A stretch of 64,000 nt of DNA. It comes from Fennellomyces sp. T-0311. Lineage: Eukaryota > Mucoromycota > Mucoromycetes > Mucorales > Lichtheimiaceae. Below the pieces are notes generated by a model, which saw only the letters and a program-made list of their open reading frames with translations, was not told the DNA's origin and did not search any database. The stretch lies in contig JALLLT010000045.1 of assembly GCA_025266875.1 (NCBI GenBank), forward strand, positions 248,001-312,000, read 5' to 3'. Below, in pieces: positions 1-64,000 of the stretch. How positions within the stretch are numbered: position 1 is the stretch's first letter; each line of letters starts with the position of its first letter. The translations under genes and the position numbers were made by a program.

Positions 1-3000
1 CGACAGCTTCCTTGGTGCTCCGCCTGAGTGGTTTCAATTAAATGATGTTATCGATTACAAGGTAAGTCGTCAGTAGAAGTTAATATATTAACCTGATGCT
101 GACCAGATCGCGTTATAGCCTCCCAAAGTTCGGAAACAAAAGCCAAAAGCTTCAAGCAATCAACCAGCTGCATGTAAGAAACGATCGAAAACCATTTCGA
201 CAACACGCGCGGAACGAGCGACAAGAAGAGCGAAGGGAAGACAAACAGCACCAGTGACGGCCAGCTCTTCACGAACCCCGCGGGCACAGACAGGCATCAA
301 ACGCGAAGAGGTCATTGATGTGTACGAGGCCGGTGTTGTCAAGCATTTCAAAAGCACCATTATCGATCTTCTGAAAAGCTCTGAAGACAAGACCGATGCT
401 TTAATGAATCTCAACAACTATGAAGAAAGGCACAACAACGCTCGTGCCCTTCCAAAATTCTTCAATTCAATGAGCGATACAATTGCGGCAAGGCACCCAA
501 ACATCCTTGATCTATCTAAAGAGTGGTTTTCGGACCGGTTGAAAGGCTACAAAGACTATGACAGGCTCGGTTACTTCCGTAGTCAAGGAAGCTCCTATAT
601 CGAAGGCATCCGAAAGACACTTGACACCTCCACGGATGAAAATTGGAAGTGTATGGCAACACGGTTCCTCGGTGGAGCCAACGATGGCTGCGATATGGAT
701 GATACAGTCGCCGGTGATGACAGCGACCCCAGTAACGAGGAGTGTTCAAGCTACGAGGAGAGTTCAAGCGATGAGGACGATTCGAGCGAGAACGGTGATT
801 CTGGTGCAAAGGATGTAAAGAGCAAACGTAGCAAAGAGAGCCGCACGGTCACGTTTACATTACGATCGATTCTTCGTCCAGAAGTGAACCATGACGAATT
901 TCTTACCACGGTCCTTCATGAACAGAAACGTGTCGCAGAATGCATGGATGGTCTGAGCGTCGCGGTTGCCAAGCTCACCGAGCTAATCGCAGATGGGTCA
1001 GCAGCGAAAATTTGTGGCGTTCAAGTTGAGAAGCTCGAATTTGACATCAAGAACGTAGCCCCTCAGTTCGATTTCGATAACAAGGAAACCACTGTCCCTG
1101 TGGCGGCTATCCCCAACGACCTCTCTGCTCTGGACAAAGCTGGAATATATTCGTATGCTCATTTTTCCAATCTATTGTCAGGTATAGCATCGCCATACCC
1201 GTATCCACGGCTTTTTAATCTCATTTCCACCTTTTATCAGGCTGTGTAGGTAATAGCATTCGGGAAGGGACTGAACGGAAAGAATTTGCCATGATTCGCA
1301 AGAAAATCAAAAAGTCTACCAAGGCAAAACGTCCTAATATGGAGTTTACTGGGAGCATGACCAATGCGTTACGTGAATTCAGTACAGCGTGCAAAAACCT
1401 TTGGACTCGAAAGAGACACAGACGTGATCTCAGAGTCACGTTGACGGCTCTGTTACGCTTGAATCTTGCGCCAAAGCGAGTTCGTCGCTATCTTGAGCTC
1501 CTGGCAAAGAAAGCTGCCGAGAAGAAACAGAAGAAAAAGGATTCTGCCAAGGGTAAATCAAGAGCAAGAGGTGCCGAATGCGCGCGGTTACTTTCCGATC
1601 TAACCAGGGCCATTGTCCGCCAACGGCCAACACATATCACCGATAACCTCTTGAGGAAGCTTGAGCGCAGCCTGGAGCAGGTACTTGAATTTCGTTTGAA
1701 ACGTCTCAATGCAATCTTCTCTAAATTTTGACTATGTAGAGACGCAAAAGAGCAACTAATGCCAATGCGGTATCGCGCACAAGCGGCGAACAAGACGTGG
1801 TTCCAGATCCAGAGGAATTTCACCCTTTGGATCTGTCTGGTGGCAACGAAGAGGAAGAGGCACCTGCAGGAGGAAAAGAGCAGTCGTCCGATGAAAAGGA
1901 AACCTCTGCAAGAGGAATTCGTGCTCTTGTCGCGATCATCACAGGTATACTCAATAGCAATTCTGAAACAACGACTGCCACGGATATCAAGAATGCGGCC
2001 TTCCGTGGGTGTATCCTAACGGATAAAGAGTGTCAGGTGGCTGCAGACATCGCTAATGGGATCCGACCAGTCTATACACCGCAGGCTGATGGCGCCAAGG
2101 ATGACCTTTGTGTTCACCAATGCTTACCACTTGCTATCATTACCAACCGAATTATCCACTTGATCGTCCCGCAGCAGAATGAGCAGGCGGTATCACCGAA
2201 AGTCGACGGCACGGACCATTCCATCCACCTCTCACCAGACGCTGTCTATACACTATTCTCGAAAACCCACGACATACCGGTCGACAGCAGAAAGATGGTT
2301 ACCAGCAAACGTTCGACATTCCGCGGAGAAGGCCGGAGCGCAACAATGGGTGCATTTTTCAACTTGCCGAAAATCAATGCTGTGCTCGGTAAACAAGGGC
2401 TATCAAATCGCTACCGGTTCACCTTTGTCAACTATCGCACGGTTCGCGTTCTTGGAACCAAGTGCAAGGGCAAAGACCGCAGAAAGACTAAAGGAAAGGC
2501 CAAGGTGAAGAGTCCCAAGAAGGCCAAAGGTTCCAAGAAAAGCAAAGCCAAAAAGGCCTCCCGTTCCAAGAAAAGGAAGGCGACTGTGAAGGCCAAGCCC
2601 ATCCAGGTCCCCAAGCGCAGGAAGATTTCAAAACAACTTGACGACCAGGCACAGAAACTGGAAGCAAATATCAATAAGCTTTCAGGTGAACTGACAGCTA
2701 TGCGCCGAAACCTGCCAAAGGCGGAAAGGGAGCGAGCGGATCTTGGGCACGAGCACCGACTATTACGGCAACAAAAGCCGGCGCCAATATGGGACTACAG
2801 GTTGTATGGAAGGCTGAAGTCTGCACGAGTGGCAGTTGCGGATCTGGAGCAGACGATCAGGGAACAGGAGAAAGAGCTTAAGAAAGCGCGAGCCAATTTA
2901 TATGTTACCAACCGTGCTGCCCGAGGGTTTACTGACAAAGTTCAGGAAGTTTCGAAAGAAATGGTAAGAAAATACGTGCGAGGCTTTCTCGGATAAACTG

Positions 3001-3865
3001 AAAGGCATCTGTGGAACTCTTAGGCAGCTGCTAAAGAGCGGATCAAACATGCATTACACAACGGCTCGCCTATGAACATTAGGGGCGTTGACCCAGGGCT
3101 GGTGACAGCGGCCACGATTTCAACACTCACACTCCAAGATGCCTATGTAAAAGTTGCTAGCCATGCATCTGGAAGTACGACAACCAACCCGCTGCGACCT
3201 ACAAAAGGGAAACGATATACAGCCCGCCACCTACACGCCGCACGCCTTGATAACGCCCATTCTGCCAACAGGAGTCGTAGGAGAGCGAGACAAATTGATG
3301 ATACTAAGAAACGTTCAAAAGAAAAAAGAACACGTGAAATACGAGGTGTCACATACCATCGCAAGTTGACTAGTGCTTGGCGAGAAGGAGCCACAATTAC
3401 GTTCAATGGTAAACAAATGACACCAGTAATACTCTGTCTGCTAACATTTTGCTATGGTTGCTAGGCTCGTACCGGCCAATAAACTCGCGCATCAAAGACC
3501 ACAGGAGAGCGAATCTGACCGCGCTGGGACAAGGAATAGATGCCCCAGATGAAGATATTATGGTGACCATCTCGGAGGACTACTCAAGTAAAACATGTCC
3601 CGTATGCTTGAGCTCAATGAAGCTGCATAAGTACCGTCGAGAAGGCGAACTGAAGACAGTAAATGGCGCACTGAGGTGTACGAACATCCGTTGCCCTTGC
3701 CATCGAAACAGTACATATGGAAGAGATGACGCCGCGGCCTTTAACATCGCAATTAGAGGGCTGTCCATCGCTATTTCAAAGGACAACACACCGCTGCAGG
3801 CGTTCAGGAGAAATCCACAAGACCCATATCAAATCAATCCCAACATGGAAATCCCTTCGGTGTAA
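1..3865 (+). CDS. Fanzor-type (TnpB-like) RuvC nuclease, 5'-partial, 6 visible exons
   Basis: Visible exons read as 2-61, 119-1181, 1241-1680, 1740-2963, 3024-3408 and 3465-3865; introns of 56-62 nt start GT and end AG, and frame is kept at every junction, giving about 1190 residues to the TAA. The C-terminal ~240 residues carry the TnpB/IS605 OrfB core: RuvC-I as RGVDPGL (Asp codon at 3090), a zinc ribbon starting CPVC just after ISEDYSSKT, a second Cys group (CTNIRCPC), and RuvC-III as GRDDAAAFNIA. The likely RuvC-II Glu is the E of ISED beside the zinc ribbon, matching the shifted Glu reported for Fanzors. Before the core lie an acidic Ser/Glu/Asp tract (about 710-800), a Lys/Arg-rich stretch (2461-2640) resembling a nuclear localisation signal, and a coiled coil (2640-2930). 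Known family members are RNA-guided DNA nucleases; activity here is inferred. Most Fanzors are much shorter, so the ~900-residue N-terminal part is unusual. The true start lies outside the window. Confidence 0.85.
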
Positions 3866-3888
3866 CTCGTGTTCTCGTTCGCTGCCCC

Positions 3889-3905
3889 AACCAGCTTGAA
3901 GCTGG
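3889..3905 (+). other. Short hairpin just after the Fanzor-type stop codon
   Basis: A six-base stem (CCAGCT / AGCTGG) with a three-base loop lies about 25 bp after the stop codon. In TnpB and Fanzor loci the guide RNA scaffold usually overlaps the 3' end of the gene and continues into the element end, so this is where such an RNA would be sought. The hairpin alone is too small to prove one. Confidence 0.25.
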
Positions 3906-4458
3906 AGAAAAAATAGTTTAGTTAGCTGAACGCCTGTATTTTTAACCTGGATTGCTCCTGAAGATATTATTGAACATTGCCGTTTTTTATATGGGGAAGC
4001 GTGGTGTCAATGAGATCCCCTTATGACGATCAGTCCCAAGGACAACGTGGTCGCTACACATTGGAACAGAACTTTAAATTCTGTATGCAGCAAAGATGAT
4101 GAAAATTATTATTGTCAGAAAGCCCTTAACACTTTGTGCATATCACACAACACATGAAACATGGTCAGTGGTAGGAGAAAAAGAAAGTATGAGGACTATT
4201 CGATATGGTTTGAAGGAAAGAGTAGATAGGAATAATGTGGATGAAATAAGAGGATAAACCAGACTTTTTTCTTTTTTTTTTCAGGGTATCTCGAGAGAGA
4301 GTAGATCACGTCTCCATATGGTGCTTGTCACCGCTACAGGCATTTCAGTAAGGTGGGCCATACCCGGCATTTCCTCTAATAAAGCAACCAAAGTTAGATC
4401 CTCCTCCATGCTCCCTCATCATCGCACACCACCTCCTTCCCTTCCTATTCCTCTTGCA
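3906..4458. other. Intergenic region between Fanzor-type gene and bHLH gene
   Basis: No coding region is supported. It includes a T-rich tract near 4263-4280 and the 3' untranslated zone of the convergent bHLH gene. If the Fanzor-type gene sits in a mobile element, its right end should lie here, but no terminal repeat can be recognised without the left end, which is outside the window. Confidence 0.5.
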
Positions 4459-6395
4459 TCAAGCTTTCTTCCCCTGCCCTCCCCGATCGCATCGCTGGAA
4501 ATATAGTGATACATACTCTCGTTCACGCTTCAGCATGCCCACTTCCCGTCGTAATGCGGAAACCTCGTTTTCCATTTCAAAGTCGCGGCGCTTGAGCAAC
4601 GAGATATACTCCACCGCTAAAAGAACCACCCATGTCAGCTACGGTCTCTTTTTACGCGACTTTTGACTGCTGTTACCTTTGCTCAGAATCTCCCATTTGC
4701 TCGTCTTGAGGTTCTTTTCCACTGGGAGTGAGTCACGCAGCTCATCAAATAGCTCCTTCATCTCCTTTCGTCGTTTACGTTCTGCGAGTTTATGGCTCAC
4801 ACGGAGCTCAGGGCTACGTGAATAGGGTGTTTCTGCCTTGCGGTTCACTGCTTTCTCTTCTTCAATAGCGCCATGGTGGTGTGCAGCCCCGCTGCTAGTA
4901 TAGCCGCTATGGTAACCTTCATGCTGCATCGCGTCGTGGTGACGATGCATTCCAGGGTGATGACTACCCTGCATACCAACCACGGGCATTGACGCGCGTC
5001 TCGCAAGCACTGGCCCTGACTCAGCTCCTTCGTCCATCAGAATGGATCGACGCCGGTGATGAAGCAAGGGCCCGCCTCCTCCACTGCCGCTGCTACTGCC
5101 ATTCGCGTAGGGATGGGCAGATCGTTGAAGATACTGGTAGTGATGGTCATTACCCAACGAAGGGGGGTATCGAGAACTTTGGCGTGAGTACCGTTGCGCC
5201 TCGCTTGACGAGGCCATCGCAGAAGGTTGGGGATTGTCAAACGATGAGGGAATAGAGCCAGAATGCGGCGGGCTCGAGGGAGCTGAATAAGGTCCGTGGC
5301 TCGGTGCTTCTGGGATAGTTGCAGGAAATCGGAATGCTGCATAAGACAATAAGATCATCAGTAAAAAAAAGGTGTCATGCATGAAAAAGGCAAAAAATAT
5401 ATACCTCGATGTTTGGCGGACGAGCCCAAGCGGTTGTTCGGTGGTACTTCGGCTGTGGCTATCGAATGGCGCCGCTGGAAAGGATCATAGGCTTGCTGTG
5501 TTTGTGCTACGCCTGGATGAGGCAGAGAATCTCGTCGTGCAGCCAGATAGTCAGATTCGTGGGGTAGACCCCTCTTGGCAAATGGGGATGGCGAGGGCGA
5601 TCGGGATGAGTAGTCGTAGTCAGTAGCAACGGTTGCCATGGAGCCACGTCGACTGGCGCTAGCAGAGGATGTGGGTAACGGCAGGTTGTTGAGATCTGTG
5701 ATCGACGGCCGGCGGAATTCAAGCGGCGGCGCTGGGCTGTTGTTGTGGTTACCGTGGAGCATGGGGTCCGTAATTGAACCTCTCCGTGAATACGACTCGT
5801 AATACTGCTGTTGCTGCTGCTGTTGTTGTTGCTGTTGGTGCTGTTGCTGTGAACTTGGCTCCAACGGCGAAAGCGCTCGTCCCGATAATTCGTGTGCAGG
5901 TGACATGGCCCTAGGACTTGCGGTGGTCGGCAGAGGTGCAGTTCCTCGCTGCGGTGGCGAAGGAACAGACACACTCATATCCGACATTCGGTGCCGCAGG
6001 TACTCATCCGACAAGTGGTGATTATTGTTCAACGTCGAATGTGGCTGTTGCTGAGAGGGCGACGACGCACGAGGGATGGGCGAGCATGGTTGAGCATTCG
6101 TGATGGACGGCAAATGTGGTTTCGTTATGGAGTCTAAAATATCACAATCAGCTAAAACAATCCAAAGTTTCCATAGCGACCAAGCATGGAGTGTTTAGGA
6201 ACCTTGATCATTGTGCGGCAGGGGTTCTCTCGAGTGTGAAGATTCGTAAGGCTCGTCGATTTGCATCTTGTCGGCTGAACTTGGGTCATCGGCGGTGGAG
6301 GACAACTTTGTTGGCGAGCGATCTTCAACATGCAACAACAGCTCTCGAGCAGAGGGCAGTATGCAAGTAGAATCTTCAGGATGCACGGTGTCCAT
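4459..6395 (-). CDS. bHLH-leucine zipper transcription factor
   Basis: Four exons on the minus strand, 6395-6203, 6133-5405, 5336-4677 and 4616-4459, join in frame into about 579 residues starting MDTVHPEDS. The long N-terminal part is low complexity: Ser/Pro-rich with a Gln run encoded near 5805-5850 and His-rich patches. The C-terminus holds the basic helix-loop-helix: basic region [13 protein letters not shown] with the H-E-R pattern of group B proteins (CACGTG E-box binders), helix 1 [11 protein letters not shown], then after the last intron helix 2 [18 protein letters not shown] running into heptad leucines ([13 protein letters not shown]), a short zipper. Expected to act in the nucleus as a dimer. 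RRxS motifs (RRRSIL, RRASM, RRGS) look like basophilic kinase sites. The ATG at 6395 is preceded by a 5' leader with no in-frame extension. Target genes cannot be told from sequence. Confidence 0.85.
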
Positions 6396-6700
6396 AAGAT
6401 GAGGGGATTAGACGGCAGCAGTAGGTTAAGGTATTGGAAAGAGAAAAGAGAAGTTTGGGTCACCGAGTTTTCCGAAGCAGATGTGGTCGAAAAATTAAGG
6501 GGAGACTGAAAGGCTTTTTCATGCTGTTTGTGGGGATTTTGGCCAAGTCGTCTCCCACCCCCAGAAGCTCCTCGCAGCTCCTGGCACTGTAATGTGATGA
6601 GCAAGATGCACGAGGTTCTATTCATGCAGATTAAAACACTGCTGCACCACCCGTAGCTTTTTCATAGTAATCTATGCAGAAACACACAGCCATCACCATG
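6396..6700 (-). promoter_or_regulatory. Probable promoter and 5' leader of the bHLH gene
   Basis: Non-coding on both strands by my reading, directly upstream of the bHLH start codon. No specific element is claimed. Confidence 0.3.
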
Positions 6701-6758
6701 GACCATCCCCCCTTCTTTCGTCGCTTCTGCTCCTCAGCATAATAATGCTCATCCTGTT

Positions 6759-7016
6759 TTATTTTACTCCTCGAACACGCGGATATCCGCTGTAGCTCGA
6801 TATCACACACTTATATGCAACAATCCCTTCCTCGGCTGGGGCCATCCGCACACTCGAGCCTGCCGGTAGCAACAACTCAGGGTTGAACACGTATGCTGAA
6901 GATCGGGACGGTGCGCTGGACCACGTAGCACAGTAACCATCCTTATATAAGCAAAAGTCGTAGTATACACCCTTCTCGCACTGTCCGAGACGAATCGTCA
7001 TTTCGTGATCTCCCAT
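6759..7016 (-). CDS. Small hypothetical protein, 85 aa, or a terminal exon
   Basis: An uninterrupted minus-strand frame begins MGDHEMTIRLGQCEKG and ends YPRVRGVK. The frame is open a further ~70 bases upstream, to a stop near 7088, so this could be the last exon of a spliced gene whose upstream exons I could not establish. The composition (four Cys, several aromatic residues, no low complexity) is protein-like. I do not recognise a family. A possible upstream ATG near 7210 followed by a GC-type donor (AAG|GCAAGT) did not give an in-frame join. Confidence 0.35.
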   Translation of the reverse strand: MGDHEMTIRLGQCEKGVYYDFCLYKDGYCATWSSAPSRSSAYVFNPELLLPAGSSVRMAPAEEGIVAYKCVISSYSGYPRVRGVK

Positions 7017-7802
7017 CGCTCCAGCATTCCAAACAGGACGCCTTTTGTCTGGCGTGGAGGTTCTCCAAATATGGTTATCAACGTGTCACAACAAAAATGC
7101 AACAAGGCACATCAGCCTGGCGGCGCTTTGCGATCAAAAATATAAAGCAGGAAAGTCTCGATCCATTTCCGATACAATGTATACAGTTACTTGCCTTCAA
7201 ATCCATCATAAAGAGTCGTCAATGCGGCTTATATAAATTTCGTAGGCCTCATCGCATATAATAAAACGGCCACATATAAGTAAAAGCAATAAAATCTTGT
7301 CACTTTAGCTCATCTAAAGAAAGCCATATGACGGGCAGTCATTTTCGAACTTAGAAAAGCGTATACAGATGCCACTTATTTTATACAGAGCTAAAATCCT
7401 GACGATTGTGCTTGCCATTTGTAGCGCGACAACTCTATTTTCGTAATTGTGGTGATGACGTCAATTTCCCTTCCTCCAACACTATGTCTATGCAACAGCA
7501 AAACTGCCACCCTGGTCACAAAGAGGCTCATTGTGCAAACGAATACTTTTTGGGGGCTTTGTAAGGAAAATCCCCATTACTTAGTATTGTATTTCATTGA
7601 CGAAGTTTAAAACACATGTTCCTGGGGAACATTCAGCTCTCTGATATTCAAGAATAACGTTCATAAATGGATGGATATTATTTAAATGCATTATGGCCCA
7701 TTTAAAATTTGTTTATAGTCTTGTATTATTTGCTCCTTCTAGCTTTCATACTTTCAAGTACAAACAACAATGTAGTAGTCAAAAGAGTGCTCGACTTCCA
7801 AA

Positions 7803-9788
7803 CTAGACTCGAGCCAGTACTTTTCTATCCAAACGAAATTTGAGAATAGCAAGGATGATAATACTGACAACAAAACACAATCCACTGAACAGCTGATACG
7901 CCAAAAACGGGCGACCATGATTAGCCATTTCAATGGCGCTCGCTAGACTTGGTCCCATAAGTGGGATAGCGACTATACACCAGAAGAAAGTGGTCCCCGT
8001 TGCGACCTCTTCAACTCCAAGAAAGTGAACAATACAGGGTGCAGCTATTGTAATGACAGATGTTAGCTTCCGATAATTGATAAATAAACCTCGTGCATTT
8101 GTCTATGGCTTGCTATACATACTCGCTACATAGAATGCACCGCTAAATAGACCGTAAATGATAGAAAATACAAGTATCGTGGTATACGACATTGCGAAAG
8201 TCCAGATAAAGAAGCATCCCAGTGCACATATGATGCTCGTAATAATTACTGTGTTCAGTGAGCCTATTCTGTCAGCTACGGCACTAACAAAAAAAGTCAG
8301 AAATAAATCGACATGAGCTGATGAGCTCTACCGAAATTTGACTGATTAATAAATTCTCACCCTTGTAATATCCGGCCGATGATATTGAGCCCAGACATTA
8401 TTGCAATAAGAGAAGTATTTTGCAATTCGGTAAGCCCGAGATATGTACCATATGCTGTGGTTAAGCATTAGCAAATCGAGTGACTACAAAGAAAGCAAAG
8501 AAAAACATACATGGCACAATCTGAAATGGTAACTGACTGACAAGAGCCTGAGGTATGCATGCAACTATCCATAACACAAAGTTTCCGTTTTTTAGTACCT
8601 TGAAGTTCACATTGGGTCCACTTGTGTTAATAGCTAGCTGCCTTTGAACAGGCCTCTCACGCATAACTATACACACAAATATATCAAGGAAAAGGAACAC
8701 AATTGCCAGAATGCGAAAATTCCTGATTCAGTTTTCCGTTATTACTACCGTTACACTATTTCATATTTTTCTGACAAGTTACCAATAGACACCAAGCGAG
8801 CTTTTGCTGATCCCGGTCGCAATAAAGGGGATAATTAGTCCACACAGCCCACTTCCACTTGCAACAATGCCCATCGCTAATCCTCTTCTCTTGTTAAACC
8901 ACTGAGGTGTGACTCGATATGCTGCCTACATTAGGATATATATCAATAAATAAAAATACGATAGAAGAAGTGTACGTAAATTTGCTACTAGAAGTACCCT
9001 ACCAGCCATAACGCACCACCACCGCAACCGGAGCAGATGCTCAGTGATAAGTATAATTGCCATATCTATAATTGCAAGCATTAGATCAGATACGAAAAGC
9101 ACCTTAGCCAATATTTGTACCTGAGATGAGAATCCAGCACTAAGCATTCCTATAAAGTATAATACTGTGCCAATTGCAAGCGACTTTTTCAAGCCAAAGA
9201 CAATTTCCAAAATACGGAAGAGAAATACACATAATTGCATTATTGTCGGTGCCATGGAACCAACAAACGACAGAAGCATAGTATTTTTCTTGGTGGAGCC
9301 AAATACGTTTCGCTGTAGCAAGTCACTTATGACACCTAGTGGTACGATATACATATAAGACAAGAGCGTGCTACACATATTTAATATTTACTCACCCCTG
9401 CGTGAATTACGAAAATTTTGATTAATAAAACTGTACTTATATACAAAAGCTTACATTACAATCATACCAGCAGTAAGGAATAGTAGAACCTTGAACAACT
9501 CCAACAAGTGCCGCAGAAACTATAAGCCATCCATACTTCGGTTCAGTATCTTCATGTAGGGTGTTTTCTTGGCTGTTTAATGTCTCAAATTCTCTGCTGT
9601 CATGAATTGATACACTTTCTTCGCTTTTATCTTCTACAGAAAATGTACTGTCAGCATGTAGCAAATTAATTTAGAAACAGTTCAATAAATGAGCGTTCCG
9701 ATATGTGTATCATACTTTTCGCTTTTGAATGATGTGTGGAGAGCACAGCAGAGCTTTCATATGATTCCTTCGACTGTTTATAGGTCAT
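7803..9788 (-). CDS. MFS transporter, monocarboxylate/riboflavin (MCT/MCH) type
   Basis: About nine exons on the minus strand can be read, starting MTYKQSKES at 9788 and ending KVLARV-stop at 7803. Exon 1 (9788-9716) joins exon 2 (from 9633) in phase 1. The hydrophilic N-tail ends EPKYGWLIVSAALVGVV, the usual start of transmembrane segment 1 in the MCT/MCH family. Later signatures fit the family: IWQLYLSLSICSGCGGGAL, then YRVTPQWFNKRRGLAMGI (the conserved W-F-x-K-R-R-G-L-A-x-G between segments 4 and 5), IIGRILQG followed by ADRIG in the second half, and a final hydrophobic helix before a short basic tail. Every join I tested kept frame, so the gene looks intact although exons are short and AT-rich. 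Such proteins move monocarboxylates or riboflavin across plasma or vacuolar membranes; substrate is not predictable here. The junction between exons 2 and 3 is the least certain. Confidence 0.75.
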
Positions 9789-12700
9789 TTTGATTCGTTA
9801 TCCTACACTTGAACGCAGGTCAGCCAGTCCCACGTCTTTTCGATTGTTAAAAGTGAAGCTCAACCTAGAATTACTATCGTTTGCTGTTGTGATTAGTACG
9901 TCAGATAATATATGATCTTTATATACAACTATACTGGTTTTCAGACGTATAATTGCATCATCATTGAAATTAAAGCTATGCGTTTGCACGCATGATAGAA
10001 AGCTGCGTACTTAGGAAACTCGCCAGCAATTATCGGGAAACTTGAACTTTTATTTACTTTAGTATTCACTGCTACAAAAGATAGACGCCATTATGCAGTA
10101 GTAAATATTTGAAGTTCCCTCCAACATTATTGATTGACAGCTTGTGATTACCATGCCAGCGCATTAGAAATTTTATTGTCAGCTATTGGTTCAGCATGGC
10201 TGTCGGATACGGAGGTTCACAAACTCCAGGATCATAGTTTATACGATATGACAGCGTATCTGACCGATGCACATGTACATATTTCAAATCACACTGATAG
10301 AAGCGGTACCATGAAACCAGCTATATGACAGTTTTCATAAGCTTAATATATATAGTTATCTAATGGTAAGCATTCGTATGTATCTGTTATTGACGTTTTG
10401 ATCAGTATCTTTATATTCATTATTGTTTATTAATGTCAGACATTGATGATGCATAAACTCATTGTATACCCATCCTCAAGTCAATTCTTAAATGGAGATC
10501 TGAAGCCCAATTCGTGTTTGATGTATGTTTTGGTTTCTTTAGTCGGTAAACCACGTATTTATACAGTTATTGAAATGGTAAATAGAATCAGAATTTCTTT
10601 AAAGCTTTAATTGAATTCTGCTGATACCAAGATACTTTTATCTGGACAGGACTATCAATAGCTTCTATATACTTACAAAGCATGGTTCGCTCTAGAATTA
10701 AAATGTCACGAGATTTCCGAATGATGCCCCTATATGTACAGAGCTGCAAGCTATAATTTTTGACGAATGGTTTACATAGATTAAGGATGCAGAGCAGTGA
10801 CCATATAAGGGTCAGGTAAGGCTGAAAAGGAAAACCATCACCAATGAACCTTATCTAGATTGCAGATCTGGTAGTTTTGGTTGATACTGTGATATCATAA
10901 TATGCACTTATATCCAGTGTACATGCAGACACGTGGATCCTTTTCGGTAGGCTTAGTGTAATTTGTTTTAATGTAAACCAGAATTACCATTGGGGCATAC
11001 TTACTGTCATAACTCTGCCTTCGTTGACATAACAGACAACTCAAAATAATACACTAGTAGTCAGTAAGTGTTGATTTTGTTCACTTACATCCATTTGATA
11101 TTCGCGTATAAGAAGTCAGCAGATTATGAATGAATGTTCAGGTATGTATCATATGATCAAGATCACATCATATGCACAAAATTAACCTTAGTGACAATAT
11201 TGCTCTAATGATAAACTCACAAAGGATGAACTCAGTTTACGGCCATGTAATAAATTTATCCATACATTAGCTACTTATAGTGAGTATGAACAATGAGTAC
11301 AACATTGACACTTCTTATATCTTAATATCAATTCACTTGATTTCGTCATCGATCATCAGTAATAATAAAGTTTCCTGTAGTTGAAATTCAAATACTCACG
11401 CTCGCTGATTTTAATCCATGATGTACCTGCTGCATGTCTTCACCTGCTGCTTGACACTCTTTAGGAGCCATGCCAGAAGTAAAATTTCAAGATAAAAGTC
11501 ATTATTATACGCATCAACTAGGAGCTGAAAGCGATATCGTTGCATAGTGTCATCAATGAAAGGTAAAGATCACTGGCTGTTTTACTCTAAGGTCAGCGAG
11601 CATACATATCACATAGTTGGCCTTGTACACAATAACATATACGTATTTGTTGGCGGATATAATGATATGGTTCCGCTGGCTTATGTCACGTTGGAACTAG
11701 TGAAAGAAACTATAGTAAACAAATATTGTAGTAATTATAGTAAGCGTACCGTTGTCGTGGTCAAAAATCTAACAGGAAGCGGTAACTTTAATGTAAATAT
11801 AGCTATATACTGTTATATATGAGACTTACTTTTCAACCGTAGATATGATACAGGACCTTGCTAGACAGATCTATCTCAGCATCTACCCTTAGCCTGAGAC
11901 TTTATCAAACCAAAAGGATTATTCCCAAGGTAGGTGGTGACGGAGTGCGGCATCTGAATCCAGTTTTACTAATAGTATCAAATATCGCTAGGCATTAGTA
12001 CATACCTTGCTTTCACTAGATATTATCTTCGGCATTCTGCTATGCTTGAAATGAAATTCTGAACATCGAGCATAACAATCAACACTTTTTGCACTTAAAA
12101 TAGGCAGATCACTACAACTAGATTGGTATATAAACTGAAAACATGTATACCCCAGTTAACTGGCCTGGAAAGACACTTATTGGGCATCATAGTAGTACTA
12201 GATGGAGGTAACCTATATACCTATGGTGGTAATCATGTAAATATGGCTTTTCCTTAGTAATTACACAGATTGGTTCATCATCGTAATCTTACAGCAAAAC
12301 GCAAAGATTTTTAATCTCTTTGGCTGATAGGTTAAGCGCGAAGGCGGTACTGTATGTCAATGAATTTGACCTCACTCCTGCATAATCCTGCATAGGTAAC
12401 CCTTCATCAAAAGTTGAGTGGAACAAATCACATCAGCCTTGCCTGGGAAAAAATGTACGGGATCTTCATGATTTTTCAGAAAAGAGCTTATATTTGACAA
12501 AAATAGACATCTCTTTTTTCACTTCTTGACACCATTATCGTTTTGCTACTTTTTTTAGCATTTTCCTCATTTTAAATCACGAGTATGAAGGACAGACAAA
12601 AGGTTATATAAAATTCTAATGAGGTTTACAGGTTTTAATATGCTTTTCGAGGACTATAAGCACTTTTCAAGTCAGATAGTAAGAAAATCATCATACTTGA

Positions 12701-13724
12701 ACTATAATTAACCGTTACTGACATGTTAAGACACGATACAACCGATGTTAAATTTTTATACAGCTATAGAACTTAAAAGATCAGATACGTTGTAACAAAT
12801 TTCTCTTGTCGTCTAGTCTCTCTGTTTGTGTCACAATATTCCATATACAGCAAGCACGTACTCATTTGTGTCTGCTGTCTACTATATTGTTTGGTGCATT
12901 TTGCACATCGACATCTTACCCTCGGATCATTTCGAGACACCCTATCACATTATCAACGTGCCTCTGGCACGACTTATTATTATCGAAGTCAGATTTCCAG
13001 AACCCAGGTGAAAGAAGCCCATAAATACCCCCGATTTATCTAATAAAATAAACCAGTTAACTTGACCTCAATTTTTTTGATCATACCTTTCAAATGCCCA
13101 AGTTAGGAGTTCATATCTGTATTTAGTCAACTCATCCTTTCTATTTCTCTTATTTCAACCTACTTGCGGACCTTGTTTCACACAGATCCCTCTTTTATAC
13201 AAACAATTTCCTCTCATAACAATGTGTCTGGGCGGATTGTTGTCAAGAGCATTATTTGCTTCGCTGTTTCAGCGAAAATAAAAGGAATTGTGATAGCCAT
13301 CTTTTATAGAACTACGAATAGTCGGTTCGACCGGTAATTCTAGTCTTTGATTAAAAAGTACATTTTTTCCCAGGCAAGGCTGATGTCTTTCTTTAAGGAG
13401 AACAGACAAGTTTTTTTACCCATGAAAGAAAATTGTCAATCTGAAAACTTTCGTCTTTTTTTTTTTTTCGTTATCGTGTGGCATAAAAGTGGAAGCGCTT
13501 ATATCAGTACTTTTGAACTTGTAAAAAGTCTCAAAGTACTCTTCCAAGTGCACAAACTTTGCTCCAGCTTTTGGTGTTCGCGTAGTCCACGAACTCGAAT
13601 CCAAAAAGGTTTATATATGGGATATTTAGTAGCTAGTTTGGATTAGCCTGGGATCAGATGGTCTAACATGTGGTGCTACATACATTACCTATATCAGCAT
13701 GCTGATACATAATCAGAATGCAAG
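9789..13724. other. AT-rich intergenic stretch without a convincing gene
   Basis: About 3.9 kb of AT-rich sequence dense in stops in all frames. The only open frame worth naming is 11547-11822 (+), 91 residues starting MSSMKGKDHWLFYSKV, with no family I recognise and no splice context; it may be chance or a gene relic. A T9+ run sits near 13458. No terminal repeats were seen. Confidence 0.5.
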
Positions 13725-14228
13725 CTAGCAGTATCTTTCGCGGCAAAGAATGTAAGGTACTTTATACCAGAGGCAGATACAAGTTTGTGGACGGCATGTT
13801 CGCGGTGTATCCTTGCATGGTTTACCATCTTTTTTTCGGATTTGGTCGTTCTCTTTTGAGAGATACCCCTCGACCTCAATTTTGGCGTTATATTTGCTTG
13901 ATAACTCCTTTACATCTTTCTTCTCTTCATCACTGATGATTTCGGTATACAATCCTTGAATGACTTTCGTTCCCATTCCCATATGGATGCTGTCAGCTTT
14001 CAAAGCATTCTTGGGTCCTATGGCATACAAATTCACTTTAGTAATTAAACATGCTATGTGTGCTAAAATCTGCTTACCCTCGCAGACATCATAGTAGCCT
14101 TCATGAATGCTGTCCATGCGGAATAACCGTCTCTGGGCTAGTAGAGTGAGATAGTAGTAACTCCGAGTATCTTCCATATCGCTGAGAGCTATATTGCGTT
14201 TGATTCCGATGGCCACCTTTCTTGCCAT
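13725..14228 (-). CDS. Uncharacterised protein, possibly spliced, perhaps truncated
   Basis: A frame opens with MARKVAIGIKRN at 14228 and runs to 13725. A likely intron (GTAAGC...GCCATAG, about 14076-14017) is in frame whether removed or kept; removing it gives ...YDVCEGPKNALKADS..., which drops a hydrophobic, less convincing insert. The rest is a charged, partly coiled stretch (IISDEEKKDVKELSSKY). The C-terminus (TCRPQTCICLWYKVPYI) looks like read-through past a lost exon boundary, so the 3' end is doubtful. No family recognised. It lies alone in AT-rich DNA, suggesting either a lineage-specific gene or a decaying copy. Confidence 0.4.
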   Translation of the reverse strand: MARKVAIGIKRNIALSDMEDTRSYYYLTLLAQRRLFRMDSIHEGYYDVCEGKQILAHIACLITKVNLYAIGPKNALKADSIHMGMGTKVIQGLYTEIISDEEKKDVKELSSKYNAKIEVEGYLSKENDQIRKKDGKPCKDTPRTCRPQTCICLWYKVPYILCRERYC

Positions 14229-15113
14229 GACATCCTATTGACGTTGAGCAATACGTTCCTTTGCACGTTCGGTTTTCGGGAGCAGGAACTGCGGTGACTG
14301 CAATTGCTCCGGTTGATCTGATTGCTATGGCTGCTATGGTTTCAGTCCTTGGCTGCGTGTATGCTGCTTTGTTCTTCTGATGAATACTTCCACACCAAAA
14401 TATTGAACTCCCCGGCTTTTCATCAGTTAGCCCTCCATAGTTAACACTGTAAATTTTTTTCTTGTAAAATGGCAGTTTTCGCAGGATTCACAAGACGTTG
14501 TATAATTTTATAGTACCGTCTCATCATGTTACACTAGGGTTTTTTACACTGTAAGGCTTTTATTCTTGGCGATAGGTTCGTAAAGGGGCTTGGTGCACTG
14601 TGGTTCATATTTCCACAGATATCGGGCCAAATTACCTTTGTATACTGTCCATACCCTTCATATATGACAACTAGATGATCAAGCTACAATCATATCTGTA
14701 TTGAAACGTCGGACTGATCGTTACACCAATTTTGGTTTACCTCTTCCTTTGAACAAACTAATACGTAGAAGAGGTGATCCAATATCGCATAACAGCATTA
14801 ATGCAGAACCTCCTGCACTATCAGCTACTCTCGAGTGCGGTTTCAGCCAGCGCAATCTGCCCAGCAACAATTCTTAACCACCCAGGCAGACCCAGACACG
14901 ATAGATCCAGGATGCTGTGATTTTTTTCCGTATTCAGACTATGCTCAGACACCAACTCTGCACACGTAATACCTCTCAGGCAAATACGGGGTACCCTTGG
15001 TAAACTCTATCTGACGTTACGCCGCCAACGCCGCCTTTGGAATCCAAGGCCCGCCCTTTTGATTTTTTACCTTTTTTCACGGGTAGCCTCAAAAACGGAA
15101 GTTATTTTTGCTA

Positions 15114-15283
15114 CCACGGATATGCCCAAGTGAACATCTGGAACGCTTTGTCCTTCCATGATGTGAGCGATTGCTATTTTCTTTCCCTTCATTCCTTTTC
15201 GCTGCTAGGGCCGCTACCGCCGCTTTGTCCACGGATATGCCCAAGTGAACATCTGGAACGCTTTGTCCTTCCACGATGTGAGC
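15114..15283. repeat. Direct duplication of 55 bp, period 115 bp
   Basis: The 55-bp unit at 15114-15168 (starting CCACGGATATGCCC) recurs at 15229-15283 with one mismatch seen by eye. The 60 bp between copies is pyrimidine-rich and GC-richer than its surroundings. Nothing coding is supported across it. Confidence 0.85.
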
Positions 15284-15302
15284 AGCTTCGTGCAGCCTTA
15301 AT

Positions 15303-15365
15303 TAACAGACAATATTGGTTATTGTCAAGTTTGGCAAGTATTTGATGATGTTTTCTTGTCTGTTA
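15303..15365. repeat. 10-bp inverted repeat flanking 43 bp
   Basis: TAACAGACAA at 15303-15312 is matched by its exact reverse complement at 15356-15365. It could be a decayed terminal inverted repeat or a hairpin; no target duplication is visible. Confidence 0.4.
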
Positions 15366-16753
15366 TAATGTTATGATTTTAATTACATAGTTACCCCCCT
15401 ACGGTTACGGACTCGATGAGAGCAACATACGAACACACAGCAAGTACTAAGATGTGTAGTACAACCCGAATCAAACTAAAGGTTGCTGCTATCACCCCTT
15501 GACAGTACTCAACTCGTTAACGCCTCTGAGATGCATCCAAAAGAACACGAAGACTTTGGAAGAAAAAAGGCAATTTTAGAAGTGACAGCAAGATGAGAGT
15601 AGCTCATGTAAAAGCATGTATCGAGTTACTTTGCAACGCATACCATCACTTCCGACGTGAAAACAATAATATATATTCATGAGTACTGCTGCTATCAGTA
15701 TGTTTTGCTTTGGTATGATACTGTACGGATTTTTCTCTTTTCTCCTTTTCCCATCGATCCAAGATCGAAATTGCTTCTCCCGGCAGGACTGGCTATCAAC
15801 ATTCACGGTCGGTACGATGCGCCATATCCCAAGGTAGCTGACGAACGATGAATATGGTACTGCGTAATCTTCGACTGTGCTTATAGCAGATCGTGTGTCA
15901 GCAAAGACTTCAGTTTTTTGTTTTCTTGTTGCGCCAGTAATGCTTATTTGGATTCTGGTGCGCAGATTTTGCTCATTCACCACTTGGTTAGACATACTTT
16001 AATAAATAATCGATGGATAACTATGTCGCTAGTGCAGCCTCCCTTAGATCCGTTTATAGAAAGGGCACATCTTTTACCTTCCAACTGTTGTTGCTCTCGG
16101 CCGTTAGCCATTGGCCAACGAATTTAAATTGTGCTGCCGTATCTTGACACCTTGCGTTTATTCTATTCACGCCACATGTACCAATCACTGGAAGCTTCTC
16201 ACAACCCTGTTGGTCTTCGCTATCGTCAAGTAGATCAACACCGCGAATTTCACGCGCTATAGTTGAGCTTTCGGTTCGAACATCATTTGTAGCATTATGA
16301 TCAGTGTTCATACTTTTGTTGAGAGATCACTTGATTGCGTGATCAAGATTGGTTTCGAATGAATCTGCTGGATAGGTAGCAATCGTACTCGTATTGCTTC
16401 TATTTCTGAATAAATGTTCTATTGTCCTGCGGGAAAAAATTGTGATTGTGAGGCGTATACGGTTCATTCGTGATATTTCTTAGCTGTGAAAGAGAAAACC
16501 ACGTGGATACGTAACGCGTCATAGTCGCGTTCTTGTTTCCCTCGAGGATTGCTTATTCTAGAATTATCATTGAAAAGCAGGTCCCATAATTTCCATTAAC
16601 ACGTACATGTATGTATCATTGGATGAGGTGCTATTGTGAGTAAGCGGTGCGATGACTACGGGACCTTTAAATGAAAATATACAGGAATGAGGTATGGTAA
16701 AAACTTAAAGAAGAAAAAGGTAATGCAAGATACTGCTAGCGGGGCACTTTTTG

Positions 16754-18015
16754 CTATTCTGCGGATGGAGAGGATGTCATGGAGGAAGAAGTTTGCTCTG
16801 AAGGTAATGAAACGATTGCGAATGGTACTGGAAGTGAGATGTTCGGTGAAAGAGCGATGGGAGGAAATGCACTGTGTCGTAACGCTTCCACCACTTCAAG
16901 CATCATCCGCTTGGTAGCCAGGTATAGACGTAGAATCGGCAACGTTCGCGTGACATAAGCTTCAATATCATCACTGAACGTAAAGCGCGGTGAGCGGGTG
17001 ATGCGGCAAACGTACTTTTTGGGACAATCCATGACTTCCAAAGAAATCGTATTGCCTATGAGTAATAATTTCAGTCACTTTCGTTCATCACCCTGCACCA
17101 AGTAATACTTACCCATCATTATGTAAGCGAACGTTTTTAATTTTGGCACCTTGCCAGGGAAAGAAATAGACAACATCGCCAGCATGTCGCGAAGCGTTTT
17201 GGGGCACTTCAACTGCGACTCTTTCATCTCCTTAGTGGCATATTTTCCCTTGTCATCCTTGCCTACTTCTGAACAACCAAGCTCAAAGTTATCCCAAAGG
17301 AAACGCATATCAACACGGCTACCGTGAAGCTTTCGTTCATTGAGAGTACGGTGGGAATTATTCTTTGCACTAGTTGCCGTACTTTCTTTCTCCCCCCCCC
17401 TAGTGAGTATAGACATCAGTAGATGATAGAAATGGACATACGTCTGGACTCTTACAGCCGTATCATCAAAGCTGTAGATCAAGGGGGACCAAGTGCGCAG
17501 AATTATGTCGATCTCGCTTGGTGTTCCGGCCTGCTTTTTAGCAGCGTAGTTCATCATATGATTTGTGATCGATTGCCGAGCCCAGGTAACCCCAAAATCC
17601 TCGTTACATTGAAACACTTGATGCGTTGCTACATGCGTCATGATCCTGTCATACGTATCCTAGAAAAGCCATTCAGTATCATGTTTCTGTCTTCTACTAA
17701 ATAATTACCATTTCACTGGTGAACGATGAAAGATACTTTTCGACAGCACTGGTAGGAGACACATCAGGGAAAGCTGGAGTATTGTGGGTCTTGACGTAGT
17801 CAAGGTTTTCGGGGCTGAACCCACCTTCCCAACGGGCTTCTGTGGGATCAAGGATAACGCTATGCATTGCATCATATAGTAGATAAGTATTGTAGCACTT
17901 GATTACCTATGGTTGAAGATGCTTACTGCTCATAATCCACAGTTCTGGTATGCTTGACCATCAAATCTTCGACATACCGGCCATAAGAAGGCTCCCATTT
18001 AGAACCGGCAGCCAT
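16754..18015 (-). CDS. Uncharacterised 362-aa protein, four exons, apparently intact
   Basis: Minus-strand exons 18015-17927, 17859-17709, 17659-17113 and 17055-16754 join in phases 2, 0 and 1 without a stop. The protein starts MAAGSKWEPSYGRYVEDLMV and contains aromatic- and charge-rich stretches such as TWSPLIYSFDDTAVRVQ, RVDMRFLWDNFELGC and LKTFAYIMMGNTISLEVMD, and ends in a Ser/Pro-rich tail. No catalytic motif, signal peptide or transmembrane segment is evident. I recognise no named domain; the setting (AT-rich, repeat-rich, isolated) is typical of lineage-restricted multicopy families in Mucoromycota, which is inference. An in-frame G9 homopolymer lies in exon 3 (minus-strand reading of C9 at 17392-17400): a one-base slip there would break the gene. 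Confidence 0.65.
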
Positions 18016-18029
18016 GGAACTTTATAAAA

Positions 18030-20400
18030 AAAATTCCATTTGCTGCCGGTTCATTGTGGCGGGAGTACGGGAGGAAGTTCGATGGTTCACAGTCTTCGAT
18101 ACTCGCCAGCAGCTCAGACCAGTTAGGCTCACCCAAGATCTAAGTACTTGTAAGTTAATTTGTTTTTGGCGTGTCAAAACGCGACATACATAAGGTTTTT
18201 CCAAATTTCTGGCCAACATGGAAAATCGACCTGACCGAACCCGCTGAGCATCATATTTCTCGCGGTCAAGTTAACGATTTCATTTTTGTGTTTTCAATGA
18301 AATCTTGAAGTGTTGGCTGCTCCGTTGAGTTCAGGTAATTGGAAATGACTATTGGGAATCAGTAAGCTAATATTTGGAGCAGTCATGATAAATTACCGGA
18401 TTTTTGGGGGTGAACCTGCTTGTTGGCACATGATGGCGCTGGCTGTGATATGTTGAAAACAGGTTGGAGTTGCTTTCATCCAGATTACAATGCGTCGCGT
18501 GACGTGGAGACTTCTCCGCAACGGTAAGAGATGATGTATTGAAGGCCTTGGGTCTGGGTTAGCGACAGGACCTGAGTAAAAGAATCCTGCCATGTGAGTA
18601 AAGAAATGTTTCTATACTGTGTTATTTACTTTCTACCTGAGCCTTTCTCTAAAAATATTCGACAAGCAAACGCTTTATCGAGGTAACTTGAGTGTACAAC
18701 GAATAATCCGAAATGACACAACAAAGTAATGGGACCGATTTTGAATCGCGCCCACAATTTGAAGAATAATACACTAGCCAAATGTACAACTATAAGCGTA
18801 CATACGATTTCAAAATTCAAATGAACATTCACGGGCAGAGCCCTCTTCTATCCTCGTCTGGGAAGAAAAGCTGTTTTTATTTTTCTGGCATACAATTTTT
18901 CTTATAATGGAGAAGGAGTGCTTGTGTGACCATATGATATATATGGTCATGTAAGGGGAAAGAGAGCGACTCTGCTCCCAGTGATTTTCTGTATACTTCG
19001 TCCTTCCGTGTTTTTCTACATACATATCCGTCTGTCTGGCTTGAATACTTTTCTTCATGACAGTGATAGACTCGGGCCTGCCTATCGTGGGATCCTCATC
19101 GGAATCTGCCATGATCCTCCAAAAACTACGGTAAAGAAACACCAGTAGCATCAATGGCCCAATACAAGCCTACAAATGAGCTTACCTTCAATTGTTATTG
19201 GATGTTTTGAAGGGTGTGTCTCACACGAAGACTTTCCTGTACGCAGTACTTGAGGAGTTCTTCCTTTGGGTACCACAGTTAATCAGGAACATGATCTTCA
19301 CGGCGTCTACATAGATCATCTCAAAGTTACTGTCTAACCGATTCCTAGACGTCTTGTTCATACCTTTCAAAGAGTCGATGTGTTTAGGAGGAATCCCAGC
19401 CGGCACGCCCTTGCCTTGTCAGCCTTGGGTTTCGTGCCTTTGGTTCTGATTGCTCCTCTGTTGTCCTTCCCTCACTGACTCAGCTCATCTTTTTGTCTCG
19501 GCTCAAGGACATCAACAAACTCTTCCACTGCGATATCAACGGTAATCTGCGCTTGGATATCTATCAATTATTAGTAGCTATAATGTCATATAACAATAAG
19601 ACGAACCTCTTCACCATATTCCTGCGTATTGGCATGTGGGCTGCTGGTTTATTTAACGCTAGTCCTTAGATATCGAAAGCAAATTGGCGAACATGCTACA
19701 CTTAGCTGCTTACCCATACCTTTCTAACCGCAACAAGAGCATTTAAGCGACAGCGACATCCATCGATTCCTTCTTTGAGTTTTGGGAGCATGACCGTTCT
19801 TTTATCATATATCCTGCAAGTTCTTTGTGCTTACGTTTTACCTTGGGCGTGATAGCCTTTGGAGTCACTGGCTTGGTCAGGTTTGAAAATATGGTGGCTG
19901 AAATAACGATAAGTAATGTATGTGGAATGTGCTTCTTTGACGAATGGCGGAACATCGAAGTTTGGCTTCGCCTGGCTGAGCAATCTGGCGGCTTTGCTAT
20001 CGTGCCTTACAAATGCTTTAAACGATATATCTGGCACCCTTCGAAACTCCTTGCTCCGGCAGCTATGACTGATGTCATGGGAAGGCTGGGTGGCTGTATT
20101 GTGTCTCTGAGCGGCGAGACGAACAATTCCTTTTCGTTAAGGTACGCAATATCATTCATCTCCTGATCCTCTGCTTTAGAGTTGTGACCTCTGGAGCGCC
20201 TCCATTCATTCTTGGAAAACCCTTCCTTGCTACGGTTGGATCTTGCACTCCACGAGATCTATGAGCGAAATGCAAAATCTCCTTCATCTTGCCATTCGGT
20301 GCCGCCACTTGCCGAACTGTTCCATCCTTGCTAAAGATAATGAAGAGATAATCACAAAGCAAGAAAATAGTCTGGGCATGAAATAGCTGCATGAATATCC
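18030..20400 (-). pseudogene. Frame-broken gene relics
   Basis: Several protein-like minus-strand segments in different frames lie close together: near 20156-20392 (TVRQVAAPNGKMKEILHFAH), 19831-20037 (PDISFKAFVRHDSKAARLL), 19221-19406 (EMIYVDAVKIMFLINC) and 18810-19154 (MADSDEDPTIGRPESITV). They cannot be joined with credible introns over their whole length because stops and frame changes intervene within otherwise protein-like sequence. I read them as one or more decayed genes. No family is recognised. 18030-18810 holds little else. Confidence 0.3.
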
Positions 20401-20477
20401 AAAAAGCCGTGGGAAATCTCGATTGTTACACACAGCCTATTTACCAGCTCTCGACTGTTGAACTGAGTATTGGTTTT

Positions 20478-20595
20478 ATTATGGAAGACTTGTTGACCTG
20501 CTCCTGTAGGCATGTGGTCGCTTCCTTGGGGTACGAATGTTTAGAGATATATAAGGAAGTGCGGATGCCATGTCTGGAAAAGTCCTAGTGGGAAA
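20478..20595. repeat. Dispersed repeat B, copy 1
   Basis: This ~118-bp stretch resembles 50563-50686: both contain GACCTGCTCC or GTCCTGCTCC, then ATGGTCGCTTCCTTG, then GCCATGTCTG, at the same spacing. Copy 1 has no flanking direct repeat that I can see. Confidence 0.6.
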
Positions 20596-20599
20596 AAGA

Positions 20600-23460
20600 C
20601 AGGCACCGGTGGAAGAGGAATGACTACAAGATATGTATAGACTCCTATGGAGACTGAGTCAGAAGATGTATTAGCAGGACAACTCAACATTCGAAGCCGA
20701 TTACAGAATGGAAACGGACAGGAAATGAAGCCTTGGTTGCCACATATATTTTTACCTAAATCGTATCTAGGCCATTTCATTTATGACTGCCTGAAAATTT
20801 ATCCTTGCCTCCCCAGCTATGGTACGACAATTTTAAGCGAACCAATTCTCGTGCTTTAACACGCACGCGCACAAAAGCAAAGATTGGGCTCAAAAAAATA
20901 TGGACGAAAAAAAATGATCTACCAACTAAACATGATCCTGAAATGGATCGACTGGAATTTCGGGCAGGAGAAACGGGAAAGCATACATTAATAGCAAGTT
21001 ACCGTGTGTGTGCGGCTTAAGAGTTATCCAAAGCCTTGAAGAATATTCCTATTTATTTGAAGAATTGTGCGTGCAAACAGAAGACGAAAGACATTGACGT
21101 GATTGCATTTTATAATACAGTAAGGCGCTTTGGTGCGTTGCGTACTCGTGCTATTGGGCATTTTGGTCGGATGCTCCAGCAACATAGGTACATCACGTTG
21201 CTGTACGAAGGAGATTCTCCTTTCAAATCAGTGCATGTCCTTGCCAAGTTTTTGTACTGTAGCCTTGATGGCACTGTCAGTCAAGGGAACCACATTGCGA
21301 ATCATGAAAGTATTCTACGATGAATATGAACATGAGCTAAGGTCAGTGATGAAGCCACCGAGCAAAAGCAGCTATTACTTGCCTAGAAAATCTAATTTCC
21401 AATGATAGGTGAGCAGATCTAATAGCTTCCAAGTAAATATATAACTTTTGAACTAGACTATCAGATCATGCAACGTATACAGTTCCCCACTTGTGTTTTT
21501 CTTCATAACCATATTGCTCCAGTTTGCGACAGCAATACGCCTATACCGCAGATGAATTTTCTATAAAAGTCGGGTACGAGTCTTCGCGGTGCACGGCAAA
21601 AACTGCGAAATGTTAAGGGCGAGTACTTTTATGTTTATACCTTTCCCGTCTGTTTAAACAAAATAAATGGATTGGTTTAACGCTTAAATGCCTTGATCCT
21701 TACAGAAGGACCAGACCCCCAGCGAGCTTAGTCTGGTGAGTTTACTGACACCTATTTACGCAGGCTAGGCCTGGTAGTATACTTTTACCAGGTAATGAAA
21801 CACATCATCCATCTTCTGCAATGGCTAACAGCACATATTGTCAGCTCTGCCGGCTTGTCTACCGCGTTATCTGTTAGAGCTGATTGCATTTCCCAATGGT
21901 ACTTTTCAGACAGAAAGCATCGAAAAATAAAGGTAATAAGGAACGCCTACCAGTGGATACCATACAGGAAGCTTCTAGTTAGGTAACTGTACAATATAGC
22001 TGTAATCGACCTGCTTGTCGCTTGTTCCATGCAGAAGAGCCATCTCTCCCAACTACCAATCAGTTGAGTGCGTGGTGACTATCTTGTATAGGCTTCCGAT
22101 CCGATAGGATGCGTCCACCAGGCATACATGTGCACCCATCTTCTGCAGAGCGCAGGAGAAAAACACTCTCTGCGCATAGGGTAAGTATTCAAAAGGAAAC
22201 CATTGTATTAAGATCTAGGCGGTATGTTAAGCCGCAAAATTCATGCGACCCGGAAAAGGCACACAGATCTTTGGTGTTGCCACCTGACTAATCGTCCTGA
22301 TTGGATTCCAGTCCACAATGTGCATTTACTTACATTGCGCCATGCCAGGAGTTGAAATGTCTACGGGCATGAATGATGTCAAGGTAAAGTAACAGGACCA
22401 GGCTCGTGATCAGTTCGGAAGTACACTTTAAAAAAAATAGAGTGTCGTCCTGTTGCATAAATTACCAGGTACGTGCAAGATTTTTTTTTCACTGCCACTG
22501 CCATGTACAGATCAAACCGCGCGCGCCTTTTCAGTATCACTTTTCTGCTCCTGGTATGTTTTGAAACACGCATGTCTCGTTAATAAAGTTCGATCGTGAC
22601 GGCTTCGTTGCTTAAAAAGATCGATGCATGCAGGAATCTTTGAAATCTCATCGATTGGACGTCAACATTGATTTTTCTGGAGGGCACAAGGCAACAAGGT
22701 TCAAAAGAAAGCCGAGCCTGTTTTCACACTTTCGCTTATAAACATTACTACATGAAACACAAAGGCTGTACGTTTCAAAACGAGGGGCTTTGTGATCGCG
22801 CCATTATCCGAGCTGCATGCACCTCCACATGTTTTAGCGCATGCTCTCGCGTCCACGTCACACCGGTATGAACTGTCAACCTGAACCAAACCAGGGAGAG
22901 GTCTAGGTATGAGGACGGATTGCCCTTTGCGGCGTTCACGTGTAACGATGAGCTTGTGCCACCGTGCAAATTTTTTTGATGATAAAGTAAACGGTGATAT
23001 ATACGAAGCAGTAAAAGTGTATGTGAACTGTGCGTCATGCATATGCAATAGGAAAGAAAAAGATGCGCTAATGTACTTGCAGCAAGTTGATTACGCGAGG
23101 CACTTTTCACAAGTTGGATGGGGAACTTTTTCATGTCTTGGTTGCACGGACATCACAGTGGGTCCATCATGTGCGTGAAAAAAAAAGATGCAACTCTGTA
23201 CAACTGATAGACGATGTGGCCCCTTCCTGGGATGAAACCTTGTTATGACAATCAAAGAACCGGGCCTAGGAGAGGAAAGAGATGTAGGATGATGGTCGCA
23301 CACTTACAAAGATGCAAGAAAAAAGGATTAAGGCTTGTTAAAGGAATAGGCTCGTTTGTGTTACAGCACAGCAAAACTTATCCTCTTTTCTTTTTCGCTT
23401 ACTTTTTTTTTCCTTCCCTCTTCTCTCTCTCTCTTTCTCATTTTCGCCGCAGAGAACAAA
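20600..23460. other. Intergenic stretch upstream of the coiled-coil gene
   Basis: No gene is supported over about 2.8 kb. Open frames are short, overlapping and lack splice context. The last ~70 bp (about 23385-23450) are strongly pyrimidine-rich and end CGCCGCAG just before the next start codon, which may mark a 5'-leader intron acceptor or a core promoter pyrimidine tract. Confidence 0.5.
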
Positions 23461-23469
23461 CCTTTCAAT

Positions 23470-26400
23470 ATGCCAGAAGCAACAAAGACAAGACGAGCTT
23501 CATCGCTAGCCAGTGCGGGTGTCACGTCGTCATCGACTCCAAAAGCCAGAACAACCACTCGCACCTCGCCTACAGCAAGCAGTGCGAAAGCACCTCCAAC
23601 TCGTACTCCTTCGGCGGGTAGGCTCACGACTACTACCACGGCAGCAAAGCCCAAGACACCAACGACGTCAACAGCTGGCACGGGGGCACGTCGACCGTCC
23701 GTCGCTCGTGTCAAATCCGCAAGTCCAGCAACGACAGAAAAGACTCCAGCGATAAGACGCACCTCGGTAGCGGCCCCTACTACTCGCCGACCTTCCGCCG
23801 CTGCAGAAGCTCCAAAAACGCCATCGACGGTGGTGACAGATCTAAAGGCCGAAATTAAAGCTTTGACAGAAAAGGTATTATACAAAAAAAAATTCTGGGG
23901 CTGAAACAATAACCGTGTGTGTGTACGCGTAGAACCAAGAAATCACAAAGGCCCTGGAAGACAAACAAACACAGCTCGAGTCCCGAGAGGCTGAGCTCAA
24001 TGAACTCAAACTGGCCAAGACCGAGATCCAGCAACAGCTTGATCAGCAGCAAGAAGTATTTTCAAAACAGACTGTTGATCTTCAGACCAAGCTCGAAGCT
24101 CTGGAAAAATCAAGTACCGAAGCGGCAGCTCAGGCCGATCAAGCTGCACAAGATCACGAGCAACAGCTAGCCACACAAGCGCAGGAACATGAGCAGGCTT
24201 TGGAGTCACTGCGTGAAAATATGGAGGATCTGCGTGACAAGCTTGAGGATGAAAACAAACAACTGGATGAGCAGCTTATTCTCAAGGAAGCCGAGATCCG
24301 CAAACTGCAGAAGGATTTGGATGAACTCCGTGACAATATCCAAGTAAATGTCTATATATGGTTAAAAGGTTGGATGAACTGATCCAAAAATCCTGTTAGG
24401 AAATGCATAAATCGCATCAGACCCGGCTTACCAGCTATAGTAATCAGCTGAACCAACAGCACGCTGAGCAAATCGAGCAACTCAGGCAGGACTATGAAAA
24501 CCAGTTGGCCGACCTGCGAAAAAAATTGCCCGATGACAAGGCACTCGAGGCACAAGCTTTGTTGGAAGAGCAGAAAGTGACACTTGAGAAGAACCTTGAG
24601 GTAATGATCGGTTTAATATCGCATATCAGAAAGTAGGTATATTAAAATAACCGTGTGAATTCAAGGAGGTGGAAAAGGCAACGGCCGAACTCAAGAAGGA
24701 TTACGAGCTCAAGTTGAAGCAGCTGCAATCCGAGTTGGAGACCCAGTCAAGTGTACTCAAGACGGATCATGAGAAGAATCTCCAAAAGATTGTAGACAGT
24801 CACCAGGTAACTAAAAAGAAAACATCGGCTGACCGGAATCCGTTCCGTCGGCTAACCTGGCCCCCCATTCGTAGAATGAAATCACTGCGTTGCGCAAAGA
24901 GCATGACGCAAAAATCAAGTCACTCGAGGACCATCACACACGTATCCTAAGTGATACGCGTAACCAAGTCAACCAAAGTGCTCTGGATGAAGCCAGGACT
25001 GAAATCGAGGTGAAAAACAATCCTCTCATTTATCAAAGCGCACTCTAACCATCCAAAAAAAAATTAGGCGGCGTCGCAAAAGAACCTTCAACAAGAAGTT
25101 GAAAAACTCAAGCTGCAATACGAAAATAAGACAAAGAGTCTCCAAGAGGTGAACCGTCTTACCTTGGGCCAGGTTGCACAGCTGCGTGCCAAGATCGGAG
25201 AAACAAAAATTGAAATGGAGCAAAAGCACCAACAAACCCTAATGGAGGAAAGGGCAAAGGACAGGGTAAAGCATTGACATTTTCTTTATTTGGCAAGTTG
25301 ATAACATGTGGTACACTTTTTTTGTAGAAACAAATGGAGTTAGAACATGCTGAGAAACTAAATCAACTTCAAGTGAAACATCAAGCCGCGATCCAAGAAC
25401 AAGTCGAGGAACACAAGCGTCTTTTGCAGGCGCATACGGAAAAACATGAAAAGGCGCTTCAGGAGCTCAAGTCGTCGCATTCAAAGACGGTTGAAGATGC
25501 CAGCCGAAACTCAGCGACAGCGGCAAGCCGGGCCGACACGGAACAACGTCTGCGTGCCGATTTGGAACAGCAGCTGGATAAGCTCAAGGCTGACCATCGC
25601 AGCGCAATTGAACAGATGGAAGAACATCACCAGCGACGCATTGATCAGCTCGAGTCGTCGCTCAAACAGGAGAGGGATAAGCAAAAGGTGCTTGCAGACA
25701 AGCATTTGCAGGAAATCGAGCGTTTCAAGGCAGAACGCCAAGGGGATGTGGCTGAAATTAAGAAAGAAGTGGAGGTACATTACAGGAAATTACGTGTTTT
25801 ATGTGCAACAGCCACATAACAACGGTGTTAAATACAGGTTGCCCTGAAAGAGATCCATGCCAAAGAGCTAGGAAGGCTAGCGTCTGAGCACGAAAGCAAG
25901 CTAAATGAACTTAAACGAGAACATATTCTGCAACGAGACCGGGAAAAGGCAGCACACGCCCAACAATTGCAGAAAGTATCCAATGGGCGTCAAGAGGTAT
26001 GGCGTTCGAAACTAAAACTTATCACGCAATAATTCCATATTGAAATGCCGTTCCTGTTCTTATTGGCGCAGCAAGCAGCAAGTCTTGAAAAGTCTAGAAC
26101 AAGCGGCGAAGAGGTAAATACCAAAAGAAGGGATAAAATGACAATGCCCATGTGATGGCGAACATATATATGGAATGGGCCATAATTAGGGTTCTGACGC
26201 ACTTTGTCTTTTATTAAATTGCTTATAGGAGACCAACTCAGCAAAGCAACCACTCGAGCAAGATCCTTCAAAGGTCGCTAAAACGGGAGCATTTGCCAGA
26301 TCCAATGTAAGTTATCATCCTCCCCCAATGTTTTAGATTTGTGCGACAGTACACGAGAAAGAAAGAAAAAAGCCTTGGACCCCCTTGGCTCTCTGGTGCT

Positions 26401-27449
26401 GTATATAGTTTTGCAGTTCCAGATTTATTGAGCGGACGCGATGTATTTATAGAACCAGACAATCACAAGGGCCGAGCACGAAGCATTGATCAAGCAATTG
26501 CAGCAAGCGCACGCCGATGAACTTGCACGATTGAAGGACGGCACAGGGCAGGAACGTGGCGGAGATACGGTTCAGATGGCGCCAGCGGAAATGATTTCCG
26601 AAGAACAAACCCTGCGCCAAGAGTATCAGAAAACAGTGGAAGCACTGCAAGTGGCGCAGAAGGAGGCCAAGGTAATCACAGCAAGACAGAAAAAAATGAG
26701 GTCATGCGTTGAGGCTGATATATACGCCATTAGGAGATGGGTGAGCAGCATAAGCAACGCATCACCAAAATGACGGATGCCCACGCACAAGTCTTGGCAG
26801 CGTTACAAGAACAAATGAGGAATGCGGAAGCCAAGCACCAAAAGGAAATAATAATGAGTCGCATGCAGCAAAGTGACACGATCAAGGCGGAATTGGAAAG
26901 AATGGCGGCAGGAATAGCAAGAGTGGCCGAATTGTTGGAGAGCAAGGATGACAAGGAAGCATACGGTGAAGTCATGACTACCCAAAAGGGAAATGGCGAC
27001 GAATATGGCACTGTACCGAAGGTAGTACCATGGTTACACCTAAGGGACCACACTTCTTACGACTCACACCAAATTGAAATTTGTCATGACAATAGAATGC
27101 TGGTAATGCGGTTTCACAGAGCCGGAAAGAGCTCGCCGCTCTGCAAACCACGTTTCAGCGCCTTGTCCAATTGACTTCTCCGATCGATCACCAGCAAGAC
27201 AAAACAGGTTTTGCTGAGCACCGCCCACAGCCGAGTGCAAACAAAAACATCGAAACAGAGGTATTGCATGGAGGGCTGCTGATTCAGGGGGGTTGGGAAG
27301 AAGCAGACCAGGTGGCTGACGTGCAGAAAGGTAGTGCGACTCGAGATAGGTCGACGACAAGAGGTGTAAAAAGGTGGAGTAAACGAGTGCACAGTCCCCA
27401 GAACCTTAATTCCACAACACCACCAATCAGACTGCAGCCGCGCACTTAG
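23470..27449 (+). CDS. Long coiled-coil protein, 13 exons, all introns phase 0
   Basis: Exons: 23470-23874, 23933-24343, 24400-24600, 24666-24806, 24875-25009, 25068-25265, 25328-25774, 25838-25996, 26072-26113, 26229-26306, 26453-26671, 26734-27021 and 27120-27449; each is a multiple of three, total about 1017 residues. The first ~125 residues are basic and rich in Ser/Thr/Ala/Pro (RRPSVARVKSASP, RRTSVAAPTTRRPS), like microtubule- or DNA-binding tails of cytoskeletal proteins. From LKAEIKALTEK to near residue 900 the sequence is almost continuous heptad coiled coil rich in Glu, Gln, Lys and Leu. The last ~110 residues are not coiled. No motor, kinase or membrane domain is seen. A role as a structural or tethering protein is inferred from form only. 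A large coiled coil of this kind cannot be named safely by sight. Confidence 0.85.
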
Positions 27450-27611
27450 CACATGCGATGCCTATTTTTAGCTAGTGGCACAAAAATGAACCATATTTTT
27501 TATATATATACTTGGTCCCCCACCTTGGTTTTCTTTTCGCGGTATAACTTTCTTTATATATGGTGCACCGACCCCCCTTTTCTTCCATCTAAAAAGAAAC
27601 ATCCATGTTAA

Positions 27612-30361
27612 ATGAAAGGCTACCACACCAGCTCATCAAATAACAGCCAGAACCAACCACCTCAGCAGCAGCAACAACCACCACGATTAAAGCGCACCAG
27701 GGCAAAACGGAGCTGTGATTTCTGCAGAAAGCGGAAGTCGCGCTGTGATGCCGATACGTCAATTCCTTGCTCCAATTGCAAAGCTGTATGTAGTAACCAT
27801 ATCGTCCCAACCGACGTCGTGTGCTGATCTGTAATACCATTTAGTGGGGCTACACTTGCGAGTTTCAGACCGTGCGCAAGAAACGCGGCCCTCCCAGCGT
27901 GTAAATCATCAATAAATGCAACTGCTGCCCGAAAAACTAATGTCCAATCCTTCCTTTCTCACCTAGATATGTCGACAACCTCGAGAAGCGATGCAAAAAG
28001 ATGGAAAAGTTGTTAACGTCGCTCACCAATTCATCCATCAAAGAGTTGGAACGAAACGACTTTCAATTCGACGAGAACAGGCGAAAGAAGGGCAAGGCTC
28101 GAGCAGCCAATGTCGACGATCAGGACGAATCATCGACAACCAGCCCCGATGACAATGACGACGACGAGTATGATGACGATGATGTTTCGATCGGAAGCAA
28201 CATGAGCAACCCAAACGTTAGTCTCGAAGAACGGCTTTCGAATCTGGATATCAAAGACTATGACGCCATCACTTACACAGGCCGATCTGCCAGCATGGAG
28301 CTTCTCAACACCGAAATGTTTAGATTCAAGCCCTTTGTCGCGTGGCCCGGTCGCAGCGATGTTGCCCTGCAGCTCACTGCACAGAACGAGCTCATGGTCG
28401 TGCGCTCCATTGATGGGCCTGCTACGCGTCTAGACATCGGCTTGTCCATGCGCAGTGGCGGCGCTGACGTGACCGCAACGATGAACAAGGATGACGCTGT
28501 TGACGTGACACCGCCCTCGAACGAAGAGCAGGAACAGATGCTCACCTTGTAAGCACCCAATTTGTATGCATCACCATGGTATGCAACTAACACACGTTCC
28601 AATAGCTTCTTTGAACATTTGCACCCCTTCATGCCCATCATCAACAAGACACGCTTCTTGTCTGCCGAACAACCGCCCACCGTACTTGTTCAGGCCATGC
28701 TCGCGCTCACGTTTCGCTTTGTTAGCCAGCATAATGACCAGCCCAAAGCTGCAGAGTACGCTTCCATGTACTTTGCCAAAGTCATGAAGCGATTGCGCGA
28801 CCCGGTACGTTCGCGCCTCTGCCATGTCCAGGCAGCTGTGCTCATGACCCTGTATCTCGATATGGATGATGGTGATGACTCGATGCAGTGGTATATGCTC
28901 GGCACAGCCATCCGCATGGCTCAGGATCTGGGCTTGCATCGCTCCTGTTCGCATTGGAAAATACTGCCTCAGGCCGAAATCGAGACTCGACATCGTCTGT
29001 TTTATGCATGTTATATTCTTGATCGCTGGCTCAGCGCACGCGCAGGGAAGCCTCTCACCATTCTCGACCGCGACTTTGATACGCCCATGCCGTCCAACAA
29101 CGAATACCAAGCTTTTGCGGTCATGATCAAATTGTCGGAAATCCTGGGTCGCGTGTTGAAGGCCCTCTATGCTCCCAAAGCAAAGCATGCGAACGCCAAT
29201 GCCGGACTAGACGACCCGACAGTGATTGACGCGTTTGACCGTCGTTTAAAGTCTTGCAAGGCCGCGTTGGAACTGGAATTGCCTCCCGTGCAAAAAAGTA
29301 AGTCGCGATCTGCCCTTCATTTCGTTCAATAATGGAACTCACCTTGCGTTATAATAGTGTACCTGGATATCTTTTACCACACCGTGCTATTGCTGCTTCA
29401 CCGTCCTTTCGTGACCCAGCAATTGTCGCATCAAATATGTACTCACGCAGCATCCACCATTTCAGAGCTGGTTCGTCAATTGCGCCAACGACCCAAGAAT
29501 GAACAGTACTTTACGCTGTGTATGCCAACCTGTTTTGTGTACGCGTTGTTCCAGTCGACATTGATCCATTTGACGAATGCGGTGCGCAATCCTTCGTCGC
29601 TCGACATGTTCCAGCAAAGCGTCGCATTGATGCAACAGTACAATCATTTGGCAGTAGTGAGGCGCGCGCTCGAGATTGTTGAATTGTTCCGGACAATGCA
29701 TGCACCTGCAGTAGATGCTGCCGCCGCAGCAGCAGTTGCAGCAGCACGTGTGGCAGCCATCCACGCGATGCCATTCCCGCCCACCATGATGTTAAGCGAC
29801 ATTTACAGTGTATCACAACCTCCCACGCCATTGGTGGGTGGTTCAACAGGTGCTGCTCCTTTGTATGACTGGTCACCTTTGTTGCCACACCATCATCATC
29901 ACCATCACCACCACCAGCCGCCTTCACAACAACAACAACCGCAACAACCACAACCACAACAACCGACGCCACAGCAACCGCAATCTCAAGCCCCAGCTCA
30001 TTCGGCTGATATGGCAACCGTGTTTCCTACGTTTCAGGAAGAGTTGATATCTAACAACTTGACGTTGACAGCGTCCCCAACACCTATGCACGCCACACTT
30101 CCAACCACAACAGCGGCTCCCAGCAGCCAGCCTTATCACGCCAACTCGACCTCGTCCACCTCATCCTCCTCGACCTCCTCGTTTATCTCCACGCCGCACC
30201 CCATGGCCGCCATCCTTCCGCCAGCCAACCTTCACTGGACTGACTGGGACGTATATCTCGACGATCGCTCATGCCAGCCACAGCCGTCGTCCTCTAGACA
30301 CCACCATTCCGCTTCGTTCCCTCAAACCTCGTTTCCGCACCACCCTCATCCCCCTCCTTAG
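27612..30361 (+). CDS. Zn2Cys6 fungal-specific transcription factor
   Basis: Exons 27612-27785, 27845-27900, 27967-28548, 28606-29297 and 29358-30361 join in frame to about 835 residues. The Zn2Cys6 cluster spans the first intron: CDFCRKRKSRC, then CSNC, then GYTC after the splice, giving the C-x2-C-x6-C / C-x2-C-x5-C pattern. A linker and short coil follow (YVDNLEKRCKKMEKLL), then an acidic tract (DDNDDDEYDDDD). The middle homology domain (Fungal_trans) runs from FFEHLHPFMPIINKTRFL through WYMLGTAIRMAQDLGLHRS and ETRHRLFYACYILDRWLSA. The tail has Ala, His9 and Gln/Pro runs and Ser/Thr-rich sequence, plausible activation regions. Nuclear DNA-binding regulator; likely sites contain CGG half-sites by family. 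The arrangement resembles XlnR-like metabolic regulators, but the target pathway is not shown. Confidence 0.9.
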
Positions 30362-30501
30362 ATATAAAAAATGACCGTTCTTGTAAATTTTGCTGTTGCT
30401 TTTTTCTAGGTTACTATATTCTCTCAAACTCGCCGGGCGTTTCTTTTTGCTTGTACATTAATATGGTTGAATCTTTTTCTTTATAAATATGTTTTCTCGA
30501 T

Positions 30502-31335
30502 ATGCACACAATAGCCACCTGTCTTAAAAATGCCTTTGATCCCACCGTTCCGCCAGCCCCTTCATCGCCACCTAAACGCTCGTCGCGTGAATGGGACCAT
30601 CTTGCTCATCTTGTGCATCGCAAACGACGACCCAAGCCAACCACACCCGTGAAAGAGAACACCCCATTCGAACCGGCGCTTCTCGAACCATTCAAACAAT
30701 GCCGCGGTCCAGCGCGCGTTCAGCAGATTGCCCAACTCTCGGATCTCAAACAACTCACCCATGTCCTTGGCCATGTTTCCCTCGACAATGACGACGACAC
30801 CATCATTGAAACATGTCGACAAGCCGACCTATTGAATCACCCCCACGCTGTCCAACTCTTGCGCAGTATTGCACCGTACCTCGACAAAACGCTTCCTCGT
30901 CTCGTCAACCACCATGTCTTGCAAATCCAAAACCACCGTGCCGTACTCGAAGGCCTTGTGCTTCATTGTTCCGGCCCTGTCACCATCAAACTTGTTCAGC
31001 AGTTCTCGCCCCCATTGCGTCAGACACTGATCAATGATATGCTCGCGTTGCGTCCTTGGTCCCCACACTCGCTTCATGTGGTTGAAAAGGCGCTTGGGCA
31101 GCAGCCGTTGCTTGCGACGGTTCCCGTGGATGAACTACTGCATGTGATTCGGTTAGGCGTTCGGGTCGATCCAAAGGGCAAAGGGTACATGCAGTTACTG
31201 CTTACCTTAACAAGCAAGTACGGCGCCATGCTCGCGAATCACTTGGATGCGGTGGAGGAGGTGGCCAGCAGCAGCGAGATGTTTCTCAAGCGCGCGGTGC
31301 TGGGGCAGGTGGCGTCTTTGCGGAAAAAGATATAG
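30502..31335 (+). CDS. Helical protein resembling the FANCE C-terminal domain
   Basis: A single-exon frame of 277 residues starting MHTIATCLKNAFDP, only 140 bp after the Zn2Cys6 gene in the same direction. The first ~60 residues are basic and disordered-looking; from about residue 65 the sequence reads as tandem amphipathic helix pairs (SDLKQLTHVLGHV, HAVQLLRSIAPYLDKTLPRL, LRQTLINDMLALRPWSPHS). The end, LDAVEEVASSSEMFLKRAV followed by LGQVASLRKKI, is reminiscent of the FANCE tail, where a helix is followed by a T/M-FLK(K/R) motif and a final basic helix. FANCE bridges the Fanconi core complex to FANCD2 in interstrand crosslink repair. The match is from memory of the family pattern, not a search, so treat it as a hypothesis. 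Alternative: another helical-repeat protein. Confidence 0.5.
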   Translation: MHTIATCLKNAFDPTVPPAPSSPPKRSSREWDHLAHLVHRKRRPKPTTPVKENTPFEPALLEPFKQCRGPARVQQIAQLSDLKQLTHVLGHVSLDNDDDTIIETCRQADLLNHPHAVQLLRSIAPYLDKTLPRLVNHHVLQIQNHRAVLEGLVLHCSGPVTIKLVQQFSPPLRQTLINDMLALRPWSPHSLHVVEKALGQQPLLATVPVDELLHVIRLGVRVDPKGKGYMQLLLTLTSKYGAMLANHLDAVEEVASSSEMFLKRAVLGQVASLRKKI

Positions 31336-31482
31336 TCGTCTTTATTATGTATTTATAAATTGTAAACATGTTGGAAAAAAAAACAAGTTGTGCAAGTTTG
31401 GAATGCAATGATATGCTGGGGAGGGCTGTAGTAGTAAGAGAGGTCGGGGGAAATGGCGGGTGTGCTTGTGTACAGAGTATAT

Positions 31483-34400
31483 TTACTTGGCTTGGACATT
31501 GACACGGGCAGTGACGCGGCGAGGATCCAGCGTCTCGGGATCCAACGAGGGCAGCAAGTAAGAGATATCGTCCCAAGGATGACGGTACAAGCCCTGCTTC
31601 AATCGCTTCTGATCCAAGTGATGGCCGATGAAACCGAGGGTGCGGCCCAGCACGAACAGACCGTTGAGGGTGCCAATGCGAGAGTATTCTTCGGCTTCTT
31701 CGCGGCTGAAAGCGCCCGAGTCGCGCAACAAGTCAACGAACGAAACGGCAATGCAGCCATCGACGTTGAGGATCAGGTTGTCCTTCTTGCTGGTGGTGAT
31801 TTCCTCCACCTTCAGAGCATAGTCCAAGATGGGAGTGGTGGGGAAGTTCTTCTTGACGTACGACTTGACCAGCTCGACACGCATATCGGGGTTGGTGCGA
31901 GACTTGATCTTGTGGCCGATACCAGGAATCAGCTTGTTGGCCTTGCGCATGGATGTCACGAACTCGCGAGGCGTCATGCCGCTGTCGTAAGCGCGAGTGA
32001 AGTTGGTGGCAGCACCGTCTAAGGCACCACCGAAACGCTCACCAATCGTCAACAAACCAGACACAACAGAAGAAATCAAGTCCTTGCCAGCACGCGTGGT
32101 GATGATGGTGTTCATGGCCTATGTGTGATGATCATGTGAGTCCGTCTGTTGTCTTGACAGCAAATCAATATATTTGTACTTACACCAGACACGGCGGGAC
32201 CGTGATCGGCAGTCAACATGAGGACCATCTCAATGAACTTGCAGGCATAGTCGGGCAAGCGACGCTTGAACCACAAGAGAGACAACACACCACCGATACC
32301 AATCTCCTCCTTGAACACATCCGTGATGCGCATACCAGCGTACAAGAGTTCCTGGCCACGGTCGTCGACGATGGTCGAGACAAAGCTGGCGGGCTTACGA
32401 ACCAATCCCAGTTCCTGGGCCCAGGAGTAGTCAATGGGGATCTTGGGGATCTCGGGCTCGGCAGCGGGAACAATCACACCGTCCTTGACAAGCTTGTTGT
32501 AAGCCTCAGCCATGGCAACGGGCATCTTCTCAAAGGTCTCGGGGACAATGATACCGGCAGCGCGCATGGCCTTGTTCTTGGCATCAGCAGTCTCCAGATC
32601 CGAGTTGGCAAGGGCACCAGCGTGGCCAAACTGGACGTCGGTGGTGAACATCTTGGCGCAGGTACCGATACACCAGGCAACGACGGGCTTCTTGATGGTG
32701 CCGTTCTTGACAGCCTCGATCACGCGGTACTCCTCGACACCACCGACTTCACCGAGCAACACGAGCATCTTGCAGTTGGGGTCGTTCTCGTAACGGAGCA
32801 AGTGGTCGATGAAGGTCGAGCCAGGGTAACGATCACCACCAATAGCCACACCCTCGTATACGCCATCGGTCGTACGGGAAATGATGTTGTTCAATTCGTT
32901 GGACATACCACCCGACTTGCTGACGTAACCCACCGATCCAGAGCGATACAACTTGGAAGCGACAATGTTGTCCATCATACCACCGGTGTTACCGATCTTG
33001 AAGCAGCCAGGCTTGATACCACCCACAGTAGCAGGGCCGATCACCAACACCTTGCGACGCTCGGCTTCGTGCAACAGCTGGCGGGCGCGACGCTCAGGAA
33101 CACCTTCGGCAATGATGGCAATGGTCTTGAATTGAGGGAAGGTCAGGATCTCGCGGGTAGAGTCGAACACTGAACGGCACGAAGCGAAGTTGACGACAAC
33201 ATCAGCCTCGGGGAACTTTTCGCTGGCCTCCTTCAAGGTTGTGAAGACGGGAACAAGCGTCTCCTTGGTGCCCCAGTAGAACTTTTGGACGTGCGAACCA
33301 CCAAAGGGATAGACCATGGCAGCGACGGAGGGCGTTTCGCGCTTGCACATGAAATCGAAATCGAGCATGCCCTGGACAGCACGAGGCTGCATACCGTACA
33401 CAACAGCGCGGGTCTTGCCAGTGAAGGGACGGTACCATTCGGCGGTCTCTTCCTCCTTCTTGCTTTCAAAGTACTCCATACGGCCGTGGTGGTCGGCGGG
33501 AGTCTGGTTGTCCTCAGCCAACTTGAGCTTGGGGCTGCGGGTGCCGTTGGCAGGGGTGGTGGCACCGCTGTCACCCAGAATCTGATCTTGGAAAAGATTG
33601 CCGCTTGAGCCAGTGGGCAAGTTGCTGGCACCCGACGACGACTTGCCGAGAAGAGCCAAGGGGACAATGTCGGTGATGTGTGTTTCGGGGCCAAAGACCT
33701 GGATTTCAACACCCAAGGTTTCGCCCAATTGACGCATGGCGCGAAGACCTTCCTGGTAGTTGGGGCCACCGCGACGGATGAAGATGCGGACCTTGTGCGA
33801 GATCAATGCCTGCTTAAAGTCGGTCAGGGCGCGAATGATGCCCTTGAAGGTGGTGGCGACGTTGGTGAAGTTGGCAATGCCACCGCCGATGAAGAGCGTC
33901 TTGCCCTTGGGGTTGACCTCGCCACGCGTCATCAGGTCCAGGATGGTCTTGGCGTATTCGTATGTCTGGGTCTCGGTGGGAGCGCCCGAGTATTCGCCGT
34001 AGTTGGCCAATTCGTCAGCATAGCCCAATGCAGCAATGGCGTCCGAGTAAACAACTGAAGCACCACCGCCGGCAACCATCGTCCAGATACGGCCCTGACG
34101 GTTGAGGATCGTCAGCTTGAGTGAGGCACCGGTCTTGCCGTCCAGCTCCTGAATGTAGGCCTCTTCCTGGCTCAGCTCACGACCAAAGGGAGCAGGGAAC
34201 TCCATGGGCGGGCCCAAGTCGGCGTGCTGTTGCTTGTCTGCGGCGGGCAATCCGATATTCTGGGGAGCACGCGCAATTGCCCACTTGGGACCAGCCTCGA
34301 ACTCCGCCGTCTGGTCAAGCTTGGCGGCCAAGTCGAGATACATGACCTGAGGTGTTTGGCCTTCCGCGGGATCGGTGACGACGAGCGGATTGATTTCCAA

Positions 34401-35160
34401 ATACGTAAAGTGGAGATCTACGTAGACGGAGTACAAGCGTGTGATGAAGTCGACCAGCACGTCGCGCTTGAACTCGGGCACGTCCTTCAGCAAGGTGGTC
34501 TTGATCTCATCGGAAGAGGGGAAGGGCTCGTCCACCTTGACAAGCAGCTTGAGGGCCTTTGCATCGACGTCACCCACGTCAATGCCGCCCTCGTGTGTGA
34601 ACAGAATGTAGTCGCCCTCGCGCACCGAGTTGATGCAGACGTAGTATTCGGTGTTGGCTGGATGGGGCGTGAAGGGTTCGACGAGGAAGGTCTTGAGCTT
34701 GCCACTGGTCCGCTCGATCTGATAATCACGTAAACGGTATTTGTCAGTTCAATTCGCACTCCCGAGATATACCGAATCCCCGCCGTTTACCAACAACTGC
34801 ATTTACCTGAATGTCTTTGCCAGCGCGCTCCTCGATCCATCGTCGTGCCTCGGCCCAGTCCTTGTTGAGCGTCAGCAAACCGTGCTTGCCACGGCGCTTG
34901 ATCAGCTGGTCGGGCTTGGCCACGAGCTTGTCGGTGAGCAACCACGGGTGGGTCTGTTCGAGCAGGTCGAGCTGCTGCTTGAGTGTGCTATCGAAGGAGG
35001 CCGAGTTGAGCAATGATGTGTCCACCTGGATCTGCGCCAGCTTGGTTGCAGCGGGAGCAAACAGCGAAGGAGAGTCCTGCTGCGAGACTAATGGAGCACG
35101 GAGCAAGTGATGTGCGAGCAGCAGTTTGCCGTCATATTCCCGGATGGCCTTGGCAGACAT
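31483..35160 (-). CDS. ACL1: ATP-citrate synthase, fused single-chain form
   Basis: Three exons, 35160-34807, 34718-32184 and 32118-31483, join in phase 0 to about 1174 residues. It converts citrate, CoA and ATP to acetyl-CoA and oxaloacetate in the cytosol, feeding lipid and sterol synthesis and protein acetylation. The N-terminus ([19 protein letters not shown]) starts an ATP-grasp/succinyl-CoA synthetase beta-like part; a Ser/Gly/Pro-rich linker (about 33520-33640) joins the alpha-like part with the CoA-binding fold; the catalytic His lies in [31 protein letters not shown] and the citrate synthase-like C-terminal domain ([14 protein letters not shown] ... [10 protein letters not shown]) complete it. 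Size fits the animal-type fused enzyme (about 1100 residues); Ascomycota split it into two genes. It is convergent with the upstream FANCE-like gene, 147 bp apart. The codon bias is strong (GC-rich third positions), suggesting high expression. Confidence 0.97.
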
Positions 35161-35590
35161 GGTGTGTGTGTGCGATGGAAAGGAAAGGGATAAAAAATAA
35201 AAAAAACAGGTTATTCTTGTTTGCTTGATGCACGCGTCTTTTATATGCTTTTTTTTTTGTTGGGATCGATGGGCTGTCTGGCCATCCGGTGAATAAGCTT
35301 ACTTTGACAAGATGGTTCCAACTTCGGCTGTGACTGTCTGATGGCCTGCCATTTATGGCGACCTGCCGAGGGGTGCACCTCAATTTGGGCATGCCTGCCT
35401 CGGCCTGCTGTTAGTCCCCAACCGGACCACTTTCCACGCCGTTTGGGGTCCCAACGGCATTTTTTGGGTCTGCTAGACAATGCTGCCAAAGACCAGCCCT
35501 ATTGCGCTTATGTAAGGCGCAACTGCTGGACATATGCGTCCGCCAGATGAAACATTGCAACTTGCTGACGGATCGCGAATAGTGTGAGAG
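35161..35590 (-). promoter_or_regulatory. Upstream region of ATP-citrate synthase
   Basis: Non-coding sequence between the ATP-citrate synthase start codon and the C2H2 gene relic. A T10 run near 35250 and pyrimidine tracts are present. No defined operator is claimed. Confidence 0.35.
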
Positions 35591-35599
35591 CACGGAAAT

Positions 35600-36640
35600 C
35601 CATTTGTGAGAGTATAAGCAGAAATAATCCACACAAAGAAATATATATCGCATATTTTGGGGGGTTTATCTTGCTTCCACAAGGGGGTCCTTGATAGCCG
35701 GATCCCAACCTTCGATATGTCAAATTCAGAACTTTTTAGCTTGTATTCGTGTTACCCGCCTATTGATCGATACGATACGATAAAATGAGACCGCCCATGT
35801 ACCAGAAAACACGACCGTGCCTCTGTTTTGTACGTCGAGTAGACCTATCACCCCATTGACGCGAACCCCTCCTCCTTTTTTTATTAGCTCACTATCGCAG
35901 GGGTTGCGTCGTTTCACTGCACGGTGCGCAACCGCAAGTCCGCCGTTTCTAAGAATCCGTTTCTCATCATGACCTGATTCATCCGATCGCGCCTCTGCGG
36001 CTACTGCTCGATTTGTTGCGCGTACGTCTGCTGTTATTCAGGGCGCGGAGAAAACCGAAAAGAAGGCTCCTGCGATATGTGCCAGATGTGCATGAAACAG
36101 GTCATTGCAAGATACAGGTGCATATACGACACTTGAAGCAAATACCAGGTGTCCGGGAGATATATCCCTATGTCGTGACGCCGGCACATGCCGCTCTTTG
36201 GTGCTACGCCATTGGTATGCCGGTTGCTACGACGAAGCACATCATGGAGCACTTTTCGTTACCACCGCAACGGTTTTCAAAAATCATTCGACAACGGGTA
36301 TACTAGTATAGTTTGACAAGCAACACGTCATTGGCCACAGTCATGATCAAAACTAAAGTCATATGAAATGATGCCATTTTATAACACACTGTGTTTCCGT
36401 TTTAACCGTTGGGGCGTCAAATTGTCGTATACGGTTTAATCTCATTGAGTCAGCGTGGGTGCTATTGGTTGGCATGGGAACTGTTGTCATAAGCGCAGTA
36501 TTTTTTTTTTAATTTAGGATCACAAATGCTTTTGACTGTCACTGCATAATTTCTATTTCATTTTTGGTGTAAGTGCGACATTGCGCATGAAATAAGTTTA
36601 TTAACATCGGACCGATCAAGAATTCTTTCCATCGCGAACA
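35600..36640 (-). pseudogene. Decayed tandem copy of the neighbouring C2H2 regulator gene
   Basis: Blocks here are colinear with the gene at 38366-39699 and its 3' flank, in the same orientation. Matching pairs seen by eye: the 3' flank at 35603-35641 with ~38005-38060 (GTGAGAGCATA...CACAAAGAAAT); 35693-35744 with 38131-38181 (CGGATCCCAAC); the C-terminal coding end near 35868-35960 with 38340-38420 (GCGTCGTT, CAAGTCCGCC); 36110-36280 with 38610-38760; 36445-36492 with 38972-39020 (TTGGCATGGG, CTGTTGTCAT); and 36564-36594 with 39075-39107. Point changes and small indels destroy the frame and the zinc-finger cysteines. The remaining open frame at 36013-36306 on the plus strand is antisense to this relic and not a gene. 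Confidence 0.75.
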
Positions 36641-36649
36641 AAGAAAAAT

Positions 36650-37979
36650 TATGCACGTACCAATAGCGCCATATATCTACACACCATGAAGCTACTTTTT
36701 ACTGCCGATTATACTTTTCTGTCGGGAAAAAGTCTTGTGGGCTCCATGATGTATTGTTCAAAGTAAAATACTTTTTATGGAGAAGCCCTCTCGATTATCA
36801 TAGAGTTCGCTCGCGTATACAACTGATCGCTCATATCCGGAAACCCATTTTTTCCCACACCAGTCTCTACACTGCCTAATTAAGGAGAACTGTTCGATAC
36901 TTTGAGTATACCCCCCCCACACACACACACACAATTTCCGAGCCTCCGGTTCCACTTTCAACCTTGTTATTGCCGTGATCGAGATAGCCATGCGTATGCA
37001 TATAAAAAGCGTATTTTGCACATACATATGCTTGAGCACATTATATAAGCACCCACGGAATGACTTACAATTATGCTTGCATCACAAAAGCACTAGACAA
37101 TATCTATGAATCTTTAATTCAGCTAACTTTACTCATGTTAGATAGAAACTGCGAGGACATATAAGATGGCGAAACGATACGTAATATCAAAAATAGATTT
37201 TTAGCTACAAGGTGTCTTATATGGATCAACGGTAAAAAAAAGTATTGTGTTGAAAGGAGAATCGACGAGATAAATGTACCATAGGACTTAATGCGCGATC
37301 ATAGTTACGCTCTCGGTCAAAATGTACATTTGTGGGTAGCAATGTGAATGAGCATAAAACATTATCTCTCGGCCTAATACTTTGGAAGTTCAAGGTCTTG
37401 TTCAGTTTGTAAAGTTCGTTCTTGATAAATGCAGCAAGTCGATGATTCAAAGATGATTGATGGGAAGGTGGTTAAATCCACCCGCTATTTTATCTCGCCA
37501 TAACAGGTCGCGCACACACTCGCTCAATCTCGTAATATGCATCCACAACATAATTCGGTCAGGATGCTGTTTCGTGGCTAGAAAGCCATACTCAACTTCA
37601 TACTTCGTCAGAGGCAAATCAAGCTCACTTTTGTTTAGGCGAACAGATATATCGACAGTCCTGTATTATCGATGATTTCTAAAATGCTAAACCTCAAACC
37701 TGTGGAGTTAGAAGCAATCCTAAGCAACGGCGAAGGAAAGACACTTGTAAAAAAAAAAACTGAAAAGTACAGCTGTTGTTATCAATGCAACATCGGGGAT
37801 GTGAGTCTCACAGCCATCTTCCACCAATAAAGCATGTTGTTTCATTTAGGCCAAAGACTCAGTAGCAAGATACCTTTGTATGTATATTATTACTTTTATT
37901 GCTGTTGGCGCGCCATATTAAGATTATGTAAGGCTGATAATATATGTATATAGAAAGGTGGGGAGGATGAACATAAAAG
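36650..37979. other. Intergenic stretch between relic and C2H2 gene
   Basis: No gene is supported. A C8 plus (CA)n microsatellite lies at 36910-36933 and an A10 run near 37750. Weak similarity to the upstream part of the C2H2 gene may continue to about 36750 but fades. Confidence 0.5.
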
Positions 37980-38365
37980 TTACTTATGGGTCGTGGATGT
38001 GTGAGAGCATATAAGCCCTTGTGAGAGAGCATAAGAAAAAAATCTACACAAAGAAATAATGTATGTATATGAAAATGTATGTATAAGGGACTTTCTTGGG
38101 AGGTGATCGTTTACCCGCAAAGGGGCTAGAGATAACCGGATCCCAACTTTGGAGGAGTCAAGTTCAAGTACTTTTGCTTGTGTGGGCATCAAAGCGGCGT
38201 AGAAAAAGAGAAAGGTATAGAGAATATGTAAAAAGTAGAAAGAGAAATAGAGAGGTAATAGAGCGAGATAGTCAAGGAGATGTGCGGTAAGATGTATACA
38301 TAAAGAGAGGCCTTCTGGGCAGTGGAAAGAGAAATAGAGAGCCCTCCTTTTTCTTCTGATACCCT

Positions 38366-39699
38366 CTACAGGGATGCGTCGTTCCATTGGACGGTAGGCA
38401 TGCCCAAGTCCGCCATGCCAAGGAATGCCTCGTCCATGGGCTGCTGCATCAAATCGTGCTTTTGTTGTTGCTGCTGTTGCTGTTGGAGCTGGCGTTTGCG
38501 TCGGTCTTCGTGACGTTGATGCGTCTTCATATGTTGCGAAAGATTGTCCGAACGTGAAAAGGTCTTGTGGCAGTTGGGGAATGTGCAAGAAAATGGCCGC
38601 TCCAGTGTATGGATGCGCATATGACGCTTGAGATGCTCCAGGCGTTTGAAGCGTCGCTGGCATTGGGGTATGGGGCAGACATGAGACTTGTGCTGCGCAA
38701 TGGGTGTGGCTGCGGTTATGGGATACGAGGCACGTCGTGGAGCATTTGTCATCAGGTTGGTTGGGAACGTCGTGGTGGGCCAAGTGTTGTTGTTGGGAAG
38801 CAAAAAGTAATCGTCAGACAAAAACTGCTCTTGTTGCGGCAACGTGGTGGTTGGCATGGTCATGTTATTGGGTACATAATCAAACTATATTTTTGTTGTG
38901 AGCAATAAAAGTCGATTCGTTTCTGTAGTGTGTTTACCTGTTGCGGTCGCTGCTCGTACACCGGATAATCAAATTGAGTCAACAGGGTGCTGCTTGGCAT
39001 GGGCACTGCTGTCATTGGAATATTTGATTTGGGACGTGAAGGCGATCGACGCTGTTGCTGCTGCATCATGTTCTTTTTGGTATGTGTGCGGCAATGAGCA
39101 TGAAAGTTATCAGATCGACTGAAACTTTTTCCGCAACCGGGGAAATGGCACACGTGAGGACGTTCGCCAGTGTGAACCAACATGTGTCGCTTGAGATGCT
39201 CGTAGCGCTTGAAGCTCCAGCCACAGTAGGCATATTTGCACACATGCTTGTGCTGAACATTGGGTGCATCCGATGACCGTTGCTGCTTTGGCTTGGCGGA
39301 AGGCAGTGGTGGTGAAACCATAAATTGTTGCTGCGGAGGCTGATCCATCATGCCTTCGGTGGTGAATGGAGCGTCGAAGCACTGCTGGCTGGCGTAACCA
39401 AATGGGCCGACATCCACAGAGTACTTGCGGATAGGATCATACAAGACTGACATTGGAGAAACGGCAGCGGGTGTCAAAGGTGTTGTTGACTGGCTTTCGG
39501 AATACAGCATCATTGACGATGTTGACGACAGACTCGCGCTGCTGATGGGAGAAGCATACATGCTTTGCTGGAGCTCGGGTGATAGCATGGGTGATGTGGA
39601 GGACTCGGATGATGTCCCGGTGGAATAACTGGTATTTTCCATTTGGAGCATTTTTCTGGTCGAGAGACTTTTTGTGTTTTGAAGGTCAAAAGTAGTCAA
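38366..39699 (-). CDS. C2H2 transcription factor with two separate zinc-finger pairs
   Basis: Two exons, 39699-38938 and 38884-38366, join in phase 0 across a 53-bp intron (GTAAAC...AATATAG) into about 426 residues; without splicing they would look like two genes. The N-terminal half is Ser/Thr/Pro/Gln-rich. Pair 1 in exon 1: [19 protein letters not shown] then [19 protein letters not shown]. Pair 2 in exon 2: [19 protein letters not shown] then [19 protein letters not shown]. The two pairs are clearly related to each other, so an internal duplication is likely. The fingers keep C-x4-C and H-x3-5-H ligands and the FKRxEHLKRH / FSRSDN recognition helices common to fungal two-finger regulators. 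A Gln run follows pair 2, near the C-terminus. Another ATG lies 16 codons after the chosen one. A nuclear DNA-binding role is expected; targets unknown. Confidence 0.85.
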
Positions 39700-42403
39700 G
39701 TAAAAGAGGTCAAGAAAGGCTTTTACCCTTTAGAAAAGGAAAAAAGTTCAAGTGGCTTTCTATATACTTTGTTGCGAGTGCTTTATATATATATTTATAG
39801 ATGGAAGCCTTGAGGGCCTGAAGGGAAAAAAAGGGAAAAGAGATGGCTGGTGCTAAAAGAGCGAAAAGGATTTAATGGGGATCTACAAAAAAAGACGTGC
39901 TCGAGCTTTTCAAAGCATCTTTTCATTCAGGGATGGGCGTAAATAGTAGGCCTAAACCTAGAGAAGCTCCACCTTGGCATCTGTTTCTTCGAATGCGTGG
40001 TCAACTGTGCAACACTTGTTATTGTGCGAGCGTGTACGTGTGTGTGCAGCATGTTCTAAAGCCCCTTGCTGGGATATAAAGAGAAGGGAGTTCCCTTTTT
40101 CAATTGGGATCGCAATATGCTGCTTTACATTTCTCTTTGAGGAACATAGGAGCGACTGTCTCCAAGGGACAATTGTAGCTAAGCAATATACTCGATTATA
40201 GAACAGCGATCGTACATCGCTGGCTATAAAGTAAGATTCATTGTTGGAAGAGCACATCTGTTTCCCGATCACTGGGTTACTTTTTGATTTTCCCCTTGAT
40301 TTTCATCACCAGCAATAAGTGAATAAAAAGCGCTGCTTTTTTTTTGGACATTTTGTTCTCCTTAAGCGCGAGTTGAGTATTTCGCTCATACAAGTTGCTA
40401 CTGTCAATATCACACGCTTTACTCCCTGTTATCCTCCTTTATCGTCCAGAAGCGTCCATCTCCCCTTCACTCCCCCTTCCTTTACTGCCGGCTCACTCTA
40501 TGAAGTTCCTTCCCTGTTGCAGCTTATGCAAACTGTCGAAAGAGGTGCAATCTCCGTATATTCGGTGGACTCTCGTGTATATGGGATAAAAGATGAACTT
40601 TGTTACCCACAACCATAGTAAAAGTTCTTTGTTCTTCTTTTTTAGAGTGTACCTATTGATGGTGTCATTATAATAAAAGGAGAAAGCTTATGGATTCGCT
40701 TAAAGAGAGGGAGATGAACTACACTCATTTTGACCACGGGTAAAGCTGTTGTCCAATATTTTCGGCTGGTCTCCCTTTCTACAGCACTAGGTTTAATGGG
40801 TTGTGCACGTTTATTAAATCTCGCTTGCATTATGTGATGTTTTCTCGCAAAAGCATGCGTCGGGGCTTGCTTTTGGCTTCTCCTACCGTGCCTATTGCTC
40901 CCTCGACGTGAAGTGTGTATAGTCATCATGTAGCTGACGATCACGATAGGATGAGGAGAAAAAAAGAAAATGTGCACAGAGATAGAGAATATAGTATCCG
41001 GTACTAGACACTGTATTTGGTAACGTTATGCAGAAGTAAAAAAAAGCCCTCCTACCAAAAAAAACAGGGTCCTAGCTCGAAACGATAATAACTTGAACAC
41101 ATCTTTTTCGATGGCTTTTGGAGGAGTCTGTGTCTGTATGTGTGGGGGCTTCTTCCGATATGGCAGCTACCAAGTATGGAATGCTTCCGAACGTCCCCCC
41201 GATAATAGGCCTGTGGCACGGATCATGTCATCTCCTTTCAAAATTTGGTATATACATCGTGTAACTGCTCAAGGCTCCTCTTTTGTGAACAGGGTCCAAC
41301 TCAAAGGAGGTTTTTTTTCGGAAATAAAGTTTTTTTTTAAAAAAAAAACCTCGAGATGTACTAACAACCCTACGCTAACTTTTGCACGAGGATACGGGGG
41401 GTTGACTTATTCTTTATCGGTCAGTGTTACCGAAGCATTTCACATTAGTCAAGGCCTGTAATAATGGTATATTTTTATTCTATGGAGGGGACCTTTTGTT
41501 CCGTGGAATCGTGAATGCAACTTTTTTGCGTGCGAACCTACTCGAATTAAAAAAAAATTGCTCGAGACGGAGGTGGCAAGTTCAAACGACAGCTGGAATC
41601 CCGCTTTCCATACGGCCGCTTTCTTTGCTGCAGGTTTTATGAGAACATGTCACTTGTTAACCGAAGAGCTCCCTGCAGAAGACATCGATGAAAGTAATTC
41701 CCCTTTTCTGCAACGCGATGATTAGTATACGTTGTTATATGCCATGAGTCCGGGCCTGTTCTCCGTGATTTTTTTATATATGTGCAAGGGTTCAAATCAA
41801 GCAATCGATACTGGCCCTATGTTTATTTGGCTGTACAACATGCGTCGCTCATCAATTACTACTCCCAACAATCTCCAAAACTCGTCTTTGGAGCCGGTCC
41901 GCAATTGGTCTTCAAGCTTGCTGGCTAATTTGACCAACCCTTTTCTGCATTTGTTATAGTCGATCCCGTGCCGCTGTTGATCTGATCCTGCTTGATAAGA
42001 GAAAGTGAGCGGGAGAAGGGGGGGGAGCTTGACGCCGAAACTTTATTGTTGCGATGGTTACCTTCCACTATCTCAAATAGGTATTGGAGACGTGCCAATA
42101 AAGCCGCTTCAACTTTTAAGTGTAGCACGGGATGAGCGCACTGCAGCGTCAACGTGGCCGATATCATTTCACTTGACGACGACTTTAAATCTGCAAGGCT
42201 CTTTGTGAGATAATGTGCATCATCAGGCCCTTAATTACGCATCGTTTCGAACTTACCTTTTGATAAGCTAACAATAACAGGGCTCTCAGGATAGCCAGCC
42301 AATGCGAAAACCGCCCGTTCTTGATCTTGCATGATTTGCTGCATTTCTTCCCTACCCACCGTAGCTTTAATCACTCTGCTCTCTTCTTTTCTATTCAGAC
42401 AAC
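39700..42403. other. Intergenic stretch upstream of the C2H2 gene
   Basis: About 2.7 kb without a supported gene. The first ~300 bp are probably the C2H2 promoter. A perfect inverted repeat (GAGG plus T8 at 41307-41318 against A10 plus CCTC at 41339-41352) is the only clear structure. Open frames are short and unsupported. Confidence 0.5.
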
Positions 42404-45163
42404 TCACTGCGTCCGCCCTTCCTTGAGAAAAGTGGCTATGATTCGACCATACGTCTCATCAGCTGTCGTTTCGGGCTTGACAAGGACTTGCAATTTCAAC
42501 TCCGTTTCCTCAAGATGCCAAAGACATTGATCCGATTTCTGGGATTAACGGACAGTGAGAAAGCCCGGTTCATCATTGAAGCTTATCACAAACCTCGAGG
42601 CGAGCCAGTGGATATCTGTTGGTGTTGTCCAGTAACCTCCGACGATTGTACTCCCCCAACAGTTGTGCTGTTGTTTCCTGAATCCCATCTTTTTCCAGTA
42701 ATTTCAGCACAAAACCGGCGCATGGGGTGATAAAGTGCAGATCATCCAGCGTTGCGTCTGATAGGTGGAACATGAACGGTGTGGCTATTTTTATCACCCG
42801 GGTTAGAAAATGATTACATATTCTGCCGGATGAGGGGGTTAAACTTTACCTTCTGTGAGATCCAGCGTGGTGCCTGATGGAACATTGAGATCGACACATG
42901 TTGACACATGGAGATTCACGTGGATAGGTAAGCATAATCGTTCGATATCTACGGGTATGTCGCGTTCCCTGTCGATCCGCGTGAGTATCATGTATAAAAA
43001 AAAAGATGATCTGTCAGCAAGAATGGGAGGTACCATATATAGTCATCGGTGAGTCCGACCAATGGCATAAGGAGCGTCAATCCATCCACAGAATCCGACG
43101 CTTTGCTTTCGCTGCTTATCTTTTCCTGCAGCAATGTGCGCTTGTTTGATAATTCTGCATGCACTTTTGACTATGCGTTAGATCCTTAGCAGATTCAATA
43201 GAGCGCCGGATATGACGTACAATACCACTTGTCCCAATCCAGATCGATGGATGTATGCACACGTATTCGCAACGCACAGCTTGCTCCTCCAGCAAGATAT
43301 CGACTAGAAGGTGGGATCACCAAAGGCTGTATATCGCACTGGAACGGTGATTGCTCTCCTTCCTGTAACTTTTTCTTTTGCGACTTGATCCTTTGCAGAG
43401 CATAGATTGTCCGATTTACAGATGTCAGTCTGGAGTTCAGTTTCTACAACGTCATTAGTTTGTTTTTGCTGAGAACACTGTACATATCGCATACCTCAGT
43501 ATAAGCATCAATTTCCTTCCTTTGATTCTCTTGTTGCTCCAGTTCTTCAAGCACGTCTTGGATAGCCCGCTCCACGTCTTCAGGACTCTGGTTCACATTG
43601 CGCTTCGACTTTCTAGATATTTCAAACTTAGAAAAAAACACTTCACCCCGTGCCATGCTAATACTACCTTAGGTTTGTACGGGCTGTAACAAGAGTATAG
43701 TCCTTTTGGATTAACTCTAGAACAAACTCATCGCTGGTCTTCTTTGAGTATATCTGTTTGACTTGATCCAGCAAGTCAAGGCACCCGATCTGGAGGGAAA
43801 AATCTGAAATGGCGCCGGACAAGAACTCGATAAAGTATAATTGCCCTCTTTCCTTTAGGCTCGTGAGCAGCGCTTCATTCTAAGAACGAATTAGTTATAA
43901 GCATTGCAAGCGCTATCCACCTTACATTTTTTATTACTGCAGAAGCAAGCACAGGTCCAGGCACGTAGAACTCATGCCGTGAAATTTTTTGGTCCGATAC
44001 AGTGAGCAATTGAACTGTGCCTTCCTGGCTATATTAAATACGCGCTAAGTACATCATCTCACACTTGTCATTGCCGCGCAGCTTATGTATACCCTAGCAC
44101 AACCATGGCATTTAATTGCATACTTGACCGGAGACGTAGGAAATGAATGGCGATAGGTTGCTCATACTAACACAATAGATTAGTTAGTTTAGTCGCTATT
44201 GATTCGGTCGCTATGTAGTGTTCATCTATATACCACAAGCTCTGTAATAAGTGTGTCCTTGGAGGAAGCACCAGTTCGACAATATATAGCACCGGACTTT
44301 GTGCCGTACAACAAGCTTCTCTTTCTAAACGCAAGGTAAATCGCGCTGTTAACCAACCTCTTGTATGTTCTCACCTTGGCAACCACAACAAGTTGCATAG
44401 TTCTGGATCCAAATCCTCGGCACTGACTATTGAACAGATTATTGAGCCGTGTCTACTATACAAGTATGAAGGATACTTACGCTCGGCAAGGAGACAAATT
44501 TGATCTAGGTGTTGCAATGGAATCGGCCACATTGTTACGGAGCGAGTCGACAAGTTGTAGGATAGAATGGATGATTTGGACAAGCCGATAAACCCTTCTG
44601 TAGATGGTTGGATTTGGATCAAGTCACTCTATAATTTTACCAGTTACTCTTCCTGTCAAACTGTGCTTTCTTGTATTACATTTTGAAGTATTTCCTCGCA
44701 TGAACTCGTTTCCGTCTTTTGACGCTTTGCTGCTAATCTAAAACCACTCAGCTTTTACGTTGCTTACGCTGCTGTTGAACTAACTTTTGATATTGGCAAC
44801 TTATGCGAATGAGCCAAACGCCGCCATTCTGGCTAAGCGCCAGAACTGCTGCACACGTGTCTTCTTCGGGTTGAATCTCGACAAGCTGAATCGCAGGACA
44901 CGATAGTTGCCAACTCGCTTGCTGTATACATGATTGTCAGTATACATGTAGTCATTGCTTGCACAGATCTCTCAAGATAGACCAACCTCCTGGCTCGTGC
45001 CTTCCGTGTCTGATTGAGCCCACAAGCCGACAATGGCGCCTGTGTCGCTGGCGACAAGCGTTTTCGTGACCTTGTGGAGGCAGGAGATAACCTTGGTGCA
45101 AGTGATTATGCCCTTGGCGGGTAAATGTTGCTCGCGTAAAACCTCAGTGTCGATCGATTGCAT
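42404..45163 (-). CDS. Beta-propeller/coiled-coil protein, possibly FANCB/FAAP100-like
   Basis: About eleven short minus-strand exons can be followed from MQSIDTEVLREQHL (45163; an in-frame ATG also lies at 45208) to KEGRTQ-stop at 42404. The first part shows repeated beta-blade-like stretches: TKTLVASDTGAIVGLWAQ, GGVWLIRI, STEGFIGLSKSSILSYN, LLYGTKSGAIYCRT, QEGTVQLLTVSDQK. Then a helical segment (FIEFLSGAISDFSLQIGCL, DQVKQIYSKKTSDEFVLELI) and a coiled coil (SPEDVERAIQDVLEELEQQE, NRTIYALQRIKSQKKKLQ), followed by beta-rich sequence (ALRIRVHTSIDLDWDKW; LPIHVNLHVSTCVDL). Propeller, then coil, then C-terminal beta-sandwich is the layout of FANCB and FAAP100, members of the Fanconi core. I cannot confirm homology by eye; other propeller scaffolds are possible. 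Several junctions are uncertain, chiefly between 44040 and 44370. The gene is 160 bp beyond the 3' end of VMA1 in the same direction. Confidence 0.6.
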
Positions 45164-45322
45164 CGCGCATAAGGGACAGAGGAAAGAACGGGAGTAAAAA
45201 AAGGCCAAGAGCCGATACGCATGAGAGACGACGTTGGTTATTCATACAAAAAAATCTGCCAATTGTTTTTTTTACTGGTGCTGCTGCACGTTTCAAAGAG
45301 AATACAAAGTGGGATAACCTAT

Positions 45323-48096
<2,774 letters not shown>

Positions 48097-49086
48097 GTCG
48101 ATTCAATAATGTGAGTAGGAAAAAAAAAAAGAAATGACCGTTAAGAAGAAAAGGTCTCGAGGGGCTATGGTCTTTCTGACACGCAAGGATGTACCTGCGG
48201 GTTCGGTTTCAAATTGTAACTCAGTCAGCCCAAGCGGCCGTGGCGTTGATACGCCCGTTGAACGAGGCAGGCCTTGGGCCAACAATAGCGTGGCTGTTCC
48301 CAACCTGCCCCACAATATATTTCTGCCACGGTAACCACTTTCCGTTGTGTTTTATCAGCCTATATTAATTTGTTGTGGTTTTAGATTCATACTCGCCTGG
48401 ATACAAATCCCTTGGCTTTTGGTGATTCGGTGCTTACTGTACGTACATACCTCCATCCGTTTTGGATATACTTAGCATATATTTACTAGCGCAAGATATA
48501 ATTCATACTGGAAATTCCGAAAACTTATTATAGATTCATAAAATATCTTACCTGTCTCGATCTACTGATCTGTTCTGCTAGCTTGTGTTACCATACATCG
48601 AATCAACAACACCAGCACGCATGGCAACAGTTCTACACAACACAGTGTGTACGCTAAAATTTTAGCAATGATAAGGTCAGGAAATAAAAGATAGATTACC
48701 CCGTTCAAGGGCTCGCATCTACATTGTTGGCAAAAGTTCACCATGACATGGCAATGTTTTCGACGGCACCAACACCGTCACTGATGCTATGGTAACATAC
48801 AGCAACATTTATGTAATAAACAACCATAAATACGTTCCAATACTGTGATTTTTTTAGCCCGCTTATATGCATTTATCTCTGTCTATTAGGCAAATAGCTC
48901 AATAAACTAGATCGACCCGATCAACACACCAGTGTATTCAAATTCGGGGATCACCAATTATTTAAATGCTCAAGACAAGTACGGCGTTTACCACTGGCAA
49001 ATTTATTTATACGACAATAGTTTTAGGCTGGACGATTATCCCTTTTTCGAATTTTCCAACTTAAATACTGAATTTTCTGAGTGTGC
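48097..49086. other. VMA1 upstream region and AT-rich DNA
   Basis: 48130-48330 is GC-richer and probably the VMA1 5' leader and core promoter; open frames across it look like chance. 48330-49086 is AT-rich with no supported gene. Confidence 0.4.
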
Positions 49087-49491
49087 GATAGTGTGGTATC
49101 GCTCCATTGGAAAGCATCAAATGACGAGACCAAAAATAAGACAATGTTTTATTGAAGAAAACTACTCTCTATTTATAATGATGATGAGTCGGGACGGAGA
49201 AGGTGAATGCTTTTCTATCAGAGCCGAATCCGTGTTATCGCCGTAATCCCTAATGACCATACTGCCTTATTACGAAGGAGCGGATACTCATGTAGAGACT
49301 GAGTTAACGTGAATGGTCCTTCTTGAAGTCTGAACCCAGATCAAGGTCTCACTGACGCACAAGTCCGTGAACAGGCCAATAGATAACTGTGCGGTTGTTT
49401 GATATCGAAATAAAGGAACGGATGTAACAAAGGCTGAGATGGAATGGTCTGTAGACAATGGATGACTGGTATGTCAGGATACGACAGATAG
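49087..49491 (+). mobile_element. Solo LTR with 5-bp target-site duplication
   Basis: The LTR spans 49092-49486 (395 bp), starts TGTGGTATCG and ends GGATACGACA; the ends form an imperfect inverted repeat (8 of 10) with the TG...CA termini of retroviral-type LTRs. It is flanked on both sides by GATAG (49087-49091 and 49487-49491), a perfect 5-bp duplication. No internal region or second LTR adjoins it, so it is a solo LTR left by LTR-LTR recombination. Two related copies lie at 52870-53255 (minus) and 61029-61422 (plus). Confidence 0.88.
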
Positions 49492-50536
49492 TACAAGTGA
49501 GGAGACATAATTGTCGTCTTAGAGGGTTGAATGGATGAATCAAAAACTTCTTATAGACCTAATAGATAGGTAGTATCGTATCAACAGATGGGATAAATGC
49601 CCTGAAAGCTAAGTTAAGTTTTTGGGATCGAAGCGTTTAGTCCACCAGAAGTAGCATAGAAAATGATGGTACAAAGTGAGAAAGAGGGAGAGACCCTTCC
49701 TGGAGTCGCTTTATCTATACAGAATCTATATACGGTATCGCCTTACAATGGTTTCCATTAAAGTGTTGTTGTCAGTGTCTTTGACTGTGTACGCCTCGTC
49801 GCCATCCCTTGCTTCTCCTCCATGGTAGCTATGTTTGTAACGGATTTTTTGTCATTCATAACTGCATTTTTTTTACTTCGACACTTTAACCGATTCTTTT
49901 ATCCGAATTCATCTATATGAAAATTAACGTGCCAGCCACGCTATAGATGTTGACATATGCTATCAGGCAACAGCACCATGTACTCTCAAACTCATTATTG
50001 CTTCATCAAAGAATCCGTTTGATGGCATGCGAAAACTTGATCCTGCGGCGTGTCCGTCTCAAGCGATTTACGAAGGTATTGTTGCTCAGACTTGGGCACC
50101 CATGATTAGTTGAGATTAAATGGTATGGAACGAAGGAGTCAGTGCTTGAGTGATCCACCACGGGCACCGAAGGATTGTATGAGGACACCGTGATGGGAGA
50201 TTGTGTGGGGGTGCGAGTAATGACTGTTATTGAAGGAAATCAATACAGCGTGGTCAACGGTGAATATGTTAGTGCAAGGCTAGATTTTGCCAAGTTCTCC
50301 TCCGATTATAGAAAAACTTCGTGAGAAATCCAAGTGATTTTAGACTACATCACTAACCAAAATCACATTGCTACGGGTGACGAGACAACTTGCCGTGCCA
50401 GTACTCCACGCAAAGATTAGTTACGGAGCGCTCATAATTTTTGAATTCGCTCACATCTAGCTTGTATGCAACTCAGTATATAGGTTTAACGGTTGCTCCT
50501 AATCAAGTCCTCAATCTGCCGACAGTACGACAAAGC
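49492..50536. other. Intergenic, no gene supported
   Basis: AT-rich sequence with a T8 run near 49867 and only short open frames. Nothing further is seen. Confidence 0.4.
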
Positions 50537-50699
50537 TAATACCACGATTAGTTGAAAAGGGATAAATGTTATTTGGAAGACTTTTTGTCCTGCTCCAATA
50601 GGTATATGGTCGCTTCCTTGCGGTACAAATGTATAGATATAAAAGGGTATCTGGTGCCATGTCTGAAAAACACCTTTACTGGGAATAATACCACGATTA
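50537..50699. repeat. Dispersed repeat B, copy 2, flanked by 14-bp direct repeats
   Basis: TAATACCACGATTA occurs exactly at 50537-50550 and again at 50686-50699, bracketing the ~135-bp unit that resembles 20478-20595. Direct repeats of this length fit the target duplications made by non-LTR retrotransposons or SINEs. I do not see a clear tRNA-like A/B box or 3' tail in the unit, so its class is open. Confidence 0.6.
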
Positions 50700-52869
50700 A
50701 CTTGTAGAGAGTGAGGCTAAGCATACTTTTATATTTCATCTACTAAAAGAGGAGACTATTATGGCGTTACTCTATCAAAAACCCACCAGTCTTAAAATAA
50801 TGTATCAAGAAGGAATCCCAGGTACTTAGTAAAAAGACCTTCGCACGAAAGTGAGGAGAAGATCTACAAACATTCGAGTCGCGGGAGCTAGTTCTCTGGT
50901 ATCCCCGCGCATACACCTCATCATAATCCCACCACCTGGTCTACTCTAGTTATAGTATATGTATTTATTCCATTTTCTCATAAAACATATTATACTCGCG
51001 TTCGAACATATCATGTACGTTTACAATTTGCATCATATGACATTTGGTCATTACCGCTAGCTCGAGAGGTGGAACGTCAAACTCAAAAACTTTATCATGT
51101 ATCACTTGCACACAATTCTTTAGAGGTTAATGTGCGTACTGGTCATGCTTACGTATCGGTCTGTATATATACCTGATTCAAATTGCTGCGATTAGGTTGA
51201 GATAACAACTAGCTTTTGCTTTCGGCCTTGTCCATCTCATCAGTTGTATATGCAACTTTCACTGATTTGACTTCCGATGTACTTTTCCATCCATGCTTCT
51301 ATTACTTTTCCCAGTCATTATAGGCGCTGTGTGCATCGGACAGTATGTTTGCCGTCAGTTCAGTTATGAAACTTAAATCAGCGACATAATAAAAGCCATA
51401 AATTATTATTCGATGTTCATGACAGCCATATGTGATAACAATTAGCTTAAATCATTTGTTTGTGAGCACTAGTAATAGTAAAAGTGTTGCATGTAGTAGC
51501 CACCAGCCTATTGCTTCAGCGACGGAGGGATAGTGCATAAAATGCTGAGTTGGAACATGACTAGCTGCATTAAAAAAAGGTTTGGCAGTCAGTCATAAAG
51601 GTTCACAATCGAAAGTAACCATATTGGCTACAGTAAGCATATTATTAAAGTAGTGTATCCTTTACTCGATTATCATAACGTGATCTATGATGCTAGCATT
51701 ATTTGACGAAATGAAATAGCCAATCACTGCTTACCTAGCAACAGCCTTAGTAAGAACATGAATACTTAAGGTGATGTCGCTACTGAGTACATGTCCCTAG
51801 CCACCATTTGAGTAACCATTCAAAATGTACAGTCGAAATGTTTCCGAGCGCTTTTCATGTGCATGAAGTTAAGTCGATTAAGCCAAAGTACATAGTATTT
51901 AAAGAGACAAAGCATATTAGAGAAAAGCGAACGAGGGGTGAAACTTTAGATGCAATAACGTACTGCTAACGGCGTCGTTTAATTTCAACATTACATGATA
52001 ATTGGCTATTGCTTGAGTTATCTTGCTCTTCTATTGGATATTATGGGATGTCATAAACCAGAAATCTCTCCTTATATGTTCAATAAACTTGACAAAATGG
52101 TGTTGTACCAGGTCCACTGTGATACTGGGTAAGTTTGTATCGACGAGACCGGTAGTTCTGCAACGAACTCAATCTGTCTAGTCTCGTAATATGCGTTGCT
52201 CGTATATGTAGGCGCCGATGGTGGAGCGATCATGTAGAACTGGTCGAGGAATTACGTTTCACTCAACTCATGGAGTGTTCCATATGGCAAATGGTGAAGG
52301 TTTCCGCGTTTCAGTTGCTGTAATGTAGTTTTATCCTTAAGATAATAAGGTTCTTCGTAATCTTTTGTTCTTCCTCCACAGATATGTGGGTAAAGTCGAA
52401 GCCAATTTCACAGACCCTCTTATAGTTGGTATGTCCGCAATAAAGTTAAGCACTCCACATTTGAATATGATGAATGTATTGTTAGAATTGGGAGTTGGTA
52501 TATCCTTTCAAGTTTCGATGAAAGCGCGACCATGCGTTTCAGATTGTGTGCCGCCTTGTTACCACTAGAATTTGGTTGCATGTATGCTGGCTTCCATTCA
52601 TTATACATTTGTTGTATCCAACATGAACATACTCACTGAGCGTTGTCTCGGAACGGTTATTTCCCACTTTCTTTTTCGGTTAAACTCATTCATGAAGACA
52701 TATCTTCCATATCCGGAATATTGTTATAGACAGTATTATGAACGCGTGTCAACAGCCCTCATCTAGATTATCATTATCCCTTATGAACCGGCTCCATAAC
52801 GATAGACACCACCCGTTTCTCACTAACTCCCCAACCTGACATATTTAATAGAGACAGGTATAATAAGGA
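50700..52869. other. AT-rich intergenic DNA, no gene supported
   Basis: About 2.2 kb with scattered short open frames only (longest ~67 codons near 52365-52568). Probably old, unrecognisable repeat debris. Confidence 0.4.
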
Positions 52870-53255
52870 TCGTCACGTTTCGACATACACCATCATCCAT
52901 CGTTACATGTTTTTCCTTGGTCCTTGTTCATATCCATTGTTATTGCGACATCAAGAACCGTACAGTTATCGATTGTCTTACTTGTTTGCGTGTGTAACGT
53001 TGATCTGGCTTTACCAATCGTACAGGGCAACTCTGTTAACCAAGGCTCTGTATGACCTTCGGCCTCATTAACATTAGACAGGAAGGTCATTAGAAACTCG
53101 GCGATAACATAGATCTTTAGACTACTAGACAAAAGTATTCATCTTCCCCGTTCCGACTCATCATTATTATAAATAGAGAGTAGTATTTCTCCATGAAACA
53201 TAAGCTTATTTTTGATCTCATCATTCGAAAGCCCTTCTTATTAAGCGATACCACA
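52870..53255 (-). mobile_element. Diverged LTR copy, minus orientation
   Basis: Read on the minus strand from 53255 it begins TGTGGTATCG and follows the LTR at 49092 with many substitutions: AAATAAGC, then TAATGATGAGTCGGAACGG, GTTATCGCCGA and TAATGACC appear in the same order. The far end is degraded near 52870 and no target duplication is clear. Confidence 0.7.
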
Positions 53256-53744
53256 AGGATATGACCTTAAATAACATCGGTAATAGGAAGTCCCATTTAC
53301 AATAAGCATTTAATATAAATAGAGTGAGCTCTTTATCAATACACTACAGTTTTCTGAGTCTCGTTGACTTCTATTATCCCTGTTTGGTACTCGCTACTTC
53401 GCTCTTCTCTCATTTTGCATTTCTCTTCTTAGACAAGTCGTTTATGATACCTCTTTGTTGTGCTGTAGCAGAATATTGCTCACAACACGTTCATCCCTTT
53501 TAGACCCCAGCATAACTCACATACATTCATCTCGTTGCCCATATTACTTACATCATAGTCATTCTACACATTATTACAGATAGCACTTTATTAGCCAGAA
53601 CATATAAATATCTCTATAGAAAAATAAAATTATCTATCTACTTCCCTCTCAAACCTCTTTTCTGTTATTGACCTCGGATCTATCCACCAAAAAGTGACAT
53701 AACACTAGTTATAACAACAGCTATCATGTATATTTTTAGAATAA

Positions 53745-53930
53745 ATGGTTACATCTGCTGCAACACAGTGCAGCCTTTTAAAAGGCTGCCTGTGCACACA
53801 AAACAAAACTTTAGCTTTGGTCTGGCAAACATCTGCTCTCGTAATCAGCTATGAGATAGGCCGCTACGCGGCGCAAAAGCTATTACGACACAAAAAAAAA
53901 AAACGAGGAGCAGACAGGCAAGAAAAAGTA
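53745..53930. other. Palindrome-rich segment ending in A-run beside the tRNA gene
   Basis: It has a perfect 20-bp palindrome at 53770-53789 (GCAGCCTTTT and its complement), extended by CACAG/CTGTG with a one-base bulge, a second hairpin GCCGC-TAC-GCGGC at 53860-53872, and an A12 run at 53892-53903. It may be a small retroposed or structured RNA sequence; no gene is claimed. Confidence 0.3.
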
Positions 53931-53960
53931 TTTTATCTCTTTAAAGAGATTATTTTTAAG

Positions 53961-54032
53961 AGGTCTCGCCGAGAGTCGAACTCGGATAGTGAGATTCAGA
54001 GTCTCATATGCTAACCATTACATCACGAAACC
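53961..54032 (-). tRNA. tRNA-Gln (anticodon CUG)
   Basis: The 72-nt minus-strand sequence folds as a full cloverleaf: 7-bp acceptor stem (GGTTTCG with CGAGACC, one G-U), D arm with TAATGGTTAG loop, anticodon arm TGAGA/CTCTGAA/TCTCA giving anticodon CTG (reads CAG, Gln), and T arm CCGAG-TTCGACT-CTCGG containing the B box. There is no intron and no encoded CCA. A T5 run, a Pol III stop signal, lies about 34 bases downstream on the minus strand (A5 at 53923-53927). Confidence 0.96.
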
Positions 54033-54603
54033 TTGTTGTTTCGTTTAAGCAGGTTATGCATTTGGAGCCCAAATAGTAATCACGTGACCTTAATAGCCTA
54101 TATTAATATTAATATTTAGCTAATAGTTCATTTAATATTACTTAGGATCGCCGTTCTTAAGTATAGTGACAATTACATTCCTTTTTCCCACATACTTCTT
54201 TACTATGCGTATTTCTAATTACATTTTTATATTTATAGTATAAAGATATGGAAAAAAAGATATACTCTCCTTTTTATCTAGTGTGATATTCAACAATAAG
54301 AAGAGGCAGGTAAGTGACGAGACTCAAGTAATGACTGATTTATTTCATATGTTGAATCATCACTTTAAATAATAAAAGCTTATTCTCGAGGGGTTGGATC
54401 ATTGACATGGTTGTAAGGCACAAGAACCGCTGTGGTAACTAGGGTTATGTGGGTTTTACTAAGATAGGCAAGGTTATTATGATGAACGCATGTCAAGACA
54501 GGGATGTGGCTGTAGATCGGAAAATTAAAGTAACCTGTTGTCAATAAGCAAACAAGGGTAAATGATGCATAAGCCATAATCATGTTGTGGATACAACATC
54601 TAG
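54033..54603. other. AT-rich flank of the Harbinger element
   Basis: No gene supported. Confidence 0.4.
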
Positions 54604-54805
54604 TAAGAGCACCCACAGCGGTGACTTTAAAAAATTGACTACAAATTCGGGATTAAAGTCAGACTTTAACGCGTTACAGCTCAATTTCTACAGCCGTAGC
54701 TTTAAACAAAGACTTTAACAAAGACTTCAACTTACACGTCATACACTTGAATAAAGTACCCAGTGCTGAAGAAATAAAAAAATTCTTTCTCTCGCAACAT
54801 TTAAA

Positions 54806-56165
54806 ATGAACAACCAAGAACTTTCGCGATTCATCGTCAACAACATCGTACTGCAAAGCTCCATGTTGATTGAAACAAGACGAGCCCATTACGAGGAGGA
54901 AGACCGCGACGTGGCCCGTGTTAAAACACGCACACCAAGGCACCCGACGAAGCGACGCAAAGTGATCCATCGTAACAGGCCACTTTTTGAAAGGATTCTC
55001 ATGGAAGACTACTTCGCCCCCAATCCGCGCTACGATGCAGTATTCTTTCGAAGGCGTTTTCGTATGGGACGCATGCTTTTCATTACCATTATGCGCGAAC
55101 TGGAAAGCAAGTACGAATATTTTCAGCAAAGACCTGATGCTACGGGGACATTGTCCTTCCACCCATATGCAAAAGGAACCGCAGCAATGCGCATGTTAGC
55201 GTATGGTGGGCCAGCCGATGCCACTGACAAATACTTGAAGATGGGTGCGTCTACGGCATCAGAATCACTCCAGCACTTTTGCGCTGGTGTTATTGAGTGC
55301 TTCGGTGCTAAGTATCTTCGATCGCCAAACGAAGATGACCTGAAAGCACTGCTCGCAGTTAATGAGCAACGAGGTTTCCCTGGAATGCTCGGGTCACTCG
55401 ATTGTATGCATTGGGAATGGAAAAACTGCCCAAAAGGCTGGGAGGGTATGTATTCTGGGAAAGCAAAGAAGCCCACTGTTATTTTGGAAGCTGTTGCCAC
55501 CCATGATCTTTGGATATGGCATTCCTTTTTCGGTGTTCCTGGTTCCTGCAATGACATCAATGTCTTGCATAAATCTCCTCTCTTTGACGATGTGTTGCAC
55601 AACCGTGCACCATCTGTTCACTACACCATCAATGGCCATGAGTACACTAAAGGGTATTATCTAGCCGATGGCATCTACCCTTCGTGGTCGACCCTGGTGA
55701 AAACAATCCCGGCACCTCAGGGAGAGAAAGAAGAGGTAACCATTCATCTTGTACTTGACCTATACAAGGAATCTAAATCACAATTATATACAGTATTTTG
55801 CCAAGAGGCAAGAGTCTGTCCGCAAGGATATCGAGCGTGCCTTTGGTGTTTTACAGGCGCGCTTTAACATTGTTCGGCAGCCTGCACGTGTATGGAGCAA
55901 GGCGATTCTAGCAAACATCATGAAAACGTGCATAATTTTGCATAACATGATTGTTGAGAACGAGCGTACAAAATACCCGAGTCGTATAGCTGTCGAGGAA
56001 GACTATGATTCCAACGAAACCTACTCTGTTATGCCGTCTTACGAACGTGGAGGACCGTGCACAGACTATATGTACCAATCTCGCCTGAAAGAAGTACATG
56101 ATGAGCATATGCATATACGCTTACGCAAGGACCTTGTAGAACATTTATCAAAAGAGTATGAGTAA
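54806..56165 (+). CDS. PIF/Harbinger transposase (DDE superfamily)
   Basis: Exons 54806-55735 and 55794-56165 join in phase 0 into about 433 residues; the 58-nt intron runs GTAACC...ATACAG. The N-terminal third is basic, followed by the HARBI1-type nuclease fold. Catalytic residues: first Asp in GSLDCMHWEWKNCP, second Asp in YYLADGIYPSWS, Glu in RKDIERAFGVLQARF. LEAVATHDLWIWHSFFGVPG and SCNDINVL are conserved blocks of the family. No stop or frameshift interrupts it, so it may be functional. The sequence is close to the plant and oomycete ALP1-like group by motif. It acts with the SANT-like partner on the TIRs. Confidence 0.95.
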
Positions 56166-56190
56166 TTTAAAGATAAAAATATATTTTTTA

Positions 56191-57138
56191 TTATTCGTGG
56201 TCCTGTTGCTGTCGTTGCTGTTGCTGTTGTTGCTGCTCTTCCTGCAAGATGTAATCAGCTTGCTGGCGCTCAACCCAACGACGCGCTTGCTCTGTCATCT
56301 TGCTGACATCAGCAAACATAATCTCGCGGGCCATCTGCTTCTTCTGCAGCTCGACCAACTCTTGTGCTGCAGCAGCGCTTTTCTGCAAAGCAGCGGTTTG
56401 CTGAGCCTCCAGCTCCTCGCGTTTCTTGGCGCGGATCTGCGCTTCCTCGTCATCGTCATCATCACCCCGGCTTCGCTTCTTGTTAAGACGAGCGGCTTTG
56501 GCTTTTTTTTGGCCGATTGGCCGTTCTTCCTCGTCTGCAGGGTCGGACGCCTCGTCGCTCTTCGTGTTGACGATGGTCATCCACTTCTGCTCGTTGCGCA
56601 AGATTTCCCAGCAATGCTTCAGCTTGAAAGCCTTGGAGCCCACCCAGTTTTCTGGAAGGTTTACTGGGAAAAGCTTACAGGCACGAGCATACTACATGAG
56701 TTGGACTTTAGCTATGTATACAATAACTGGTCTTCAATGACTTATTACTTTCTGATCCTCGTTTTCATTGCTGCCACTAGGTGTATCACGGATGACACTG
56801 TCCCAGCAGCCCGAGAATCTTGAGACGAATCTCTGGATAAGGCCCCAACGGTTTTTAAGGGCTCTCTGGTCGCGCCCCTTTGGGTTGCCGTTTACGTTGA
56901 ACTTATCCAGAATTTGCTTCCAGAAGGTGATGGCCTTTTGGTCAGTCCCAGTCTCACTGTTTTTGGAGGCAAGAAGCCACGCGTTGACCAAACTTTTGTC
57001 TTCTTCTTCTTCCCAAAGAATATGAGACTTTCGCTCATTGCCATTGTCACTGGAATCTGGAACATTGTCCGAGATGGTGACAGTAGCGGGGGTGGTCATG
57101 TTGGAAGAGGTGGTCGCAGAAGTAGTAGGAGTGTTCAT
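56191..57138 (-). CDS. Harbinger-associated Myb/SANT-like DNA-binding protein
   Basis: Reads from MNTPTTSATTSSNM at 57138 to QQQDHE-stop at 56191, with one intron near 56741-56664; the best in-phase join is ...ATA A | TA AAC..., giving about 289 residues, but the exact splice is uncertain. After a Thr/Ser-rich start comes the Myb/SANT (trihelix) domain: WEEEEDKSLVNAWLLAS, AITFWKQILDKFNVNG and RALKNRWGLIQRFVSRFSGC. Exon 2 starts with FKLKHCWEILRNEQKW, the block linking to the C-terminal NAM-associated-type region, then a basic patch (KKAKAARLNKKRSRG), acidic run and long coiled coil ending in Gln repeats. In this superfamily the protein binds element ends and helps import the transposase. It is convergent with the transposase gene, 25 bp apart. 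Confidence 0.9.
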
Positions 57139-57347
57139 TTTGTTTCTGAAGTTAAATAAAGAGAAGCAAGAATTTTTTTTAAAGACTCTAAAAAATTGTC
57201 TTCAACGTTAAAGACTTTTGCTAAAAATTTAAAGACTCAATATTACAGCTCTTCTTTACAGTCGACCGTTGTACACTGGCGACTTTAAAAAGTCTGACTT
57301 TAATTTAAAGATTTTGGGATTTAAAGTCACCGCTGTGGGTGCTCTAA

Positions 57348-60330
57348 GTACTTTACTTAGTAGAGCTTTAAATATAGGCAGGCAGGTCTGTGGACCGCCC
57401 GTTTTAGCCTGGAATTTTTGAGCATCAGGCCAGGAAAGCTGTATATAGATGGGTGCCTAAATGGGTATAGTCCTATATAGTGGCCTGCCTGTTAGACTAC
57501 TGGTCCAACTGAGTACCCAAATGTGAAGCATGTATATATATTCTTTATGAAACGTCCATCTAAATGAGGCCCTTGTTATATATGTAATTTGATTCTATTA
57601 AAACCGAGTATTGCAAATAAAGATTAATCAACTGGGCAAACATATGACAGTACCTGAACAATACATTAACAGCCTTCCAGCTTGACTAGATCTTCTAAAA
57701 AGTCTAGAAACATTGCCATGTCAGCTATATGATATGGCATCCTCTAGACCATAGCTATTGATTATAAGTTTTATCTTGAGCAATATAAATAGAGAGAACC
57801 ATTAACATAATAAAGACATATTTGATTCTCACAGAACTTACTGTTTTTCTCGATCTATTCTCTCTTACCACATCTAGTTACATAATGATTGATGTTGATG
57901 GGCCAAGTTGCGACAATGAAAAGCTGCTATGTCAATTAGCACTATTCAAGCTGCCTGCAGCATGCTAATCTACAAATGTCTTAGAACTTGGATAGGATTG
58001 GCATTAGTGTGAAAGGGCTATGTGCTTAAGCAAAGATAATTTCCAGCTGGCATTGTGTAAGAAGAAGTAAAACACAAAGATAAAGTGGGTCAGTATAATG
58101 ATAGCTTTATTACACGAAAAAAAGGATAACAATAGTGATTGAAAAGTGCCTCGACCATACAGACACTTTATTACCGAGAAAACCAACCTTTGGCTTACTA
58201 AATGTGGTGCTTCGCGGAAACCATCAGATAAAGAAAAAAGAGCTACGACAAGCATCCTTCATCTTAAGTTGTGCGCTTGAAAAAGTATACCTATTTGAAA
58301 AACAATAAGGGTGGCTGTATATGCACCATTACAGTATGTACGCAGCCACCCTCTTTTGATTAGAATGCACAATGTCGAAATGGAAGGGAGTGCTGGTAAA
58401 ACAAAGCTGAGTCATATGGTAAAATTGAGCTGTATGGAAAATAAATGTGGTTGAGTAGTACATACTGTATGTGGTGATTAAAAAATTCGTTCTGAAGCAA
58501 TATGGTTGACCTGAATTCCATTTGACGGGCATCGAGAGAAAAAACGTTGCTGAAAAAATGCAAAGCAGGATGCATTCCTACGCCATTTGCGATGTCGAAT
58601 TGCTGGTTTGTCTCACTGCGTCGCTTTGGCTTTTTGTACTTCTTGGTCTTCCTTTGTTGCTTGCAGAAGTTCTGCTGTTTCAAAAAAGTGTGTGCAAGAT
58701 AGCGATTACATGATCCAATATAATAAAGACGATTTTTGCCCAAACATTATATACGATAACACAAGGTAGAACCCCATTTCACTTCTACATTAGTCATTGC
58801 TGCATTAAGATCGTTTACATTGTAGATTTCATCGGGCGGGCCACTTTAATTTGGGCTCTTGTAATTTCAGGTTTGGGCAAAAGACATGGCCCGTTTAGAG
58901 CCCTACTTTCTTAAGCTGCAAGGCAAATAGTAAAGATGCTATATTATTCGGTCATGGTTTCTTCCGACGCATCTTTCTGTAGCAAAAGCAGGCAGTATGC
59001 TTTCAGTTATATGGCATCCAGCATTTCTGCCAATCGCTTTGCATGAATATTACCACTAGTACAGAATCTGGATAGCCCACTGTGGTGAAACAACCACAGA
59101 TGATACTAATAGAAGATATCTCCTATCGGATAACACATATCGGTTCAACATCATCACGAAGTGTACTTACGTAGTAACTTGTCTACACGGATTAAGGATT
59201 ACACCGTATGAACGAATGAGATAAACTCAACAGGACATGGAATTGACTTCAATATAGCAATGCAGTCATTACACTGCATGGCGGATGTCAAAGACATCCT
59301 CAAATCCGCATGATCAGAACAAAGGAAAGGATCCTATACGTCCTCTATCCATTCAGGCAATTCTGAAGACGAAACACTATCTAAACTGCCATCGCTAATT
59401 CAATACACAAAAAGATATAAAAGCATAGAGCGTTGCATTCAATAAAGCATATCCGAAACTTCAAAGATACTTTTATAAGTCTCTTTTCATTCTTTGTACC
59501 GTTGATTCACTTCACCCACGATTATTAATATGTATCTATAATATAATAGACAACTCCCGAAAAATAGCCAGAAATTATTAGTAAAAAACCTTCCTATTAT
59601 GGAATGCTCTTGTCGGTGTGAGCCTGGAGTGGAAAAATGAAACATAGCCTATGCTTACGCTGTAGATTCGCTTTGTCGTATCAATATCGTTGCATCAGTT
59701 CAATTAGAAATACTCTACCAATGGGCTCATAATCGATGCCTGTATGCGTGTGCAATCACTGTATGCAATCACTGATGTTGGTGATAAGGCTCTTTGCGTT
59801 ATGGACTCGCTTAGCGGTATCAATGTCAACATATCTGTCGTTCGGTGTTTAACTTTTGTGAGTGAAATGTAGCCTATCCTTTCATTCCGGATAAAAGAAT
59901 TCCATAGCAAAAGCCGGTTAGACTTCTTTGGCGACGTTCCTAGGCCATTGTTTCGCAGGTCTATGTTAAATTTTGCTGATACACTTTATAGAACATATCA
60001 CCAACCGGAAATATAAAAAAGATCCTTCATCTGCATTAAATGCCTTCTTAAATAACCTCTATTTTACGGCCTTGCTAGGACTGAAAGTGTCCTTGAGACA
60101 GTAGCACTTGAGATCTCGGATACAAATGTGCATGTCGATAGTGTAAGATCTTATAATTCAGTACTTCAACTGTGCTGATGTTAACAAGAAGCAGGAAATG
60201 AGTTTTGTTAATGCTTTCAATCTTGGTATCCGCGGCCGTAACTGCAGAGGCAGGCTATGCATTCGCTATGAATTCCCAGGCTGACTTCAGTTAGCTCTCC
60301 TAGCATCTGCACCTAAAAATGGAGATCAGG
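57348..60330. other. AT-rich repeat debris, no gene supported
   Basis: About 3 kb with short open frames only. The minus-strand segment around 58500-58740 (KQQRKTKKYKKPKRRSETNQ) is protein-like but basic, short and without splice context; it may be a relic. A small tandem GCAATCACTGTAT repeat lies at 59753-59773. Confidence 0.4.
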
Positions 60331-60339
60331 GTAGAAGTT

Positions 60340-61028
60340 GTCCCAGAAGCACCCCACATCGACAAACCAGTATCATGATGAATTTGCTGTTTTTGATAAT
60401 GAATGCAGAGTGTGTTGCATGTTGTGCGCGCGTTTTATCCTAAGAAAACAGTCGCAAAAATCAAGAAGAACCAGGTCAAATTTATTATGTTTGTTGTTTC
60501 TAGCCATTGCCAAATTCTGCCCTGGCTTAACCACTTCCCAACCTGCTGAATGACCCAGATTCCATATGTAATCAACTTTTTAATGACATTCGCAAGTACA
60601 ATTCTGTCTTTATTCTTGCTTCATTGGCTGCCACCGTCGTTAATAATTATATATGCGTTCTGTATTCAAAGCAGGATCTACCATTGCACTGGATATCTAC
60701 TCCCCTAAGGGAATATGTACTCCCCTCTCCTCAAGTTTTCGCACTGATAGCTATTTATGATTTTGTTAAATGGCATGTCAATAGACAAAGTGAAGTTAGT
60801 TACAATCAAAACGTGGAGGTTAACATTGCTTTTAGGATTAATATCGTCTGACTCTTCTCCTCTTGCAGGGCATGAACGATACTGTGAATTTTCATGTTGC
60901 GACTTCTCGAAAAGCTGTCGACTACCTACGTGAGAACCGTGCTGTGAATTTGTCTATCCAAACATCTGGTGACTTGCATCATGGTCATCAGTACACTGCA
61001 TCAACTGCTGATAATGTAGCTGTATTAT
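60340..61028 (+). pseudogene. Helitron replicase fossil (N-terminal region)
   Basis: Three shifting frames carry the order typical of the region before the Helitron-like N-terminal domain: a Cys pair block (ECRVCCMLCARF, near 60400), then LPNLLNDPDSICNQLFNDIR and KYNSVFILASLAATV (about 60528-60650), then NDTVNFHVATSRKAVDYL and HGHQYTASTADNVAVLL (about 60870-61028). The blocks correspond to the CC-motif, the FxxxIRxYNxxFxFAS motif and the Y-x-A-P-T-x-x-E-V-A motif of Helitron proteins. Stops and frameshifts interrupt it, and the copy ends where an LTR begins. Homology is judged by eye. Confidence 0.55.
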
Positions 61029-61422
61029 TGCGGTATCGTTCAATTGGAAAGCTTCAAATGACGAGACCAAAAATAAGATAATGTTTTATTGAGAAAAACT
61101 ACTCTTTATTTATAATGATGATGAGTCGGGACGGAGAAGGTGAATGATCTTCTATCAGAGCCGAATCCATGTTATCGCCGTAATCCCTAATGATCATACT
61201 GCCTTATTACGAAGGAGCGGATAATCATGCAAAGACTGAGTTAACCTGAATAGTCCCTCTTGAAGTCTGAACCCAGATCAAGATCTCACTGACGCACAAG
61301 CCAGTGAACGAGCCAATAGGTAACCGTGCAGTTGTTGATGTCGAAATAAAGGAACGGATGCAACAAAGTCTGAGATGGAAAGGCATGTAGACAATGGATG
61401 GCTGGTATGTCAGGATACGACA
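61029..61422 (+). mobile_element. LTR copy abutting the Helitron fossil
   Basis: A 394-bp copy of the LTR at 49092, starting TGCGGTATCG and ending GGATACGACA, with high similarity along its length (for example TGATGATGAGTCGGGACGG and TTATCGCCGTAATCCCTAAT in both). Flanks do not match (ATTAT left, GGCTG right), so it lacks the 5-bp duplication and was probably rearranged after insertion. Confidence 0.85.
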
Positions 61423-61850
61423 GGCTGTTCTTCTCAGCACCTTTTCTTCAAGCGATAATGCGTAACGATGTCCTTTTTGCTAAATATGTCACTATAGCTC
61501 TACACTTTCTCGAAATGGCTTGCTTTTGTATCATATGAAGTGCATTTCAACTTAAGCGTGACTTTTAAAATTGTGAAACAAAGTACATCGTTAGCTTAAG
61601 GGTGGCCCGAATTTAACGCTTCGACACACCAACAGCAAATTCCAGATAAACTACGGATGAAGCATCACTTTATGACTCCCGCTAACCAGTCTGTTTTCTG
61701 AGACATAAAATGATACTGATGAAATCAACGTTGCCATATATCCCCTATGTAAATAATTTGTATACAGAACTATATATTTCTTAATAAAATGTATATCACT
61801 CAAGATACAAGATACAAGATATTGTAGAAGTTTCAATGAATGGGAAATAA
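61423..61850. other. Short AT-rich intergenic stretch
   Basis: No gene is seen. A three-unit GATACAA repeat lies at 61803-61820. Confidence 0.4.
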
Positions 61851-61970
61851 CAACAGGGGGTACAGGGGTCTCCCCGCCGGGGGTTTGGGGGCAGGCCCCC
61901 AACGAGCCGCTGGAAATGGAGCACGAAGGTGTTGACACGAAGCGTAGCGGAGGGGCTCAACCCCGGATGT
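61851..61970. repeat. GC-rich multi-hairpin element
   Basis: An isolated GC-rich block in AT-rich DNA with three hairpins: GGGG-TCT-CCCC (61865-61875), TTGGGGGC-AG-GCCCCCAA (61885-61902) and GGGG-CTCAA-CCCC (61952-61964), plus CGAAG/AGCG motifs between. The look is that of GC-rich double-hairpin elements or a short MITE. No terminal repeat or target duplication is established. Confidence 0.5.
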
Positions 61971-62466
61971 GCGTAATGGATTAAGGCTCGTGATGAGCTA
62001 ATAGTAACTTGCAGAAGGCTGAAGTACGATCGATATCAACTCCATATTTGCATAAACCTCTATAAGTTACAAAAGTTCCATTATGCGCTTCATTGTCACA
62101 CTGTTTGCTTTTGCTTCTCATGTGTGATAACAAGCTGTGGTCAATCTATTATGGCGATCTAAAGGTGTTGTGGAACTAGGTTGCTATAGATACGATGTAC
62201 ATACTGATAAAATATATTAATGCTGTGGATGGATGCTCAAGGTATCAGTTGTTGTCACAGATATAGCTCTTGCCAGTCAGCTATGGTTGTGCGTGAAGGA
62301 GAAAATATACTGGATGCCGATTTGCTGTTTACATATAAAGCCTAGATATGCTTCTAGAAAGTTATCTCGTAAATCTCTATAGCGTAGATCCATTCACAGT
62401 TAAATAAAGTGTGCAAATCGTGTTGATGAATATTATACGTAGAAAAAATATAATGTGAGCAGTATA
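61971..62466. other. 3' flank of the NFX1-type helicase gene
   Basis: No coding sequence supported. Confidence 0.4.
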
Positions 62467-64000
62467 CTATGTTCGATAGCATGTGGGGCACCGCCGGGTT
62501 GCAGGGTGTTCCATCATCCTTCGTAGCCGGCCGCACTCGCCTTCAACTTCGTGCCCACAAGGCAAACGGATAGAAATGGTTTTCAAACATGCCCCACAGT
62601 CCTCCCAGCACTGGCGTATGCACTGATGACCGCATTCTTGCTTAACCCGACGACATTGCTCGCGACAGCGGACATCTTCGTGGTCATATGGATGGCATGG
62701 TAATCCGCATGAATGGCCACAGCGAAGTCGCTCGCCACACTGGCGGGTACAGCCGCCTTCGGGTATAGTTGCGAAATCCACTGGCCATTGGATATCCGTT
62801 GGTTGACCGTGTTTGGAGCATCGTAAACGCAGTCGAGTGCCGATTTTGTTGGTGGAGTGCGTTTCCAGGTTTGCAATGATCTCATTCCATAGATCGCTGC
62901 GATCACACAGCAGAGAGGCGTTACCGAGGATATACATGCCCTACGCAGTGATCATTAATATACGAAAAGCACGTTTGCAATGTAAGCTTACTTCTTTGGC
63001 ACGAGATAAAGCGACACAGACGCGGTTGGCCACCTTCAAGAAACCAATTGTGCCGGCCGAGTTGCTTCGGACAAGGGACAGGATAATGATCTTGTTCTCC
63101 TCTCCCTGGTACCCGTCGACACTGCTGACTGCAATAAGCGCCGGATCCAACTCTGCTCGACGCTCAGCTCGCAACGCACGTTTGATGAGCGATCGTTGGC
63201 CGGAATACATGGTGATAATGGTGATATCCTCGTGCGAGTATCCTTGAAGGAGCAGGTATGTGGACAGTTTGGCTGCCATTTCTGCCTCATGCTCGTTGGT
63301 CTTGGAAGCTGTTTCCGCCACATGGCTTTCTGCTTCATTGTGGCTGAGAAAGTACACGGATTGGTCCATGCCGCGCACTTCTGGCCGCAGTTTAACGTCG
63401 GGGTGATCTTGTAGTGGTGGGTCACTGTAGATGGGATCGATCAGCATCCTGATTTCCGGGCGCATACGACGTTGATGTGATAGGCGTGTGAACGGCAGCT
63501 CATTCATGACAAGTCGCTCGAACAGGGATACATTCAGGAAGTGCTGTTCGGCTAATGCATGGACTGCGTTTTGTGGACGAAGCTGCTGGTGATCACTAGG
63601 TAGCAAGTGGCATAAGAAGACATGCAGTTCTAGGTAACCATATGTGTTCACTTACCCAATCAGCACCAAATGCTGCAGCGACGGCGTGAGCGCAGAAATG
63701 ATGTGAGCTTCCATCATTTCGGCCGCTTCTTCTACCACCATAATTCTGGGCTTGACCTCCTCGAGCAAATCGTGGTACTTGGCCTATCCACGCATTATGT
63801 CAGCAAGCAAGGCTCACCAGCATATCCAATGAATACTTACAGCAGCAGTACTGGTCATGCCAATCACTCTACTCTCGCGGCAGATACGAGCATCACCCAT
63901 GATATTCAGCTGACGGATATCCATGGAAAGCTTCTCGTACTCGCTCATCATGCGCTTGATGGATGCACATTGGTCTTTGTATCGCTGGTCCGCCCACTTT
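62467..64000 (-). CDS. NFX1-type zinc-finger helicase (ZNFX1/Hrr1-like), C-terminal part
   Basis: The gene enters from the right edge; four exons are visible with introns at about 63786-63839, 63598-63654 and 62941-62991, and it ends at 62467. Superfamily 1 helicase motifs appear in order: RESRVIGMTSTAA (Ia), MMVEEAAEMMEAH (II), LIGDHQQLRP (III), LSHQRRMRPEIR (IV), SVDGYQGEENKIIILSLVRS (V) and VCVALSRAKE (VI). After the helicase come Cys/His-rich NF-X1 repeats: CGERLRCGHSCGLPCHPYD, CREQCRRVKQECGHQC and CGACLKTISIRLPCGHE. This order is that of ZNFX1 in animals and Hrr1 in fission yeast, where it serves small-RNA silencing with an RNA-dependent RNA polymerase. Only three or so fingers are present after the helicase, fewer than in animal ZNFX1. 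A silencing role here is inference. Confidence 0.9.

Follow-up and report, generated by a model that had tools for sequence, protein, structure and literature searches.

The window (the whole stretch of DNA analysed here, 64,000 nucleotides at C123:248001-312000 of a 45.6-Mb host genome in 182 contigs) begins inside a gene on its forward strand, and all features described below lie on that strand. With the DNA left of the window included, the gene has six exons and encodes a protein of 1,324 aa in a single reading frame. Retrieval of this 5' flank, which an earlier note on the same DNA had proposed, yielded both the start codon, an ATG at C123:247600 (window -400), and the left end of the surrounding element, at about -1862 (C123:246139). 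The stop codon occupies 3863-3865. Within the window lie the 3' part of exon 1 (1..61, with the GT donor at 62), exon 2 (119..1181, from residue 155 onward), exon 3 (1241..1680), exon 4 (1740..2963, residues 656-1063), exon 5 with RuvC-I (3024..3408), and exon 6 with an alternative RuvC-II glutamate, a zinc ribbon and RuvC-III (3465..3865). The five introns are all of the GT-AG type and measure 56-60 nt each; intron 2 measures 68 nt with an alternative acceptor, which moves the start of exon 3 to 1250 and gives a protein of 1,321 residues. Counting the 134 residues encoded left of the window, the acidic residues that the earlier note numbered D952, E1095 and D1145 become D1086, E1229 and D1279.

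We compared this gene model with three other long copies of the gene. In L010 every splice site is intact and the frame is open, that of exon 2 included, with indels of +21, +3 and +3 that are all in-frame. L011 carries a 32-bp deletion and preserves the splice sites of exon 3, as L010 does, while most of the gene is missing from L012. Among public gene models, P0003 (BJV82DRAFT_290385, 484 aa) is identical letter for letter to residues 841-1324 and splices introns 4 and 5 exactly as our model does, which supports the 3' splice site of exon 4 as well as exons 5 and 6. The public proteins identical or very similar to the window protein come from Fennellomyces sp. T-0311, a fungus of the Mucorales. 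Searches of public proteins returned at least four related proteins among the matches listed, where the absence of others is weak evidence.

The public models are all short (484 aa for P0003, 418 aa for P0004, and 840 aa for P0002, a partial model from Zychaea mexicana), and their lengths favor a reading in which the true Fanzor consists of the C-terminal 480-840 residues, as publicly annotated, and the N-terminal part belongs to another gene or was joined to it by mistake. We consider this very unlikely: the frame is preserved across all five introns, L010 retains one open frame, and P0003 and P0004 are fragments of the same kind of gene, taken from different copies. Moreover, a second, paralogous family of Fanzor elements in the host genome (family B), similar to the window protein along its whole length, shows the identical block order inside one element.

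Fanzor signature of the C-terminal part

The final 239 residues of the protein hold the published Fanzor signature. D1086 (3090..3092) belongs to the DPG motif of RuvC-I (RGVDPGL, residues 1083-1089); E1229 (3575..3577) is the alternative RuvC-II glutamate as defined in PMC10711439, six residues ahead of the zinc-finger CxxC; a C4 zinc ribbon detected by motif and profile extends from C1236 to C1270 (3596..3700); and D1279 of RuvC-III (3725..3727) forms the RD pair at 1278-1279, with GRDDAAAFNIA starting at 1277. The RuvC-I, zinc-ribbon and RuvC-III signatures and the three acidic residues that the earlier note had recognized are all present. PMC10711439 describes the combination of DPG, an alternative glutamate placed six residues ahead of CxxC, a C4 finger and RD as setting Fanzors apart from TnpBs. 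The window protein matches D-X(125,275)-[TS][TS]-X-X-C4-X(5,50)-RD, starting from D1086 with an X of 145, and the combined pattern appeared in 0 of 20,000 shuffles of its sequence, so that the match is not due to chance. Both DPG at RuvC-I and the glutamate six residues before CxxC were found in all three proteins compared (the window protein, family B copy B_L001, and P0002). The combined C4 and RD pattern is present in the first two and absent in P0002, where the second Cys pair is missing from the gene model.

Profile searches gave modest support. In the kind of HMM check that the earlier note had suggested, PF07282 (cut-off 26.3) gave 27.6 bits for the best of the sister copies and stayed below the cut-off for the window protein itself, which scored 18.6 bits as a whole (E 0.0021) and 24.8 for the exon 6 frame; B_L001 scored 25.6. 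An NCBIfam run on the C-terminal alignment A1 returned no TnpB model among matches up to E 1. The best PDB match was the Spizellomyces Fanzor1 SpuFz1 (8gkh, E 0.027), obtained with a four-sequence profile to which the window gene contributed two sequences. The TDG motif described for the Fanzor1 WED domain (PMC10711439) is absent in the window protein, in B_L001 (C-terminal part only) and in the partial P0002, and we therefore file the protein as a Fanzor, and not firmly as a Fanzor1. Judged by its motifs, and with this modest profile support, the window protein is a Fanzor-type RuvC/zinc-ribbon protein.

A conserved N-terminal part

Fanzor1 proteins are given as mostly 600-700 aa in PMC11423790, and some of them as reaching ~800 aa in PMC10711439. 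At 1,324 aa the window protein is about twice the published Fanzor1 size, in agreement with the earlier remark that it is far longer than most Fanzors. Among the titles and abstract openings listed from the open-licence literature, none concerned Fanzors this long or Fanzors in the genus Fennellomyces. We located all three features previously noted in the protein: an acidic tract at residues ~346-386 (692..814), a Lys-rich block at residues 895-950 with 52% K+R (2457..2624), and a coiled-coil-like stretch at residues 950-1062 (2622..2960), the last with weak matches to coiled-coil families. The best matches of the C-terminal alignment A1, to SMC_prok_B (NCBIfam, E 0.002, one of four members) and LmuB (PADLOC, E 1.7e-4, two of four members), were taken for coiled-coil or Lys-rich matches. 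Pfam and PDB profiles gave no convincing domain in residues 1-700, and the description of this part as large and uncharacterized holds.

Comparison with four family B copies (L001, L033, L034 and L038) revealed identities of 39-41% over residues 10-154, 34-35% over residues 211-509 (L033 and L034; two pieces of 30% and 45% in L038), 43-44% over residues 506-649, 32-47%, in pieces, over residues 691-1069, and 39-41% over residues 1067-1320; the N-terminal blocks thus range from 30 to 47% identity per block. P0002 aligns from residue 707 in a local alignment, or from about residue 585 in a multiple alignment. Compared with L010, the window copy has a dN/dS of 0.36 overall (p 5e-6), 0.35 for residues 1-505 (p 8e-4), 1.24 for residues 506-700, on five changes only, 0.48 for residues 701-1063, and 0.12 for the RuvC part. 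The corresponding four values against L011 are 0.32, 0.82, 0.47 and 0.09, in a comparison that shares the window copy with the first and is not independent of it. The N-terminal part is real protein, conserved and under purifying selection. The extra ~500-700 residues, acidic, basic and probably helical, would most likely add binding to DNA, chromatin or a partner.

Copies, ghosts and a left end shared with Helentrons

The gene sits in a multi-copy element of 5.8 kb, of which 1..3943 lies in the window, position 3943 being the right element end. Near this end are a subterminal hairpin, CCAGCTT-G-AAGCTGG (3891..3905), and a right inverted repeat, GAACGCCT (3928..3935), whose complement, AGGCGTTC, occurs at the left end in sister copies; in the window copy itself the left repeat is mutated. 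A DNA search of the genome with window positions 2300-4300 detected at least 36 matching stretches, made up of the window copy, eight further longer copies, an additional piece of one of these eight, and 26 places that match the right end only. These right-end-only places, at least 26 in number, hold the last ~350 bp of the element, and all 20 that we examined are shortened “ghosts” that retain the segment 3594..3943. Among pieces of 60 bp or more, the size displayed in our comparison, 19 of the 20 ghosts share an identical internal deletion from about -170 to 3594; the other, L026, has a ~50-bp gap at the ghost junction. The left end is recognizable in 19 of the 20, the exception being L031. 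L023 and L024 have identical flanks and represent one insertion that was duplicated with its surroundings. In family B, the first ~80 bp are 95% identical to those of the window element, and right-end matches number 23, 17 of them strong (E under 1e-36).

None of 11 copies checked has a consistent target-site duplication, the longest shared word being 5 bp in one copy, and no match to the joined flanks of 11 copies, used as queries for empty sites, spans a junction. A DNA search of a phage collection gave zero matches. As no duplication was seen, we considered an origin from a Crypton, IS607 or DDE element, and dropped it once Rep-helicase elements proved to have this left end.

A left-end pattern, CCTTTTTAGGCGTTCTA, searched with one mismatch permitted, occurs at 32 places in the genome, compared with 1 for a backward control. 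Five of the 32 fell outside the window family, family B and the ghosts, and we examined four: those on C120 and C172 are Rep/helicase elements, that on C104 is family B, and that on C153 has the pattern alone, with no frame much longer than 100 aa. The fifth unexplained place, outside these four, is C128:545430. The C120 element encodes three domains, Helitron_like_N (E 1e-23), PIF1 (E 2e-29) and Exo_endo_phos (E 2e-10), matching the Rep, PIF1 helicase and endonuclease make-up that PMC5148889 gives for Helentrons, and its left end is 80.6% identical to that of the Fanzor elements over 98 bp (E 4e-13). The C172 copy contains stops and the C120 Rep and helicase lie in different frames, and we accordingly claim neither as active.

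The genome contains 44 Helitron_like_N matches, and all four Helentrons with long open frames that we examined (1796, 1796, 1541 and 681 aa) carry the left end. Their identity to the window element is 84-87% over only 30-32 bp (E 6e-4 to 7e-3), and to a ghost left end 87-89% over 37-39 bp. These left ends share the loop TATACGGAGTTTGAAA with the C120 element, their stem is shortened on both arms, and the arms are altered together (AGGCGTTC/GAACGCCT versus AGCGTTC/GAACGCT). Two of the Helentrons, on C39 and C179, show 99.8% identity over two compared stretches; the C39 element spans ~6.2 kb, measured between its two ends. Each of these Helentrons combines a 3' hairpin and a T-rich terminus with an asymmetrical inverted repeat of 11 bp; in the C120 element, whose right end is a candidate, the corresponding repeat measures 13 bp. 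Of nine left ends folded, four (L017, L019, L020 and L036) have a clear terminal stem of 8-9 bp; in L028 it is altered, and the window copy, L014, L034 and L037 have lost it.

At the right end, the Fanzor elements have only a short repeat in common with the Helentrons. The hairpin that follows the 3' repeat in the C39 and C179 Helentrons, and at the candidate right end of C120, is absent in the window family and family B, where a hairpin precedes the repeat; the safe wording is hence that the Fanzor elements have Helitron2-like ends and are probably mobilized by Helentrons. The two kinds of element also differ in content: a PF07282 match was absent from the contigs of the Helentrons or from their vicinity, so that they carry no recognized Fanzor, and the Fanzor elements carry no Rep. 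The host genome provides the Helentron combination of Rep, PIF1 helicase and endonuclease, as described in PMC5148889 and PMC3627910, on elements with the same left end. Taken together, these data indicate that the gene is probably cargo carried by a non-autonomous rolling-circle transposon, 5.8 kb long and of the Helitron2/Helentron type.

The earlier note had suggested a new and perhaps domesticated subfamily. A new subfamily is plausible, but domestication is not borne out. A single Fanzor copy retained for a host function would agree with the purifying selection on the protein, but low dN/dS is explained equally well by selection during transposition. The gene has near-identical copies and ghosts with the same ends, element boundaries lie just beyond it, and its left end is common to Helentrons, which makes a domesticated host gene scarcely credible.

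A putative guide RNA and a model for mobilization

By analogy, a guide RNA would be expected at the right end of the element. In the window copy, the terminal 150 nt fold with a z of -2.7 (1 of 200 shuffles as good), pairing the right repeat with its complement inside the coding end; this fold fits a right-end RNA, but the inverted repeat by itself may account for it. Shorter terminal segments of 70 and 100 nt gave z values of -0.5 and -0.3, and family B right ends -0.8 and -0.9, none of them significant; the right ends of 24 related copies ranged from -3.5 to +2.0. Rfam matched nothing in window positions 2900-4300. We also considered stronger constraint at the right end as a sign of a guide RNA and rejected it, as ghost diversity is flat (0.069-0.079 at the right end versus 0.036-0.120 along the left); even so, 18 of 20 ghosts resemble the window copy more closely in their right end than in their left, by a modest margin. 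The element ends in TTTTT, a stop signal for polymerase III, and a guide running past the end would thus need another polymerase.

The weak RNA structure signal, together with an extension that is about as conserved between the families as the nuclease part, would suit a protein that has lost RNA guidance and acts as an accessory nuclease or DNA-binding factor of the transposon, directed by its N-terminal part. We regard this as unlikely, given the intact catalytic residues and zinc finger, the lowest dN/dS in the RuvC part (0.09-0.12), and the RNA guidance reported for tested Fanzors in PMC10432273 and PMC10711439.

For a guided Fanzor carried as Helentron cargo, we envision that a Helentron Rep protein would nick and copy the Fanzor element in trans. 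The Fanzor, loaded with a right-end RNA that extends into flanking DNA, might then cut matching sites without the element, and repair would copy the element back. Such cutting and copying back has been proposed for TnpB; extended from published work on Fanzor and TnpB (PMC10432273), it would let the nuclease help an HUH transposon retain its copies.

The arrangement of a Fanzor inside a Helitron is already published for Chlamydomonas, and what is new here is the far longer protein. CRe-1/2/3 of Chlamydomonas (PMC3627910) are non-autonomous Helitron2 elements and, like the window family, contain a multi-exon Fanzor gene, share their left end with Rep-helicase elements of their own genome, have inverted repeats close to both ends, and form internal deletions with intact 3' ends. 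They also have a 5' hairpin, which among the Fanzor elements here is clear in four of nine left ends. The window family differs in its host and its 1,324-aa protein, in showing no variable target duplications among 11 copies, and in lacking a hairpin after the right-end repeat. Spu-1 of Spizellomyces punctatus, which encodes SpuFz1, the closest solved structure by profile, also has a Fanzor as its sole coding content and many ghosts; as described in PMC10432273 and PMC3627910, it differs in size (about 635 aa, 2.1 kb), in its terminal inverted repeats of 30-33 bp and in putative TA duplications. For SpuFz1, a right-end RNA and cutting are demonstrated (PMC10432273), whereas both are putative for the window protein. 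PpFz1 of Parasitella parasitica is likewise a Mucorales Fanzor1 with sequence beyond other Fanzors, but its extra is a ~100-aa insert within RuvC (PMC11423790), whereas that of the window protein precedes RuvC-I.

Fanzors persist across many transposon families. Since the host genome has Fanzor elements, ghosts and open-frame Helentrons with one left end, the proposed eukaryotic cooperation between an HUH enzyme and an RNA-guided nuclease is testable here in one organism. To judge from the window protein, Fanzors can reach about twice their reported length, and surveys based on public gene models may miss long Fanzors, because the models examined here are pieces (484 and 418 aa). Only tentatively do we raise the idea of a giant Mucorales Fanzor subfamily, in which the conserved N-terminal module of ~500-700 residues might tie the RNA-guided nuclease to Helentron rolling-circle transposition, perhaps through binding of Rep, its intermediate or chromatin. 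If this doubtful but possible reading were true, a giant Fanzor and a Helentron Rep would form a eukaryotic counterpart of the IS200/IS605 HUH transposase and TnpB, the two parts being carried by different elements with a common end.

Flanks of the Fanzor element and a second transposon

To the left of the Fanzor element, coding sequence is present at about 625-1740 of L009, the stretch reaching left of the window; by motif, we take it to resemble the end of a GH3 beta-glucosidase. On the other side, a frame with a bHLH domain (window 4639-5382, minus strand) begins ~700 bp right of the element's end, and ATP-citrate lyase domains lie at 32112-34625 (minus strand). The window holds another transposon, whose open frame at 54806-55867 matches the transposase domain Plant_tran / DDE_Tnp_4 with E 3e-66.

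Neighbouring and rearranged copies

On contigs C124 and C114, elements of the window-type family (A) and of the second Fanzor family (B) are tail-to-head neighbours: at both places the A right end lies ~230 bp ahead of the B left end (L034, a B-copy stretch, 4825-5113, reverse strand; C114:358851-359421). In another B copy, L033, a segment from inside the RuvC region (4211-5002) reads as inverted. We also found an A-family left end (L035, C150:182700-188700) that breaks off exactly at the ghost junction, the joint of the internal deletion that shortened other A copies, with no right end in the ~4 kb of sequence beyond.

Helitron Rep matches

The Rep domain of Helitron rolling-circle elements (Helitron_like_N) has matches at 44 places in the genome, some on short contigs. 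Six elements were examined, and the 44 matches apparently represent several families.
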